Origin: Undibacterium sp. | GTDB lineage: Bacteria > Pseudomonadota > Gammaproteobacteria > Burkholderiales > Burkholderiaceae_D | Direction: 5' to 3' | Assembly: GCA_030645915.1 (NCBI GenBank) | Contig: JAUSNO010000020.1 | Span: 44,301-108,300 of the forward strand | Length of the DNA: 64,000 nt | Shown here: positions 1 to 64,000 of the stretch, piece after piece | Numbering within the stretch: position 1 is the stretch's first letter | Layout: every line of letters starts with the position of its first letter | Program-made: the position numbers and the translations under genes | Notes under the pieces: model-generated | What the model saw: only the letters and a program-made list of their open reading frames with translations | The model's database searches: none | What the model was told of the DNA's origin: nothing

Positions 1-127
1 ACAATTCCTGAATGACCGCATTACTATTTCGAACGCCATAAATACCCATGGCACCACCAATAGTCAACATGATTCCCATGACTGCCATCGTCGCAATTAA
101 GCGCAATTTAATTGTTAAATTCAACAT
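1..127 (-). CDS. Methyl-accepting chemotaxis protein, N-terminal fragment
   Basis: Not in the ORF track because it runs off the left edge. The reverse strand from 127 reads MLNLTIKLRLIATMAVMGIM and continues with small hydrophobic residues and a GIYGVRNSNAV stretch. This is the usual start of a membrane chemoreceptor: a short basic cytoplasmic end, then the first membrane helix leading into a four-helix ligand-binding domain. An AGGAAAT ribosome site lies just before the ATG. Only 42 residues are visible, so the signalling domain is not seen and ligand specificity cannot be judged. A second, complete receptor of similar design is at 10584-12290. Confidence 0.7.
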   Translation of the reverse strand, partial: MLNLTIKLRLIATMAVMGIMLTIGGAMGIYGVRNSNAVIQEL

Positions 128-296
128 ATTATTTCCTATTTTCTTTTAAGACTTATTGAGAAAAGCTTTGTAAGAGAATACCAAAAAACGAGTCGTTAAA
201 AGTTGATTATGAACAATATTAGCTATGCTAAATACCAAAACCAGTATAAATAAATTTATAGATATTTAGTTAAAAACATTTATAGCAGACAAAAAA

Positions 297-323
297 AATC
301 CCCGACACGTCGGGGATTTTTAT
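297..323. terminator. Bidirectional intrinsic terminator after csp
   Basis: The palindrome AATCCCCGACACGTCGGGGATT is flanked by A-runs on the left and T-runs on the right, so it can act on both strands. It lies 40 bp past the stop of the cold-shock gene, which reads toward it. The chemoreceptor at the left edge points away from it, so the likely role is ending csp transcription and insulating the receptor promoter. Confidence 0.8.
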
Positions 324-359
324 TTGAGCAACTTTAACAAGTTACATCTGTGGAATCTA

Positions 360-563
360 TTAGATACCTTGGATGTTAGAAGCTTGCTTGCCTTTAGGGC
401 CAGTTGTCACGTCGAAAGAAACACGTTGGTTTTCTTTCAAAGATTTGAAACCTGCGGATACGATCGCGGAGAAATGAGCGAACAAATCTTCGCCGCCTTC
501 GTCAGGAGTAATGAAACCAAAACCTTTAGAATCATTGAACCATTTAACAATACCTGTTGCCAT
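360..563 (-). CDS. Cold-shock domain protein (CspA family)
   Basis: A 67-residue single cold-shock domain protein, the full normal length of the family. The RNA-binding motifs are visible as KGFGFI (RNP1, about residue 13) and DLFAHF (RNP2, about residue 26), and the start [18 protein letters not shown] is typical. Such proteins bind single-stranded RNA and DNA and melt mRNA structure in the cytoplasm. The start codon follows an AGGAAATTGTA ribosome site. A promoter-like sequence about 110 bp upstream implies a long 5' leader, common for csp mRNAs, and a strong terminator follows. Whether it is cold-induced or constitutive cannot be told. The + strand ORFs 324-587 and 511-711 are shadows. Confidence 0.95.
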
Positions 564-675
564 TACAATTTCCTATTATTCAGTTAATGTGGGCATGTGC
601 CCGATAGATCGTTTCAACCAAGCAAGAAATGACAGACTGATACTGCACTACCACCTAGAATCTCAACGACATGCG

Positions 676-704
676 ATTATACGCACAAATTCCCAGCAAA
701 GTAA
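676..704 (-). promoter_or_regulatory. Probable sigma70 promoter of csp
   Basis: On the reverse strand TTACTT, a 17-bp spacer and a perfect TATAAT can be read, ending about 113 bp before the csp start. This would give a leader of roughly 105 nt. The rest of the 564-902 intergenic space is AT-rich and shows no other gene. The promoter of the rightward gene at 903 probably lies in its right half but I could not assign it. Confidence 0.5.
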
Positions 705-902
705 AATTTAAATTAAAACTAACTTATTTCTCCATCATTTTCGTCGTTATCGCCAATTCTGAATTTGGCTCACACGATGAATGCAAATGGCTTTACAGTA
801 TAAAAAATATTTACCATGTTGATAATTGATTCGCATCAATATCCGCACCCACAAAATCCGGGTACAGTCATCATGCAATTCTAGTTTTCTGAGGAGAGTA
901 TT

Positions 903-2303
903 TTGATCAAATTACACTTTCTGGGCGCGTCTGGCACCGTCACCGGGTCGCGTTACCTGATAGAAACTGAAAGCCTGCGAATAATGGTTGATTGCGGCTT
1001 ATTCCAGGGATACAAACAACTACGACTGAGGAACTGGGAAAATCCTCCCTTCAATCCGAAGAGCATAGACGCTATTTTACTCACCCACGCGCACCTAGAT
1101 CATTCAGGATTTTTACCATTAATGGTAAAAAAAGGATTTCGCGGGAAAATTTACTGCACAGAAGCAACCCTTGAATTATGCAAATTATTACTGCGCGACT
1201 CAGCCCGACTGCAGGAAGAGGAAGCAGGTTATCTGAACCGGCACCACCTATCCAAGCATCCCGAAGCACTTCCGCTCTATGATAGTGACGATGTCAATCA
1301 AACTCTAAAACAATTCGTCAAAATTCAAGATCATCACAACGTCAAATTTGGTGAGAACGTCAGCGCTAAATGGATACCAAACGGCCACATATTAGGTTCA
1401 TGCAGTATTGCGTGCGACATCGAAGGAACTCACTTTTTATTCTCTGGTGATTTGGGCAGGCCCAAAGATGTCATCATGAAAAAACCGGAAATTCCTGATA
1501 GACCGGACTATCTGATTGTTGAATCTACCTATGGAAATCGTGAGCATGAGAAAACAAATCCAGCAGAACAGTTAAAGACAATCATTAACGCAACGATCCA
1601 TCGCGGCGGCTCGCTGCTCATCCCCTCTTTTGCGGTAGGGCGGGCGCAAACTTTGCTCTATTTGTTATACCAATTACGAAAAAGTAAGCAGATCCCGGAT
1701 TTTCCGATTTATCTTGATAGCCCGATGTCGGAAAGTGCAACGACTATTTATCATCGTTTTGAAGAAGATCTGAGACTTGATCCGGATGATGTTGATGGAA
1801 TGATCGGCATGACAAAATGCGTAAAAACTCCCGAGGAATCCAAAAAATTGAATTCAGAGAGATGGCCAAAAATCATTATTTCTGCCAGCGGTATGGCAAC
1901 AGGAGGTCGGGTATTACATCACATGAAGAATATGGCGCCGGATGACAAGAACGCGATTCTTTTCTGCGGTCATCAAGCTGGCGGAACGCGCGGCGAATCG
2001 TTGGTCAATGGTGCGCAGACGGTTCGAATTCACGGACAGGACATAAGGGTACGTGCCAAAATCATAAAAATTGATGGCCTGTCAGCGCATGCGGATGGAA
2101 ATGAAATCATAGCTTGGCTAAGCCACTTCAAACTGGCACCAATTCGTACTTTTATTACCCATGGAGAACCAGCCTCAGCAGATGGGTTGCGAATAAAAAT
2201 TGAAAGAGAACTCAACTGGTCATGCGAAGTCCCTGAACACCTTAGTTGTTATCACATCGAAGGACAGCAAGTGCGCCGCGCGCAGGCTCATTTAAAGAAA
2301 TAA
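903..2303 (+). CDS. MBL-fold beta-CASP hydrolase, RNA-processing type
   Basis: A 466-residue metallo-beta-lactamase with a beta-CASP insertion, the fold of CPSF73-like RNases. Zinc-binding motifs are HAHLDHSG (about residue 61), GHILGSC (about 162) and SGDLG (about 181). The beta-CASP signatures follow: ESTYGNREH (about 207), a conserved His in FCGHQAGGTRG, and SAHADG near residue 396. Bacterial members act as exo/endoribonucleases, but this subfamily is poorly characterised and its substrate is inferred. Translation appears to start at TTG, preceded by GAGGAGAG at good spacing. It is monocistronic as far as can be seen. Confidence 0.85.
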   Translation: MIKLHFLGASGTVTGSRYLIETESLRIMVDCGLFQGYKQLRLRNWENPPFNPKSIDAILLTHAHLDHSGFLPLMVKKGFRGKIYCTEATLELCKLLLRDSARLQEEEAGYLNRHHLSKHPEALPLYDSDDVNQTLKQFVKIQDHHNVKFGENVSAKWIPNGHILGSCSIACDIEGTHFLFSGDLGRPKDVIMKKPEIPDRPDYLIVESTYGNREHEKTNPAEQLKTIINATIHRGGSLLIPSFAVGRAQTLLYLLYQLRKSKQIPDFPIYLDSPMSESATTIYHRFEEDLRLDPDDVDGMIGMTKCVKTPEESKKLNSERWPKIIISASGMATGGRVLHHMKNMAPDDKNAILFCGHQAGGTRGESLVNGAQTVRIHGQDIRVRAKIIKIDGLSAHADGNEIIAWLSHFKLAPIRTFITHGEPASADGLRIKIERELNWSCEVPEHLSCYHIEGQQVRRAQAHLKK

Positions 2304-2400
2304 GGCACATCAGAGAAGCTGAATATAAAATTTCGGATGAGATACCCTTTGTCATTAATTCCCTCTACACTGATGGCTCGGGAATTAATGACTGTAAAAA

Positions 2401-2838
2401 ATGAAATTTAGCCATCTGTCTAACGTAACAAAAAATATCCCTTGCCAATTATTAGTCATAGGGATGTCAATGATGACACTGTTCACCAGTGCATCTCATG
2501 CCGCACCTTTACTTAAATGTTCAGTCAGTTATGCAGGCAGTACACAGATTATTGAGACGAGCATAACAAGCAAACCGTATGATGTCGCATCAGTCGATAT
2601 TGGCGAGCGTTTTCGCTTTAAAGCGATAATGGTCGGCGTTGGCAATCAGATTGACTACATCAAGCTTTATGCGTATTTTCAAACGCGCCAAAACGATATT
2701 CCCATTCATCAGGCTACCTATTTACCGCCGTTCACTTCATCAAACGCGCCACTTAAGCTAACACCATTCAATCATCTCTATGCTGGCGAGGTGGAGCGCG
2801 AATTACAATATCAATGCACCCTGCAAGGAACAGCGTAA
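2401..2838 (+). CDS. Secreted hypothetical protein, 145 aa
   Basis: I do not recognise this family. The first 35 or so residues form a signal peptide (basic start, hydrophobic LLVIGMSMMTLFTS, then SHAA before APLLKC), so the mature product is periplasmic or exported. The mature part has two cysteines far apart (CSVSYAG near the start and QCTLQG at the end) that could form a disulfide, and it is rich in beta-forming residues. Its stop codon overlaps the next start (TAATG), so it is translationally coupled to the CapA-like protein and probably works with it at the envelope. Confidence 0.6.
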   Translation: MKFSHLSNVTKNIPCQLLVIGMSMMTLFTSASHAAPLLKCSVSYAGSTQIIETSITSKPYDVASVDIGERFRFKAIMVGVGNQIDYIKLYAYFQTRQNDIPIHQATYLPPFTSSNAPLKLTPFNHLYAGEVERELQYQCTLQGTA

Positions 2839-3833
2839 TGAAGAAAATACTCTATTGCCTTTGCGTCAGCATTTTTTTATTATCAGAATTGGCAAACGCA
2901 GCTGAACAAGATGACAAAACGGTCAGTATTTTATTTGCAGGCGACATTGTGCTCGATGGCAAGCCCGGCAAAGAAGTGGAACAAGGCAAAGACCCCTTCA
3001 GCGCTTTTTCTGCAATATTTGCCCAAGCTGACATTCGCATTGCCAACCTTGAATGTGTGGTCGCCACAACGGGAGATGCTGCCGAGAAAAATTTTACGTT
3101 CCGCGCCCATCCTCGTACTCTCAAGATATTAAATCGCCATTTCGATGCAGTCACTATAGCAAATAATCATTCTGGTGATTTTGGGCGCAATGCGTTTAAG
3201 GAGATGCTGGGATTATTGGATCAACATAAGCTGGGGCGATTTGGTGGCGGCCACAACTTGAAAGAGGCGCATACGCCATTGATCATTGAACGCAAAGGAT
3301 TGCGTATTGCCCTACTTGGTTACGATGAATTTATGCCGCGTAGCTTTGAGGCAGACTTCGACGCTGCAGGTGTTGCATGGAGCGAAGATGAACAAGTGGT
3401 GAGCGATATTAAATTTGCCCGACTACATTACAAAGCTGATCTGGTTATTCCTTTCATGCACTGGGGATGGGAAAATGAATTAACTGCAGGCAACAGGCAG
3501 CGTCAACTTGCCCGTACGATGATTGATGCCGGTGCTGACGCGGTCATAGGTACACACCCACATGTGGTGCAAGATGTAGAGCAATATCAAGGCAAGCCAA
3601 TTATTTACAGCATTGGAAATTTTATGATGGATGCGTTGGACAATGATGCACAAACCAAGGGCTGGGTTCTGCGCCTGAAATTGAATCGTCAAGGTGTGCA
3701 GTCGTGGGAAACACGGCTGGCCCAAATTAATTCGGAAGGAATTCCTAGCCCTGTTCCTGAAGCAAAAACACCTTGCTGGGATAAGAAAATGGATAAGGTC
3801 AGTCTGTGTAAAAATCAGCTAAATTGGCACTAA
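2838..3833 (+). CDS. CapA-family (PGA_cap) secreted metallophosphoesterase
   Basis: A 331-residue member of the CapA/poly-gamma-glutamate capsule domain family, which has a metallophosphoesterase-like fold. The ORF track begins at 2814, but the ATG at 2838 overlaps the upstream stop and opens a clean signal peptide (KKILYCLCVSIFLLSELANA). Family motifs are visible: FAGDIVLDG near the mature N-terminus, NLECVV, TIANNHSGD, HWGWEN, GTHPHVVQ and YSIGNF. No other capsule or polyglutamate genes are nearby, so a capsule role is doubtful. Coupling to the preceding secreted protein suggests a two-gene envelope operon of unknown purpose. Confidence 0.8.
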   Translation: MKKILYCLCVSIFLLSELANAAEQDDKTVSILFAGDIVLDGKPGKEVEQGKDPFSAFSAIFAQADIRIANLECVVATTGDAAEKNFTFRAHPRTLKILNRHFDAVTIANNHSGDFGRNAFKEMLGLLDQHKLGRFGGGHNLKEAHTPLIIERKGLRIALLGYDEFMPRSFEADFDAAGVAWSEDEQVVSDIKFARLHYKADLVIPFMHWGWENELTAGNRQRQLARTMIDAGADAVIGTHPHVVQDVEQYQGKPIIYSIGNFMMDALDNDAQTKGWVLRLKLNRQGVQSWETRLAQINSEGIPSPVPEAKTPCWDKKMDKVSLCKNQLNWH

Positions 3834-3904
3834 GGACTCGTTAGGGAATAACCTGAGTTTTCTATTTCTTGACAAGCTCTAACTGAGTGATCGACTTTCT
3901 TCAA

Positions 3905-4207
3905 TTATTTTTTTGCATGCGTTACGGCTAAAACCAAATCAGTCAATGCGACTGCAACACAGGGCAAAATCAGGCCACTTTCTTTTTCTTCCTGACTCAG
4001 GCCAGGCCACGTTATCCGGTAAGCGACCTGCCCGCTGACCAGCGTGCACATGCACGTACGGCAAGTGCCGTTACGGCATGAATTTGGTAATGCGATTCCG
4101 TTCGCCAATGCGGCCTCCAGAACGCTGAGGTGCGGCGATGCGTAAAATTGCCATCCCTCACGCTGCAACTCAATCGTAAAGTCTTGATGTTTTTGTTCAC
4201 TGTTCAT
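3905..4207 (-). CDS. [2Fe-2S] ferredoxin-type protein
   Basis: A 100-residue plant-type ferredoxin domain. The cluster ligands are visible in SCRNGTCRTCMC followed by PCVAVA about 35 residues later, the normal C-x4-C-x2-C-x(n)-C pattern. The ORF track starts at a GTG (4231), but the internal ATG (MNSEQKHQDF) gives the length expected of the family. It probably carries electrons to an oxygenase or reductase, but no partner is adjacent, so the partner is unknown. It is divergent from the zinc-ribbon gene at 4408. Confidence 0.8.
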   Translation of the reverse strand: MNSEQKHQDFTIELQREGWQFYASPHLSVLEAALANGIALPNSCRNGTCRTCMCTLVSGQVAYRITWPGLSQEEKESGLILPCVAVALTDLVLAVTHAKK

Positions 4208-4407
4208 CAGGAAATTGCCTAAACAAAACACACTTTAAAATCATCAAACATCCCACATCGACGCTTAAATCGACGATGTAGCGTCTTCGATCAAAAATAC
4301 GTTTGCAAATTGAATCAAATACCCATTGATGTTAAAACAGATACCTTGTCTTTAGTGATTATTATGACTATATTTGAATTCCGACATTAACTTTCAGGAG
4401 CTTAGAA

Positions 4408-4746
4408 ATGGTCGCAGCTGAATTACTAAGACAACAATCCAAACGTCAAGAATATGCAGAACGAAGAAACAGAAATGTTTCATTTTTCACATTAAAACAA
4501 CTGGCTCCTTGGGAAGTCGTGGATGGCGAGATGCTGGAAGAAGGATATGCGTCCGAAGATGCCATGCCATCAGGAAAAATGCGGGAAGTTTGTCCTTATT
4601 GCACCAATACTCCACTCGCATTGATTTTGCGTCATAAGCACGTAAAACGTGCGCACTTATTTTGTCAAAACTGTACCAGGTGTTTTGATGCCCTCTTTCC
4701 GGATGGGACTTCAGCATTAGCGATTGGTGCAGTAATGCTGCCCTAA
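4408..4746 (+). CDS. Hypothetical zinc-ribbon-like protein, 112 aa
   Basis: Not a family I can name. The C-terminal half has CPYC, then 25 residues later CQNCTRCFD, which is enough cysteines for a treble-clef or zinc-ribbon site. The N-terminal half is basic and polar (RQQSKRQEYAERRNRN). A clear AGGAGCTTAGAA ribosome site precedes the ATG. A protein of this kind may bind nucleic acid or another protein, but that is inference. It stands alone and ends at a long hairpin shared with the convergent SCP2-like gene. Confidence 0.6.
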   Translation: MVAAELLRQQSKRQEYAERRNRNVSFFTLKQLAPWEVVDGEMLEEGYASEDAMPSGKMREVCPYCTNTPLALILRHKHVKRAHLFCQNCTRCFDALFPDGTSALAIGAVMLP

Positions 4747-4760
4747 TTTAATGTGACGTG

Positions 4761-4798
4761 ATGCGCCTCCCAAGACATTTCCATGTCTGGAGGCGCAT
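4761..4798. terminator. Long hairpin between convergent genes
   Basis: The arms ATGCGCCTCC and GGAGGCGCAT enclose a second pairing, AGACAT-TTCC-ATGTCT, so nearly the whole 38 bases fold into one stem with a TTCC loop. It sits between the convergent genes ending at 4746 and 4830 and probably stops transcription, although no T-run follows on either strand. The outer bases recall the window's palindromic repeat family (ATGCGCC), but the similarity is too short to include it. Confidence 0.5.
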
Positions 4799-4829
4799 AG
4801 ATGTTATTGCTCTATTTCAACATTTTGCA

Positions 4830-5138
4830 TCAAACCACATTTTGTAAACGCATCGCCACGCCCATGTCACCGGAGACCTTAAGTTTCCCGGCCATAAAAC
4901 CACTTACCGCATTTAACTCGCCGGATAACATTGCGCTCAAGTCCTCTAGGACAAGTGCCACAGTACAGATCGCATCCAAGTTCTCATTGCTGACGATATG
5001 CGGTGTAGTCAGCGCATCCACATACACTACTCCATCATCACCACAATCAAATTTTAGTGTCGCGTTTAAGCTGCTCTCTTCGCCTAATTTTGTTCGAATC
5101 GCGACAGTACATTCTTGTAGATTCACATTATTCTCCAA
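4830..5138 (-). CDS. SCP2-like sterol/lipid-binding fold protein
   Basis: A 102-residue protein whose C-terminal part (DLSAMLSGELNAVSGFMAGK, then LKVSGDMGVAMRL) matches the end of SCP2 domains, where a hydrophobic cavity binds lipids or acyl-CoA. The N-terminal half has alternating beta-strand character and the stretch FDCGDDGVVYVD. No membrane segment or signal peptide is visible, so it should be cytoplasmic. The ligand is unknown. It lies downstream of the methyltransferase on the same strand with a 41-bp gap, so the two may be co-transcribed. Confidence 0.65.
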   Translation of the reverse strand: MENNVNLQECTVAIRTKLGEESSLNATLKFDCGDDGVVYVDALTTPHIVSNENLDAICTVALVLEDLSAMLSGELNAVSGFMAGKLKVSGDMGVAMRLQNVV

Positions 5139-5179
5139 AAAAATTAATCATATTAACGACAGTCTTGCGCCATCAATTT

Positions 5180-5833
5180 TTATTTCAACACACAGGTAAG
5201 CATCCAGAAATAATCATTTCTAAATATTCTGATATCTCTTGCCGCGAGACCGATTCTTTTCCTCAAGAAACTATCTGTCGGAAAATTCTTGACTATCTCA
5301 ACACGGCTACCATCTTCCTGCATTCTCAACTGATAAGTATTACCCTCCAGATCAGTACGCGCCACCGTTGTACTGCTGCCTTCCACATAATTATTATCCA
5401 TCAACACCAAAACACTGCCCTTGCCCGCGACCTTCGCAAATTGCGCCAGCACGTCAGCTTGTTCTTCACGTTTAATATGCGACCATAAAAATCCGGCGAA
5501 GCATGCCGAATATTGTCCTGCCGTTGCCGATGGCATTGCAAAAGTATCTGCCAAGGAAAACTGCACGCGTCCGGGTGGATACGTCTTACTCTGCGCGATA
5601 TCAAGCATCGCCTGATTGATGTCAGTAGCATGTACAGAAGCAGCCACAGGTGCATATCGTTCAGTCCAATAACCGGTACCACAAGCGACTTCTACAACGC
5701 GATGATCTTTTAATACGGCACAGACACGCTCCTGAAGTGATTTCAGATCAGCTTGTCGCTCTGGTTTTTGATAAATACTTTCGTAAGTTTTGGCACGTTG
5801 TGCGTAATATTTACTCATCGCTTCATGCATCAT
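5180..5833 (-). CDS. Class I SAM-dependent methyltransferase
   Basis: A protein of about 217 residues with a Rossmann methyltransferase core. Motif I reads VVEVACGTGYWTER (about residue 50) and the acidic residue of motif II follows in HATDINQAM. The substrate is not evident; the overall form resembles small UbiE-like enzymes. The ORF track begins at a TTG (5845), but the ATG at 5833 is preceded by GAAGGA at correct spacing and is the better start. It shares strand with the SCP2-like gene downstream. Confidence 0.75.
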   Translation of the reverse strand: MMHEAMSKYYAQRAKTYESIYQKPERQADLKSLQERVCAVLKDHRVVEVACGTGYWTERYAPVAASVHATDINQAMLDIAQSKTYPPGRVQFSLADTFAMPSATAGQYSACFAGFLWSHIKREEQADVLAQFAKVAGKGSVLVLMDNNYVEGSSTTVARTDLEGNTYQLRMQEDGSRVEIVKNFPTDSFLRKRIGLAARDIRIFRNDYFWMLTCVLK

Positions 5834-5907
5834 TTTTTCCTTCAACTTTTATCAACTTTTAAGCGGAGTTCAACGACCCCGGCATTATCCAATAGGTTAC
5901 AAATTTC

Positions 5908-6849
5908 TCACAAATCGTAGGTATCTTTACCACCCTGCATCACCTGATCAATCAGCTTACGGTTCAGTGTCGGTGTAAGCAATTCGATGAAAGTGTAAAT
6001 ATAACTGCGCAAATAAGCGCCCTGCCTGACGGCAACACGAGACACATTCATCCCGAACAAATGTCCTACTGAAATGGATCTTAAATTTAAATCCCGATCT
6101 GCGTCGAAAGCCATTCCGGCAATAATACCGACACCCATACCAAGTTCAACATAGGTTTTTATGACATCTGCATCAATTGCTTCCAACAATACATCTGGCT
6201 TCAAATGGCGAATTTCAAACGCATGATCAATCTTGCTACGTCCGGCAAAAGCAGCATCGTATGTAATCAACGGGTAATGGGCAATTTCTTCCAAAGTAAT
6301 CGATTTGGACTTTAATAAAGGATGATCTACCGGCACCACCACCACATGCTCCCACTGATAGCATGGGAGAGAAACCAACCCATCCATTCCTGCAATAGCC
6401 TCGGTGGCAATTGCCAGATCTGCCTGATCGCGCATGACCATTTCAGCAATTTGTTTTGGATTTCCTTGCAGCAACGACAATCTTACCTTGGGATATTTTT
6501 GCATGAATGCCTGGACTACTTTCGGCAAAATATATCTGGCCTGGGTGTGAGTCGTAGCAATCGTAAAACTTCCGCTATCCTGTGCTGCGAATTCTTTACC
6601 GATGCGTTTTAAACCATCGATTTCCTGCATGATAAGTTCTACCGACTTCAAGACGGCGCGCCCTGGTTCGGTCAATCCCCGGATGCGTTTGCCGTGTCGG
6701 GCAAAAATATCGACACCCAATTCTTCTTCAAATTCGATAATCGCCTTGGAAACGCCAGGCTGTGAGGTGAATAGCGCCTTGGCGGCCTCTGTCAGGTTGA
6801 AATTCTGCCTGACTGCTTCGCGAACAAAGCGCAATTGGTGTAGATTCAT
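5908..6849 (-). CDS. cysB: LysR-type regulator CysB
   Basis: A 313-residue LysR regulator. The N-terminal winged helix-turn-helix (NLTEAAKALFTSQPGVSKAI) is followed by the effector domain with TTHTQARYILPKVV and TYVELGMGVGII, which are typical of the CysB/Cbl branch. CysB activates sulfate assimilation genes and senses O-acetylserine or N-acetylserine in enteric bacteria. No cysteine biosynthesis genes are adjacent, so it acts at distant targets. The full family length is present. The + strand ORFs inside it are shadows. Confidence 0.85.
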   Translation of the reverse strand: MNLHQLRFVREAVRQNFNLTEAAKALFTSQPGVSKAIIEFEEELGVDIFARHGKRIRGLTEPGRAVLKSVELIMQEIDGLKRIGKEFAAQDSGSFTIATTHTQARYILPKVVQAFMQKYPKVRLSLLQGNPKQIAEMVMRDQADLAIATEAIAGMDGLVSLPCYQWEHVVVVPVDHPLLKSKSITLEEIAHYPLITYDAAFAGRSKIDHAFEIRHLKPDVLLEAIDADVIKTYVELGMGVGIIAGMAFDADRDLNLRSISVGHLFGMNVSRVAVRQGAYLRSYIYTFIELLTPTLNRKLIDQVMQGGKDTYDL

Positions 6850-7052
6850 GAATGAGCTCTAAAAGTGCTTAAATGTGGCATCAAAAAACTGATCGTCTTA
6901 TGCTTTTCTGCGGATTATCCGGTGCATGCTTATGCTTTTATGTCCCCACAGAAGGCATTTGATATGCATTCAGTAGTATATAGAGCCTCAGAGAAGATTT
7001 CCACGCTTACAATGGCGTTTGCCTTGAACACCCTTCGATTTGCCTATTAAAT

Positions 7053-9305
7053 ATGCGTATACCGACCATTTTTTTACTTTCCCTCGTTTTTCTCCTTTCC
7101 GGAACTGCCGCAGCCGAAAGATTGGCGGTCAATGCTGAAGATACCAATCCACCAAAAATTTGTTTGGTACTTTCGGGAGGAGGAGCCCGTGGTTTCGCAC
7201 ATATTGGTGTATTAAAAGAACTTGAAGCAATGCACGTCCCTATTCATTGCATCGCGGGAACCAGTATGGGGGCGGTTGTGGGTGGACTCTACGCAGCAGG
7301 GCTATCTGCCAGCGAAATTGAACTACGTCTCAATAAATTGCAGTTAAACGATATCGCGCTTGATCGCGTAGAACGACGCCTATTGCCGCAAGCATTGAGA
7401 GAAGAAGACAATCGATATCCATTTGGTGCAACTCTTGGCCTCAGTGCAAGTGGAGTGCGCTTGCCAACCGGTGTAGTGCAGGCAACACAATTTTTAGAAT
7501 TGCTGCACAACTGGACCGCGCATTTGAAATCCGACATTAGCTTCGATAAATTGCCCATTCCATTTCGTGCAATTGCCACCAATCTTGAAAACGGCCAAAT
7601 GGTTGTTTTTGACAGAGGACCGTTACATGTCGCTATCCGTGCCAGTATGGCCGCCCCCGGCGTATTCGCCCCCGTCGAAATTGATGGCCGATTGTTAACC
7701 GATGGCGGTCTGGTGCGTAATCTGCCGGTTGATATTGCTCGCGATATGGGTGCGGACGTCATCATTGCGGTCAATATCGGAACGCCATTGCTGCCACGCG
7801 ATCAGCTCAGGTCTTTACTCAACGTGAGTCAGCAAATGGTCAATATTCTGACAGAACAAAATGTTGAACTGCAAAAGGCCGCATTACGCCCGAAAGACAT
7901 TCTGATTGAACCCGATCTGGGCAACATCAGTTTTATGGATTTCGAACGATCTGCAGAAGCGTCTGCAGTCGGTGAAAATGCCGCCATCGCGATGCGATAT
8001 CAACTGCAGACCTTAAGCTTATCTCCCGAGCGGTATGCAGCAGATCAGAAACGACAACCGCATACAGAACTACCTAGCATCAAAATCAGTTTTGTCGAGA
8101 TTAACTCTAACGGCATCATTCCAAAAAAAGAAATCAGTCGTCAGGTAGCGATCGACAATGGAAGCCAATACAGTGCGGAAGAAATCAATCGCAAGCTGGC
8201 CTTACTCAATATTTCTCGGGAATATGATGGAATAAGCCATGAGTTAATTCAACGCGATGGTGCATACGGTGTTCTTATCAATGCAAATGAACGCAAATGG
8301 GGGCCGCATTTTCTAAGATTCGGCTTAGCGCTATCAAGCGGATTTGAAGGCGCCGGGGGATATCGTTTGCAAGTCGGTCACCGCTATCCCTGGCTAACAG
8401 AGGGCGGACTGGAATGGCGCAACGATATCGAGTTTGGCAACAATTTGGGACTACATACAGAATTGCGCCAGCCACTGTTCGAACAAGACGGCATCTTTGC
8501 GGCGCCTTACGCAGACATAAAAAAAAGTACGCGTAATATTTATTTTGGAGACACCCGCATAGCTGAATATTCATTCAGGCGCGACAAAATTGGCTTGGAC
8601 CTAGGGATTCCGCTCGGTGACAGAAGCACAATGGGAGAGATCCGGATAGGATTAGGCGCCAATCAATATCGCGTTCGTCCCAAATTGGGAGGCATACTAA
8701 TCAGCAGTACAGAAGGAGAAATAAACACGGTTGAATTGCCACGAGCCGCGCTTCAACAAGTTGGCATAAAATCCTCCATCATTATTGACCAACTGAGTGA
8801 TGCAACATTTCCTAGATATGGTTACGAATTTGATAGCGAGCTTTTTTTCGGGATGAATAAATCAGGCGATAATTATAAGGAATTTGCGATCAATGGAACC
8901 TGGGCAGAGAGTATCAACAGCCACAGCATCAACCTCAAATTAGGAGGTGCCGGACTATTTCAATCCAGTAAGGAAGTGCGTGGAATTGGTCCCACATTAG
9001 GAGGTTTCCAACAATTATCTGCCTATCAACCGGATCAGTTTACAGGTAACTACATGCTTTATGGCAGTGCCACTTATTTGTATCGCGCACTTAAGTTTGA
9101 TCTGGCCGGCCAAAGTCTGTTTGTAGGTAGTTCGCTGGAAATCGGCAACGTCTGGAATAAAGGTCATGATATTTCATTTGGATCAACGCGCAAAAGCGCC
9201 AGTTTGTTTACCGGCTTCAATAGTTTTATGGGGCCTATCCATCTTGGCTTTGCCCTGGGACCATCTGGAGCGAGGAACATATTTTTCCAGCTAGGCCGAC
9301 AATAA
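7053..9305 (+). CDS. Patatin-like phospholipase with outer-membrane beta-barrel (PlpD type)
   Basis: A 750-residue protein with, in order, a signal peptide (about 1-21), a patatin lipase domain (about 35-240), a POTRA-like region (about 320-390) and a C-terminal beta-barrel ending FFQLGRQ. The lipase oxyanion motif is GGGARGFAHIG, the nucleophile serine is in GTSMGAV and the catalytic aspartate in DGGLVRN, so the enzyme should be active. This is the architecture of type Vd secretion (Pseudomonas PlpD) and of relatives with an enzyme tethered to an outer-membrane barrel. It is expected to act on phospholipids at the cell surface or periplasm. No operon partner is visible. Confidence 0.88.
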   Translation: MRIPTIFLLSLVFLLSGTAAAERLAVNAEDTNPPKICLVLSGGGARGFAHIGVLKELEAMHVPIHCIAGTSMGAVVGGLYAAGLSASEIELRLNKLQLNDIALDRVERRLLPQALREEDNRYPFGATLGLSASGVRLPTGVVQATQFLELLHNWTAHLKSDISFDKLPIPFRAIATNLENGQMVVFDRGPLHVAIRASMAAPGVFAPVEIDGRLLTDGGLVRNLPVDIARDMGADVIIAVNIGTPLLPRDQLRSLLNVSQQMVNILTEQNVELQKAALRPKDILIEPDLGNISFMDFERSAEASAVGENAAIAMRYQLQTLSLSPERYAADQKRQPHTELPSIKISFVEINSNGIIPKKEISRQVAIDNGSQYSAEEINRKLALLNISREYDGISHELIQRDGAYGVLINANERKWGPHFLRFGLALSSGFEGAGGYRLQVGHRYPWLTEGGLEWRNDIEFGNNLGLHTELRQPLFEQDGIFAAPYADIKKSTRNIYFGDTRIAEYSFRRDKIGLDLGIPLGDRSTMGEIRIGLGANQYRVRPKLGGILISSTEGEINTVELPRAALQQVGIKSSIIIDQLSDATFPRYGYEFDSELFFGMNKSGDNYKEFAINGTWAESINSHSINLKLGGAGLFQSSKEVRGIGPTLGGFQQLSAYQPDQFTGNYMLYGSATYLYRALKFDLAGQSLFVGSSLEIGNVWNKGHDISFGSTRKSASLFTGFNSFMGPIHLGFALGPSGARNIFFQLGRQ

Positions 9306-9403
9306 AATTGGCGTCTTCCATAGACGGAAAATTCAAGCGGTGAGTGGGACTCTTACTTCAATTCCCACCCCGGGATGACGAAACGACACAAATAGCCTGC
9401 GCA

Positions 9404-10393
9404 TTAATTGTGGTGATACTCCACCACGCTTTGGTCGATTGCGCCAAAAATAGATTTCCCATTTTTATCCAGCATTTCAATCCTGATGCTGTCGCCAAAT
9501 TTCATGAAGGGCGTAGTTGGCGCGCCATCTGCGATCATTTCCAGTGCACGTTTCTCTGCGATACAGCTAAAACCTTTTTTTGCATCCTTGTTAGAAACGG
9601 TGCCTGATCCAATGATAGTGCCGGCGCGTGCATGACGTGTCTTGCACAAATGCGTGATCAGTTGCGGGAAAGAAAAAACCATATCCACACCTGCATTTGG
9701 CTGGCCGACCAAAACATTGTTCCAGGTCGAGCGCAAGGGCAAATGTACTTTGCCGTCTTTCCAGGCGTCGCCAAGTTCATCCGGTGTAACAGCAACGGGT
9801 GAAAAACTGGACGCCGGTTTCGACTGAAAAAATCCAAATCCTTTCGCCAGTTCTGCCGGAATCAGATTGCGCAATGAGACATCATTCACCAGCATCAATA
9901 ATCGAATATATTGCGCAGCGTGCTGCACCTTCACGCCCATAGGCACGTCGCCTGTGACCACCGCCACTTCGCTCTCAAAATCGATGCCCCACTCTTCTGA
10001 CTCCAGCGCTACATCATCCATAGGGCCAATGAAATCATCGCTGCCGCCCTGGTACATAAGCGGGTCATGCCAGAAGCTGTCCGGCATATCCGCGTTGCGC
10101 GCCTTGCGCACCAACTCTACATGATTGACATAGGATGAAGCGTCAGCCCATTGAAACGCACGCGGCAACGGCGCCATGCATTTTTTCGGATCAAACTCAA
10201 AACTGCTGGAAGCTTTACCCGCATTCAGTTGTTCATACAATGAAATGAGTTGGGGCGAAATAAAATTCCAGTCATCTAAAGCGGATTGCAGCGTCGGGGC
10301 AATCCAGTCGGCAATCTGCGCTGTTTTCAAATCACTTGAAACGACAAGTAGTTGGCCGTCGCGAGATCCATCGTTGAGTGTGGCTAGTTTCAT
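9404..10393 (-). CDS. Fumarylacetoacetate hydrolase family protein
   Basis: A 329-residue protein of the FAH fold. The metal-binding acidic residues are in WGIDFESEVAVVTGDVPMG (about residue 135), and GSGTVSNKD near residue 240 matches the family pattern. Family members cleave C-C bonds of acylpyruvate-type substrates at the end of aromatic breakdown. The length and start (MKLATLNDGSRDGQLLVVS) fit the betaproteobacterial group close to fumarylacetoacetase, but no homogentisate pathway genes adjoin it, so the substrate is left open. Confidence 0.82.
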   Translation of the reverse strand: MKLATLNDGSRDGQLLVVSSDLKTAQIADWIAPTLQSALDDWNFISPQLISLYEQLNAGKASSSFEFDPKKCMAPLPRAFQWADASSYVNHVELVRKARNADMPDSFWHDPLMYQGGSDDFIGPMDDVALESEEWGIDFESEVAVVTGDVPMGVKVQHAAQYIRLLMLVNDVSLRNLIPAELAKGFGFFQSKPASSFSPVAVTPDELGDAWKDGKVHLPLRSTWNNVLVGQPNAGVDMVFSFPQLITHLCKTRHARAGTIIGSGTVSNKDAKKGFSCIAEKRALEMIADGAPTTPFMKFGDSIRIEMLDKNGKSIFGAIDQSVVEYHHN

Positions 10394-10583
10394 AGGGAAT
10401 ATTTGGTCGGCGGTGAGAAGTCAAAAATATGTCAGCGTATAACAACAAACGAGACGATTTTACACTATGACAAACCAACTTCTACCTGACGCTATCATCG
10501 ATAAAAATAAAGTGTGTATGATCGTTCAGACTAAACCAATAAAAAATATTGCATCATTTTCATCAATGATAAGGGAGACCAAA

Positions 10584-12290
10584 ATGAATCTTAGTAACCT
10601 CAAAATCAGTGTGCGCTTGTGGCTAGCTTTTGGCAGCACCATGCTCATCATGTTGCTGATGGTCGCCATCAGCACCACCCGCCTCAATACCATCTCTGAA
10701 AAAAACAAACAAATCCTGGATAAGAATGCGATTGGCGTGGCAAGTGCTTTAGAGATTTCTTCCATCATCCAGGAGAACGGCAGCAGAACAATCGAACTCT
10801 TCATCACTCCCGATCCCCAGGCGCGGGCAAAGCAATATCTCGCGGTAGACACCAACAAGAAAAAAATCGACAGCCTGATGATAAAGCTAGGAAAATTAGC
10901 TGAAACATCAAAAGAAAAGGAAGCCTTAAAAGCACTCACTAATTCAAGCGCAAATTTTAGCGCAACCTTCGCCAAAGTTGCCGATCTGATCGAGCTATTT
11001 GAACGTGAAGAAGCCGTAGCAATGATGGAAAAAACTGTTTTTCCGGCCCTCAACGCTGCATTGACTGACATCGCCACGGTTGTCACCTTGCAAAAAAATG
11101 AGATGGATGAAAACGGCACGACGATCAAAAACGACATCTCTTTTTCACTTAAATTAATGTTGATTGCCGGCGCGTTGGCAACCATCATCAGTGCCGCGTT
11201 TGCAATATGGATCACGCGCTCAATTACCATTCCTCTCAATAATGCAATCGAGGTGGCCAAAAGAGTCGCTGATGGAGATTTGACCGGAAAAATCGAAGTA
11301 ACATCCCGGGATGAAACGGGCGAACTGTTAAGTGCATTGGCAGACATGAACAACAGCCTGGTGATGACCATCGGTCAAGTCCACCTGAGCGCTGAAACGA
11401 TTTCAACGGCATCAGGAGAAATCGCAGCGGGCAATCTTGACTTATCTTCCAGGACAGAATCGCAGGCAAGTTCACTGGAAGAAACCGCATCGTCAATGGA
11501 AGAATTGACTTCTACCGTCAAACAGAATGCAGACAATGCCAGACAAGCCAACTCACTGGTTATTTCTGCCTCGGATGTGGCGATCAAGGGTGGCAATGTT
11601 GTCGGCCAGGTTGTCACAACAATGAGCTCCATTAAAGATAGCTCACGCAAGATCGTCGATATCATCAGCGTCATTGATGGCATCGCCTTCCAGACCAACA
11701 TTCTTGCACTGAATGCCGCAGTCGAAGCAGCGCGTGCTGGCGAACAGGGTCGCGGCTTTGCCGTGGTGGCGAGCGAAGTGCGCAATTTGGCGCAACGCAG
11801 CGCCAGTGCCGCCAAAGAGATTAAATCGTTGATTGACGACTCCGTCGAGAAGGTCGATTTGGGCAGCAAGTTGGTCGATCAGGCGGGCCAGACCATGGAT
11901 GAGATCGTCACATCCGTCAAGCATGTCGCCGACATCATGAGCGAGATTACAGCGGCCAGCCAGGAACAGAGCGCGGGCATCGAGCAAGTCAATCTTGCCA
12001 TTACGCAGATGGATGAAATGACCCAACAAAACGCCGCACTGGTAGAGCAAGCAGCCGCTGCAGCCGAAAGTATGCAGGAACAAGCAGCTGCCTTAGCGCA
12101 GGCCATCGGTGTCTTCAAACTGGATGCGGGCGGCAGAACCCCAACCGCGGTCGTATCCAAAACAGCACGCGCTCCGGAAGCCAGGCCCGCAACCAAAGCT
12201 ATGGCAATCAAAAAATTAGGCAACAACAAAACCGCATCATCCAACACGTCATCTGCGACGACATCTAGTGATGATTGGGAAGAGTTTTAA
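10584..12290 (+). CDS. Methyl-accepting chemotaxis protein
   Basis: A 568-residue transmembrane receptor. The ORF track starts at 10467, but the ATG at 10584 follows AAGGGAGACCAAA and opens the standard MNLSNLKISVRLWLAFGSTM start. There are two membrane helices (about 12-32 and 190-212) bracketing a helical sensor domain, then a HAMP domain (about 213-265) and a long coiled-coil signalling domain. The tip sequence IISVIDGIAFQTNILALNAA is the conserved hairpin that contacts CheA and CheW. The C-terminus ends DDWEEF, a pentapeptide-like tail similar to those used to tether CheR/CheB. The ligand is unknown. No che genes are in the window. Confidence 0.93.
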   Translation: MNLSNLKISVRLWLAFGSTMLIMLLMVAISTTRLNTISEKNKQILDKNAIGVASALEISSIIQENGSRTIELFITPDPQARAKQYLAVDTNKKKIDSLMIKLGKLAETSKEKEALKALTNSSANFSATFAKVADLIELFEREEAVAMMEKTVFPALNAALTDIATVVTLQKNEMDENGTTIKNDISFSLKLMLIAGALATIISAAFAIWITRSITIPLNNAIEVAKRVADGDLTGKIEVTSRDETGELLSALADMNNSLVMTIGQVHLSAETISTASGEIAAGNLDLSSRTESQASSLEETASSMEELTSTVKQNADNARQANSLVISASDVAIKGGNVVGQVVTTMSSIKDSSRKIVDIISVIDGIAFQTNILALNAAVEAARAGEQGRGFAVVASEVRNLAQRSASAAKEIKSLIDDSVEKVDLGSKLVDQAGQTMDEIVTSVKHVADIMSEITAASQEQSAGIEQVNLAITQMDEMTQQNAALVEQAAAAAESMQEQAAALAQAIGVFKLDAGGRTPTAVVSKTARAPEARPATKAMAIKKLGNNKTASSNTSSATTSSDDWEEF

Positions 12291-12350
12291 TACTATGTAT
12301 GCAGTTCAATGACGGCCATGTCGCAGAGATCAGTACAAATTCTAAAATGA

Positions 12351-12432
12351 GCACGCCCAACACGCACCATCCATGCGGGTTTCCAGCCACCCTGCCCTGC
12401 AAGCCATATGCAGAGCGCGCTCTGGGCATGGC
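12351..12432. repeat. Palindromic intergenic repeat, copy A
   Basis: One of about six related GC-rich elements in this window. It carries the shared pieces GCACGCCCAACACGCACC, ATCCATGCG, CCTGCAAGCC and a closing GGGCATGGC that pairs with the opening GCACGCCC. It fills much of the space between the chemoreceptor and the acetyltransferase. This is a diverged copy in which the central arms pair imperfectly. Confidence 0.6.
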
Positions 12433-12528
12433 TGTTTTTAGTTTTCCTCAATAGAAAGCCATTGAAAAGCTTCATTCTCATGCCGTCTAAGATGCCGAGA
12501 TTATCTATCAATCCCCATAAACAATCTC

Positions 12529-13053
12529 ATGAAAATTCTCGACACGGAACGCCTCAACTTAAGCATCATCAGCCTTGACGATGCAGCTTTTTATTTGGAG
12601 TTGATCAATGACCCCAGCTGGATCGCCAACATCAGCGATAAGGGAATCCGCACTTTGGAGGCCGCGAGGGAATCCATCTTAAGCGGCCCAGTCGCTTCGC
12701 AGCGTACCAACGGTTTTAGCTTGTATGTGGTGCGACGCCAGGACGACAATGTGGCGATGGGTTTATGCGGTCTGATCAAGCGCGACGTTTTAAAAAATGT
12801 CGATATCGGCTATGCTTTTTTGCCTGGCTATGCAGGCCAAGGCTATGCACTGGAAGCAGCGAAAGCCGTTGTCCAATATGCAAACGCAGCTCTGGGCTTA
12901 GCCAAACTCGCGGCGATTACGTCGCCAAGCAATCAGCGCTCGAATCATCTTTTACAAAAATTGGGGTTTATTCTGGAAGAAGTGCTGGTGCTGCCGGGGG
13001 AAGAACGCATGACCAATTTGTATGGCCTGACATTCACCCCCAGAGTCATTTGA
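12529..13053 (+). CDS. GNAT family N-acetyltransferase (RimJ/RimL-like)
   Basis: A 174-residue acetyltransferase. The opening ILDTERLNLSIISLDDAAFY and the middle DIGYAFLPGYAGQGYALEAA, which includes the acetyl-CoA-binding loop, are typical of the group that modifies N-terminal amino groups or small molecules. The end, SNHLLQKLGFILEEV, is the usual last motif. The substrate cannot be read from sequence. It converges on the DUF1854 gene with 3 bp between the stops. Confidence 0.85.
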   Translation: MKILDTERLNLSIISLDDAAFYLELINDPSWIANISDKGIRTLEAARESILSGPVASQRTNGFSLYVVRRQDDNVAMGLCGLIKRDVLKNVDIGYAFLPGYAGQGYALEAAKAVVQYANAALGLAKLAAITSPSNQRSNHLLQKLGFILEEVLVLPGEERMTNLYGLTFTPRVI

Positions 13054-13056
13054 GAC

Positions 13057-13524
13057 TTACAGGAACCTGTCGAGTATCTTGCGACTATGCTTATCAATCC
13101 CATGCATATCGCGGATGAGAAAGTGTATACCGTGATTATCTGCAATGAGTAACGAAGCTGCGCCGATACGGCGGATGTCTTCTTCGCCCTTCAGCACAAA
13201 ATCTGTCTCGCCTCTGTCGGTTTTGACATGCCAGGTGCACGGTGTAGCAAAACTGGTCACGCTAACGATACGTGCAATTTCCGGCATAAATTCGCGCCCT
13301 GCCAACTCCTGCGCAATCAAACTGCGGATGGCATCGGGCAGATCGGCCAGCCTGTCTATCCAAGCGACTTCCTGACCGTCCTGCAACACCAGTGAGATGC
13401 CTTCGTCCGGTGATTGGATAGGAAATGCCCGCACCGGACTGACATTTTCATGCACCTGGCCATCCACCGTAGTCAATACCAAATGATCAAACGCATTACG
13501 CGATAGTTGAAAATTGATTTGCAT
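13057..13524 (-). CDS. DUF1854 protein, cyanophycin-locus type
   Basis: A 155-residue protein of the DUF1854 family. The visible features are a long beta-rich body, GISLVLQDGQEVAWIDRL near residue 43, and the ending RIGAASLLIADNHGIHFLIR. It has no signal peptide or membrane helix. It is encoded 2 bp downstream of the ABC transporter, so the two are one operon. The same pair occurs beside cyanophycin synthetase genes in other Burkholderiales, from general knowledge of annotated genomes, and here the operon is divergent from cphA' and cphA. The molecular role is unknown. Confidence 0.8.
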   Translation of the reverse strand: MQINFQLSRNAFDHLVLTTVDGQVHENVSPVRAFPIQSPDEGISLVLQDGQEVAWIDRLADLPDAIRSLIAQELAGREFMPEIARIVSVTSFATPCTWHVKTDRGETDFVLKGEEDIRRIGAASLLIADNHGIHFLIRDMHGIDKHSRKILDRFL

Positions 13525-13526
13525 AT

Positions 13527-15782
13527 TTATTCGCCCCCTACTTTGGCATTGCGCGCTTGTGCTTCATACAGGCGGAAGTAAGCGCCTTCGCGCGCCATCA
13601 ATTCATCATGGCTGCCCACTTCGACTACCTGCCCTCTATCGAGCACGACCAATCTATCCGCCTTATGCAAGGTGGAAAGGCGATGTGCGATGGCGATCGT
13701 GGTGCGGCCCTTGACCAAATTATCCAGCGCTTTTTGTATCTCTTTTTCAGTCTCTGAATCGACCGACGAGGTCGCCTCATCCATGATCAGGATGCGCGGA
13801 TCGATCAGCAAGGCGCGCGCGATCGAGATGCGCTGACGTTCACCGCCAGACAAACCCTGACCCCGCTCGCCAACCATGGAGTCATAACCCTGCGGCAAGC
13901 GCAAGATGAATTCATGCGCATGCGCAGCCCTTGCAGAAGCGATGATTTCTTCACGCGTGGCATGGGGTTTTCCGTAAGCGATATTGTCGGCAATAGTGCC
14001 GAAGAACAAGAACGGTTCCTGCAGCACCAAGCCGATATTGCTACGGTAATCTGAAATGCCAAAGGACCGGATATCGACACCATCGAGCAAAATGGCACCT
14101 TCGGACACATCGTAAAAACGGCAAATCAAATTGACCAGCGTGCTCTTGCCTGAACCGCTGTGACCGACCAGTCCTATCATTTCGCCCGGCTTGATATTGA
14201 GATTAATGCCGCGGTTGACGGCGCGGTTGCCGTAACGGAAACCAACTTCGCGCAAGTCAATCTGACCTTTGATTTCTTTCGGCTTCACCGGATGAGAGGG
14301 TTCAGGAACACTCGACACATGGTCAAGAATATCAAAAATACGCTTGGCCGCCGACGCCGATTTCTGTGTTACTGAAACAATGCGGCTCATGGAATCGATG
14401 CGGCCATAAAAATTACCAATGAAAGCGACTGCCGCCACCAGCGAACCCACGGTAATTTCATCGTGCGATACTTGCCAGATGCCGAACGCCCACACCACCA
14501 GAATACCCAAATCCGTCAAAAACGATACCGTTGGCGAGAACAATGACCATACTTTATTGAGCTTATCGTTGACGGCCAGATTGTGTTTATTCGCTTCGCG
14601 GAAGCGGGTCGCTTCGCGTTTCTCCTGAGCAAAGGCCTTGACGACGCGGATGCCGGGAATGGTGTCAGCCAAGACATTGGTGACTTCGCCCCAGACCCTA
14701 TCGATTTTCTCAAAGCCGGTGCGCAACTTGTCACGCACCAGATGAATCATCCAGGCAATAATGGGTAATGGCAGCAAGGTGACCAGGGCGAGCTTGGTAT
14801 TAATTTGCATCAAGGCGACGACCGTCATCAGGAACATTAATACGTCGGTCGCAAAATCAAGCAGATGCAAGGACAGATAGACACAAATACGGTCACTCTC
14901 GCTACCAACGCGCGACATCAGATCGCCGGTACGTTTGCCGCCAAAATATTCCAGCGATAGCTTTAATAAATGCTCATAGGTAGTGGTGCGTAAATCAGCA
15001 CCGATGCGCTCGGATACCAGCGCGAGGATGTAGGTTTTACCCCAGCTAAGCAACCACGCCACGATTGCCGACCCTAACAAGCCGCCGATATACAAGGTCA
15101 CTAACTGCGGATCGACATGTTGACCATTTTGGTAGGGAATCAGCACCTCATCCGTGAGCGGCTTGGTCAGGTATCGCGGAATCATGTGCGCTGCAGTACC
15201 GAGCAACATCAAGGTAAAACCTGCCGCCAATTGCCAGCGATACGGCTGCGCAAAACGCCACAGTCTGAACAAGGTCCAGGTTGACGGCGGTGTATAAATC
15301 ACTTTGGTGCAGACCGGGCATTCGTCCTGATCAGGTTCCAGAATTGCCTTGCAACTTGGGCAAATATTTTGTTCGGTATGTTCGACGGGCAAACCGGTGA
15401 GATGACTTTCGAGTTGTTCCTTGAACTGATCGAGCAATCGTATGGCAAGAAGATTTTGTCCCAGAGTGAAGCGCCAGCTCGCTAAACGCCCTTGCTCATT
15501 CAACAATTCCAAATGGCCAACGCCAGCGTGATCATGGTGGCGCAACTGCAAACCTATTGCATAAGCCCAATCGCGCCACACAGTTTCACCCGGGGCCTTT
15601 GCCAGCAAGCGTCTGTCGGTAACGACAATGACACCTTTGACAAAATGCAGGCGCGCATCAAGGTCAACCTCTACCGCGCTTAAAACGTTTTCTCCGCTGG
15701 CGAGCTGCATGCCCACGTCGGAACGCCAAATCTCAGGGAGCGTCACCAGTGATTGATTGGCAATTAATTGTTTAGTTATCAT
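13527..15782 (-). CDS. ABC exporter with PH-like and zinc-ribbon N-terminal extension
   Basis: A 751-residue fused exporter. Residues 1-125 form a soluble domain containing GVIVVTDRRLL, reminiscent of bacterial PH-like domains. A rubredoxin-like zinc ribbon (ICPSCKAILE, then CPVCTKV) follows at about 140-160, then six membrane helices (about 185-470) and the nucleotide-binding domain. The ATPase motifs are complete: GHSGSGKST (Walker A), LSGGERQRI (signature), ILIMDEATSS (Walker B) and the IAHRLST histidine. It therefore resembles type IV exporters of the MsbA class with an added sensor or docking module. Position divergent to the cyanophycin synthetases suggests a link to that polymer or its dipeptide, but the substrate is unproven. 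Confidence 0.87.
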   Translation of the reverse strand: MITKQLIANQSLVTLPEIWRSDVGMQLASGENVLSAVEVDLDARLHFVKGVIVVTDRRLLAKAPGETVWRDWAYAIGLQLRHHDHAGVGHLELLNEQGRLASWRFTLGQNLLAIRLLDQFKEQLESHLTGLPVEHTEQNICPSCKAILEPDQDECPVCTKVIYTPPSTWTLFRLWRFAQPYRWQLAAGFTLMLLGTAAHMIPRYLTKPLTDEVLIPYQNGQHVDPQLVTLYIGGLLGSAIVAWLLSWGKTYILALVSERIGADLRTTTYEHLLKLSLEYFGGKRTGDLMSRVGSESDRICVYLSLHLLDFATDVLMFLMTVVALMQINTKLALVTLLPLPIIAWMIHLVRDKLRTGFEKIDRVWGEVTNVLADTIPGIRVVKAFAQEKREATRFREANKHNLAVNDKLNKVWSLFSPTVSFLTDLGILVVWAFGIWQVSHDEITVGSLVAAVAFIGNFYGRIDSMSRIVSVTQKSASAAKRIFDILDHVSSVPEPSHPVKPKEIKGQIDLREVGFRYGNRAVNRGINLNIKPGEMIGLVGHSGSGKSTLVNLICRFYDVSEGAILLDGVDIRSFGISDYRSNIGLVLQEPFLFFGTIADNIAYGKPHATREEIIASARAAHAHEFILRLPQGYDSMVGERGQGLSGGERQRISIARALLIDPRILIMDEATSSVDSETEKEIQKALDNLVKGRTTIAIAHRLSTLHKADRLVVLDRGQVVEVGSHDELMAREGAYFRLYEAQARNAKVGGE

Positions 15783-16116
15783 CGTAAAACAAACTCCAGC
15801 TCAAGCGCTCGCCAATGAGAGGCGGGCACTTTAAAATAAAATGAATAAGAGACTTACAACGATATTTGAACCGTTCAACGTAAAACAGGTGCTAAACCAG
15901 CATACGATGTGCCACACCTTGTCACGGGAACAGTAATTTACGGTATTCTATCGGAAGAAAAAAATCAGACAAAAAAACTGACCCACATAATAAGCTGCTC
16001 TTACCAGCAGATAGAAGTATATCAGCAAGGATTGTCAGTAAATTCCTCAAGATACGACGCTTATAAAAGAATTAAGGATAGTCCAACCAACTATCCGGCC
16101 ATGAAAAATTAAATAC
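15783..16116. other. Divergent promoter region of the cyanophycin locus
   Basis: These 334 bases separate the leftward ABC/DUF1854 operon from the rightward cyanophycin synthetases, so both promoters must lie here. The sequence is AT-rich. I found no convincing operator palindrome or riboswitch. The 67-codon ORF at 15909-16112 has no recognisable protein character and is treated as noise. Confidence 0.5.
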
Positions 16117-18297
16117 ATGACAACGAAGAAGAAAAACATAGAATTTCTCCGTGTAACTCATCTACGCGGACCGAACATCTGGACATATCGCCCTGTAATT
16201 GAAGTGTGCCTCGATATCGGCGAATTAGAAAATTGTCCATCCAATACTTTGCCTGGCCTGTATGAACGCTTGATCGCCGCATTACCTGGCTTGATCGAAC
16301 ATCGCTGCGGGGTCGGCGAACGTGGCGGTTTTCTTGAAAGACTACGTGAAGGCACCTGGGCCGGACATATTCTGGAACACGTTGTTCTTGAATTGCAGAA
16401 CATGGCCGGCATGCGTACCGGTTTTGGCCAAACCCGCTCCACGGGCGAAGCTGGCGTGTACAAAATGGCATTTCGCACCAGACAAGAACAAGTTGGCCGC
16501 GCTGCACTCAACGCCGCCCGCGACTTGCTGATGGCGCTGATTGAAGATCAAGCCTATGACCTCGATGGCAAATTGGCTGAATTACGCGAACTGGTCGATG
16601 ATCTTTGTCTCGGACCCAGCACAGCGCATATCGTTGAAGCAGCGACTGAGCGCCAGATTCCTTCCATACGCTTGACCGATGGCAATCTGGTTCAGCTTGG
16701 TCACGCATCAGCACAAAGACGCATCTGGACCGCAGAGACTGACAGCACCAGCGCAATAGCGGAAAGCATCGCCAGCGACAAAGACCTCACCAAAACTCTA
16801 CTGCAATCGTGCGGCGTACCTGTGCCTGAAGGCAGCCTGGTCAAGAGCGCGGAAGAAGCCTGGGAAGAAGCACAGGACATCGGTGTGCCGGTGGTCATCA
16901 AGCCTTATGACGGCAATCACGGCCGCGGTGTATCACTCAATTTGATGACCGAAGCAGATGTGGTTGCCGCCTACCATCTGGCCGCACGCAAAGGTGATAG
17001 TAAAAGCGTCATCGTTGAACGCTATATCACTGGCAATGAACATCGCCTGCTGGTAGTCGGCAATAAAGTAGTCGCGGCGGCAAAAGGCGAAGCATTATGG
17101 ATTGTTGGCAATGGCAAATCCAATATCATCGAATTGGTCGATAATCAAATCAATACCGATCCGCGTCGAGGCACGGGTGAAGATTCGCCCCTGAACGTGA
17201 TTGCTCCGCAGCACGGCGCAGAACATATTCTGGAGCTGGAACGCCAGGGCTTAACTGCTTATTCGATTCCGCTCGATGGTCAAAAAGTGTTGATACAACC
17301 GAATGGCAATGTCGCCTTTGATGTCACCGATGAAGTCCATCCAGAAGTAGCCAGAGCCGCAGCGCTGGCAGCCCGTATCGTTGGTCTGGATATTGCCGGA
17401 ATCGATCTGGTGGCAGACGATATTTCACGTCCGCTGGAAGAGCAACGTGGCGCCATTATCGAAGTCAATGCCAGCCCAGGCCTATTGGCGCACTTAAAAC
17501 CGGCAGAAGGTACACCGCGTCCAGTCGGTACCGCCATCATCGCCAACCTGTTTGCACCTGACGAAAGTGGCCGCGTCCCCATCGTTGGCGTTGCAGGTAC
17601 ACGCGGTACCAGTCTGATCGCACGCCTGATCGCATGCATACTCAGCGTCAGCGGCAAGCATACCGGCGTCGCTTGCGCACAAGGGTTATTTCTGGATCAG
17701 AGACACGTTGTCAAAACCGATTGCTCAAACTGGGATGCAGGCCAGCGTCTATTACTTAACCGCTCGGTGCAAGCCGCTGTTTTTGAAACCAACGCACGCA
17801 TGATACTCAAGGACGGTCTGGCCTATGACAAATGCACCGTTGGCGTAGTGACCGATATGGACGGGCATGCCGATCTGGCTGAGTTTTATATTACTGAAGC
17901 AGATCAGATGTTCAAGGTGATGCGAACACAAATCGATGTCGTGTTGCCACACGGTGCGGCGGTACTCAATGCAGGCAATCCGCAAGTGGTTGAACTGGCC
18001 GAACTATGCGACGGCAAGGTCATTTTTTACGGTCTGGATGCAAATGCTGAAGCAATCGCCAATCATCGTAGCAAGGGCGAACGTGTCGTGTTCTTGCGCG
18101 ACAACAGCATTGTCCTCGCTAGCGGCAAAGATGAAACAGCTTTACTCCCCTTGTCCTCGCTTAAACCGATCAAAGCAGATCAGCCAGAAACGGTGATGGC
18201 GGCAGTGGCCGCTGCGTGGGCACTGGACATCTCACCCGATTTGATAGGTGCAGGGCTCAGATCATTTGATTCCACACCAAAGAAAACAAGTTACTAA
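16117..18297 (+). CDS. cphA': Cyanophycin synthetase-like protein CphA', shortened
   Basis: A 726-residue homologue of cyanophycin synthetase (the neighbour has 859). The N-terminal domain (about 1-160) and the ATP-grasp domain (about 210-460, with VVIKPYDGNHGRGVSL) are kept. The Mur-ligase-like domain is decayed: its P-loop reads GTRGTS where the neighbour has GTNGKTT, the ETARGG motif has become ETNARM, and the last lobe of about 140 residues is absent. It therefore should not carry out the arginine-adding step by the normal route. It may act like the cyanobacterial CphA2 type on the beta-Asp-Arg dipeptide, or assist the full enzyme. It is 125 bp upstream of cphA on the same strand. Confidence 0.88.
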   Translation: MTTKKKNIEFLRVTHLRGPNIWTYRPVIEVCLDIGELENCPSNTLPGLYERLIAALPGLIEHRCGVGERGGFLERLREGTWAGHILEHVVLELQNMAGMRTGFGQTRSTGEAGVYKMAFRTRQEQVGRAALNAARDLLMALIEDQAYDLDGKLAELRELVDDLCLGPSTAHIVEAATERQIPSIRLTDGNLVQLGHASAQRRIWTAETDSTSAIAESIASDKDLTKTLLQSCGVPVPEGSLVKSAEEAWEEAQDIGVPVVIKPYDGNHGRGVSLNLMTEADVVAAYHLAARKGDSKSVIVERYITGNEHRLLVVGNKVVAAAKGEALWIVGNGKSNIIELVDNQINTDPRRGTGEDSPLNVIAPQHGAEHILELERQGLTAYSIPLDGQKVLIQPNGNVAFDVTDEVHPEVARAAALAARIVGLDIAGIDLVADDISRPLEEQRGAIIEVNASPGLLAHLKPAEGTPRPVGTAIIANLFAPDESGRVPIVGVAGTRGTSLIARLIACILSVSGKHTGVACAQGLFLDQRHVVKTDCSNWDAGQRLLLNRSVQAAVFETNARMILKDGLAYDKCTVGVVTDMDGHADLAEFYITEADQMFKVMRTQIDVVLPHGAAVLNAGNPQVVELAELCDGKVIFYGLDANAEAIANHRSKGERVVFLRDNSIVLASGKDETALLPLSSLKPIKADQPETVMAAVAAAWALDISPDLIGAGLRSFDSTPKKTSY

Positions 18298-18422
18298 CCG
18301 ACTTAAATAGACGCAAATCAGTGCGTGCCATATCGATGATATCGCGCACGACAAATAACTCAGGCAGCGTCGATTGACGAACAATTTTTTGGCGTAACCG
18401 CCAGCAGATAGGATAAAGGTTT

Positions 18423-21002
18423 ATGGAAGTATCACGTATACGGGCACTGCGCGGCCCCAACCTCTGGAGTCACCATACCGCTGTTGAAGCGCTTGTTACC
18501 TGCACTCCTGCAGAATGTTCTATTGCCGACCTGCCTGATTTTGAAGTCCGGCTGCGCGCGCGTTTTCCAGAAATTGGCCCCCTGCAATCGACCGGCCACA
18601 ATGAAGCCATCGCGATGGCGCACGTGTTTGAACTGGCCACACTTGGCCTGCAAGCGCAAGCGGGTTGCCCTGTTACCTTCAGCCGTGCCACACAGACTTT
18701 AGAGCCTGGTGTCTTTCAAGTCGTCGCAGAATATTCTGAAGAAGCCGTGGGTCGGCTCGCTGTTGAATTGGCAGAAGCCTTATGCGCTGCCGCCTTAAAC
18801 GATACGCCCTTCGATCTGCCAGGCGCCCTCACCCAGCTGCGCGATCTGGATGAAGACGTCCGGCTTGGCCCATCGACAGGCTCTATCGTTGATGCGGCCA
18901 TCGCCCGTAATATTCCGTTCCGCCGCCTCACCAATGGCAGCCTCGTTCTATTTGGCTGGGGTAGTCGCCAGCGCAAAATACAAGCGGCCGAAATGGATGG
19001 CACCAGCGCCATCGCAGAGGCCATCGCGCAGGATAAAGAACTCACCAAAAAACTGCTCGATGCCGCTGGCGTTCCCGTGCCTTTGGGTCGTACCGCCATC
19101 GACATGGATGATGCATGGGCAATCGCCTGCGAAATCGGCTTGCCGGTGGTGGTCAAGCCAAAAGATGGCAACCAAGGTAAAGGTGTCACGGTCAACGTCA
19201 CGACACGCGAACAACTCAATGCAGGCTATGTAGCCGCAGCTGAATTCAGGGATGACATTCTGGTAGAGCGCTACCTGCCCGGCAATGATTTCCGTTTACT
19301 GGTGGTTGGCAATAAGCTGGTTGCAGCCGCGCGACGCGATCCTCCGCAAGTGGTTGGCGATGGCCAACATTCTGTGCGCGAACTGGTTGATCAGGTGAAT
19401 AAAGATCCACGCCGCGGCACTGGCCACGCTACCTCGCTGACCAAAATCCGTTTTGACGATATCGCTTTGGCCAGTTTAGCCAAGCAGGGCTATCAGGCTG
19501 ATTCAGTGCCGCCAAAGGGCAAGCGCGTCATCCTGCGCAATAACGCCAACCTCTCTACAGGCGGATCTGCCACCGACGTCACTGACGACGTGCATCCGGA
19601 AGTCGCCGCCAGCGCGGTCGCGGCTGCGCAAATGATAGGCCTGGATATTTGCGGCGTCGATCTGGTTTGCGACAGCGTATTGAAGCCAATCGAAGAACTC
19701 AACGGCGGTATCGTTGAGGTCAACGCGGCACCAGGTTTGCGCATGCATTTATCCCCGTCGTTTGGCAAAGGCAGGCCAGTTGGCGAAGCCATCGTTTCAG
19801 CCATGTTTGCCGATGGCGATGATGGTCGCATTCCTATTGTTGCGGTCACTGGCACCAACGGAAAAACGACTACGGTCCGGTTGATCGCGCACCTGCTGAC
19901 AGCCAGCGGCCTGCGCACCGGCATGACCAATACGGATGGTGTGTATATCGAAGGTCGCCGTATTGATAGCGGCGACTGCAGCGGCCCACGCAGCGCCCGT
20001 AATGTTTTGCTTCACCCAGATGTCGATGCTGCGGTATTCGAAACAGCGCGCGGTGGCGTATTGCGCGAAGGCCTGGCTTTCGACCGCTGCCAGGTGGCGG
20101 TTATTACCAATATCGGCACTGGTGATCATCTCGGCTTAAATTACATTACGACAGTAGAAGATCTCGCCGTGCTCAAGCGCGTCATCGTGCAAAACGTCGC
20201 CGATAACGGCGTCGCTGTCTTGAATGCAGCCGACCCTATCATCGCGGGCATGGCCAATAATTGCACAGGCACGGTGACCTTTTTCGCAGCTGACAGCCAA
20301 CTCCCTAATATGGCAACACATCGCGCCCAAGGGCGCCGCGTGGTGTACGTGGATGGCGACTCGCTGGTTGCTGCCGAAGGCAAAGCCATCAACAAAATCG
20401 CACTGTCTGAAATACCGATCACGCGCAACGGCGCAATTGGCTTTCAGGTCGAAAATGTCATGGCATCCGTTGCTGCGGCTTGGGGCGTAGGAATAAGCTG
20501 GGACGCGATACGCCTGGGCCTCAAAACCTTTGCGAATGAAAGCGACAATGCGCCAGGTCGTTTCAACGTCTTCAATTATCGCGGTGCCACGCTCATCGCA
20601 GATTACGGCCACAATCCGGATGCGATTTCTGCCTTGGTGCAAGCGGTTGAAAGCATGCCTGCCAAACGCCGCTCGGTGGTCATCAGCGGCGCAGGCGACA
20701 GACGCGATCAGGATATCCGCCAGCAAACCGAGATCCTCGGCAATGCCTTTGATGAAGTTGTTCTGTACCAGGATCAATGTCAACGCGGCCGTGCCGATGG
20801 TGAAGTCGTTGCGTTGTTAAGAGCTGGCCTGACGAATGCGACACGCACTACTTCCATCAAGGAAATCAATGGCGAATTCATCGCTATCGATACAGCCCTG
20901 GCGAGTTTATCGGAGGGCGATTTATGCCTGATACTGATCGATCAGGTAGAAGAAGCATTGGCACATATCGCCAAACGCATCGCGGAATCTACGTCAGACT
21001 AA
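18423..21002 (+). CDS. cphA: Cyanophycin synthetase
   Basis: An 859-residue enzyme that builds the aspartate-arginine storage polymer cyanophycin without a ribosome, alternately adding Asp to the backbone and Arg to the side chain with ATP. The N-terminal domain is followed by the ATP-grasp domain (about 215-470; VVVKPKDGNQGKGVTV, VERYLPGNDFRLLVVG) that adds aspartate. The Mur-ligase domain (about 480-850; GTNGKTTTVRL, ETARGGVLREGL, ADYGHNPDAI) adds arginine. All three domains and key motifs are intact. An AAAGG site precedes the ATG. No cyanophycinase gene (cphB) is in the window, so degradation must be encoded elsewhere. Confidence 0.95.
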   Translation: MEVSRIRALRGPNLWSHHTAVEALVTCTPAECSIADLPDFEVRLRARFPEIGPLQSTGHNEAIAMAHVFELATLGLQAQAGCPVTFSRATQTLEPGVFQVVAEYSEEAVGRLAVELAEALCAAALNDTPFDLPGALTQLRDLDEDVRLGPSTGSIVDAAIARNIPFRRLTNGSLVLFGWGSRQRKIQAAEMDGTSAIAEAIAQDKELTKKLLDAAGVPVPLGRTAIDMDDAWAIACEIGLPVVVKPKDGNQGKGVTVNVTTREQLNAGYVAAAEFRDDILVERYLPGNDFRLLVVGNKLVAAARRDPPQVVGDGQHSVRELVDQVNKDPRRGTGHATSLTKIRFDDIALASLAKQGYQADSVPPKGKRVILRNNANLSTGGSATDVTDDVHPEVAASAVAAAQMIGLDICGVDLVCDSVLKPIEELNGGIVEVNAAPGLRMHLSPSFGKGRPVGEAIVSAMFADGDDGRIPIVAVTGTNGKTTTVRLIAHLLTASGLRTGMTNTDGVYIEGRRIDSGDCSGPRSARNVLLHPDVDAAVFETARGGVLREGLAFDRCQVAVITNIGTGDHLGLNYITTVEDLAVLKRVIVQNVADNGVAVLNAADPIIAGMANNCTGTVTFFAADSQLPNMATHRAQGRRVVYVDGDSLVAAEGKAINKIALSEIPITRNGAIGFQVENVMASVAAAWGVGISWDAIRLGLKTFANESDNAPGRFNVFNYRGATLIADYGHNPDAISALVQAVESMPAKRRSVVISGAGDRRDQDIRQQTEILGNAFDEVVLYQDQCQRGRADGEVVALLRAGLTNATRTTSIKEINGEFIAIDTALASLSEGDLCLILIDQVEEALAHIAKRIAESTSD

Positions 21003-21030
21003 TCTCGACTAGTTGAAATTCAGAATCAAC

Positions 21031-21096
21031 AGCGCACTGTTCATGCGCCTTTTCAAGGCATTTAGCCCTAAAAGGCGCATGGATAGTGCGCTATTG
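21031..21096. repeat. Palindromic repeat copy B, doubling as terminator
   Basis: AGCGCACTGTTCATGCGCC with a T-run is mirrored by AAAAGGCGCATGGATAGTGC, giving a stem of more than 20 bp. It ends in a T-run on the + strand and sits between the convergent cphA and uvrB, so it probably terminates transcription at least rightward. The arm contains CATGCGCCTTTTCA, which is also found in copy E, linking it to the family. Confidence 0.75.
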
Positions 21097-21099
21097 TTT

Positions 21100-23193
21100 T
21101 TACTTTCCAACGATAGCAGCCAAATTATCACCGCCACCCGCACCGAATAGTTGCTGCTTCAGATGCGCCAGCTGATCGCGCACCACACCCGCTTTTTCAA
21201 ACTCCAGATTCTTGGCGTGATCCATCATGAGTTTTTCCAGTCGTTTTATTTCACGGCTGATTTGCTTCTCGCTCATCATCTCGTACTTGGCCTGCTCTTG
21301 CGCCACGGCCAATTCTTCGCGCGCTTCTTGCTGGTTGTACACACCATCGATGATGTCCTTGATTTTCTTTTTAATCCCGGTCGGCGTGATATTGTTTTCC
21401 AGATTAAACGCGATTTGTTTATTCCGACGGCGTTCAGTTTCGTCTATCGCCCGTCGCATGGAATCAGTGATCCTATCCGCGTATAAAATCGCCGTGCCGT
21501 TCAGGTTACGCGCGGCACGGCCTATGGTTTGAATCAGGCTGCGTTCCGAGCGCAAGAAGCCTTCCTTATCGGCGTCCAGAATCGCTACCAACGACACTTC
21601 AGGAATATCCAGACCTTCACGCAAGAGATTAATCCCGACCAGCACATCGAAAGTCCCCAGACGCAAATCGCGCAAGATCTCGACGCGTTCTACAGTATCA
21701 ATATCGCTGTGCAAATAGCGCACCTTGATCCCGTTATCGCTCAAAAATTCAGTGAGTTGCTCAGACATGCGCTTGGTCAAGGTGGTCACCAAGACGCGTT
21801 CATGCTTCTTCACCCTATCGGTGATTTCCGACATCAGATCATCGACTTGTGTCATCGCTGGCCGCACCTCGATGCGCGGATCCACCAGGCCGGTCGGACG
21901 CACCACCTGCTCAACCACCTGATCGGCGTGCAGTCTTTCGTACTCAGCCGGCGTGGCCGAGACGAAAACTGTCTGGCGCATCTTGCTCTCGAATTCTTCA
22001 AACTTCAGCGGCCGGTTATCAAGTGCCGACGGCAACCTGAAACCATAGTCAACCAGATTGGTTTTGCGTGAACGATCGCCGTTATACATGGCATTCAGCT
22101 GACCGGTCAATACATGCGATTCGTCTAAAAACATCAGTGCATCGGCAGGCAAATAATCGACCAGAGTTGGTGGTGGCTCGCCAGGCAATGCACCGCTTAA
22201 ATGCCGCGAATAATTTTCAATTCCCTTGGTAAAACCTATCTCCGCCATCATCTCCAGATCAAAGCGGGTGCGCTGCTCTATGCGCTGCTCTTCGATTAAT
22301 TTATTCTCACGTCGATAAAACTCAAGGCGTTCACGCAACTCTATTTTGATGGTTTCAACAGCACGCAACACGGTCTCGCGCGGCGTCACATAATGCGAGC
22401 CCGGGTACACCGTAAAACGCGGGATTTTCTGTTTCACACGCCCCGTCAACGGATCGAATAGCTGCAGATTCTCAATCTCATCATCAAACATTTCCACCCG
22501 CAGCGCCAGCTCTGCATGTTCAGCAGGGAAAATATCGATGGTATCGCCACGCACACGGAAAGTGCCGCGACTAAAATCTATTTCATTGCGCGTGTATTGC
22601 ATCTGTATCAAACGCGCGATCAAATCACGTTGACTGACCTTGTCCTTGGCGCGCAAGGTCAGGATCATCTTATGGTATTCCTTAGGATTACCGATACCGT
22701 AAATCGCCGACACCGTCGCCACGATAATCACGTCGCGCCTTTCCATCAGCGACTTGGTGCACGACAGGCGCATCTGTTCTATGTGCTCGTTGATTGCCGA
22801 ATCTTTTTCAATAAACAAATCGCGTTGCGGAACGTAGGCTTCAGGCTGGTAATAATCGTAGTAACTGACGAAATACTCGACCGCATTGCGCGGGAAAAAT
22901 TCACGAAATTCACTATACAACTGCGCTGCCAGGGTCTTGTTCGGCGCAAAAATGATCGCCGGACGCCCGGTGTGCGCAATCACATTGGCCATCGTGTACG
23001 TTTTACCCGATCCGGTCACGCCCAGCAAAGTCTGAAAAGACAGACCGTCATTGATACCCTCTACCAATTGTGCAATCGCGGCGGGCTGATCCCCAGCCGG
23101 CTCAAACAATTGGCACAGTTGATAAGGTGAATCAGGGAAAGTAACGAATTTTGGCTCGTCGATTACACCAGAAACCTCTTTTAATTCAGCCAT
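21100..23193 (-). CDS. uvrB: Excinuclease ABC subunit B
   Basis: A 697-residue UvrB, the damage-verifying helicase of nucleotide excision repair; it receives DNA from UvrA and recruits UvrC. Visible are Walker [14 protein letters not shown] (about residue 58), the DNA-clamping beta-hairpin [12 protein letters not shown], helicase motifs including FLDESH and TIGRAARN, and a C-terminal UVR coiled coil ([20 protein letters not shown]) that binds UvrC. GGAAGTAA precedes the ATG. It appears monocistronic and ends against copy B. Confidence 0.97.
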
Positions 23194-23296
23194 TTACTTC
23201 CTACCTTTGTTAAAATAGTCGACTGAAAAGTGCTTTTACACATCCTTCCAACCTCACTGCCATTCAATTTGCAGCCAATTTTTCAATATTATCACG

Positions 23297-24511
23297 ATGA
23301 CCGCTCACGCTTCCTCCCCTCTATTTTCCGCCATAGAAATGGCACCTCGCGACCCTATCCTCGGTATCACCGAAGGATTCAACGCTGATAAAAACCCGGC
23401 CAAAGTCAATCTTGGTGTCGGTGTTTATTATGATGACAATGGCAAGGTACCACTACTGGAATGCGTTAAAAAAGCAGAAGCAATCCTGATGGAAAAATTT
23501 GCTCCACGTACGTATTTACCGATTGAAGGGTTAGCCGCTTACGACAAGGCCGTACAAGAACTGGTATTTGGTGCCGATAGCGCCGTAGTACAAGAGAAAC
23601 GTGCAATTACGGCGCAAGCCATTGGTGGTACCGGCGCACTAAAACTGGGCGCTGACTTCTTGAAACGCTTTGCGCCTGATGCACAAGTCTGGATCAGCGA
23701 CCCAAGCTGGGAAAACCACCGCGCCCTGTTTGAATCAGCCGGTTTTACAGTCAACAACTATCCCTACTACGATGCGGCAACGCGCGGTGTAAATTTTAAA
23801 GGCATGCTAGAGGCTTTAAACACCATGCCAGTAGGCTCTATCGTTCTGCTGCACGCTTGCTGCCACAACCCGACTGGCGCCGATCTGAGCGACGATCAAT
23901 GGACTCAAGTGATTGAAGCGGTCACCGCACGCGGCTTGGTTCCATTCCTCGATATGGCTTATCAAGGTTTTGGCGATGGTATCGAAGCCGATGGCAAAGT
24001 GGTACGCCGCTTTGCTGAAGCGGGCGGCGCGTTGTTCGTCTCCAACTCATTCTCCAAATCATTCTCCTTATATGGCGAACGCGTTGGCGCTCTCAGTATC
24101 GCAGCCTCCAGTGCGGACGAAGCAGCGCGCATCATGTCGCAATTAAAGCGCGTGATTCGCACCAATTATTCCAATCCACCCATTCACGGCGGTCAAGTGG
24201 TTGCCACTGTTCTCTCCACACCAGAACTGCGCCAATTATGGGAAGAAGAGCTGGCCGGCATGCGCGTGCGCATCCGCGAAATGCGCGCAGCCTTCGTCGC
24301 CAAACTCAAAGAGAAAGCGCCTGCACACAATTTTGATTTCGTCACCCAGCAACGCGGCATGTTCTCTTATTCTGGCTTAACCAAAGCACAGGTAGAAAAA
24401 CTGCGCGACAACAATTCCATCTATGCAGTCGATACGGGACGCATCTGTGTAGCGGCCCTGAACAAGCGCAATATTGATGCAGTTATTGACGCGATCACCG
24501 CCGTTTTATAA
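23297..24511 (+). CDS. Aromatic amino acid / aspartate aminotransferase
   Basis: A 404-residue class I PLP aminotransferase of the TyrB/AspC type. The pyridoxal lysine is in SNSFSKSFSLYGERVG (about residue 250), and HNPTGAD, DMAYQGFGDG and a C-terminal arginine in TGRICVA that would bind the substrate carboxylate are all present. It transfers the amino group between aromatic or acidic amino acids and 2-oxoglutarate. TyrB and AspC cannot be separated by eye. The tRNA-Asn promoter begins 20 bp after its stop. Confidence 0.88.
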   Translation: MTAHASSPLFSAIEMAPRDPILGITEGFNADKNPAKVNLGVGVYYDDNGKVPLLECVKKAEAILMEKFAPRTYLPIEGLAAYDKAVQELVFGADSAVVQEKRAITAQAIGGTGALKLGADFLKRFAPDAQVWISDPSWENHRALFESAGFTVNNYPYYDAATRGVNFKGMLEALNTMPVGSIVLLHACCHNPTGADLSDDQWTQVIEAVTARGLVPFLDMAYQGFGDGIEADGKVVRRFAEAGGALFVSNSFSKSFSLYGERVGALSIAASSADEAARIMSQLKRVIRTNYSNPPIHGGQVVATVLSTPELRQLWEEELAGMRVRIREMRAAFVAKLKEKAPAHNFDFVTQQRGMFSYSGLTKAQVEKLRDNNSIYAVDTGRICVAALNKRNIDAVIDAITAVL

Positions 24512-24531
24512 GGCACGGCGACCAAAAACTT

Positions 24532-24560
24532 TTGACAAGATGGGCAAAGATGCATATAAT
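24532..24560 (+). promoter_or_regulatory. Consensus sigma70 promoter for the tRNA-Asn genes
   Basis: TTGACA, a spacer of exactly 17 bp and TATAAT can be read, identical to the sigma70 consensus in both boxes. The first tRNA base lies 13 bp after the -10 box, so transcription should begin almost at the tRNA itself with a very short leader. Such a strong promoter fits a stable RNA. Confidence 0.9.
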
Positions 24561-24572
24561 CTTTGTCTCTGT

Positions 24573-24648
24573 TCCCTGATAGCTCAGTTGGTAGAGCGAC
24601 GGACTGTTAATCCGCAGGTCCCTGGTTCGAGTCCAGGTCGGGGAGCCA
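24573..24648 (+). tRNA. tRNA-Asn(GUU), copy 1
   Basis: A 76-nt cloverleaf including an encoded CCA. The acceptor strands TCCCTGA and TCGGGGA pair (one G-T), the anticodon loop CTGTTAA gives GTT for asparagine, and the T loop GGTTCGAGTCC is standard. It lies right behind the consensus promoter. It is identical to copy 2. Confidence 0.97.
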
Positions 24649-24721
24649 CAGAATTCATATCCCCAGTGAACGCCTTAACAGCGCCACTTAAAAGTTTCAA
24701 GAAGAGTAAGATTTCTTCTAT

Positions 24722-24797
24722 TCCCTGATAGCTCAGTTGGTAGAGCGACGGACTGTTAATCCGCAGGTCCCTGGTTCGAGTCCAGGTCGGGGAGCCA
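24722..24797 (+). tRNA. tRNA-Asn(GUU), copy 2
   Basis: The sequence is identical to copy 1 over all 76 nt, including CCA, and begins 73 bp after it. No new promoter of similar quality lies between them, so both probably come from one transcript. A strong terminator follows. Confidence 0.97.
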
Positions 24798-24801
24798 AAA
24801 T

Positions 24802-24838
24802 AAAAAGCCTTGCAGAAATGCGAGGCTTTTTTGTTTTT
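24802..24838 (+). terminator. Intrinsic terminator of the tRNA-Asn operon
   Basis: AAAAAGCCTTGCA-GAAA-TGCGAGGCTTTTTT forms a stem closed by a GAAA tetraloop and followed by a T-run. It lies 5 bp after the second tRNA. Confidence 0.9.
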
Positions 24839-24916
24839 ACAAATGACTTAATTGTACCCTTCTACATTCAAAAGTTATGAAGCTTTTACTCCTACACCTG
24901 GCACTCAACCAAGTGA

Positions 24917-25002
24917 GCATGCCCAGAGCGCACTGTTTACGGGGCTTTCAAGCCTATCCTATCGTGCCTGCAAGCCGCACGGGTATTGCGTGACGGGCAT
25001 GA
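24917..25002. repeat. Palindromic intergenic repeat, copy C
   Basis: It opens with CATGCCCAGAGCGCAC and closes with GCGTGACGGGCATG, whose ends are exact inverted copies (CATGCCC/GGGCATG). Inside is GCCTGCAAGCCGCACGGG, matching the TGCAGCCCGCATGG piece of copies D and E. It lies in the 24798-25188 spacer between the tRNA operon and ilvC. The remainder of that spacer holds only the two terminators. Confidence 0.65.
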
Positions 25003-25105
25003 CCCTTATTTATCAACACAGCTTTTAGTTTGACGCACAGGGCGACAAATACCACGATTGCGTTTTTTTAACGATCAAGATGACGGAACTCATAACCGTT
25101 TCGAG

Positions 25106-25138
25106 ATAAAAAAAGCCGTCACATCGGACGGCTTTTTC
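25106..25138. terminator. Intrinsic terminator of the ilv operon
   Basis: AAAAAAAGCCGTC-ACATCG-GACGGCTTTTT is a hairpin with A-runs and T-runs on both sides, placed 51 bp past the ilvC stop. It can end leftward transcription from ilvBNC. Confidence 0.85.
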
Positions 25139-25188
25139 ATGCAGCGGCAATAATAAACATGCGCTGCGATATCAGTAATCAACCAATA

Positions 25189-26238
<1,050 letters not shown>

Positions 26239-26262
26239 TTAAATTGAGTTAAAACAGTTACT

Positions 26263-26754
26263 TTATACTTTTAAGATGCGTTCGCCGCGTCCTATACCTG
26301 AGCCACCAGTACGCACTGTTTCCAGGATTGCCGTGCGGTCTATCGAATCGATAAAGGCGTCCAGCTTGCCTTTGTTACCAGTCAATTCTATGGTGTAGAT
26401 TTTTTCAGTGACGTCAATGATGCGACCTCGAAAAATATCCGCAGTGCGTTTCATTTCTTCACGTTCTTTACCTACAGCCCGCACCTTGATCAACATCAGT
26501 TCACGTTCTATGTGCGCACCTTCGGTCAGATCAACCACCTTGACCACCTCGATCAGGCGATTCAGATGTTTGGTAATCTGCTCGATGATGTCATCCGAAC
26601 CGGACGTGACTATTGTCATGCGCGACAAGGTGGCATCTTCAGTTGGCGCTACCGTCAAGGTTTCAATGTTGTAACCGCGCGCAGAAAATAAGCCGACCAC
26701 ACGTGACAAAGCACCGGCTTCGTTCTCAAGCAATACAGAAATGATATGTCTCAT
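26263..26754 (-). CDS. ilvN: Acetolactate synthase small (regulatory) subunit
   Basis: A 163-residue regulatory subunit. The N-terminal ACT domain opens MRHIISVLLENEAGALSRVV, continues with GLFSARGYNIETL, and binds valine for feedback control. A second small domain follows (AFIDSIDRTAILETVRTG). This is the IlvH-type length. Its ATG overlaps the ilvB stop by one base (TAATG), which keeps subunit ratios coupled. Often called ilvH. Confidence 0.95.
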   Translation of the reverse strand: MRHIISVLLENEAGALSRVVGLFSARGYNIETLTVAPTEDATLSRMTIVTSGSDDIIEQITKHLNRLIEVVKVVDLTEGAHIERELMLIKVRAVGKEREEMKRTADIFRGRIIDVTEKIYTIELTGNKGKLDAFIDSIDRTAILETVRTGGSGIGRGERILKV

Positions 26755-28469
26755 TACAGATCCTCCGAACCAAGCAACATTTCAGTCAGACCCTTACCTG
26801 CCTTGACCATAGGCCAGACATTTTCGGATTGATCGGTAATGAAATTCATGAATACCAGCTTGTCCTTCATGGCAAATGCCTCTTTTAAGGCACCGTCCAC
26901 ATCTGCAGGATTTTCTATCTTCATGCCGACATGACCATAGGCTTCAACAAGTTTGGTGAAATCTGGTAAAGAATCCATGTAAGACTCAGAATAGCGGCCG
27001 TTGTAGTCGATCTGCTGCCATTGACGCACCATACCAAGCGCGCGATTATTTAACAAAATAATTTTTGGCGTCAGATGGTATTGCTTACATGTCGCCAGCT
27101 CTTGAATACACATTTGTATCGAGGCTTCACCAGTAATACAGGCAACTGTCGCGTCCGGATTCGCCATTTGTACGCCCATCGCATAGGGCAAGCCAACGCC
27201 CATAGTGCCGAGACCACCGGAGTTAATCCAGCGCCGCGGTTTATCAAAGCGATAGTATTGCGCGGCCCACATCTGATGTTGACCTACATCGGATGTAATG
27301 AACGCGTCACCCTTGGTAATTTCCCACACTTTTTGGACAACGGATTGCGGTTTGATGACTTCAGTTGAGGTTGCGTATTTAAGGCAATCACGTTTGCGCC
27401 ATGCATTGATCTGCGTCCACCAATCAGCCAAGGCTTTTGTGTTTGGTTTAGTTTCAGCAGCATTGAGCTGAGCCAAAAACTCTATCAGCACATCTTTTAC
27501 GTTGCCAACAATTGGGATGTCAACTTTGACGCGTTTGGAAATTGACGACGGATCAATATCGATGTGAATAATTTTTCGCGGATAGGAAGCAAAATGCTTA
27601 GGGTTGCCAATGACTCGGTCATCAAAACGCGCACCAATCGCTATCAACACGTCGCAATGCTGCATCGCCATGTTGGCTTCATAGGTACCATGCATACCTG
27701 GCATTCCAACGAATTTTTCATCGGAAGCACGGTAAGCGCCAAGCCCCATCAGCGTATTGGTGCAAGGGAAACCAAGCAGATCAACGAGTTTATTTAACTC
27801 TGGCGCAGCGTTCGCAAGAATCACGCCGCCACCGGTATAAATCATAGGTCGTTCAGCCTGCAATAACAACTGCACAGCTTTACGAATCTGACCCGAATGT
27901 CCTTTATCCACTGGCTTATACGAACGCATCTCGACTTCTTTTGGATACGCATAAGTAGTTTTGTGGTTACTGATATCTTTAGGAATATCAATCAACACTG
28001 GACCAGGACGGCCAGTCGTAGCGATAAAAAACGCCTTCTTTACTGTCGCAGCTAAATCTCGAACGTCTTTCACCAAAAAATTGTGCTTGACGCAGGGGCG
28101 TGTAATGCCGACGGTGTCACATTCCTGGAACGCATCCTGGCCGATGGCATGACTCGGCACCTGACCGGAAATGATCACCATAGGGATAGAATCCATATAG
28201 GCGGTAGCTAGGCCAGTGACAGCATTAGTCACGCCGGGGCCGGAAGTCACCAAAGCGACGCCAACTTTATGGGATGAACGGGAGTAAGCATCAGCGGCAT
28301 GAATTGCAGCCTGCTCATGACGGACAAGAATATGTTGAAACTTATCCTGATTGAAAATTGCATCGTAGATATAGAGTACGGCACCGCCCGGATATCCGAA
28401 CACATGCTCAACACCCTCTTCGGCAAGACATTTGACTAATATCTCTGCGCCTGTAAATTCTGAACTCAT
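26754..28469 (-). CDS. ilvB: Acetolactate synthase large (catalytic) subunit
   Basis: A catalytic subunit of about 571 residues that joins two pyruvates, or pyruvate and 2-oxobutyrate, using thiamine diphosphate and FAD. Visible are GYPGGAVLYIYDA near the start (with the catalytic Glu in VRHEQAAIHAA), GPGVTNAVTGLATAYMDSIP, and the cofactor region ITGEASIQMCIQELATC ending LLNNRALGMVRQWQ. The usual GDG of the diphosphate motif reads GEA, an unusual variant. The ORF track begins at a TTG (28487); the ATG at 28469 is preceded by AAAGGA and is the better start. Confidence 0.95.
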   Translation of the reverse strand: MSSEFTGAEILVKCLAEEGVEHVFGYPGGAVLYIYDAIFNQDKFQHILVRHEQAAIHAADAYSRSSHKVGVALVTSGPGVTNAVTGLATAYMDSIPMVIISGQVPSHAIGQDAFQECDTVGITRPCVKHNFLVKDVRDLAATVKKAFFIATTGRPGPVLIDIPKDISNHKTTYAYPKEVEMRSYKPVDKGHSGQIRKAVQLLLQAERPMIYTGGGVILANAAPELNKLVDLLGFPCTNTLMGLGAYRASDEKFVGMPGMHGTYEANMAMQHCDVLIAIGARFDDRVIGNPKHFASYPRKIIHIDIDPSSISKRVKVDIPIVGNVKDVLIEFLAQLNAAETKPNTKALADWWTQINAWRKRDCLKYATSTEVIKPQSVVQKVWEITKGDAFITSDVGQHQMWAAQYYRFDKPRRWINSGGLGTMGVGLPYAMGVQMANPDATVACITGEASIQMCIQELATCKQYHLTPKIILLNNRALGMVRQWQQIDYNGRYSESYMDSLPDFTKLVEAYGHVGMKIENPADVDGALKEAFAMKDKLVFMNFITDQSENVWPMVKAGKGLTEMLLGSEDL

Positions 28470-29023
28470 AATATGTATTCCTTTCAAGGTCCATAGGAGA
28501 TTGATCGGATGTTCTTTCCTGGCGAAACTGCGTTGCTAGGCTATTATCTGACATTCCTTTTTGTGCTTTTACGCCATCCTTGGTACGTCCGTTGGACATA
28601 TTTCCAGATAACGCTTAAGGCGACTCGTTCAGTCAGTGATTAAGCTTTACAACAACAAATTTCTCACGCTTATGGCATGGGTTAGAACAAACAGCTAATT
28701 AAAGCGTACCTGTTGACGACGACATTGTGGGTCGAATCAAACAGGTATTTACTGCTCCGAGATTTTGGAGCGGAATGGTAAGGTACTGCGTTGCAGCATT
28801 TTGGTCAAGTTAAATTCAATATTCTGGGTGGCAAAATACTTGCCTGTTCGGTTACTTTAATAAAAAAACAGGACACAAAAGATATTTTTTGCTAGCATAA
28901 GCGCAAATTTTCTTCGGAACTTTGTTGAAAATGCGTTATAGAAATATAAAATTGACGCAATTCTCAATAAATTCTCTCTATTTAAATACAAATACCAACG
29001 TTTCTCATGGCGAACGCCAACTA
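28470..29023. other. Divergent intergenic region ilvB / sigma operon
   Basis: More than 500 bases lie between the two divergent start codons. No leader peptide rich in branched-chain codons, no attenuator hairpin and no riboswitch could be recognised on the ilv side. On the right side GGAACTTT at 28916 resembles the -35 box of an ECF-type promoter. The extra N-terminal codons of the ORF-track sigma gene (28922-29023) probably belong to this leader. Confidence 0.4.
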
Positions 29024-29593
29024 ATGGCTACAGATAAAGAATTATCCAATTTCCTTGAAGGTGTGGAGCGCCGCGCATTCAAGCATGCGCTCTACACTGT
29101 GCGCAATGAAGAATCTGCCTTGGACATTGTCCAGGACTCGATGATAAAACTCTCTGAAAAATATGGTGACAAACCTCCAGCAGAATTGCCTTTATTATTT
29201 CAACGCATTCTCCAAAACACGATATTGGATTTTTTTCGCAGGGAGAAAGTACGCAATACCTGGGTAAGTTTATTCTCCAGCATCACTCCAAATAATCAAG
29301 AAGATGACAATTTTGATTTACTGGAAAGCTATACGGCAGAAGATGGGACAGAAGCTGCTGAATCAACAGCGGATAAGCATGAGCGAGAACAAGTACTCAA
29401 TCTTATCGACGCAGAAATACAAAAACTTCCGGCACGTCAACGAGAAGCCTTCCTCATGCGTTATTGGGAAGACATGGACGTGGCTGAGACAGCTACGGCA
29501 ATGGGCTGCTCGGAGGGAAGTGTAAAAACACACTGTTCTCGTGCTACACATGCATTGGCGGCATCACTCAAGGCGAAAGGAATACACTTATGA
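29024..29593 (+). CDS. RNA polymerase sigma factor, ECF-like
   Basis: A sigma factor of about 189 residues. Region 2 (about 20-85) reads ALDIVQDSMIKLSEKYGD and later NTILDFFRREKVRN. Region 4 (about 125-185) has LPARQREAFLMRYWEDMDVA and the helix-turn-helix GCSEGSVKTHCSRATHAL. The ORF track starts at 28922, but MATDKELSNFLEGVERRAFK is the conserved start in related Burkholderiales proteins. The stop overlaps the DUF3619 start (ATGA). The next two proteins are membrane-anchored or secreted, a common arrangement for an envelope-stress sigma with its regulators, but the trigger is unknown. Confidence 0.85.
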   Translation: MATDKELSNFLEGVERRAFKHALYTVRNEESALDIVQDSMIKLSEKYGDKPPAELPLLFQRILQNTILDFFRREKVRNTWVSLFSSITPNNQEDDNFDLLESYTAEDGTEAAESTADKHEREQVLNLIDAEIQKLPARQREAFLMRYWEDMDVAETATAMGCSEGSVKTHCSRATHALAASLKAKGIHL

Positions 29594-30006
29594 ACTATTC
29601 AAAAGAAACAAAAGATCTCGATTTCGCCTATAAAGTGCGACGTGCACTAAACGAGTCAGCTGAAAATTTACCAGAATCAACATTAGATCGCTTAAGTAAT
29701 GCACGGAAAATTGCCCTTGCTCGCAAAAAACAGGAAAATCCAAGCGCTGTATTTATATCAAAAGGTATCCTCGCCGGCAATTCAGGGCTGTCCTTTAAAG
29801 GACCAAACTCATGGTTTGGTAAGTTAGGTGTTATCTTGCCTATGCTTGTGTTAATGCTAGGCTTGTTTAGCATTTATGAGTATGAGCAACAGCAACGAAT
29901 CAATGATCTAGCAGAAATAGATGCAGCGGTTCTAGTTGACGAATTACCTCCAGATGCCTATCTGGATACCGGTTTTAGTGCTTATTTAGATAAAGCAGAG
30001 GAGTAG
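29590..30006 (+). CDS. DUF3619 membrane protein, putative anti-sigma factor
   Basis: A 138-residue protein with a soluble N-terminal half (FAYKVRRALNESAENLPEST, later ARKIALARKK), one membrane helix (about 80-97, LGVILPMLVLMLGLFSIY) and a short acidic outer part. The topology and translational coupling to the sigma gene by a 4-base overlap fit an anti-sigma factor, although no ZAS zinc motif is present. I assign the DUF3619 name from its position and form. The role is inference. Confidence 0.7.
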   Translation: MNYSKETKDLDFAYKVRRALNESAENLPESTLDRLSNARKIALARKKQENPSAVFISKGILAGNSGLSFKGPNSWFGKLGVILPMLVLMLGLFSIYEYEQQQRINDLAEIDAAVLVDELPPDAYLDTGFSAYLDKAEE

Positions 30007-30008
30007 GC

Positions 30009-30677
30009 GTGCATTTTTTTAGCATGACAACAAAGATTCAACAATTAGGTTTTATTCTCATTTTCGGAACAATTTTCGAGGTGACGTCAATTGCTTGTGC
30101 GGCTGACATTACGCCTAGTCTTCCGTCTGCGCACAAAATCACACCACCCCAAGTCACTACAGAAAATGCAAAACCCTTGTGGGCAGCCTTAACGCATCAA
30201 CAAAGATTGGCATTAGCGCCACTTGCTCCAGTCTGGGACAAAATGGACGAGATTCGCAAAAAAAAATGGCTAGAAATTGCGAATAAATATGCTGCAATGA
30301 AACCGGACGAACAATCTCGGGTTCAGGAGCGCATGCAAATTTGGATGAAACTCACGCCAGAACAGCGTATGCAAGCGAGGGAAAACTTTGCTCGCACAAC
30401 TCAAATTAAGCCAGAACGAAAGTCTGCCCAATGGCAAGAATATCAACAACTGAGCGATGATCAGAAAAAACATCTTGCCAATGTAGCAAACAAACAAAAA
30501 AGCATAACTAACTTACCACCAGAATCACAACGAAGCGTAAAACCCTTGGCTCCCATAAAAACTGGACCAAAATCTGCTCCACTGACTCCTCTGCCGCAAT
30601 TAACGCAACCAGGTCAGGCTAAGCCGACTCCTGTAGGTGCCTCAAACATCCCTGCGTCGCAAACAATGGCGAAGTAA
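30009..30677 (+). CDS. DUF3106 exported protein
   Basis: A 222-residue exported protein. After a signal peptide (about 15-35, ending ACAADI) the middle carries repeated LTPEQR/MARE-like turns: LTHQQRLALAPLAPVWDKMD, KKKWLEIANKYAAMKP, LTPEQRMQARENF and LSDDQKKHL. These helical repeats resemble those of CpxP/LTXXQ periplasmic sensors and define DUF3106. The tail is rich in proline and lysine. A GTG start follows GAGGAG closely; an ATG five codons later is possible. Being third in the sigma operon, it may report on envelope state. Confidence 0.75.
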   Translation: MHFFSMTTKIQQLGFILIFGTIFEVTSIACAADITPSLPSAHKITPPQVTTENAKPLWAALTHQQRLALAPLAPVWDKMDEIRKKKWLEIANKYAAMKPDEQSRVQERMQIWMKLTPEQRMQARENFARTTQIKPERKSAQWQEYQQLSDDQKKHLANVANKQKSITNLPPESQRSVKPLAPIKTGPKSAPLTPLPQLTQPGQAKPTPVGASNIPASQTMAK

Positions 30678-30697
30678 CTGTATCTCAAGAAAAATCA

Positions 30698-31201
30698 ATG
30701 CACTCAACAGCTACACCAACACTCAAACGTCGTTTGATTTGTATGATTTATGAGGCGTTACTTTTATTCGGCGTCATTTTTATTGCCGTTTTGCTGTTTG
30801 ACGTCTTAACGCAAAGTAAGCAAGCACCAAGCATGCGTCATTTACGTGAATTATGGATATTTTTGATCATTGGGCTCTACTTTGTCTTCTTTTGGATCAG
30901 AACCGGTCAGACACTGGCAATGAAAACTTGGAGGATTCGATTGGAAGATAAGGACAATCGTAAGCTCCCACTCATCAAAGCATTAGTACGATATTGTTTG
31001 GCATGGATGTGGTTCTTACCCGCATTAGCTATTGCGTCGCAACTAAAATTAAGTCCCTGGAACAGTTTAATTATTGTTGCCGTTGGTTTTTTACTGTGGG
31101 CATTTACGGCGATCCTTGACAAAGATAAACAATTCCTCCACGACAAATTGGCGAAGACTCGCTTGGTACATGTCGATGTAGAATCGCCTTCAAAAAAATA
31201 G
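30698..31201 (+). CDS. RDD family membrane protein
   Basis: A 167-residue membrane protein with the RDD pattern: a first helix near residue 13 starting RRLICMIYEALLLFGVIF, a second near residue 50 (LWIFLIIGLYFVFFW), then TGQTLAMKTWRIRL and two further helices. The family is of uncertain function, with some members implicated in ion transport. It closes the sigma operon, 20 bp after DUF3106, and the same gene order is familiar in other Burkholderiales. Confidence 0.8.
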   Translation: MHSTATPTLKRRLICMIYEALLLFGVIFIAVLLFDVLTQSKQAPSMRHLRELWIFLIIGLYFVFFWIRTGQTLAMKTWRIRLEDKDNRKLPLIKALVRYCLAWMWFLPALAIASQLKLSPWNSLIIVAVGFLLWAFTAILDKDKQFLHDKLAKTRLVHVDVESPSKK

Positions 31202-31407
31202 TAACGCGCAATTAAACACATTTTCGCAAGAAAATACTGTGCTTTTTTTGCAGTTGACGTGTTCAATGTTATTCTATGACAATGTTCTTACTGCATGAAA
31301 TAAATGCCCGCCTTCATTCATCTGCGCCCGCGTCCCTAATCGTCATCGTGTGATAAATGGAAGGTTTTCCTGCCGATGGGCAGTGACAGATCGATTAAGA
31401 GAATAAA

Positions 31408-32076
31408 ATGCAACACAAAGCTCCTCGTCGTACCCGAGAACGCATACTTGAACTATCACTTCGCCTATTCAATGAGTTCGGAGAACCGAATATCACGACA
31501 ACGGTCATCGCCGAAGAAATGAATATTTCACCAGGAAACCTTTATTACCATTTCCGAAACAAAGATGACATCGTCAACTCAATTTTCGTTGAGTTTGAAA
31601 ATGAAATCAATAAAAAACTTGCATTCCCAGAGGGACGCAAGGCAAATATTCAAGATATATGGACGTATCTGCACCTCACATTTGAGCTGGTGTGGCGTTA
31701 TCGATTTTTTTATCGCGACCTGAATGATTTACTTTCTCGCAATCGAAAACTGGAACTCAATTTCAAACAAATTCTGACCCATAAAATCAAAGTCGCTACT
31801 GAATTATGTCTCGGCTTAAGAATTGATGGAGAGTTTGAAGGAACCGATATGGACATTGATGCACTTGCAACCAATATGGTTGTTGTTGCAACTTATTGGT
31901 TATCCTATGAATATGTACGAAACCCAAGAAAATATACTGAACTACAAACCATGTCGGAATCTTTAGCGCGAGGCTGCTATCAGGTTATCGTTCTCATCAG
32001 CCCATATTTGCGTGGTGATACCAAAATTGTATTTGAAAGACTATCGCAAGATTACTTAAGCAAGATGAAGGTCTGA
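31408..32076 (+). CDS. TetR/AcrR family regulator
   Basis: A 222-residue regulator. The DNA-binding part (about 8-55) reads RERILELSLRLFNEFGEPNI and then TTTVIAEEMNISPGNLYYHF, the classic TetR helix-turn-helix. The C-terminal 160 residues, which set the ligand, have no feature I can assign. The downstream LOG gene starts 14 bp after the stop, so the regulator may be co-transcribed with it. An operator was not identified. Confidence 0.85.
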   Translation: MQHKAPRRTRERILELSLRLFNEFGEPNITTTVIAEEMNISPGNLYYHFRNKDDIVNSIFVEFENEINKKLAFPEGRKANIQDIWTYLHLTFELVWRYRFFYRDLNDLLSRNRKLELNFKQILTHKIKVATELCLGLRIDGEFEGTDMDIDALATNMVVVATYWLSYEYVRNPRKYTELQTMSESLARGCYQVIVLISPYLRGDTKIVFERLSQDYLSKMKV

Positions 32077-32090
32077 ACGGACAATTATTG

Positions 32091-32672
32091 ATGAAATCCA
32101 TTTGCGTATATTGCGGTTCATCCAAAGGTTCATCTGAAGTCTACGGGATAGCTGCCCGCCAATTGGCTGCAAGCATGCTCAAGTACCAATTATCGCTGGT
32201 GTATGGCGGTGGAAACGTCGGTTTAATGGGAATCATTGCAGATGAGGTCATGCATCTTGGGGGGCATGTCACTGGGGTAATACCGCAGGCCCTTATGGAT
32301 AAAGAAGTGGGTCACGTGAATCTCAGTGAACTGCATATCGTTCGAAATATGCATGAACGCAAGGCCTTGATGGCTGAATTATCTGATGGCTTTATCGCGA
32401 TGCCCGGCGGCATAGGCACATTAGAAGAGCTGTTTGAGATGTTCACCTGGTTGCAATTGGGGTTTCATGAAAAACCGCTAGGTCTTCTCAATGTAAATGG
32501 GTTTTACGATAGCTTGATTTTATTTTTAAAACAGACTGTCCAGAAACATTTTTTGAAACAGGAACATCTCAATCTTCTAATTATAGAATCTGACCCCGAC
32601 CGACTCCTGCAGAGGCTCAACGAATTTACACCTCCGCATTTGAACAAATGGCTTAACAAAGACGATATTTAA
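32091..32672 (+). CDS. LOG family protein (nucleoside 5'-monophosphate phosphoribohydrolase-like)
   Basis: A 193-residue Rossmann-fold protein. MKSICVYCGSSKGSSEVYG opens it and the LOG signature PGGIGTLEELFEMFTW is near residue 106. An arginine upstream in NMHERKALM completes the active site. Plant LOG enzymes free cytokinin bases by cutting their ribose phosphate; bacterial members cut AMP and other nucleotides, and the natural substrate is often unknown. The start at ATG 32091 is preferred over the TTG one codon earlier. Confidence 0.85.
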   Translation: MKSICVYCGSSKGSSEVYGIAARQLAASMLKYQLSLVYGGGNVGLMGIIADEVMHLGGHVTGVIPQALMDKEVGHVNLSELHIVRNMHERKALMAELSDGFIAMPGGIGTLEELFEMFTWLQLGFHEKPLGLLNVNGFYDSLILFLKQTVQKHFLKQEHLNLLIIESDPDRLLQRLNEFTPPHLNKWLNKDDI

Positions 32673-32907
32673 AACGCCAAACACTACTCTCCTACATCGT
32701 CAGTTCAGGATTTTCAAGAAGAATCGCCTCCCCCCTAATCAACTGATATGACAAGTAAGCGGTGAGTAGCCAATGTACAAATCGAGCTAGATATTGCCAG
32801 AGGCATCAGATGGCATTATGCGTAATTTTCACCAACAAGGTAGGGCTTCTTAGCAATTAAGAGGTAAAATACGGCTTCGATCGCACTCTAAACGGCAATA
32901 CAAAACC

Positions 32908-33117
32908 ATGAAATTTTCCAAGCAATTTCAGCTTTATGAATCCGAAGCTACGCAATTCATCAAAAGTCTCAAGGAAGCCAATCCCAAACTTGAACAAGGT
33001 CAACGTGAAGGACGTGCACTGCTTTGGGACAAGACACCGATAGACCTTGAAACGTTAAGGAGTGTCGATGAGTCCCGCATCAACCAACAAGCCTATGTGT
33101 ATCAAAACAAAAACTAG
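32908..33117 (+). CDS. DUF3460 family small protein
   Basis: A 69-residue protein (MKFSKQFQLYESEATQFIKS), all helical and polar, with the KTPIDLETLRSV turn typical of DUF3460. Function is unknown. It precedes scpA by 22 bp and then panC, an order often seen in Burkholderiales, which supports it as a real gene despite its size. The 235-bp space before it shows nothing recognisable. Confidence 0.8.
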   Translation: MKFSKQFQLYESEATQFIKSLKEANPKLEQGQREGRALLWDKTPIDLETLRSVDESRINQQAYVYQNKN

Positions 33118-33139
33118 TTTTACCTAGATTCCCTACGCA

Positions 33140-34874
<1,735 letters not shown>

Positions 34875-34875
<1 letters not shown>

Positions 34876-35768
34876 TGTGGCAAACGCTTCTTCATACGCT
34901 ATTTTTTGGCTCTGCCTTTGCCTTATTTAATCCATTTGCCAACGCAACAGTAACAACATTAGATGATGCGCAGCGTAGAATCACTCTTAACAAACCAGCT
35001 CAACGGATCATCAGTCTGGCCCCCCACGCAACTGAACTACTGTTTGCGGCAGGCGCTGGCCCGCTGATTGTCGGGGTCAGCGAATACAGTGATTATCCAG
35101 AACAAGCAAAAAAAATAGCCTCCATCGGAAATATCTTTGCATTGGATCTGGAGCGCGTCATTGCACTCAAGCCCGATCTGGTCGTCGTCTGGGGAACCGG
35201 GAATGCCAAACTACTTAGCAATAAATTACGCGACAATCATATTACTGTCTTTGAGAGCGAACCTCACAATTTTGAGACGATAGCCACTTCAATGGAGCGT
35301 TTGGCGATACTCACAGGAACAGAGCCTATTGGCAAAGTCGCGGCGACAAAATTTCGCAACCGGCTAGAATCATTACGCCAGACCTACAAGCTAACAGAAG
35401 GTCAAAAATATGTGCGCGTGTTTTACCAAGTCTGGCGAAAACCGCTGATGACACTCAATGATCAGCATTTAGTGTCATCAGCTATTCGCTTATGCGGTGG
35501 ACAAAACATTTTTGCCGGCATGAAAGAAATCAGTCCGACCATCAGCGTTGAAGCGGTGCTCTCATCCAACCCTCACGCTATTATCGCCAGCTCTGGCGAA
35601 AAACAAGACGTGCTGGCTGACTGGTTGCAATTTCCGGGACTACTGGCAGTAAATAAGGCTAACTTATTTACCATTAACGGTGACTGGATGAATCGATCAG
35701 GCCCGCGCATACTCGATGGCACAGAAGTATTATGCAAGAATCTCACCAAAGTCAGAACCACACTTTAA
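34875..35768 (+). CDS. BtuF-like periplasmic corrinoid/metal-chelate binding protein
   Basis: A 297-residue substrate-binding protein of the helical-backbone type used for cobalamin and siderophores. A signal peptide (about 1-24, ending FANA) precedes TLDDAQRRITLNKPAQRIIS and LAPHATELLFAAGAGPLIVG. GVSEYSDYPEQAKKI is typical of BtuF. It has no cysteine for lipidation, so it should be soluble in the periplasm. It overlaps panC and no transporter genes follow, so it probably serves a permease encoded elsewhere, perhaps the btuCD pair near 57 kb. It is one of three such genes here. Confidence 0.82.
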
Positions 35769-35793
35769 AGAGCGAATGGACTCGTCGCATCAT

Positions 35794-36612
35794 TCAATTC
35801 CAATCGCGCGGATCAACCTGATAATACGCTCTTAGCTGATCAAATAAATGAGGATGATATCGCGCCAATTGCGTTGTTTTTTCAAAGAAAGTTTCAGTCG
35901 CCACCGCAAAAAATTCTGCTGGGTTGGTCGCGCCATAATAATCCAGTACGCTTTCGGTTTGCGTTTCTGCAGAATGCTGAAGCATCGCAAATTCACGGGA
36001 CATTGTCTCGGACCAACTGCGATAGCGGGCCTTGTTGTTCAATAGCGGCGCGCCATTGGTACGACCCGATTCACTATCTAACTGATGCGCAAATTCGTGT
36101 AATACAACGTCATGTCCGTCGGGCAAATTGCCATTGTTTTTCTGCACGTGATCCCACGCCAAAATTACCCGTCCATCACTCCATGACTCACCAGATAACG
36201 TTTGATTACCATGGGTCACTATCCCGCCCACGCCAGTTTCGATGCGAGGCGCAATAAATGCGGATGGATAAACCAGGATCATTTTTAAGTCAGGATAGAC
36301 GCGAGTCGATCGGTTTAACAGCAACATGCTGGCTTTGCCGGCAATCGTCAACCTCACCTCATCCGTGATTTCAAATCCATCGCACCCGAGAAATTTTTTC
36401 TCATACAAGAATTGTTTGATCAAACGTTTCAATTGCAACTGCAAATCTGTCGGCATTCTTGAATAAACAGGAATATTTTTTCGCAATATTTTAGAAAAAT
36501 GCGCAGGAAATGGTCGCGCAATGGCACGTTGCAAAAGAAATTTTGGTAATGCAAATGCTACCAAAAGACCAAAGAGAGTCACAGTAAAAATACCAAATAA
36601 GGTCATCATCAA
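35794..36612 (-). CDS. mtfA: Zinc-dependent peptidase MtfA (M90)
   Basis: A 272-residue protein with an N-terminal membrane helix (about 1-22) and the M90 peptidase core. The zinc motif is HEFAHQLD (about residue 165), followed by the glutamate in the region NPAEFFAVATETFFEK that completes the metal site. MtfA in E. coli binds the glucose PTS repressor Mlc and has peptidase activity. The visible motifs suggest it is active. It converges on the BtuF-like gene and stands alone. Confidence 0.88.
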   Translation of the reverse strand: MMMTLFGIFTVTLFGLLVAFALPKFLLQRAIARPFPAHFSKILRKNIPVYSRMPTDLQLQLKRLIKQFLYEKKFLGCDGFEITDEVRLTIAGKASMLLLNRSTRVYPDLKMILVYPSAFIAPRIETGVGGIVTHGNQTLSGESWSDGRVILAWDHVQKNNGNLPDGHDVVLHEFAHQLDSESGRTNGAPLLNNKARYRSWSETMSREFAMLQHSAETQTESVLDYYGATNPAEFFAVATETFFEKTTQLARYHPHLFDQLRAYYQVDPRDWN

Positions 36613-36827
36613 ATATACCTGCTATCAGTTGCCAAATACATACATTCTTTCTCAAATTGTTACTTAACTTTTTTATATGGATCTAAGTTTTATCCTGAGA
36701 AGGAGATGGGTCGATTTTTTTGAAAATCAATAGAGGTGAAAAAACCGGGTGCAAAAAAACAAGCACGATTAATGCAGATACAATAACCGCCATTCTTCTC
36801 TGTTCCCACCTTTTTTGATTGTCTCTA

Positions 36828-37712
36828 ATGCGCAAAGGCATACTCTACGCGACTGCATGCTATACCGCATGGGGATTATTTCCGCTGTATTTCAAAGCAT
36901 TAAGTGAAATACCTCCTATGGAAATTTTATTCCACCGGATGTTATGGGCGTTGATATTTTTAGTCATGGTTCTCGCATGGCGCAAGCAATGGTCATGGAT
37001 ACCGCTCCTATTCAAACAACCAAAACTGATTGCCGGTTTTGCAACCAGCGCTGTACTGCTGTCTGCCAACTGGTTTATCTATATCTGGGCAATCAATAAC
37101 GACCGGGTGGTTGATGCCAGCCTAGGCTACTTCATGACCCCCCTGGTGAATGTATTGCTCGGCTACGCGCTTTTGCATGAACGCATGCGTCGCATTCAAT
37201 GGTGGGCTGTAGGAATAGCCGCTAGCGGTGTTTTATGGCTGACGTTTCAAACTGGCCACCCGCCGTGGATAGGCTTGTCGCTGGCCTTTTCTTTCGGCAT
37301 ATATGGCCTATTGAGAAAAACAGCTGCGTTGGGCGCATTGGAAGGCCTATCGCTTGAGACCTTTTTACTATTCCCGTTTGCCCTGGCCTACTTATCCATA
37401 TTGACGATCAACGGGCAAAGCGCGTTTCTTCATAACAGCGGACCAACCCAGCTGCTACTCCTTGCAGCTGGCCCCATCACGGCTATCCCTCTCTTGCTAT
37501 TCGCTGCCGGTGCTCGCCGCATTCCTATGGCCACCTTGGGCTTACTCCAATACATCTCGCCCTCGATACAACTTTTGCTTGGCGTATGGCTGTATCACGA
37601 GCCATTCAGCATTGAAAGATTAATAGGATTTGCCGCTATTTGGCTTGGATTGATCGTGTATTCAGCCGAAGGACTGCGTTACACGTTCATGAGAGAGAAA
37701 AAACAAAATTAA
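36828..37712 (+). CDS. rarD: EamA transporter RarD
   Basis: A 294-residue, ten-helix transporter of the drug/metabolite superfamily. RKGILYATACYTAWGLFPLY and the following EIPPMEILFHRMLWALIFL match RarD, and the second half repeats the EamA unit (PLLLFAAGARRIPMATLGLL). RarD was first linked to chloramphenicol resistance, but its physiological substrate is not established. The ORF track starts at TTG (36819); the ATG at 36828 gives the usual RarD beginning. Confidence 0.88.
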   Translation: MRKGILYATACYTAWGLFPLYFKALSEIPPMEILFHRMLWALIFLVMVLAWRKQWSWIPLLFKQPKLIAGFATSAVLLSANWFIYIWAINNDRVVDASLGYFMTPLVNVLLGYALLHERMRRIQWWAVGIAASGVLWLTFQTGHPPWIGLSLAFSFGIYGLLRKTAALGALEGLSLETFLLFPFALAYLSILTINGQSAFLHNSGPTQLLLLAAGPITAIPLLLFAAGARRIPMATLGLLQYISPSIQLLLGVWLYHEPFSIERLIGFAAIWLGLIVYSAEGLRYTFMREKKQN

Positions 37713-37752
37713 ATACCAGATATGACTTATTCAAGACAAGAGAATCGCTGTC

Positions 37753-38187
37753 CTACTCCATGCTTTTAATCCATTGCTCGGCGTCTTCCAAGGACTGAAA
37801 TATCTTGAAGGGCCAATCTACCGCAGCATAATTCTGAGCGGCTATCGGCCCGGTGAATGCCGCACCCTCAAGATTTTCAGGGATAACGTAAGCCGTGGCC
37901 TTATGAGCGAGTCCTGCCCCTTTTAACATCACCAGCAACTGTCCATGCGCCGCCATCACTTCGGGTGATGCCAAAACACTTTCAGTAAAAGTAACGATTT
38001 CAAAAAATGGCCCTTGCGACGCCACATTACTCAGAAACTCTCCTTCAAGCGTTGCCAAGGCTGTGGTTAGTTCGATATTGAATGGCCCGCAAGCATTAAC
38101 GCAAATAGTCTGCCCGTTCAAATGCATTTCTACACGTCCATGCAGCCTGAATTGATCTTGTTGATAATGGTCAGTGGTATTTTTCAT
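37753..38187 (-). CDS. Hypothetical protein, 144 aa
   Basis: Not recognised. It is a soluble protein without a signal peptide. The pattern of alternating strands and helices (RLHGRVEMHLNGQTICVNAC; FFEIVTFTESVLASPEVM; FKIFQSLEDAEQWIKSME at the end) resembles the STAS/SpoIIAA-like fold, which would suggest a small regulatory or lipid-binding role, but this is only an impression. It stands alone between rarD and the TPP riboswitch. Confidence 0.55.
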   Translation of the reverse strand: MKNTTDHYQQDQFRLHGRVEMHLNGQTICVNACGPFNIELTTALATLEGEFLSNVASQGPFFEIVTFTESVLASPEVMAAHGQLLVMLKGAGLAHKATAYVIPENLEGAAFTGPIAAQNYAAVDWPFKIFQSLEDAEQWIKSME

Positions 38188-38374
38188 TGGTTAATGTTTT
38201 ATTATCTAGTCTCATTTTTCATTGAATCGTGATGTATTCACATCAAAAATTCTGTCTCTCGTCAACTATACAACGCGGTCAGAGCAATGCGTTTATTTTA
38301 TACATCAACGTTGGCATCCTGCACATCGATCATCGTGAGTTTAAATCAAAGGTCTCGTTTCATGCTAGAGTAAC

Positions 38375-38483
38375 GGCTCGCTAGGGGTCCTGAAATAAAG
38401 AAAACACACGCTTTGCTGATGTTCTTTATCTTGGGTGAGAGAGTCCCTTCTACCTGATCTGGATAATGCCAGCGAAGGGAAGC
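38375..38483 (+). promoter_or_regulatory. TPP (THI-box) riboswitch
   Basis: The highly conserved 3' half reads ACCTGATCTGGATAATGCCAGCGAAGGGAA, quoted here only as ACCTGATCTGGATAATGCC and AGCGAAGGGAA. The 5' half GCTAGGGGTCC and the GGTGAGAG equivalent of CTGAGA are present. P1 pairs TCGCT with AGCGA. An extended P3 arm is visible as ATAAAGAA/TTCTTTAT. This aptamer binds thiamine diphosphate and normally switches off expression. It lies 77 bp before a TonB-dependent receptor. The bases 38188-38374 before it hold the promoter; nothing else is recognised there. Confidence 0.93.
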
Positions 38484-38501
38484 GCAAAGACTTTTCTTCC
38501 T

Positions 38502-38562
38502 TTGTTTGCTCCCGCGCTGCGCAGTGTCCCAACACAGCAAATCGCAAAAAGAGCAAACAATG
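38502..38562 (+). promoter_or_regulatory. Start-codon-sequestering hairpin (expression platform)
   Basis: TTGTTTGCTC (38502-38511) is the exact reverse complement of GAGCAAACAA (38551-38560), which contains part of the ribosome site AAAGAG and the first base of the ATG. If the stem forms, ribosome entry is blocked. No T-run follows, so control at translation is more likely than termination. How the aptamer state decides this fold is not worked out. Confidence 0.65.
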
Positions 38563-40719
38563 TCAAAACCTTATCTCATGTTCTCCATCATCGCTGCATC
38601 CATTGCGCAAGCATTTGCCATGACGCCCGTTGCCTTTGCACAAAATACCGACAATTCGCTTGCTGAAGTGGTTGTCACTGGCAGCAGAATTGACAAGGTG
38701 AACAGTACCAAGGCCAGCGGATTTATCGATACGCCTTTGCTGGAAACCCCACTTTCCGTTACGGTGTTTACCCAGGCACAGATGCAAGACTTGCTGATAC
38801 GCCAGACCAGCGATGCGATGAAATTCGATGCCAGCGTTAACGATGCGTACAACGCTGTCGGTTATGCAGAACAGTTCTCGATCCGTGGCTTTGCATTGGA
38901 CAATTCATCAAGTTACCGCAAGGATGGCTTCGCGGTTCCCGGCGATGCGTCCATACCATTGGAAAATAAAGAACGTATCGAGGTATTGAAGGGGATTGCC
39001 GGCTTCCAGGCTGGTTTTGCGACACCAGGTGGCATCCTGAATTACGTGACCAAGCGTCCTACCAGCACGGTCATGCGCTCCGTCACGCTGGAAGCCAGCG
39101 AGCGTGGCACCCTGTATGGCGCGGCCGATCTGGGCGGCATGTCTGATGACAAGCGATTCGGTTACCGCATCAATGCCTCAGGCGAACGTTTGCGCTCCTA
39201 CATCAAGGGTGCAAATGGCGAGCGTCAGTTTGTTTCGGCTGCATTCGATTGGCATTTGAGCAGCCAGGCCTTGCTACAAATGGATCTCGACTATCAGCAT
39301 AAGTCGCAATTAACCGCACCCGGTTTCCAGCTCAGCAACGGCATCGAGCTACCGCGCGGCATTCAAGCTGACATGATGCTCAACGATCAGCCATGGGCCA
39401 GGCCGGTTGATACCCGCAACAGCAATATCGGCCTGCGATTTGAATATCAGTTCAATACTGATTGGCAAGCATCAATTGCGGCAAACAAACATGAATTCAA
39501 GCGTGACGATTACACCGCCTTTCCTTATGGCTGCAGCTCAGCAAACCTGTATCCCGGCTATTGCGCCAATGGCGACTACGATGTGTACGACTATCAAAGC
39601 GTCAATGAAGCCAAATCGCAACTCGGCACGCAGGCATTGATCAACGGTAAATTCCTGACAGGCGCGCTCAAACATACATTCGCCGCGGGTTTATCTCACT
39701 CAGAACGTCGCGATTATTTTGGTGACTATGTGTATGCGTGGGCAGGCGTCAGTAACCTCTATCACCCAGCCGTGGTAGTGCCAGAGCCAGGTAATAAAAC
39801 GGGCGACATCCTGTTACGCCGCACGGATAAAGAATGGTCGGCATTCATGCAAGACATCATCAGCATCAACGACAGCTTAAAACTGCATGTAGGCTTGCGT
39901 CACCTGAACATTCAGCGCACGCAACTGGTCAACATTGGTACCGACATCCCTGACCTGGTTAACCGCGGTTATGAGCGCAATTACCTGCTTCCTAGTCTGG
40001 CCTTGGTCAACAAGCTTGGCGACAATTGGTCGACGTACGGCGCGTATTCGGAAGGTCTGGAGCACGGTGGCCTGGCGCCAATTCACACCACCAATGAAAA
40101 CCAGTTCATCGATCCGGCAAAATCAAAACAAGTTGAATTCGGTGTAAAGGCAGATCTGCAAAAAGATCTTAGCATTTCTGCCGCTGTGTTTCGCATCCGG
40201 AAACCGCTGGAATATACCCAAACCAATAGCGATGCCAGCACGACCTATGTCAGCAATGGCGAGGCTATACACACAGGATTGGAATTCTCCGCACAGGGCA
40301 AGTTAAACCAGGACTTCCGCATAGGTGCCAGCATGACTGCCATCGACACCAAGCAAAAAAATACGGGCGACCTCACTTTGGATGGCAAGCACGTCACCAA
40401 CGTACCATCGACCAAATCCACCTTGTGGCTCGATTACACAGTGCAGCAAGTCAAAGGCCTGGGCTTGAGCGCAGTCTGGCAGCATTCCGGCAGCAAGGCT
40501 TTTAGCCCCGACAATAGCGTAACGGTACCGGCTTACCATGTGCTCAATTTTGGTGCAAGATACGCAACGCAAATGGCCGGTAGCGCTGTGACCTTGCGCG
40601 TCCATGTTGACAATGCACTTAACAAATTTTACTGGCGTGACGTGACGCAATCTTTGGGTGGCTATCTATTTCCCGGTGCACCGCGGACTTACAAGGTATC
40701 AGCCCAGTTTGATTTTTAG
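38560..40719 (+). CDS. TonB-dependent receptor under TPP riboswitch, putative thiamine transporter
   Basis: A 719-residue outer-membrane receptor. The ORF track starts at 38506, but the ATG at 38560 opens a signal peptide ending AFAQ. The plug domain (about 35-160) has EVVVTGSRID, the TonB-box-like start, QFSIRGFALDN, ERIEVLKG and GGILNYVTKRPT. The barrel follows and ends YKVSAQFDF with the terminal aromatic residue. The plug looks like siderophore receptors, but the riboswitch upstream points to thiamine or a thiamine precursor or complex as cargo. No other thiamine genes are in the window. A terminator lies about 180 bp downstream. Confidence 0.88.
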   Translation: MSKPYLMFSIIAASIAQAFAMTPVAFAQNTDNSLAEVVVTGSRIDKVNSTKASGFIDTPLLETPLSVTVFTQAQMQDLLIRQTSDAMKFDASVNDAYNAVGYAEQFSIRGFALDNSSSYRKDGFAVPGDASIPLENKERIEVLKGIAGFQAGFATPGGILNYVTKRPTSTVMRSVTLEASERGTLYGAADLGGMSDDKRFGYRINASGERLRSYIKGANGERQFVSAAFDWHLSSQALLQMDLDYQHKSQLTAPGFQLSNGIELPRGIQADMMLNDQPWARPVDTRNSNIGLRFEYQFNTDWQASIAANKHEFKRDDYTAFPYGCSSANLYPGYCANGDYDVYDYQSVNEAKSQLGTQALINGKFLTGALKHTFAAGLSHSERRDYFGDYVYAWAGVSNLYHPAVVVPEPGNKTGDILLRRTDKEWSAFMQDIISINDSLKLHVGLRHLNIQRTQLVNIGTDIPDLVNRGYERNYLLPSLALVNKLGDNWSTYGAYSEGLEHGGLAPIHTTNENQFIDPAKSKQVEFGVKADLQKDLSISAAVFRIRKPLEYTQTNSDASTTYVSNGEAIHTGLEFSAQGKLNQDFRIGASMTAIDTKQKNTGDLTLDGKHVTNVPSTKSTLWLDYTVQQVKGLGLSAVWQHSGSKAFSPDNSVTVPAYHVLNFGARYATQMAGSAVTLRVHVDNALNKFYWRDVTQSLGGYLFPGAPRTYKVSAQFDF

Positions 40720-40897
40720 ATTGAATGCGCTAAATCAATAGAAAAAATTGCTCTAATTTCTATGTCTATCTAACCGAACTAGCCTGTTTGATCAGTGAAA
40801 CTGCATTTAGCGCATACTCTGCTTGTCAAGAACGGCTAAGCCGTGGATAATCCCGACCTCGCATCTCTTTCGAGTACCTATTTGTATCCGAAGAAAA

Positions 40898-40927
40898 CAG
40901 CCCGCTTTCACCAGCGGGCTTTTTCTT
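40898..40927 (+). terminator. Intrinsic terminator
   Basis: AGCCCGCT-TTCACC-AGCGGGCT followed by TTTTC forms a strong hairpin. It lies in the 313-bp space between the receptor (stop 40719) and rpoD (41033). The remaining bases of that space show a short palindrome ACGGCTAAGCCGT near 40832 and nothing else that I can identify. It may end the receptor transcript or protect rpoD from read-through. Confidence 0.8.
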
Positions 40928-41032
40928 CCACCTTGCAATGAATTTATTGCCTTGTAAATGATGTAAATGTGCTCGCTTTTGTTCTTGCCATCGCAACCCG
41001 AAGGCATTTGTTGTCGTATTCGATTTCGTTAC

Positions 41033-43744
41033 ATGAAAAACAGCATAACTAATTCCACTCCAAGCACTCCTGAAAAAGCAGCCTCAACGCTTACCCTGGG
41101 AACAAAAACCATCCAGCGAAAACCAGCAACAGCACCAGCATCAAGGACTGTTGTCTTGCCGGTCGTCAGCCAGAACACAGAATCGATGGGGCAGACAGAG
41201 CAAGCAGACACGACAGTGGCAGCTCCTGTAGTGACCGTCGTGGTCACTAAACGCCGTTCGAGACTAGCGGCGGTTGCGGTGGAAGCATTGCCTGAAAATG
41301 CTGGCGAACCGGCAACAGCGGTCGTCGCTGACATGCTGCCAGCCGAGGTCAATGCAACAGAAATTGAAACGGCATCAGTCATTAACGAAAAAATCGAAGA
41401 AATCGCCTGCGAGACAATAGCAACGCCTGTGCAAAATGCGGCAGAAATCGACACTGAAGTTTCGCCGCTAGAAAACGTACCAGCGGTGGCAAAACCAGCT
41501 GTTGTGGTGACAAGAAAAGTATCTAAATTAATCAAAAAACCAGTTGAAGTTGCGGCGCCAGTCGCAGAATTGACAGTGCCGGAAGTCACTGCGCCGCCGA
41601 AAGCGAGCATTGCAAGCAAAACGCGTATCGCCACAGAAAAATCTAGCCCGGCGCTAGCGGCTGCTACGCTTGCCGACATCGACACTTCCGGCTATGTCAT
41701 GCCGATGTTTCGAGAAGCCGCCAAGCGTGGCCGCAAACCTTCCTCACCTCAGGTGTACAACGAAGAGATTCACGCACTCAACGCGGTCGAATCTTCAGAG
41801 CTGAAACGTGCAGCACGCTCCAAGGCAACCAAAAAATCCGGTGCAGGCGCGGTGGTCAACGAGGCCGCCACCAAAGAACAGTTGGAACAAGTACGCCTGC
41901 GACTGACCAAGTTAATTCAGCTAGGCAAGGATCGCAGCTATCTTACCCATGCCGAAATCAACGATCACTTGCCAGACAATATCGCCGATCCGGACATGAT
42001 CCTGGGCATCATCAGAACCTTGAATGATGTCGGCATTGCAGTCTATGATCAAGCGCCGGACGCCACCATGATGCTGTTGACTGACAACGTAGCGGCCGCC
42101 GTCAGCGATGACGATGCAGAAGCCACTGCCGCTGTCGCGCTCTCTACGGTTGATTCTGACTTTGGCCGCACCACTGATCCGGTACGCATGTACATGCGCG
42201 AAATGGGCGGCGTCGAACTGCTCACGCGCAGCGGCGAAATCGAAATTGCCAAGCGTATAGAAAACGGCCTGAAAGACATGCTGCAAGCGATCTCCGCTTG
42301 CCCGTCTACGCTGCAGGAAATGCTCGCCATCGCTGACAAGATCGCCAGTGACGAGCTTGCCATCGACGACATCGTCGATGGTCTGCATGATCCGGATGAA
42401 AAAGACCATGTGGCATTGAATCTGCCGATAGTCGCCGCCGACGCAGAAGCGGAAGAACTGGAAGAGGAAGATGACGAGGATGAAGAGGCCAGCGCAGAAA
42501 AGGCCAACGCCATCAGCGCCGAACAACTCTTGCAACTGAAAACCACGGTCCTGAAAAAATTTGCAACGATCGCAGTGCAATTTGAAAAAATGACGGCAGA
42601 GCATGCCAAGGGCAGCTACCAGTCAGCTGCCTACAAGACAGCGCAAGAAGCCATCTCCAGCGAATTGTTAGGCATACGCTTTAGCGTCAAGACCACAGAA
42701 AAACTTTGCGACATCTTGCGCAAGCAAATGAGCGAACTGCGCCAGACCGAAAAGAAGATGCTGGATTTATTCGTTAATAAATGCGGCATGCCACGGCAGC
42801 ATTTTATTGCTGAATTCTTGCACAACGCCACCAATCCTGGCTGGCTGGAAACCGAGATAGTCAGCACGCAAGCCTATGCCGTGCTGCTCAAGCGCCATAT
42901 CCACGCCGCCAGAGAATTGCAAGGCAAGCTCATTCATCTTGAAGAGCAAGTAAAATTGCCGCTGAGTGATTTACGCATCGTCAATAAACTGATGGTCGCC
43001 GGAGAAAAGCGCGCCAGAGACGCCAAGAGCGCCATGACCGAGGCTAACTTACGCCTGGTGATCTCGATTGCCAAGAAATATATCAACCGCGGCATGCAAT
43101 TTCTCGATCTGATCCAGGAAGGTAATATCGGCCTGCTCAAGGCAGTCGACAAATTTGAATACCGTCGCGGCTACAAGTTTTCTACCTATGCTACCTGGTG
43201 GATCAGGCAAGCGATTTCGCGCGCGATTGCCGATCAGGCGCGCACCATCCGCGTGCCGGTCCACATGATAGAAACGATCAACAAGCTCAATCGCATCAAG
43301 CGTCAGTGGATGCAACAAACCGGTACCGAACCAGACTCGGCGACGATCGCAGAGAAGATGGAACTGCCGGAAAACAAAGTGCGCGAAATCCTGAAAATCG
43401 CCAAAGAACCGGTTTCACTGGATGTGCCTATCGGTGACGACGGCGATTCGCAACTGGGTGACTTCATTGAAGACAGCATGACCCTCTCGCCAGTGGCCGC
43501 AGCAATGCAAGCTTCAGTGCAGGGCAAGCTGAAAGAGATTCTCGATTCGCTCAGCCCGCGTGAAGCCAAGGTATTGCGCATGCGCTTCGGCCTGGAAATG
43601 GCCAGCGATCACACCCTGGAAGAAGTCGGCAAGCAGTTCGATGTCACACGCGAACGCATACGCCAGATCGAAGCCAAGGCGATGAAAAAACTCCGCCACC
43701 CGTCACGCTCGGACCAATTGAAGAGCCTGCTGGAAAGCCATTAA
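41033..43744 (+). CDS. rpoD: RNA polymerase primary sigma factor RpoD
   Basis: A 903-residue sigma70, much longer than the 613 of E. coli. The first 270 or so residues are low-complexity (Ala, Val, Thr, Glu, Pro) with no known domain. Region 1.1 (about 290-350) and region 1.2 ([20 protein letters not shown]) follow, then an acidic non-conserved region with [11 protein letters not shown]. Region 2 reads [20 protein letters not shown] and [20 protein letters not shown], and region 4 [20 protein letters not shown]. It directs RNA polymerase to housekeeping promoters. The ORF track starts at 40967; ATG 41033 ([10 protein letters not shown]) is preferred. dnaG is not adjacent. Confidence 0.94.
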
Positions 43745-43800
43745 GATCGCCTGCCGGGGTCTGCTATACGCATGGTGAGCACCAGAGCGCAAAATCAAAA

Positions 43801-43882
43801 CAGGCACCCTGCCAGCACGCACTATCCATGCGCCTGCTGGCAGCATCAAGGCTGCAGCCCGCATGGGCATTGCGTCAGCGAG
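43801..43882. repeat. Palindromic intergenic repeat, copy D
   Basis: It contains CCAGCACGCACTATCCATGCGCC and GGCTGCAGCCCGCATGGGC, which pair through CCATGCG/CGCATGG, and a closing ATTGCGT that echoes copy C. It shares CACTATCCATGCGCC with copy E at nearly every base. It lies between rpoD and the NadR-like gene. Confidence 0.7.
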
Positions 43883-43962
43883 GTAGTGTTTTTTAAAAAT
43901 TACCGGGTTGCGTGATACTCAAAGCTTCAATGTATCCCAAACATGTATCCCAAACACTCTAG

Positions 43963-44511
43963 CTAACTGGCCAGAAACGACAGGGTGAATTGCACCTGTT
44001 CCACCCGCTCTGCCAGACTACCTTCCACCAGCAAGAACGGTATTTCCCTCTCCTCCAAAATACGCAAAAGCTCTTCGTGAATATGCTGGCGGACCGCCGC
44101 AGATTCGCGCTGCAAACCATCTGCGCTCCAGGGAAAATCGGGGGCCGTCACCAGCGTAAAGTCGTAGGTATGGGATTGTTCCAGCTGCGCCAAAGCGGCA
44201 TCAGCCTGCTGAAAATAATGCCGGCTGTAGATCGCCGTCATCAATGGGCTGGTATCGCAAAAAAGCCAGTCCCTGGCGCGCAAGGCGAATTCTTTTTCTC
44301 TTTGCACTTGGGTGGCAGCGATGAGAATTTGCTCTTCCTCTTTCGGTACGCGCTGTTGGGTATCGACAAATTCACGCAGATATTCTGGCACCCAGACAGT
44401 CTGATAATGCGCTGCCAATGCTTCAGCCAGGATGGATTTACCGGATGATTCTGCACCAAGAATCGCGACTCGCGTTATGGGCAATGCTATTGGCAATATT
44501 ATTGCTGACAT
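43963..44511 (-). CDS. NadR-like ATPase, putative nicotinamide riboside kinase
   Basis: A 182-residue P-loop kinase. GAESSGKSILAEALAAHY (Walker A, about residue 19) and VWVPEYLREFVDTQQ match the kinase half of NadR; WLFCDTSPLMTAIYSRHYF carries the substrate-side acid. The nucleotidyltransferase and regulatory domains of full NadR are absent. It would phosphorylate nicotinamide riboside once inside the cell. It overlaps the pnuC gene upstream by 13 bp, so the two form an import-and-trap pair. Confidence 0.8.
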   Translation of the reverse strand: MSAIILPIALPITRVAILGAESSGKSILAEALAAHYQTVWVPEYLREFVDTQQRVPKEEEQILIAATQVQREKEFALRARDWLFCDTSPLMTAIYSRHYFQQADAALAQLEQSHTYDFTLVTAPDFPWSADGLQRESAAVRQHIHEELLRILEEREIPFLLVEGSLAERVEQVQFTLSFLAS

Positions 44512-45092
44512 GCTTTACCCCATGCGCGCCAGCCCATCATCGCCATCACCACAAACACGGCATACAAGATAGCAGTGAGCATCAGGCCTTTATAAATATA
44601 GAGGCCGACATACAGTACGTCGACTATGATCCAGACGAGCCAGTTTTCCCTCTTTTTGCGCGATAACAGCACTTGCCCCAGCAAGCTGCCTGCGGTTAAA
44701 AAACCATCGGCATACGGTACATCCGTATCGGTAAAGGATTTCAAAAACCAGGCCAGCGCTGCAAAACCCAGCAGCCACGCAAGCAGGGACACACCCCGGC
44801 CCTGCATCGTCAGAGAAGAAACCGTCAGCACCTTACGCTCACTATCTCCCCATAGCCAGAGATGCCAACCCCAGATCGACACCAGAATGAAAACGAATTG
44901 CAAGCCCATATCGCCATACAGACGGGCATCTAAAAACACCATGGCATACAGACCGGAAGACAGGATGGAAAACAGCCAGGCCCAGTGCAACTGGCGGATA
45001 TTGAGCGCAACAGTGATGGCGGATAAAATGAAAGAAACTAATTCCAGTGGCGTGGTGCTAAAGCCTGACAGCAAGGGTAAGGTTTGATTCAT
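44499..45092 (-). CDS. pnuC: Nicotinamide riboside transporter PnuC
   Basis: A membrane protein of about 197 residues with seven expected helices. The conserved motifs are GWHLWLWG (a WxxW-type signature, near residue 75) and NWLVWIIVDVLYVGLYIYKG near the end. PnuC moves nicotinamide riboside down its gradient and relies on kinase trapping, which the overlapping gene supplies. The ORF track begins at 45233, but MNQTLPLLSGF at 45092 gives the normal length. A thiamine-carrying PnuT relative is an alternative, but the kinase partner favours nicotinamide riboside. Confidence 0.82.
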   Translation of the reverse strand: MNQTLPLLSGFSTTPLELVSFILSAITVALNIRQLHWAWLFSILSSGLYAMVFLDARLYGDMGLQFVFILVSIWGWHLWLWGDSERKVLTVSSLTMQGRGVSLLAWLLGFAALAWFLKSFTDTDVPYADGFLTAGSLLGQVLLSRKKRENWLVWIIVDVLYVGLYIYKGLMLTAILYAVFVVMAMMGWRAWGKACQQ

Positions 45093-45292
45093 GCGGTGAT
45101 TGAAGTCTTCAGGTTGAATCTTGATAGAATAGCGAACAGTTGGCGAACGAATCGGATACAAAAAAACGCAAGCGCAAAAGAATGGCGCCATTATCACTGA
45201 TAAGAACAGCATTGTCATTGCTGGCGAAAGCAAAAGCCAGATGACCGTTCACACAAGTCAATTGATTCATTTAAAAAAACTCAACCACCACC

Positions 45293-45781
45293 ATGAAAAA
45301 ACAACCTGGTTTTACGCTGATAGAAATGATGGCGGTGATCGCCATCATCGCCATTCTGGCGGCAATGGCAGTGCCATCTTATCTATTCAAGGTAATTCGT
45401 GAGCAGATAGAAGGGTCTATTCCATTGACCGACGTCGTTAAAAAACCGATCGCGCTCGCCTGGCTCACTACCCAGACTTTTCCCGCAGATAATGCTGCGG
45501 CCGGATTGCCCAGCCCGGACAATTTCGTCAATAATTATGTCAGCAGCGTTGCGATACAAGATGGGGCGATTAACATCACTTTCGGCAATCGTGCCAGCGG
45601 CCCGCTCAAAGGAAAAATATTGACGCTGCGCCCAGCGGTAGTGACGGATGCGCCTATCGTGCCTGTTACCTGGGTCTGTGCCGGAGCCGAGGCACCGGAC
45701 AAGATGACCATCATGGGAGTGGATAAAACCTCGATAGAGCAAAATCACCTGCCCCTGGCTTGTCGGCGCAGGGGCAAGTGA
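45293..45781 (+). CDS. Type IV pilin-like protein (prepilin)
   Basis: A 162-residue prepilin. The cleavage motif QPG-FTLIEMMAVIAIIAIL is at residue 5 with the conserved Glu at +5, so it is processed by PilD and assembled or anchored through the hydrophobic helix. The C-terminal part contains two cysteines (WVCAGAE and LPLAC) that could close the D-loop disulfide. The leader is only six residues. No other pilus genes adjoin it, so it is an orphan major or minor pilin. Confidence 0.85.
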   Translation: MKKQPGFTLIEMMAVIAIIAILAAMAVPSYLFKVIREQIEGSIPLTDVVKKPIALAWLTTQTFPADNAAAGLPSPDNFVNNYVSSVAIQDGAINITFGNRASGPLKGKILTLRPAVVTDAPIVPVTWVCAGAEAPDKMTIMGVDKTSIEQNHLPLACRRRGK

Positions 45782-45857
45782 AGACACCACTACAAGCGAG
45801 GGAAACGCAGATTTATTCCGTTCGCCCTGACGGTTTTGAATTGATCTGCACTACAGC

Positions 45858-48110
45858 CTAGAATTTATGTTCCAGCATGGCGCGGACAGCAACCGTGGTC
45901 GGCGTGGTCGTGGTACGCATCAAAGAACCTTTTGCGTCAACGTAGGTCGTCGCCGAGATATTATCCTGATGCAGCACGTTACCTAAAGAGACACGCAGAT
46001 TGGTCTTAGGATCAAACTTCCACAGCGCATACAAATCCAATACCCGTTTTGGTATTGAGTACGCACTCTGTTCAACCGAGATGCGCACTGGCCCGCCATT
46101 TTGAAAACTGTAGTTACCGCCCAAAGTCAGCGGCAATTGATCGAGTTTGTAATCAATGCCGACATTCGCGCTGATCGGTGTTTGTGAATCAAGACGATTA
46201 TTCGGGCCGGGCACAGAACTCAAATTCGACCAGTTAAACGAGAGATTGGAGCGAAAATCAATCGCTGGCGCATCACTCATGATAGAGCGCAAAGGGAACT
46301 TAGCCTCTAGCTCTATACCGCGGGTAGTCGCGATGCCGTCATTGATCGGCATCGCGATCCAGACACCGGTCGCATCGGATATGTCGGTGCGCGTGATGTC
46401 TTCAATCCTGCGCATGAAAACACTGGCACTGAGCATGCCACCGTCCGTCAGGTAGTGCTCGAATGCGGCATCCAGTCCCCAGGCCAGTTCTGGCTTCAAA
46501 TTAGGGTTACCCATACGATCGGGGCTGGTGGCTTTATTGTCATTCGAAATAAACCGTCGCGGGATCAAGCTACCGGTATCAGGCGCTTTATAAGTACGGG
46601 TTAAACCCAGACGCACCTGATCATTCTTGCTATCAGGGAGTTTCCATAAAGTTTGCAGGATCGGGCTCCAGACGCTGGACTTGTTATTCACTTCCGCATA
46701 AGAATTTCCCTTGCTGCTGGTGTCCAGCCCTTCCCAGCGCAAACCGGCGTAGATCGACCAGTTTTTTGAGACGTTCCATTCGTCTTGCACAAACAAGGCT
46801 AGCCGCACCACTTCAGCATCAAAAGTCTCATCGAGATTAATCGGATTGATGACAGGATCATTTACTTCAGGTTTGAAAACTTGATCATGCTGGGTACGGT
46901 TTTCGTTACGCTTGCTCAGCGCGCCATCCCAGCCAGCGGCAATTGAATGATCGGTAACGAAGGGAGCAGTATATTTGCCGCCCCAGGTGAAGCCCTGATC
47001 GCTGGCGCCGGAACTGGCCTTGCGATCCAGCGTTTGCAGGTGCTTTGCGTTATAGCCTTGGTAACCCACATCCGAACTGCGCTTGTTATAACTGACACCC
47101 AATTTCACATCGAGCTTGGCACTGTCTGCCAGCTTACGTATCCAGTTGAGATTGCTGCGTATCATGGCAAATTCAGATTCGATTTGCGTCAGGTCGCTGG
47201 CGTACAAAGGCAAATCGCCGCTACTCACCTGTTGATTGAAGCCAGAAAAACGATTCGCGTGCACAAAACTTTGCGAGGTCACGGTATCGCCATTTTCCAG
47301 GTTCCAATTCACCCGTGGCGAAAAACCAAGGCCGGTAAATGTCCCCCAATCCTTGGAGTCGGTATGCCGATCCAGCGTAGGAGTGCCATTGGCACCCTTG
47401 CCTATCTCATCGCTGCTGGAAGGACGCTCATATTTTCCGGAATTGAGATTGCCCGAGATGGAATACGACATGCGCCCAAGCTTGTCGGAAAACTGCAGAC
47501 TGACGTTAGCGCCGTATTTGCCACCCTCTTCCTGCATGCCCACTTTCAATTCACGCTGTGCCGTGACGATGGCCTTTTTCAGCACGATATTGATGGCACC
47601 GGCGATGGATTGCGTACTCAACTCGGCGGTGGCGGAACGAATCACCTCGATGCGCTCGATATTGTCGGGCGAAATGGAATCGAGCGAAAACCCCGGCGGG
47701 CTAGGCTCACCATTGAGCATGATCTGGGTGTAACCGGCCCCTAGGCCCCGCATGCGTATGCTGCCGCCGCGACCCTGTACGCCACCGATGGTCACGCCAG
47801 GCAAACGCTTTAATACATCGCCGATATTGGTATCGCCATAACGCACGATCTCTTCCTGCGTCACCACAATCTTGCTGGCGGTATCCTGACGGCGCTCGTC
47901 ATACCCTTTGGCGCCGCTGATCTCCACTTTTTGCAGCTTATCGGCAGCTGGCTTGGCCAGATTGGCTGGCTTAGTTTGCTTAGTTTGCTTAGGCAGAGCC
48001 TCAACTGCATCCTCCTTCGTGGCTTGTTGCGCATGCGTACTGGAGCCGTACGCCAACAAGAGCGAAAAAGGCAATAAAGCCAGGCGAAATGGGGACGAAA
48101 GTATAGGCAT
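45858..48110 (-). CDS. TonB-dependent receptor downstream of the cobalamin genes
   Basis: A 750-residue outer-membrane receptor. The signal peptide (about 1-28, ending SSTHAQ) is followed by a linker, then the plug: KVEISGAKGYDERR, IGDVLKRLPGVTIGG, SIRMRGLGAGYTQIMLNGEP and IERIEVIRSATAELST. The barrel ends in AMLEHKF with the terminal Phe. It reads in the same direction as cobQ, 133 bp downstream, so it may be co-expressed with the cobalamin genes. No riboswitch or clear Fur site is visible in the gap. The substrate is uncertain; corrinoid or iron chelate are both possible. Confidence 0.85.
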   Translation of the reverse strand: MPILSSPFRLALLPFSLLLAYGSSTHAQQATKEDAVEALPKQTKQTKPANLAKPAADKLQKVEISGAKGYDERRQDTASKIVVTQEEIVRYGDTNIGDVLKRLPGVTIGGVQGRGGSIRMRGLGAGYTQIMLNGEPSPPGFSLDSISPDNIERIEVIRSATAELSTQSIAGAINIVLKKAIVTAQRELKVGMQEEGGKYGANVSLQFSDKLGRMSYSISGNLNSGKYERPSSSDEIGKGANGTPTLDRHTDSKDWGTFTGLGFSPRVNWNLENGDTVTSQSFVHANRFSGFNQQVSSGDLPLYASDLTQIESEFAMIRSNLNWIRKLADSAKLDVKLGVSYNKRSSDVGYQGYNAKHLQTLDRKASSGASDQGFTWGGKYTAPFVTDHSIAAGWDGALSKRNENRTQHDQVFKPEVNDPVINPINLDETFDAEVVRLALFVQDEWNVSKNWSIYAGLRWEGLDTSSKGNSYAEVNNKSSVWSPILQTLWKLPDSKNDQVRLGLTRTYKAPDTGSLIPRRFISNDNKATSPDRMGNPNLKPELAWGLDAAFEHYLTDGGMLSASVFMRRIEDITRTDISDATGVWIAMPINDGIATTRGIELEAKFPLRSIMSDAPAIDFRSNLSFNWSNLSSVPGPNNRLDSQTPISANVGIDYKLDQLPLTLGGNYSFQNGGPVRISVEQSAYSIPKRVLDLYALWKFDPKTNLRVSLGNVLHQDNISATTYVDAKGSLMRTTTTPTTVAVRAMLEHKF

Positions 48111-48243
48111 GAAGATGGCGGAGTAAAAGGAGAATGGCGCTTCGACCGGACAGCAACCCTAAAGTTCCTGCCGATCAACTGTCGAAACAATATGATACAA
48201 AGGCGTAAGAGTACCCTAAGCACTCCTTACTCTAGACGGAAGT

Positions 48244-49692
48244 CTACATCTCCAATCGCGTCAATGCCGCCAATAGAGGGGCGCAAGCATCGGCTACCCT
48301 ATCCAGACTTTGTTCGCGCAAGGCTGCCAGGTCAAGCTTCACCTCACTCTTCAATCCGGCCCACGCCAGCAAGGCGGCGCAGGCGTCCGGATGATCGAAC
48401 AGGCCATGCAGATACGAACCCAGAATCTGATCGTCGGGCGAGCGCGTACCCTCCTCTTCGCCATTGATCATGAACACCGGCTGGGTGTCGCTGCTGGCGT
48501 AAGTCAAGCCCATGTGAATCTCATAGCCCTCAACCCTCGCCGCTTTATCCCGACCGAAAGCGCACACACCGGTGACTTGCTGCAGGCGTTTTTCTTGCGT
48601 CAGTTCTGTCGTGATATCGAGCAAACCCATGCCAACCGAATCGCCAGGCTGGCCTTCTACCCCATGAGGATCTTTCACCACATGCCCCAGCATCTGATAG
48701 CCGCCGCAAATACCGATGACTTTGCCGCCGTAGCGCAGATGCTTGTCGAGCACTTCCTGCCAGCCTTGCGCTTTGAGAAAATCCAGATCGGCACGGGTGT
48801 TTTTACTACCGGGCAGGATGATCAGATCAGCGGAAGGAATGGCGTGCCCCGGCCCGATGAATTGCAGATCGACATCCGGATGAAAGCGCAGCGCATCAAA
48901 ATCCGTGTGATTCGAGATGCGCGGAATCGCCGGCACGATGATGCGAAATTTGCCGGCATTATTCTGGCTGGATTGGATCGCATCTTCTGCATCGAGCATC
49001 AAGCCATGCAGGTAAGGCAGCACCGCCAGCACCGGCTTGCCCGTCTTTCTTTCCAGCCAATCGAGGCCAGGTTCCAGCAAACTGATGTCACCGCGAAAGC
49101 GATTGATGACAAAGCCGATGATGCGATTTTGCTCGGACGCCGACAGGCAATCAAGCGTGCCGACAAAATGCGCGAACACCCCGCCGCGGTCAATATCCGC
49201 CACCAGAATAACCGGGCAATCTACCGCCTCGGCAAAGCCCATGTTGGCGATATCGCGCTCACGCAGATTCACTTCAGCCGGGCTGCCCGCGCCTTCGACA
49301 ATAATGGCATCGTACTGACTTTGCAGGCGCACATAAGATTCCAGCACGGCTTGCATCGCGATGGTCTTGTACTGATCGTAATCCCGCGCATCCATATCAG
49401 CGCGCACCTTGCCGTGGATGATGACTTGCGCCCCGGTGTCCGACGACGGCTTCAGCAGAACCGGATTCATGTCGGTGTGTGCCGGCAAGCCTGCCGCCAG
49501 CGCCTGCAATGCCTGGGCACGGCCGATCTCGCCGCCATCCACCGTCACGGCACTATTCAAGGCCATGTTCTGCGGCTTCATCGGCACCACCTTCACCCCC
49601 TGCCGGTGCAGCAGCCGGCACAGTGCTGCCACGACGGTAGTCTTGCCTGCATCGGAGGTGGTGCCTTGCACCATCAGTGTGGAAATTTTCAT
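48244..49692 (-). CDS. cobQ: Cobyric acid synthase
   Basis: A cobyric acid synthase of about 482 residues that amidates four side chains of adenosylcobyrinate a,c-diamide with glutamine and ATP. The N-terminal ATPase-like part has [33 protein letters not shown] and [14 protein letters not shown]. The glutamine amidotransferase half has the nucleophile cysteine in [10 protein letters not shown] and a histidine in SYLHGLFD. The ORF track start is 49713; an in-frame ATG at 49692 ([10 protein letters not shown]) gives the usual beginning. It follows btuF2 at a distance of about 135 bp. The 465-codon + strand ORF opposite it is a shadow. Confidence 0.95.
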
Positions 49693-49827
49693 GGGTTTTC
49701 GCTTTAAATGCATTTGCGTGGAATATCAACAATACCTGTCAATTTAACATACTGCCATCCAGTATATTTTCACTACACTGATATAACGTGCGCAATTGGC
49801 ATATTTTTATTTAAATTTATGGGAGTA

Positions 49828-50625
49828 TCACTTATAGCCTTGCTGCCAATCCGCAATCATCTTCTGCAATTGCGGCAAGCCGTGGGTGATCGCGGATGGC
49901 CCCGGCGATAGGATATCGGCTGATTTTATTTCAAGCACCCTGCTGTTTTTCAAGGCTGGTATCTGTTGCCAGCCTGCGCGTTCTGCCAGGGTTTCCGGGC
50001 GAAATTTTTTGCCGCACCACGAGCCTATGATGATGTCCGGCGCACGCAGAACTACCTCGTCAGGGTCGGCGATGATGCGCTCTTTGGCGCTGTGATGTTG
50101 CGCCAGATCGGCGAAGGCGTCTTCGCCGCCGGCGATGCTGATCAGCTCGGAAACCCAGCCTATGCAGCTCATCATCGGGCTGTCCCACTCTTCAAAATAT
50201 ATTTTGGGCTTGCGCGTCCACTGTGCTGCCTGGGTTTTGGCGTCAGCTATTTGCTGCTGCAGGCTGGCGATGAGTTGCGCGCCCTGCTCTTGCCTGTCAA
50301 CCAGCGTGGCCAGCACGGCGATCATGCGCAGGATGCCCGCGACATCTCTTTGGTTGAAGGCGTGCACCTCGATACCTGCACTGATTAAATCCCGGCTCAT
50401 CTCGGCTTGCATGTTCGAATACGCGATCACCAGATCTGGCTGCACGGCGAAAATGCGATCGAGCTTGGCGGATGAAAACCCGCTGATCTTAGGTTTCTCT
50501 GCGCGCGCCCGCGCTGGTCTGGTGGTGTAGCCGGAGATACCGGCGATGTATTCTTCTGCCCCCAATGCATATAGGACTTCTACCGACTCGGTAGAGAGAC
50601 AGGCAATCCTTTGGTAGTGGCTCAT
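49828..50625 (-). CDS. BtuF-like corrinoid-binding protein without signal peptide
   Basis: A 265-residue binding protein of the helical-backbone type. It starts MSHYQRIACLSTESVEVLYA, directly with the first strand of the binding domain, and has no signal sequence. The rest (GAEEYIAGISGY, KLDRIFAVQPDLVIAYSNMQ, FEEWDSPMMSCIGW) matches BtuF relatives. It is therefore predicted to stay in the cytoplasm unless an upstream start was missed. Its start overlaps the btuF stop by 4 bases. It may chaperone corrinoid between import and the cob enzymes, or be a binding protein exported otherwise; both are inference. Confidence 0.8.
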   Translation of the reverse strand: MSHYQRIACLSTESVEVLYALGAEEYIAGISGYTTRPARARAEKPKISGFSSAKLDRIFAVQPDLVIAYSNMQAEMSRDLISAGIEVHAFNQRDVAGILRMIAVLATLVDRQEQGAQLIASLQQQIADAKTQAAQWTRKPKIYFEEWDSPMMSCIGWVSELISIAGGEDAFADLAQHHSAKERIIADPDEVVLRAPDIIIGSWCGKKFRPETLAERAGWQQIPALKNSRVLEIKSADILSPGPSAITHGLPQLQKMIADWQQGYK

Positions 50626-51521
50626 GGTTTTTCTCCGCGGTGCTTGCGGGCGTTATCCATTGCTTCACACACGGCTTTGGCACCGTCGATAATGCGCGGG
50701 CCTGCACGATTGAGCTGATCGCCATCGATCGCCACCAGGTTGCGGTTTTTGACTGCCAGCATCGTGCCGAATGTTTTCCATTGCTCGATGCCGCTGACAC
50801 CCTGATTTTCGCTGTCGCCGGACAAGATCAGTTCCGGATTTTCCTGTATCACGGCCTCGGTGCTGAGCGTGGGAGCCGCCGCGCTCAGGTGGCCGAAAAT
50901 ATTTTTTCCACCGCAGACGCGGATCACATCGCTGACGATGTTTTTGTCGTTAAGGGTAAAAATCGGCTTACCCCAGACTTGATAAAAGGTGCGTACGGTG
51001 CTCTGCTTCTGGTAGCGCGCGCTGAGTTGCGACAGCTGCTGGCTAAACGCGCCAGCAGCCGCCTGCGCTTGTTTTTCGGTGCCAAATAAACTGCCTAGCT
51101 TGAGCAGGGTTTCGGGTATTTGTTCCAGCTTATGCGGTTCACTAAAATAGTAAGGAATGCCCGATTTGCGTAAGGGTTCCAGCTGGCGCTCAAAAGCGCC
51201 GTGCATCCAGACCACCAGCAGATCAGGCTTCATGGCGATGATGCGCTCGATATCGAGCTGGCGGTTATCGCCGACACGCGGTATCGCCTTGGCTGCTTCC
51301 GGGTAATCGCTGTACTTGACAGTGCCAATGATTTGCTCGCCGGCACCGGCGGCAAAAATCATTTCCGTCACATGCGGAGACAAGCTGATGATGCGTTTGG
51401 CCGGACTGGCCAGGGTGATGACGTTGCCCGCATCATCGGTCACACTGATGGCGGCATGCGCCTGCGAGGCTATCGCCTGCACGATCAGAAACAAGCTGGC
51501 TAACATCAATTTATGCATCAT
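50622..51521 (-). CDS. btuF: Periplasmic cobalamin-binding protein BtuF
   Basis: A 299-residue periplasmic protein that delivers cobalamin to BtuCD. The ORF track starts at 51587, but ATG 51521 overlaps the cobD stop (ATGA) and opens a signal peptide (MMHKLMLASLFLIVQAIASQ, ending AHA). The mature part has RIISLSPHVTEMIFAAGAGE and TVKYSDYPEAAKAIPRVGD, which are characteristic of the family. It is closely similar in form to the protein at 34875. In the operon it lies between cobD and the signal-less paralogue. Confidence 0.9.
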   Translation of the reverse strand: MMHKLMLASLFLIVQAIASQAHAAISVTDDAGNVITLASPAKRIISLSPHVTEMIFAAGAGEQIIGTVKYSDYPEAAKAIPRVGDNRQLDIERIIAMKPDLLVVWMHGAFERQLEPLRKSGIPYYFSEPHKLEQIPETLLKLGSLFGTEKQAQAAAGAFSQQLSQLSARYQKQSTVRTFYQVWGKPIFTLNDKNIVSDVIRVCGGKNIFGHLSAAAPTLSTEAVIQENPELILSGDSENQGVSGIEQWKTFGTMLAVKNRNLVAIDGDQLNRAGPRIIDGAKAVCEAMDNARKHRGEKP

Positions 51522-52552
51522 TTTTTTGTCCACGTATCTATTCCTGTTGTTGATGCCGTCGTTAATGCTGCTGTGAGTTTTTGCCACCCGGCCTCATCGG
51601 GTGGCAAGCCAAACCGCAAGCCGCGGGCGGCATCGCGAAACAATCTGACCCAGATGCCCTGCCCGGCCAGATGCTGCCAGAGCTGTTCTGTCTTGCCCTG
51701 CAATGCGGCATCACTGCACCACTGAAACAGGTGCGTACCGCTGGAAGAAAAACCGTGTTCTTGCAACAGGCGATGCAAACGTGTGCCTGCCATCTGCAAA
51801 TAGAGGCGCGTATCGATCTGCCATGCACGATCTTCTAACGCGGCATGGGCGATCTGTTGTGCAGGCCCGCTGATAGTCCAGGGGCCGAGCATATTTTGCA
51901 ATTGGATTAACAGGGAAGTCTGGGCCGCGACGAAGCCCAGACGCAAGCCTGCCAGGCCAAAAAATTTGCCGACCGAGCGCAGCACGATCAAGCCGGGCTG
52001 TGCCGTCGATGAGGCTACGCTAAGCTCACTTGCGGTATCGCCGAAAGCCTCATCGACGATCAGCCAGCCCCCGCGCCCGGCCAGTTGCGCCGCCCAGTCC
52101 AGCAAGGTCTGCGCAGCGATCGTTTCGCCGGTAGGATTATTCGGATTGCAGAGCACCATCACGTCGGCTGTCGCGACCGCAGCGCCCAGCTGATCGTAAC
52201 AACACTCTTGCACCTGATGCGCATGCTGACGCCATTGATGCGCATGCTCGGCGTAAGATGGCGCGGCCACCACGACCCGCGATGCGCCATAGTTCAGCGA
52301 ACGCAAACGCGGCAAAGCCTGTATCGCCGCCTGTGTGCCGGCCACCGCCAGCATGGCGGGTGCGCCATAGAATTCTTGTGCGGCACGAGATAAGGCTGGC
52401 AGCGTTTCCGGCAACCTGTGCCAGGCTTGGTCGGCGACGACCGGCACCGGGTAATAACGCGGATTGATACCGGTAGAGAGGTCGAGCCAATGCGCCACCG
52501 GCCTGTCATAAAGTCGTGCCGCTTCTTGCAAATTGCCGCCGTGTTCTAGCAT
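51518..52552 (-). CDS. cobD: L-threonine-O-3-phosphate decarboxylase (CobD/CobC)
   Basis: A 344-residue PLP enzyme making (R)-1-aminopropan-2-yl phosphate, the linker of the nucleotide arm. HGGNLQEAARLY and WLDLSTGINPRYYP open the protein as usual. CNPNNPTGETI, VDEAFGD and the pyridoxal lysine in SVGKFFGLAGLRLGF follow. It is named cobD in Salmonella and cobC in Pseudomonas. The product feeds the CbiB enzyme encoded upstream. The 222-bp gap before it (52553-52774) contains repeat copy E. Confidence 0.93.
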   Translation of the reverse strand: MLEHGGNLQEAARLYDRPVAHWLDLSTGINPRYYPVPVVADQAWHRLPETLPALSRAAQEFYGAPAMLAVAGTQAAIQALPRLRSLNYGASRVVVAAPSYAEHAHQWRQHAHQVQECCYDQLGAAVATADVMVLCNPNNPTGETIAAQTLLDWAAQLAGRGGWLIVDEAFGDTASELSVASSTAQPGLIVLRSVGKFFGLAGLRLGFVAAQTSLLIQLQNMLGPWTISGPAQQIAHAALEDRAWQIDTRLYLQMAGTRLHRLLQEHGFSSSGTHLFQWCSDAALQGKTEQLWQHLAGQGIWVRLFRDAARGLRFGLPPDEAGWQKLTAALTTASTTGIDTWTKK

Positions 52553-52649
52553 AAAGATTCCGCGTTATCAGAAATAAAAGGAATAAAAAGGGGTAACGAT
52601 TGCCTCAGGCATTGTCAGGATCAGGTATATCGATAAAAAATCAAAAAAT

Positions 52650-52748
52650 GGCATGCCCAGCACGCCCTATCCATGCGCCTTTTCAGCCTGTCTGGCTTGC
52701 AGCCCGCATGGATAGGGCGCTCCGCCTAGGGCGTGCTGGCGGTGCCTG
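52650..52748. repeat. Palindromic intergenic repeat, copy E (best preserved)
   Basis: Two nested pairings are possible. The inner one pairs CCCTATCCATGCG with CGCATGGATAGGG; the outer pairs GCCCAGCACGCCCTA with TAGGGCGTGCTGGC. Because CCCTA and its partner occur in both, they are alternatives. It lies between cobD and cbiB inside the cobalamin cluster and could partly interrupt transcription there. Confidence 0.8.
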
Positions 52749-52774
52749 TATTTCAATTTCCCTGCAATCCGTCA

Positions 52775-53704
52775 TTACATGAACAGCACCCACGCCAGCA
52801 GGCAACCCATCCACAATAAGCTGGCGCGCAAGACCAGCGACCAGGCACGCTGAATGTCTGGCGCTGTCGCTGCCTTTCCTGCCCCCAGCGACGGCCTGAT
52901 CTCTGGCACGCCATCGTAGGTCGCCGCGCCGCCCAGAGCCAATCCCAGCGCACCTGCGCCGGCCGCCATGACCGGGCCGGCATTCGGGCTAGGCCAGGCC
53001 GGTGCCTGCTGGCGCCAGCATTGCAACGCCAGCCGGGTATTGCCGAGCGCGGCATACGATAAGGCGGTGAGTCTGGCGGGCAGGTAATTGAGTACGTCGT
53101 CCACCCGCGCCGCTACGCAGCCGAAGCGCAGCAGGCGTGGGCTGCGGTAGCCCCACATGGCATCGAGGGTATTCGACAAGCGGTATAGCAAGGCCCCGGC
53201 ACCGCCGGCAATGACGAACCAGAACACCGTGCCGAACACCGCATCGCAGCCATTTTCCAGCAAGGATTCGGCGCTGGCCTTGGCCAGATCTTCTTCGCTG
53301 GCATTGCCGGTATCGCGGCTGACGATGTAGGAAGTCAGGCGTCTGGCTTCATCGATGTCGCCAGCTTCAAGCGCCTGTTGTATCGGCGCGGTATGGTCGT
53401 GCAGGCTACGCAAACCCAGGCAGAAATACAGCAACACCGCATGCAGCAATGGCGCCAGCCAGAGGCTGATATGGGCGCACCAGAGCAGCAGGATCTGGCT
53501 GGCGATCACCACAGGCAAGACCACCAGCATCCAGGCCAGAGCGCCCCGGATACGACCCGCGCCGGGGGTATTCCAGCGCCGCTCGATGGCATCGGCCAGC
53601 TTGCCAAAGCCGACCAGAGGATGCCAGCGTTGCGTTTCGCCCAGCATCAGATCAAGCGCCAGACCCAGCACCGCGCACAAGACCAGCAGATTCACGCTGA
53701 GCAT
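52775..53704 (-). CDS. cbiB: Adenosylcobinamide-phosphate synthase CbiB
   Basis: A membrane enzyme of about 309 residues (four to five helices) that attaches the aminopropanol phosphate to adenosylcobyric acid. Conserved parts are WHPLVGFGKLADAIERRW, RRLTSYIVSRDTGN and ESLLENGCDAVFGTVFWF. The ORF track starts at 53767; the ATG at 53704 overlaps the cobU stop (TGATG), and 53710 is an equally possible ATG. Called cobD in Pseudomonas. Partners in the pathway are the cobD and cobQ genes in the same cluster. Confidence 0.92.
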   Translation of the reverse strand: MLSVNLLVLCAVLGLALDLMLGETQRWHPLVGFGKLADAIERRWNTPGAGRIRGALAWMLVVLPVVIASQILLLWCAHISLWLAPLLHAVLLYFCLGLRSLHDHTAPIQQALEAGDIDEARRLTSYIVSRDTGNASEEDLAKASAESLLENGCDAVFGTVFWFVIAGGAGALLYRLSNTLDAMWGYRSPRLLRFGCVAARVDDVLNYLPARLTALSYAALGNTRLALQCWRQQAPAWPSPNAGPVMAAGAGALGLALGGAATYDGVPEIRPSLGAGKAATAPDIQRAWSLVLRASLLWMGCLLAWVLFM

Positions 53705-54261
53705 CAACATGGCGGCTGCTTTAAATGCAGTGGCAAGCCAGCGGCAACCCAGCTTACCTGCTCGCAACGCGCGGCCACCGCCTGATTCAGGCGCCCCGCC
53801 TCATCGACAAACCAGCGCGAGATCGCCCCATGCGGAATGATGCCCATGCCGACCTCGTTCGAAACCATGATGACATCGCCGGCTACCGTTTCCAGTGCCT
53901 GCAAAAACGCCGCGCGCTGCTGAGAAAAAATCGCCGGTGGCGTGATGTGGCCAACCTCAGGATAATCGGCAGTATCGGCAAACAGACAGTTCGACAGCCA
54001 TAAGGTCAGGCAATCGATCAGGATCAGATTATCGCTAGTGCTCGCTTGCAGCAGCGTCTGGGCGAGGCCGGTCGTACACTCGAGCGTACGCCAGTCTGCC
54101 GGACGGCGCTGCCGGTGATGCGCGATGCGCGCCTGCATCTCGGCGTCGCCCGCCTGTGCGGTGGCGAGATAAATCACCGGCTTGCCAGAGGCGATGGCGA
54201 GCTGTTCTGCATAAGCGCTTTTGCCCGAGCGTGCGCCACCGAAAATAAGGGTACGGGTCAT
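53704..54261 (-). CDS. cobU: Adenosylcobinamide kinase / guanylyltransferase
   Basis: A 185-residue bifunctional enzyme that phosphorylates adenosylcobinamide and then adds GMP, preparing it for CobS. The P-loop GGARSGKSAYAEQLA, the RRPADWRTLECTTGLA region with the guanylylated histidine nearby (IAHHRQRRP), DCLTLWLSN and VSNEVGMGIIPH are all present. Also called cobP. It is coupled to cbiB by overlapping codons and lies 15 bp after cbiA. Confidence 0.95.
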   Translation of the reverse strand: MTRTLIFGGARSGKSAYAEQLAIASGKPVIYLATAQAGDAEMQARIAHHRQRRPADWRTLECTTGLAQTLLQASTSDNLILIDCLTLWLSNCLFADTADYPEVGHITPPAIFSQQRAAFLQALETVAGDVIMVSNEVGMGIIPHGAISRWFVDEAGRLNQAVAARCEQVSWVAAGLPLHLKQPPC

Positions 54262-54276
54262 CGCAACTTTTTCTCT

Positions 54277-55578
54277 TTAAGGTTTTTTTAAAAACAGCGC
54301 GGCGGTGGCTGCCGGATTGGAAGCGAAGTAGGCATGGAAATACGATGCCTGCAAATTGCCGACCTGATAAATCGCTTCGCCCGCTTCCTTATTGGCGTGT
54401 TTGATGGTGCGGGAAAGCGGCTTGAGGCTGGTTTCAAAACGTGAATAATGAAAGGTGTGCCCGCGCAATTCACCCTGCTTTGTTGTCAATGCCTGCCCAC
54501 CCAAAGCGGCCAGCCGTTGCTGCATGATCACTTGCCCGTCCAGCAAACCTGCCATGTTCCAGCGCACATTTTTTTGATCAGTCAATGATTCTGTCAGCGC
54601 CATCATGCCGCCGCATTCAGCCAGGATAGGCATGTCTGCTGCGTGTGCTGCACGGATTGATGCTTGCCAGAGTGTTGCGCTACTAAGCGTCTGCGCATGC
54701 AGCTCAGGGTAGCCGCCCGGCAAGTACACCGCATCGGCCTGTGACGGCACCGCATCGTTATTGAGCGGGGAGAAAAACACCAGCTCAGCGCCCAGATCAC
54801 GCAGGCAATCGAGGTTGGCAGGGTAGATGAAGGCAAACGCGGCATCTCTGGCGATGGCGATGGTTTTACCCTGCAATAATGATGGCGTAGCAGGCAGGTT
54901 TTTTACCTGTTCAAAATGGGTCGCTGGCAAGCTATTCCAGGCCTCCATATCGATCGACAATTCATCGGCCAGCTGATCGAGTATGGCGTCGAGTTGCCCC
55001 ACTTCTTGCGGCAACACCAGGCCAAGATGCCGCTCTGGCAACGTCACGCTTTGACGCAACAGGCTACCCAGCAAGGGAATATCGCGCATGGCATCCGCCA
55101 CCATCTTGGCGTGCCCGGCCGAGGCAATTCTATTGGCGATGACACCGGCCAGATGCACGGGGCCAAAATCACGCAAACCCAGCGCCAGGGCACCGACCGT
55201 CTGCGCCATGGCAGAGGCATCGAGCACCGCCAGCACCGGCACGCCAAAGGCATTGGCCAGATCTGCCGAGGACGGATTGCCGTCATACAGGCCCATCACG
55301 CCTTCGATCAAAATCACATCGGCCTCCAGCGCCGCCTGTGCCAGCATCGCTTGCGAAGCTGGCTGACCGACCATCCACAGATCGAGCGAATGTACCGGCG
55401 CACCGCAGGCGCGCTCCAGCATCATCGGGTCGATAAAATCGGGGCCTGTTTTAAAAATGCGTACCTTTTGCCCGAGCTTGATCAGCTTGCGCGCCAGCGC
55501 CGCGGTGGTCGTGGTCTTGCCCTGACCGGAGGCGATCGCCGAGATCAGCACCACTTTGCATGAAACCGCGCTCACCAC
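54277..55578 (-). CDS. cbiA: Cobyrinate a,c-diamide synthase
   Basis: A 433-residue amidotransferase acting on the a and c side chains of cobyrinate. The N-terminal ATPase domain shows SAIASGQGKTTTTAALARKL and IEGVMGLYDG; the C-terminal glutaminase half shows YLPGGYPELHA and the nucleophile in ILAECGGMMAL. It begins at one of two adjacent GTG codons that overlap the cobO stop. Also called cobB. Its presence means the cell can handle cobyrinate, not only finished cobinamide. Confidence 0.94.
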   Translation of the reverse strand: MVSAVSCKVVLISAIASGQGKTTTTAALARKLIKLGQKVRIFKTGPDFIDPMMLERACGAPVHSLDLWMVGQPASQAMLAQAALEADVILIEGVMGLYDGNPSSADLANAFGVPVLAVLDASAMAQTVGALALGLRDFGPVHLAGVIANRIASAGHAKMVADAMRDIPLLGSLLRQSVTLPERHLGLVLPQEVGQLDAILDQLADELSIDMEAWNSLPATHFEQVKNLPATPSLLQGKTIAIARDAAFAFIYPANLDCLRDLGAELVFFSPLNNDAVPSQADAVYLPGGYPELHAQTLSSATLWQASIRAAHAADMPILAECGGMMALTESLTDQKNVRWNMAGLLDGQVIMQQRLAALGGQALTTKQGELRGHTFHYSRFETSLKPLSRTIKHANKEAGEAIYQVGNLQASYFHAYFASNPAATAALFLKKP

Positions 55579-56192
55579 TCTATCCCCGCCTGCGCCACGA
55601 TACCGTCCTTGAAAGCGTGCTTGATGACCTGCATCTCGGTCACGGTATCGGCCACTTCAATCAGCTCTGGCGGCGCACCGCGCCCAGTGATGATGACGTG
55701 CTGCATCTCTGGCCGGGTATCGAGATCGGCAATCACTTGCTGCACATCGAGGTAGTGATATTTGAGTGCGATATTCAATTCATCGAGCAGCACCATGCCG
55801 ATCTCGGGATCGGCTAAAAATTTCTTCACCTGCTGCCAGGCCAGCTGTGCTTTCTCTACATCGCGGTCGCGGTCTTGCGTGTTCCAGGTATAGCCCTCGC
55901 CCATGGCATGGAAACTGACTTCATCGGGAAAGCGTCGCAAAAAAACTTCTTCGCCGGTAGACATGGTGCCTTTAATGAACTGCACCACGCCGACTTTCAT
56001 CCCGTGTCCCATGGCGCGCATGACCATGCCGAAACCGCTGGAACTCTTGCCCTTGCCATTGCCGCAATTGATCACCAGCACGCCGGTCTTGCGCTGCGCC
56101 GCATCGATCTTTTGATCCATCAATTCCTTCTTGCGCTGCATGCGGCGCTGATGGCGGGTGTTGATGTTGTCTGTGGTTTCTATAGTGTTCAT
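55572..56192 (-). CDS. cobO: Cob(I)yrinic acid a,c-diamide adenosyltransferase
   Basis: A 206-residue CobA/CobO/BtuR-type enzyme that transfers the 5'-deoxyadenosyl group of ATP to cobalt. The P-loop is NCGNGKGKSSSGFG (about residue 43) and EELNIALKYHYL-type sequence (DELNIALKYHYLD) follows. RGAPPELIEVADTVTEM closes the protein, as in the family. It starts the tight cobO-cbiA-cobU-cbiB run. The 177 bp before it contain the CACGAAA inverted repeat. Confidence 0.95.
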   Translation of the reverse strand: MNTIETTDNINTRHQRRMQRKKELMDQKIDAAQRKTGVLVINCGNGKGKSSSGFGMVMRAMGHGMKVGVVQFIKGTMSTGEEVFLRRFPDEVSFHAMGEGYTWNTQDRDRDVEKAQLAWQQVKKFLADPEIGMVLLDELNIALKYHYLDVQQVIADLDTRPEMQHVIITGRGAPPELIEVADTVTEMQVIKHAFKDGIVAQAGIEW

Positions 56193-56231
56193 GCGTTTTC
56201 TTGATTAGATAAAAAGTACAAAGCAAAAAAC

Positions 56232-56340
56232 TGTCCACGAAAAGCACGAAAGGCACGAAAAAGGGCAAAAAAAATACGTATTTATGTCTGTTTAGAAATT
56301 TCGCGTTTTTCTTTCGTGCTTTTCGTGTCTTTCGTGGACA
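56232..56340. repeat. 109-bp inverted repeat of CACGAAA units
   Basis: The left arm starts TGTCCACGAAAAGCACGAAA and continues GGCACGAAAAAG; the right arm ends CTTTCGTGCTTTTCGTGTCT followed by TTCGTGGACA. Each arm holds about three CACGAAA units, and the first 11 bases match the reverse complement of the last 11. About 50 AT-rich bases lie between. It fills the gap between btuD and cobO. Similar CACGAAA palindromes are scattered in many bacterial genomes and have the look of a miniature mobile element. Confidence 0.8.
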
Positions 56341-56369
56341 AGGCCTTTAATAATTATTTCCAACTCAAC

Positions 56370-57152
56370 TTAATTTTTAGGAAGAAAAATGCTTTGTTCG
56401 CCATGTTGGAAGCGTTCTATCGGGTGACCCAGGCACAGGCTGAGCTGCTCTGCCGTCATCACCTGGTGTACGGGCCCGGCTAGCCAGGAGCCGTCGCCCA
56501 TCATCAGCAAGGCATGGGTGGCGATGCGGTGCGCCAGATTCAGGTCGTGGCTGACCATCACCACGGCTTTGCCCGAAGTGCGACAAAGGCGGGAAAACAA
56601 TTGCATCACGCTGACCTGATGCGCCAGATCGAGCGCATTGGCCGGCTCGTCGAGCAGCATGAGCTGGGCATCCTGTGCCAGCAAAGCGGCAATCGCCACG
56701 CGTTGGCGTTCACCGCCAGAGAGGCTGCGCACATCGCGCTGCGCCAGATCGGCCACATCCAGCTCTTGCAGCGCAGCCATGGCGATATCGACGTCATCCT
56801 GCGATTCCCAATAATGCGCATCGTGATAAGGATGGCGGGCGCTCAATACCGTCTCGATGGCGCGGTAACCGAAAGCATCAACCCTGCCCTGCGGCAAAAA
56901 AGCGCGCTCTTTGGCCAAATCGCTCAACGCCCAGGCGGCGATGTCTTTGCCCTGCATCTGCACCTGCCCGCGATCCAATTTTTCAATCGGACGCAGCCCC
57001 GCCAAAGTGCGCAACAAAGTGCTTTTACCCGCGCCGTTGCGGCCGATCACGCACCAGCATTCACCCGCCTGTATTTGCCATTGCAGGTCCTGGAGCAAAA
57101 TACGCTCAGAAATCGCCAGACTGAGATGGGTGGTTTGCATCAGCGCCGGCAT
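56370..57152 (-). CDS. btuD: Cobalamin ABC transporter ATPase BtuD
   Basis: A 260-residue ATPase for corrinoid import. Walker A GRNGAGKSTLLRTLAG, signature LSGGERQRVAIAALLAQ, Walker B LMLLDEPANALD and the SHDLNLAH switch are complete. Its start overlaps the btuC stop by one base. With btuC and btuF it forms the inner-membrane importer. The FecE/FhuC group is similar, but riboswitch and neighbours make cobalamin the cargo. Confidence 0.93.
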   Translation of the reverse strand: MPALMQTTHLSLAISERILLQDLQWQIQAGECWCVIGRNGAGKSTLLRTLAGLRPIEKLDRGQVQMQGKDIAAWALSDLAKERAFLPQGRVDAFGYRAIETVLSARHPYHDAHYWESQDDVDIAMAALQELDVADLAQRDVRSLSGGERQRVAIAALLAQDAQLMLLDEPANALDLAHQVSVMQLFSRLCRTSGKAVVMVSHDLNLAHRIATHALLMMGDGSWLAGPVHQVMTAEQLSLCLGHPIERFQHGEQSIFLPKN

Positions 57153-58180
57153 CAGCGTCTCCTCAATTGGTGCAGCTGCAGCAGGAAGACAGGCACCCCG
57201 ATGATCGCCGTGATCACACCCACCGGTAACTGCTGCGGAGAAACTATCGATCGCGCCAGCGCATCAGCCAGCACCAGAAAACTGCCGCCGGCCAGGGTCG
57301 CAGCCGGGATCAGCAAGCGATGATCAAAGCCCAACGCGAAGCGGCAGGCATGCGGAATAATCAAGCCAACAAAACCGATACTGCCAGCGCCACTGACGGC
57401 ACTGGCGGTCAGCAAGGCGGCACAAAAAAACAGGGACTTGCGCAAGACACCGATGTTGATGCCCAGCGTGCTGGCATTATCGGCATGCATGGCGGCGACA
57501 TTGATGGCGCGCGCGCGGCGAATCGCAAACGCGCCCACCGCCAGCAAGATCAGCCACGGCAGGTAACGTGATTGGGTATTGGATAAATCGCCTATCATCC
57601 AGAACACCATGCCACGCAGGCGACTGTCTGGCGCGACCGATAACATCAGCGTGACGATGGCGCCGCAGCCTGCGGCGACGATCACGCCGGTCAGCAATAA
57701 CAAGGGAGCGCTGCCTTCCGAACTGCCGCTGCCGCGAAAATCGCGGTAGGCCAAGGCGAACAGTAAGATGGCGACGCCAATAGCACCGGCAAAGGCGGCC
57801 AGGTCGACCATCCATGCCGCACCAAAAAATAAAATAGTGGCCAGTGCACCGACCGAAGCGCCGCCAGAAATGCCCAGCACATAAGGGTCGGCTAAAGGAT
57901 TGCGCAACAAGGCCTGCATCATCACGCCGGCCAAGGCCAGCGTGCCGCCAGTGACAAAACCGGACAAGGCACGCCCCAGGCGAAGCTCCAGCAAGGTGGC
58001 AGCCAGGGTGGAAGATTTACCCTGAACAAGATCCATCAGGGCATAAAAAAGCTCGGGCGCAGATAAGGAAACTGAACCTATCAGGCAGGCAAATAAAATA
58101 CTGGCAAGTGCCAACAGGCCCAACCCCCAAAGAATCAACTTTGCGCGTTGTGCGGGGTGTGCTGGATGGATCAAAGTCAT
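57152..58180 (-). CDS. btuC: Cobalamin ABC transporter permease BtuC
   Basis: A permease of about 342 residues and ten helices of the FecCD family. LRLGRALSGFVTGGTLALAG, ALLRNPLADPYVLGISGGAS, GIVGLIIPH-like (GFVGLIIPHACRFALG) and the end GVITAIIGVPVFLLQL are typical. The ORF track starts at 58303, giving an unlikely soluble extension; ATG 58180 (or 58222) is better. It is in the operon behind btuB. Confidence 0.93.
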   Translation of the reverse strand: MTLIHPAHPAQRAKLILWGLGLLALASILFACLIGSVSLSAPELFYALMDLVQGKSSTLAATLLELRLGRALSGFVTGGTLALAGVMMQALLRNPLADPYVLGISGGASVGALATILFFGAAWMVDLAAFAGAIGVAILLFALAYRDFRGSGSSEGSAPLLLLTGVIVAAGCGAIVTLMLSVAPDSRLRGMVFWMIGDLSNTQSRYLPWLILLAVGAFAIRRARAINVAAMHADNASTLGINIGVLRKSLFFCAALLTASAVSGAGSIGFVGLIIPHACRFALGFDHRLLIPAATLAGGSFLVLADALARSIVSPQQLPVGVITAIIGVPVFLLQLHQLRRR

Positions 58181-58332
58181 CGGTCCGAGACTCCCAGTAA
58201 GGTGGCTCGTATTATTGTGCATAAATTCATGGTAGGACGCCCTCTCACGCGGATCGCTTACGCAAAAGGGCGTTATGGCAATTAAGCAATTTTCAATCGT
58301 CAACCATCTTCAGTCAACGCTAAAAAAACCAT

Positions 58333-60186
58333 CTATTTAAAGCCGTAATTCAATCCCAAAAACACATTTGACCCAGCGGTACTGTAGTTCTTTGCCAGCT
58401 CATAGTCTTTATTTAAAACGTTGTTCCAGCGCGCAATTGCAGTCATATTGGGCGCCAGATCAAAGGTTCCGTACAAATTAAGCAAGGCATAACCAGGCAA
58501 AGATTTACTATTTGCGAGGTCATCGAAACGCCTGTCAGAGAACACACTTTCAATGCCGAACTTGGCCTTGGCGATCGTGTATTCAGCTGCCAGACTGCCA
58601 TGCTGTTTAGAACGGCGTGCCAAGCGTTTTCCAGTAGTATTATCGACAGGGTCTTGCAGATCGAGCGAAGCGCGTAAGCTCAGGGCGTCCATCTGGGTAG
58701 AGGCACCCATAGTCAGGCCGGACATCGTGGCTTTATTCACATTGGCAGCGCAGCCATATTTATAATCGGGACTGACCGGACACTTATCACCGCTGGTATA
58801 CACCAGCAAGTTCGTCGCCTTATTCTGGTAATACACGGCACTAAACTGAAAAATGCTGTCATCGTAATAAACCCCAGCTTCGGCATTTTTCGCCTGTTCC
58901 GGCTTATTCGTAGCGACACCGTAACCCGGGTAGTACAACTCATTGAACGTCGGTGCGCGGAAGCTGCTGCCATAGCTGGCATTGAGACGCAAGGCATCGG
59001 TCAATCGGTAGCCGTAGGCGATGCTGCCGGTAGTGTGTTGACCGTATTGAGAGCTGTCGTCAGCACGCGCGCTGGCGCTGGCCAGGTGTGCATCACGCTT
59101 GAGCACATACGATGCCGCAACAGAATTGGTACTACGGCTAAAACTGTGCGCTAAGCTGGTCGCGTTAACTTTTTCTTCGCGACGCTCTGCCACCAGCTGC
59201 AACACATCTTTACCGATGCTGATATCGTTCTGCCAGTTCAAACTGGTTTGCGTGGTATCGATCTGGCTCTGGCCGTAAGAGGCATTGCTATAACCTTTAT
59301 CGGCAGTCTGCGCCAGCTGAACATTGCTGAGCCAATTGTTTGCCAGTTTAGCTTTTGCATTTAAAGCTAAGGTTTCTAGCTTTTGTATGCTGCTGTCATC
59401 ATAGCCCGGGCCGGAGTCAAACTGGGATTCAAGACGACTTTGCAGGAAGTTCAAACCAAGCTCAACATCCTTGACTACCATCCAACCGAGACGACCGCTG
59501 ACACTATCCAAAGAATGGCCATCCTTATCGGCGTTGAAGCTATACTTTCCCGCTGCTGGCTTGGTCGCAGAAAAACCGTCTGCCGCCTCATGTCCTGCAT
59601 TCAAGGCAAAATTTAGGTTCTCAGCAATAGCACCGGAGATACCGACATCGATCTTACGCATGCCGTAACTGCCGAGGCCTGCGGAGACAGTGGGCGTCAT
59701 TACTTTGCCACCTTTTTTAGTAAATATCTGGATCACGCCCCCCATAGCATCGGCACCATACAAACTCGACAGCGGACCATAGACAATTTCTATGCGTTCG
59801 ATTTGCGACAAGGGAATTGCCGACCAGCTAGCGCCGCCAGTGGTAGAGGAACCTATGCGTACGCCATCGACCAACACCACGTTCTGGGCATTTGCACCAC
59901 CACGCATCAAGACTGAGGCGGCAGTTCCTGGCCCGCCATTGCGATAGATTTCTATGCCACGCTGTTGCTGTAAGAGATCAACGATGCCAGAAGCGCCGGA
60001 TTTAGCGATCTCTTCAGCATCGATGACAACATTGTCGGCCAGCACATCTTTGGCAGCCTGAATCTGGCGACCGGCCGTCACGACGACGGTAGGGGCAAAT
60101 TCAGCGGCTTCAGCGAAGGCAAAAGAGGAAGGGAATACAGCGGCCACAGCTAAACTGATGGCGAGGGGTTTACATACAGAAGTCAT
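58333..60186 (-). CDS. btuB: Vitamin B12 outer-membrane receptor BtuB
   Basis: A 617-residue TonB-dependent receptor. The ORF track begins at 60249, but ATG 60186 opens a signal peptide (ending SFAFAEA). Near the mature start is a TonB-box-like PTVVVTAGR. The plug has IVDLLQQQRGIEIYRNGGPG, SVLMRGGANAQNVVLVDGVR, IERIEIVYGPLSSLYGADAM and GGVIQIFTKKG, all very close to BtuB. The length and C-terminal LGLNYGFK end fit. It is the first gene after the cobalamin riboswitch and leads the import and salvage operon. Confidence 0.95.
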   Translation of the reverse strand: MTSVCKPLAISLAVAAVFPSSFAFAEAAEFAPTVVVTAGRQIQAAKDVLADNVVIDAEEIAKSGASGIVDLLQQQRGIEIYRNGGPGTAASVLMRGGANAQNVVLVDGVRIGSSTTGGASWSAIPLSQIERIEIVYGPLSSLYGADAMGGVIQIFTKKGGKVMTPTVSAGLGSYGMRKIDVGISGAIAENLNFALNAGHEAADGFSATKPAAGKYSFNADKDGHSLDSVSGRLGWMVVKDVELGLNFLQSRLESQFDSGPGYDDSSIQKLETLALNAKAKLANNWLSNVQLAQTADKGYSNASYGQSQIDTTQTSLNWQNDISIGKDVLQLVAERREEKVNATSLAHSFSRSTNSVAASYVLKRDAHLASASARADDSSQYGQHTTGSIAYGYRLTDALRLNASYGSSFRAPTFNELYYPGYGVATNKPEQAKNAEAGVYYDDSIFQFSAVYYQNKATNLLVYTSGDKCPVSPDYKYGCAANVNKATMSGLTMGASTQMDALSLRASLDLQDPVDNTTGKRLARRSKQHGSLAAEYTIAKAKFGIESVFSDRRFDDLANSKSLPGYALLNLYGTFDLAPNMTAIARWNNVLNKDYELAKNYSTAGSNVFLGLNYGFK

Positions 60187-60207
60187 AATCAATTCGAAAA
60201 AAGGCAT

Positions 60208-60231
60208 GCAGCCAACGTCCCCGCAGGCTGC
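60208..60231 (-). promoter_or_regulatory. Hairpin just before the btuB start
   Basis: On the minus strand GCAGCC and GGCTGC pair around a 12-base loop, followed by ATGCC and a run of six T. The run ends about 10 bases before the btuB ATG, where no good ribosome site is visible. It could be the riboswitch's terminator or a structure that hides the ribosome site. A perfect AT-rich hairpin (AAATCTGAAAT-TGA-ATTTCAGATTT, 60341-60365) lies between it and the aptamer. Confidence 0.45.
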
Positions 60232-60414
60232 GTGAATACAAAGTGCCACTGAACGAATGATGACGCATCATGCAACAACACCAAGCCTTGCCTGGAATTA
60301 ATGACATTGATACTGAATCGGTAAGTCGAATCTACATAGTAAATCTGAAATTGAATTTCAGATTTAAAAAATCGGTTGTCGAAATTTCCCCGTTCGCAGC
60401 ACTTCACTTATTCT

Positions 60415-60645
60415 GGCCGGTATCCGGGCTGACAAGCATCACCATCTGACCTTCCCATGCACATTGCACAGTGGTAATGAAGGATGGTTTACCGCGTGAA
60501 TCAGCTGCAAAATACAACTAATTAACGTGGCGCTTGTACACCGTTGCGGGGGCAGCACACTTTATGCAAATTCAAATCTAGCATTGTGTTTCCCGTTTAA
60601 CCGCAGACATGGACATGTCTGCGAGCACCAAAACAGTGCCATTTT
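60415..60645 (-). promoter_or_regulatory. Cobalamin (AdoCbl) riboswitch
   Basis: On the minus strand the conserved blocks are seen in order: GGTGCTC, AAACGGGAAAC, GCTGCCCCCGCAACGGTGT, CCACTGTGC, ATGGGAAGGTCAG and the B12 box TGTCAGCCCGGATACCGGCC. These form the adenosylcobalamin aptamer that shuts down B12 uptake and synthesis when the vitamin is plentiful. It lies 229 bp upstream of btuB and 55 bp after the PilZ gene, so it controls btuB and probably the genes behind it. The 60187-60414 stretch is its expression platform. Confidence 0.95.
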
Positions 60646-60700
60646 AAAGGCGGAACGCTTTGGCGGCAAGTTCAATTATCTTGCAAGTGCTTTTTCAGCA

Positions 60701-61057
60701 CTAGGCCAGTTGATCAAACCTGGTGGTAATCGATAGCCAGGCATCAAACAGGTTCTGATGCAGATTGGATATTTCAGTGAACCTGGCGCCGACCTGATAC
60801 CAGTCGCCGCTGAGCCGGATGTGCAACAGCATGACCTTGCATGGCACCTGATAGCGCAGGGAAGACGACTGATCTATGCTGGGCATTTCCATCATCAGGC
60901 GATAGGTTTTGTTCGCATCCAGTGCGATGGGAGAATGGAACAGAAAACTTCCGCTCGATATATTCACGACCTTCAATGGAATGGCATTACCGTCATCCAA
61001 TTCTATGGCGGCACGCCAAGTGACATTGGCTCTGGGGTTTTTTCGAAGCTCTATCAT
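60701..61057 (-). CDS. PilZ domain protein
   Basis: A 118-residue single PilZ domain. The cyclic-di-GMP motif RxxxR appears as RKNPRANVTWRA at the N-terminus, and the second part (D/N)xSxxG as NISSGSF near residue 34. Such proteins bind c-di-GMP and steer motility, polysaccharide or pili. It is oddly placed between cobC and the btuB riboswitch, with 68 bp to cobC. A functional link to B12 is not suggested by the sequence. Confidence 0.78.
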   Translation of the reverse strand: MIELRKNPRANVTWRAAIELDDGNAIPLKVVNISSGSFLFHSPIALDANKTYRLMMEMPSIDQSSSLRYQVPCKVMLLHIRLSGDWYQVGARFTEISNLHQNLFDAWLSITTRFDQLA

Positions 61058-61124
61058 GCTGCCAATTTTTTCCTGACCATGCGAGAAATGGCATTGTCAA
61101 TGATTTACTTTTTAAAACGTAACA

Positions 61125-61673
61125 TTAACACAATTTAATTTGCAATTTGATGCATTCGCCAAATTGAAGATGTTTTTTCTCTCTGGCAACCCGTGCAGCC
61201 AAATCTCCCGCCTGCATGCCAGCCTCATACGCCAACATCAGGCGCATGCTGCCTGCATGCGCAACAATGGCAACATCAGCCGGCATGTTATCTGTCAGGT
61301 CTTCCAGAAAATGAATCACTCTTGCCGCCATCGCGATAACACTCTCGCCACCACCGGGCGCGTAGCCGACGACATCGGCAGCCCAGGCGTCAATCTCTGC
61401 ACGGTCAATGGCATCCCAGCTTTGCATTTCCCATTTGCCAAAATGCATTTCCATCAGACGCGCATCAAGCACCGGAGCAGGATGCAGCAGGCTCGCCAGC
61501 CGGGCACAGCGCTGCAGGGGACTGGAAAAAACGGCAATACCGGCTGGCAGAGCACTTTGCAGTTGCGGCAGGACAGACCGGCAATGACTATCGTTGGCGG
61601 CAATGTCTGACTGGCCATAGCAAATGCCTGGTGCAATTTCTGGCCGTGGATGACGGATCAGATAAAGCTGCAT
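61125..61673 (-). CDS. cobC: Alpha-ribazole phosphatase, histidine phosphatase family
   Basis: A 182-residue phosphatase of the phosphoglycerate-mutase fold. The catalytic histidine lies in LIRHPRPEIAPGICYGQSDI, the arginine pocket in FSSPLQRCARLA, then MEMHFGKWEMQ, and the second histidine in IVAHAGSMRLML. It removes the phosphate of alpha-ribazole-5'-phosphate or adenosylcobalamin-5'-phosphate. It lies 6 bp after cobS and belongs to the cobT-cobS-cobC run. Confidence 0.9.
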   Translation of the reverse strand: MQLYLIRHPRPEIAPGICYGQSDIAANDSHCRSVLPQLQSALPAGIAVFSSPLQRCARLASLLHPAPVLDARLMEMHFGKWEMQSWDAIDRAEIDAWAADVVGYAPGGGESVIAMAARVIHFLEDLTDNMPADVAIVAHAGSMRLMLAYEAGMQAGDLAARVAREKKHLQFGECIKLQIKLC

Positions 61674-61679
61674 GCGCGT

Positions 61680-62450
61680 TCAGCTAAAGCGCGGCAAGGC
61701 CAGCAAGCCGAGATAAAAAGCTACTTCCGACAATTGCTGAATAGCGCCCAGGCAATCGCCGGTATACCCGCCGATTCTGCGGACAAACAGGCGTGCCAGC
61801 CACCAGCTTGCAAGAATCAGAAAGACCATCGCGATCAAGAAATTCGCCAGCGGAATCAAGCCCAGATAGAGCAAACCGGCAATAGGCAGCATGACCGTGA
61901 GCAAGGCGATCAGCCACTCGGCAGTCGACATGTGCTGCGCCAGCGGCTTCGCCTTGCCTTCGAGCCTGGCATAGTCGAGCCGCCAGATCAGCGTGCAGGA
62001 GGCCAACCGCGACAAGGGATGGGCGATCAGCAAGGCGGGCACCACATACAGCACCGGCAAGCTCACCAGCAACGTGATTTTAAAGATCAGCATCAGCACG
62101 ATGCCGATCGCGCCATACGCCCCGACGCGTGAATCCTTCATGATCTCCAGCACCCGCTCCGGTGTCATGCCACCACCAAAGCCGTCGCAGACATCGGCAA
62201 AACCATCCTCATGAAATGCCCCGGTCAGCCAGATGCCCGCCACGGTTGCCAGCACCACAGCCACCGCTGGCGGCCACAATAGCGACGCCAATGCATATAC
62301 TGCCGCCGTCACCAACGCCACAATCCATCCAACGGCAGGAAAGTAGCGCGACGCCTGATGCAGCCAGGCAGGATCAAAACCTACCCAGCGCGGAATCGGG
62401 ATGCGGGTAAAAAATTGCAGGGCGATGAAGAATAGTCGCAGTTGATGCAT
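61680..62450 (-). CDS. cobS: Adenosylcobinamide-GDP ribazoletransferase
   Basis: A 256-residue membrane enzyme (about seven helices) that joins activated cobinamide to alpha-ribazole(-phosphate). FFTRIPIPRWVGFDPAWLHQ and the metal-binding HEDGFADVCDGFGGGMTPER are present, followed by ILEIMKDSRVGAYGAIGI-type sequence. The neighbour cobT makes its co-substrate. Full length. Confidence 0.95.
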   Translation of the reverse strand: MHQLRLFFIALQFFTRIPIPRWVGFDPAWLHQASRYFPAVGWIVALVTAAVYALASLLWPPAVAVVLATVAGIWLTGAFHEDGFADVCDGFGGGMTPERVLEIMKDSRVGAYGAIGIVLMLIFKITLLVSLPVLYVVPALLIAHPLSRLASCTLIWRLDYARLEGKAKPLAQHMSTAEWLIALLTVMLPIAGLLYLGLIPLANFLIAMVFLILASWWLARLFVRRIGGYTGDCLGAIQQLSEVAFYLGLLALPRFS

Positions 62451-62477
62451 ATGGTGCTTCTCTCAGAATGTCACTAT

Positions 62478-63515
62478 TTATTCGCTTTTTTCGCTGACCT
62501 GCGCAGAGCTAAAAGTCGCCATCTGATTCAGGAAATTGACTGCCGCCTGCACCAGCGGATAGACCAATGCCGCGCCCGTCCCTTCGCCCAGGCGCAGATC
62601 GAGTTGCAATAAGGGGCGCGCGTCCAACGCGGCCAGCATTTTGCTATGACCGCTCTCATCCGAACGGTGCGCAAACACGCAGTAATCCAAAATCGCCGGC
62701 TGCAATCTCGCCGCCGCCAATAAGGCGCTGGTGACGATGAAGCCATCGATCAGCAATATCATGCGGCGTTCGGCAGCGGCCAGCATGGCGCCGACCATCA
62801 TGGCGATCTCAAAGCCGCCGAACGTTGCCAGCACCTGCAAAGGCGTCTGCGCATCTTGATGCAGCGTCGTAGCCTGCTCAATCACATGCTGCTTGTGCAG
62901 AATGCCATCAGCATTCAAACCTGTACCCGCGCCGACACATTGCGCCACCGCAATACCGGTCAGCTTATGCATCAGTGCGGCGGCGGCGGTCGTATTGCCT
63001 ATACCCATTTCGCCGAAGCCCAGTACGTTGCCAGGCAAGTTTGCTACCAATGCCATGCCATGCTGCATGGCGCTGTGGCATTGTTCGCTCGTCATCGCTG
63101 CCTGCTGCGCAAAATTACGTGTGCCGTTCGCGACTTTCCTGTCGAGCAAATTCTCACGCGGGCCAAAATCATGATTCACGCCGGCATCAACGATGTGCAG
63201 CTGTATGCCGCATTGGTTGGCGAACACATTGATTGCCGCACCTTGCGCTAAAAAATTCTCGACCATTTGCCAGGTCACATCTTGCGGAAACGCAGAGATA
63301 TTTTCCGCCACCACACCATGATCGCCGGCAAACACGATAATCGCCGGCTGCGTTAATGTCAGTTGCGTAGTCCGCTGTATCAAACCGATTTGCTGTGCCA
63401 GGCTCTCCAGTCGCCCCAGGCTTCCCAGCGGTTTGGTTTTGTTGTTGATGCAAGCGGTCAAAACGTCTGCGAGGGCGGAATCTTGCGTGGAAAGTATGCT
63501 TGGTAGCGTCATCAT
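62478..63515 (-). CDS. cobT: Nicotinate-nucleotide--dimethylbenzimidazole phosphoribosyltransferase
   Basis: A 345-residue enzyme that activates the lower-ligand base as alpha-ribazole-5'-phosphate. IIVFAGDHGVVAENISAFPQ, GFGEMGIGNTTAAAALMHKL and the catalytic glutamate in LRLGEGTGAALVY are visible. The ORF track starts at 63560; the ATG at 63515 (MMTLPSILST) is preferred. It begins the cobT-cobS-cobC run. No riboswitch is seen upstream of it in the 178-bp gap to the IS element. Confidence 0.95.
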   Translation of the reverse strand: MMTLPSILSTQDSALADVLTACINNKTKPLGSLGRLESLAQQIGLIQRTTQLTLTQPAIIVFAGDHGVVAENISAFPQDVTWQMVENFLAQGAAINVFANQCGIQLHIVDAGVNHDFGPRENLLDRKVANGTRNFAQQAAMTSEQCHSAMQHGMALVANLPGNVLGFGEMGIGNTTAAAALMHKLTGIAVAQCVGAGTGLNADGILHKQHVIEQATTLHQDAQTPLQVLATFGGFEIAMMVGAMLAAAERRMILLIDGFIVTSALLAAARLQPAILDYCVFAHRSDESGHSKMLAALDARPLLQLDLRLGEGTGAALVYPLVQAAVNFLNQMATFSSAQVSEKSE

Positions 63516-63640
63516 AAAATAGATACAGTCAAAAAAATGGGCGAGCCAGAAAGTTGGCAAGTGTAGTGCTTAACGCGCGCTTAAACAAATGATTCGACTG
63601 CTACGCCATTATTCATTTGTTTCATGTCAAGCTTTCAAAA

Positions 63641-63686
63641 GCACCATGGCCATCACGCAACACCCATGCGCCCTGCAGGCCAGATG
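63641..63686. repeat. Palindromic intergenic repeat, copy F (truncated)
   Basis: CATCACGCAACACCCATGCGCC followed by CTGCAGGCCAG matches the left half of the family (compare CACGCCCTATCCATGCGCC in copy E). The right half is missing; the IS30-type sequence begins at that point. This suggests the element was broken by the insertion. Confidence 0.5.
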
Positions 63687-63693
63687 TGCGAAT

Positions 63694-64000
63694 TCAAGTT
63701 CGAATTGCGACGGAATTGGGTTGTAGATTAAATAGTACTTCATGTGGAGTTTTGTAACCTAATGTCTTTCTTGGCCGATGGTTAAGACGATCTTCAATGT
63801 GTTGAATTTGTCGATTGGAAAGGTTCTTGAGAGACATTCTTTTAGGAATGTACTGGCGGATCAATCCATTGGTATTTTCATTGCGTGACCGTTGTCGTGG
63901 GCGACCAGGGTCGGCAAAGAAGACCGGTAAACCCATGCTTTTGAAATGGGCAAATTCAGAACCATTATCCAAGGTGAGCGACAGAGCGGGTAAGCCATTT
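63694..64000 (-). mobile_element. IS30-family transposase, C-terminal part
   Basis: The frame stays open to the window edge, so more than the 92 residues of the ORF track are present. LDNGSEFAHFKSMGLPVFFA contains the second catalytic aspartate, and RSRNENTNGLIRQYIPKRMS contains the catalytic glutamate of the DDE triad. NHRPRKTLGYKTPHEVLF is the usual IS30 end. The stop is at 63694 and the element's end probably lies within about 10 bp (TTCGCAC). The N-terminal half and other end are outside the window, so intactness cannot be judged. Confidence 0.9.

Follow-up and report, generated by a model that had tools for sequence, protein, structure and literature searches.

Why should a TonB-dependent receptor of the ferric-siderophore type be encoded directly behind a thiamine diphosphate (TPP) riboswitch? 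This arrangement occurs in a 64,000-nt stretch of Undibacterium DNA (the whole of which is called the window below), and the preliminary description of the locus, which rightly placed the organism among the betaproteobacteria, proposed that the receptor brings thiamine, a precursor or a bound form across the outer membrane. We find it very likely that the receptor is a vitamin B1 importer, despite the usual iron-siderophore annotation of its protein family, because the pair of sensor and gate recurs family-wide, usually next to a small kinase and a likely inner-membrane transporter for the vitamin. Computation directly shows the aptamer, the family to which the receptor belongs, the joint conservation of these two elements and the way they cluster with the transporter and kinase genes. 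The leader and the receptor comprise the following features:

38373..38497 (+), TPP riboswitch aptamer RF00059 (cmscan, inverted repeats)
38477..38489 (+), aptamer 3' strand GGGAAGCGCAAAG, putative antisequestor; its alternative partner is 38500-38513
38500..38513 (+), putative switching strand CTTTGTTTGCTCCC; its partner is the aptamer 3' strand or the ribosome site
38551..38560 (+), ribosome-site/start segment GAGCAAACAA, putative sequestor; perfect 10-bp complement of 38502-38511
38560..40719 (+), TonB-dependent receptor of 719 aa, predicted to take up thiamine or a close relative (PF07715, PF00593, TIGR01783)

The receptor and its leader

Domain searches identified a complete receptor with plug (PF07715) and barrel (PF00593), which falls within the TIGR01783 siderophore-receptor subfamily (370.6 bits, cut-off 223.5), in agreement with its first recognition as a siderophore-like TonB receptor. 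The best start is the ATG at 38560, not the mechanically assigned TTG at 38506. BauA, FemA and FhuA are the nearest solved sequences, and the AlphaFold model (mean pLDDT 82.8) has a barrel fold whose best matches in the PDB are FemA, BauA and FhuA (TM about 0.8, at most 24% identity).

An Rfam covariance search (cmscan) of the whole 64-kb window placed RF00059 at 38373-38497 on the plus strand with a significant score (58.6 bits, GA 54.3, E 6.5e-9) over the full model (positions 1-105), so that the aptamer first read from the letters of the leader stands. It is the single TPP aptamer in the window by covariance scan against Rfam. Its P3 arm is enlarged by an insertion (inverted-repeat arms 38395-38402/38422-38429), and 62 nt separate its end from the receptor ATG at 38560. 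The score above the cut-off, together with the conservation described below, rules out a chance or decayed aptamer.

Lying 3' of the aptamer is a conserved strand, CUUUGUUUGCUCCC (38500-38513), with two alternative pairing partners. With the aptamer 3' strand (38477-38489) it forms a duplex of -14.7 kcal/mol in the window, which is conserved in congeners; as part of inverted repeat I3 (38502-38511/38551-38560, 100% over 10 nt) it pairs with a segment that covers the ribosome site and the start. The two pairings are mutually exclusive, which is the pattern expected of a translational OFF switch. High intracellular TPP would keep the aptamer folded and free the strand, which would then pair over the ribosome site and start codon and stop translation; at low TPP the strand would pair with the aptamer 3' end and the start would be open. 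TPP binding and a change of expression by the leader are predicted from the aptamer score and the computed alternative pairings. We regard the leader as a plausible translational OFF switch, for which we infer both the OFF logic and the translational level of control.

Evidence from related leaders is of several kinds. Two pairs of the sequestor helix are changed on both sides in L014/L015 (G-C to A-U and U-A to G-C) with pairing kept. Among 69 leaders, a leader's own strand pairs at -10.9 kcal/mol compared with -10.0 for swapped strands, and none of 2000 permutations was as low, although relatedness inflates this difference. Base shuffles of the window leader never gave a sequestor helix as stable (0 of 300), but the helix does not stand out in several relatives, and it is weak in L008-L010, L019 and L020. 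A terminator was rejected as the switch: the sole candidate stem is poor, with three G-C pairs, and is made from the aptamer 3' strand. Translational control is preferred because this terminator-like stem is weak and overlaps the aptamer. No Fur-box-like site exceeded shuffles in the window leader or in the leaders of 80 orthologs (81 in total), and iron/Fur control of the receptor was rejected on this ground.

A second riboswitch class is also present in the window. A cobalamin riboswitch (RF00174, 65.4 bits, 60398-60646, minus strand) heads a minus-strand B12 cluster with genes for a BtuB-like receptor, BtuC, CobA, CobB, CbiB, CobD, BtuF-like proteins and CobQ; 58333-60249 (-) is listed with this riboswitch. 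Two more BtuF-like ORFs abut each other (49828-50625 and 50622-51587), and a further BtuF-like periplasmic protein (34875-35768, +) is grouped with panC and scpA outside the cluster. Just downstream of cobQ is a second TonB-dependent receptor (45858-48110, -), unrelated to the TPP-controlled one (about 20% identical), which may be a second corrinoid receptor.

Conservation of the riboswitch with the receptor

We examined the association in a named sample of 80 orthologs from ten Oxalobacteraceae genera (Undibacterium, Massilia, Duganella, Janthinobacterium, Rugamonas, Pseudoduganella, Noviherbaspirillum, Telluria, Oxalicibacterium and Herminiimonas) and in a sample of 119 genomes, which overlaps with the first in some genomes and is not independent of it. 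The ortholog group is sharp, with identities mostly of 48-78% in congeners and several other genera and then a gap to the paralogs at about 30%. The aptamer core motif was found within 500 nt upstream of all 80 named orthologs, compared with three matches in 1.45 Mb of control sequence, and RF00059 exceeded its cut-off before 28 of 29 congener orthologs and before each of the 11 named orthologs tested from other genera.

When listed TPP matches were crossed with receptor matches in the 119 genomes, a riboswitch lay 58-194 nt upstream of 47 of the 50 receptor matches at 45% identity or more, falling to one of three at 35-45% and one of 16 at 25-35%. The three exceptions in the highest class differ in kind: in G014 (L043) the receptor contains stops, and both its 5' part and the riboswitch are absent; in G008 the match is a second receptor fragment at a contig edge; and in G021/L017 the receptor is intact while the riboswitch is missing even at relaxed thresholds, and no PnuC homolog is present. 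The TPP-led receptors of the Oxalobacteraceae form one clade (100/100) in the receptor tree, enclosed in a wider clade (98/95) whose other members are near a PnuC homolog or kinase. In several congeners (L019, L020, L026, L027, L030-L032) the TPP-receptor leader is immediately preceded by a pair of tRNAs; the window has two tRNA-Asn genes with identical scores (24573-24645 and 24722-24794, +), 14 kb from the leader.

The genome that contains the window measures 4.17 Mb, and its nearest named receptor orthologs are from Undibacterium; a search across whole genomes likewise assigns these genomes to the genus of the window. It has two TPP riboswitches, the other of which precedes thiC on a different contig, where thiC, thiG, thiD and thiE follow in a row; thiL is also present, and a thiamine pyrophosphokinase was not found in the genome. 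Given thiC-G-D-E and thiL, the organism is probably a thiamine prototroph that also salvages, and auxotrophy as the reason for uptake was rejected on the basis of the same genes.

The PnuC-family transporter and the kinase

The locus was at first taken to have no thiamine genes near it. This remains true of biosynthesis genes, none of which was seen nearby, but a PnuC-family transporter and a kinase are encoded 3.2 kb downstream of the receptor and convergent with it (PnuC itself is 3.8 kb away). The link is easily missed because rpoD separates the receptor from the pair in the window:

40967-43744, rpoD, between receptor and kinase
43963..44511 (-), stand-alone AAA_28 P-loop kinase, predicted thiamine kinase (PF13521, 128.8 bits)
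44499..45233 (-), PnuC-family (PF04973) inner-membrane vitamin transporter, predicted to be PnuT-like (PF04973, TIGR01528)

The transporter scores 173.7 bits for PF04973 (cut-off 27.3) and 71.8 for TIGR01528, and its homologs suggest a start near 45095. The kinase, of 182 aa, matches only positions 164-320 of NadR, the ribosylnicotinamide-kinase half, and does not have the adenylyltransferase (NMNAT) half that would make it a bifunctional NadR; its nearest solved structures are NadR. No TPP riboswitch precedes the pair itself in this genome. The interval from the second TonB receptor to pnuC contains a type IV pilin-like gene (45293-45781, +).

In seven other genera the pair is directly 3' of the receptor and convergent with it, with 587-949 bp from receptor to PnuC match, and homologs of both kinase and PnuC occur within the 5-kb flank behind the receptor in 54 of the 80 named loci. 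Oxalicibacterium solurbis has all parts on one strand, namely TPP riboswitch, receptor, pnuC (after a gap of about 35 nt) and a kinase gene that overlaps the pnuC stop, in what is apparently one operon; its kinase is 60% identical to that of the window. In G107, from another family, a TPP riboswitch, a receptor (36%) and pnuC are co-directional, and receptor and PnuC apparently form an operon. The named loci with a PnuT-type transporter behind the TPP riboswitch on the same strand as the receptor are L181 and L046. Receptor and PnuC occur together in 12 genera and are both absent from 52 (Fisher p 1.4e-6, at genus level and ignoring phylogeny).

The PnuC tree places the window protein in a clade (100/99) with two PnuCs from TPP operons, apart from NadR-adjacent ones. 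Since it falls outside the main clade of PnuCs from gammaproteobacterial TPP operons, we call the window transporter a likely PnuT and go no further. A class-wide search with the kinase gave matches that were either longer NadR-like proteins beside PnuC or located elsewhere, and none of the 11 such loci checked had a TPP riboswitch, so that the link to the kinase is carried by the Oxalobacteraceae and G086.

Taken together, the earlier proposal that the receptor imports thiamine, a precursor or a bound form is supported by the conservation of the riboswitch, the clustering with PnuC and the lack of a Fur box. We hold with good confidence a more specific version, in which a receptor controlled by a TPP OFF riboswitch imports thiamine or a near relative, with PnuT-like transport and trapping by the kinase. 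The riboswitch accompanies the receptor in ten genera and is lacking from siderophore-type paralogs, nothing like a Fur box is seen, and receptor and PnuC/PnuT cluster, all of which argue for import of thiamine or a relative. The exact ligand of the receptor (thiamine or thiamine phosphate, or else a precursor or bound form), the specificity of the transporter and the substrate of the kinase are points that we infer from this context. Thiamine, or a closely similar compound such as its phosphate, would cross the outer membrane through the receptor and the inner membrane through the PnuT-like protein (44499-45233), and would be trapped as thiamine phosphate by the NadR-like kinase (43963-44511); ThiL, which needs thiamine phosphate, would then convert it to TPP. 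PnuC operates by facilitated diffusion (PMC7221760), as does PnuT with thiamine according to the title of Jaehme 2018 (cited in PMC7749635), so that trapping by phosphorylation would be needed. Standing against this reading are the siderophore-like sequence and fold, the absence of a riboswitch before the pair, the weak sequestors in relatives and the exception of G021/L017.

The kinase is the less secure part. We give an even chance to its being a thiamine kinase unrelated to ThiK and to thiamine pyrophosphokinase, which would have evolved from the nicotinamide-riboside-kinase domain of NadR and would complete a three-layer salvage system with receptor and PnuC. A NadR-derived thiamine kinase is an economical reading, at about one half, and a nicotinamide-riboside kinase is possible. 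The rival that survives best starts from this point and concerns only the inner-membrane half of the system: PnuC and kinase would import nicotinamide riboside for NAD, their position would be incidental, and the receptor alone would be the thiamine part. Since the kinase matches the ribosylnicotinamide-kinase domain of NadR and the pair in the window is without a TPP riboswitch, the pair could serve NAD; TIGR01528 also labels the transporter PnuC, and PnuC is found beside a longer NadR-like protein in other Gammaproteobacteria. However, the adenylyltransferase domain of NadR is missing and there is no complete NadR in the genome, the pair is close behind the receptor in over half of the named relatives, and NAD salvage is further lowered by the apparent TPP-led operon in Oxalicibacterium and by the separation of the window protein from NadR-adjacent PnuCs in the tree. 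We consider it rather unlikely.

A second rival, which we think improbable, has the receptor importing not thiamine itself but one of its precursors or breakdown products (HMP, thiazole, aminopyrimidines). Precursor transporters are also found under TPP riboswitches (PMC3766115), a PF02133 permease of the cytosine/purine/thiamine type follows such riboswitches in relatives from the same order, and any entry point would be useful to a probable prototroph with thiC, G, D and E. Yet the partner here is of the PnuC family, whose thiamine-linked member PnuT carries intact thiamine (cited in PMC7749635 and PMC5613172). The adjoining kinase would, moreover, be redundant for HMP, as thiD is present. 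Free precursors are also small enough for porins, which counts against a dedicated precursor receptor but is true in part for thiamine too. Finally, uptake of a ferric siderophore, with the riboswitch tying iron-dependent metabolism to TPP status, has the TIGR01783 score and the FemA, BauA and FhuA folds in its favour but is very improbable, as neither a Fur-box-like site nor, among the scanned neighbours (RarD, M90 peptidase, RpoD, kinase and PnuC), any siderophore gene marks the locus as one for ferric siderophores, the riboswitch is absent from siderophore-type paralogs, and the PnuC-family linkage is repeated.

Comparison across the class and with known systems

Across the class there are many loci in which a TPP riboswitch leads a gene of about 2.0-2.3 kb with a PnuC-family gene behind it. 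Both of the large genes scanned with Pfam encode TonB receptors, others match the window receptor weakly, and the gene after PnuC encodes an APH-family (ThiK-type) kinase in five of eight loci scanned. Operons of this kind (L247-L262), made up of a TPP riboswitch, a large gene that proved to encode a TonB receptor wherever it was scanned, a PnuC-family gene and frequently an APH kinase, occur in numerous gammaproteobacterial families, and their receptors belong to another branch than the window's. Because most gammaproteobacterial TPP-operon receptors belong to this different branch of TonB receptors, the recruitment of thiamine-type receptors appears to have happened on at least two occasions. 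The exception is L254 and L255 (two genomes of one other family), in which a TPP-led receptor, 35% identical over 96% of the window receptor, runs straight into pnuC. The postulated three-layer salvage system of the Oxalobacteraceae and some relatives would, with the same even chance, parallel the receptor-PnuT-APH-kinase operons of other Gammaproteobacteria.

Several further arrangements were seen in this comparison. In G069 and G057 (L044:2802-3974, L045:6113-7327) a receptor of 40-41% identity lacks a TPP riboswitch and is followed by a kinase of the APH family, to which ThiK belongs; in G057 a PnuC homolog lies further on, past this kinase. Three Burkholderiales relatives have an extra TPP riboswitch before a PF02133 permease, of the type named above (L057:511-1815, L059:453-1745, L065:598-1926). 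In G094, two divergent TPP riboswitches lie between a sodium:solute symporter gene and a plus-strand luciferase-like monooxygenase region (L054:2544-4028, minus strand, and L054:5464-6753, plus strand).

The window receptor shares its fold and sequence family with the siderophore receptors FemA, BauA and FhuA, from which it differs in its TPP riboswitch, its PnuC-family neighbour and its lack of a Fur-box-like site. It has instead the marks of the thiamine TonB-receptor class (Omr1/OMthi), a TPP riboswitch conserved on the gene and linkage to a PnuT-type transporter. The preliminary description noted that riboswitch-controlled TonB receptors had been predicted as thiamine transporters in some other groups, and such predictions do appear in PMC2771747 (citing Rodionov 2002 and Schauer), where siderophore-like receptors near PnuT in Proteobacteria are predicted to be thiamin transporters. 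As here, these are recognized by riboswitch or PnuT neighbourhood; they are scattered, whereas one orthologous receptor extends throughout the Oxalobacteraceae. Genetic evidence comes from Bacteroides thetaiotaomicron, where mutants show that the receptor OMthi and PnuT, both associated with TPP riboswitches, function in the uptake of thiamine (PMC5613172). The OMthi (BT2390)/PnuT-Tnr3 system, compared by description only, has in common with ours a TPP riboswitch before a TonB receptor, a PnuC-family partner and a thiamine-activating enzyme, and B. thetaiotaomicron also makes thiamine itself, like the probable prototroph studied here. It differs in that the activating enzyme is a pyrophosphokinase, Tnr3, in place of a NadR-like kinase, and the window pair, unlike PnuT-Tnr3, is convergent and without its own riboswitch.

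Closer in taxonomy is a Variovorax TPP operon whose TonB receptor has been described as a predicted transporter of thiamine (PMC10409787). Also compared by description only, it agrees in order (Burkholderiales), TPP control and receptor type but, unlike here, the receptor is inside a biosynthesis operon with a permease. Transporters under TPP control turned up in nearly every lineage of a 2013 regulon survey, but Burkholderia and Ralstonia were among the exceptions (PMC3766115), so that family-wide thiamine salvage by prototrophs in the Burkholderiales is easily overlooked. Our literature search, which had most subscription journals outside its reach, found nothing on Oxalobacteraceae together with the TPP riboswitch and nothing that joins a thiamine kinase with ribosylnicotinamide kinase. 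Receptors of the Oxalobacteraceae clade (Undibacterium, Massilia, Duganella, Janthinobacterium and others) should be re-annotated as predicted to take up thiamine, and the kinase emerges from the comparison as a candidate thiamine kinase of a new type that is open to direct testing. Thiamine TonB receptors under TPP control were thus already known or predicted; what seem new are a family-wide branch of the siderophore type in the Burkholderiales and, as its partner, a candidate thiamine kinase other than ThiK.
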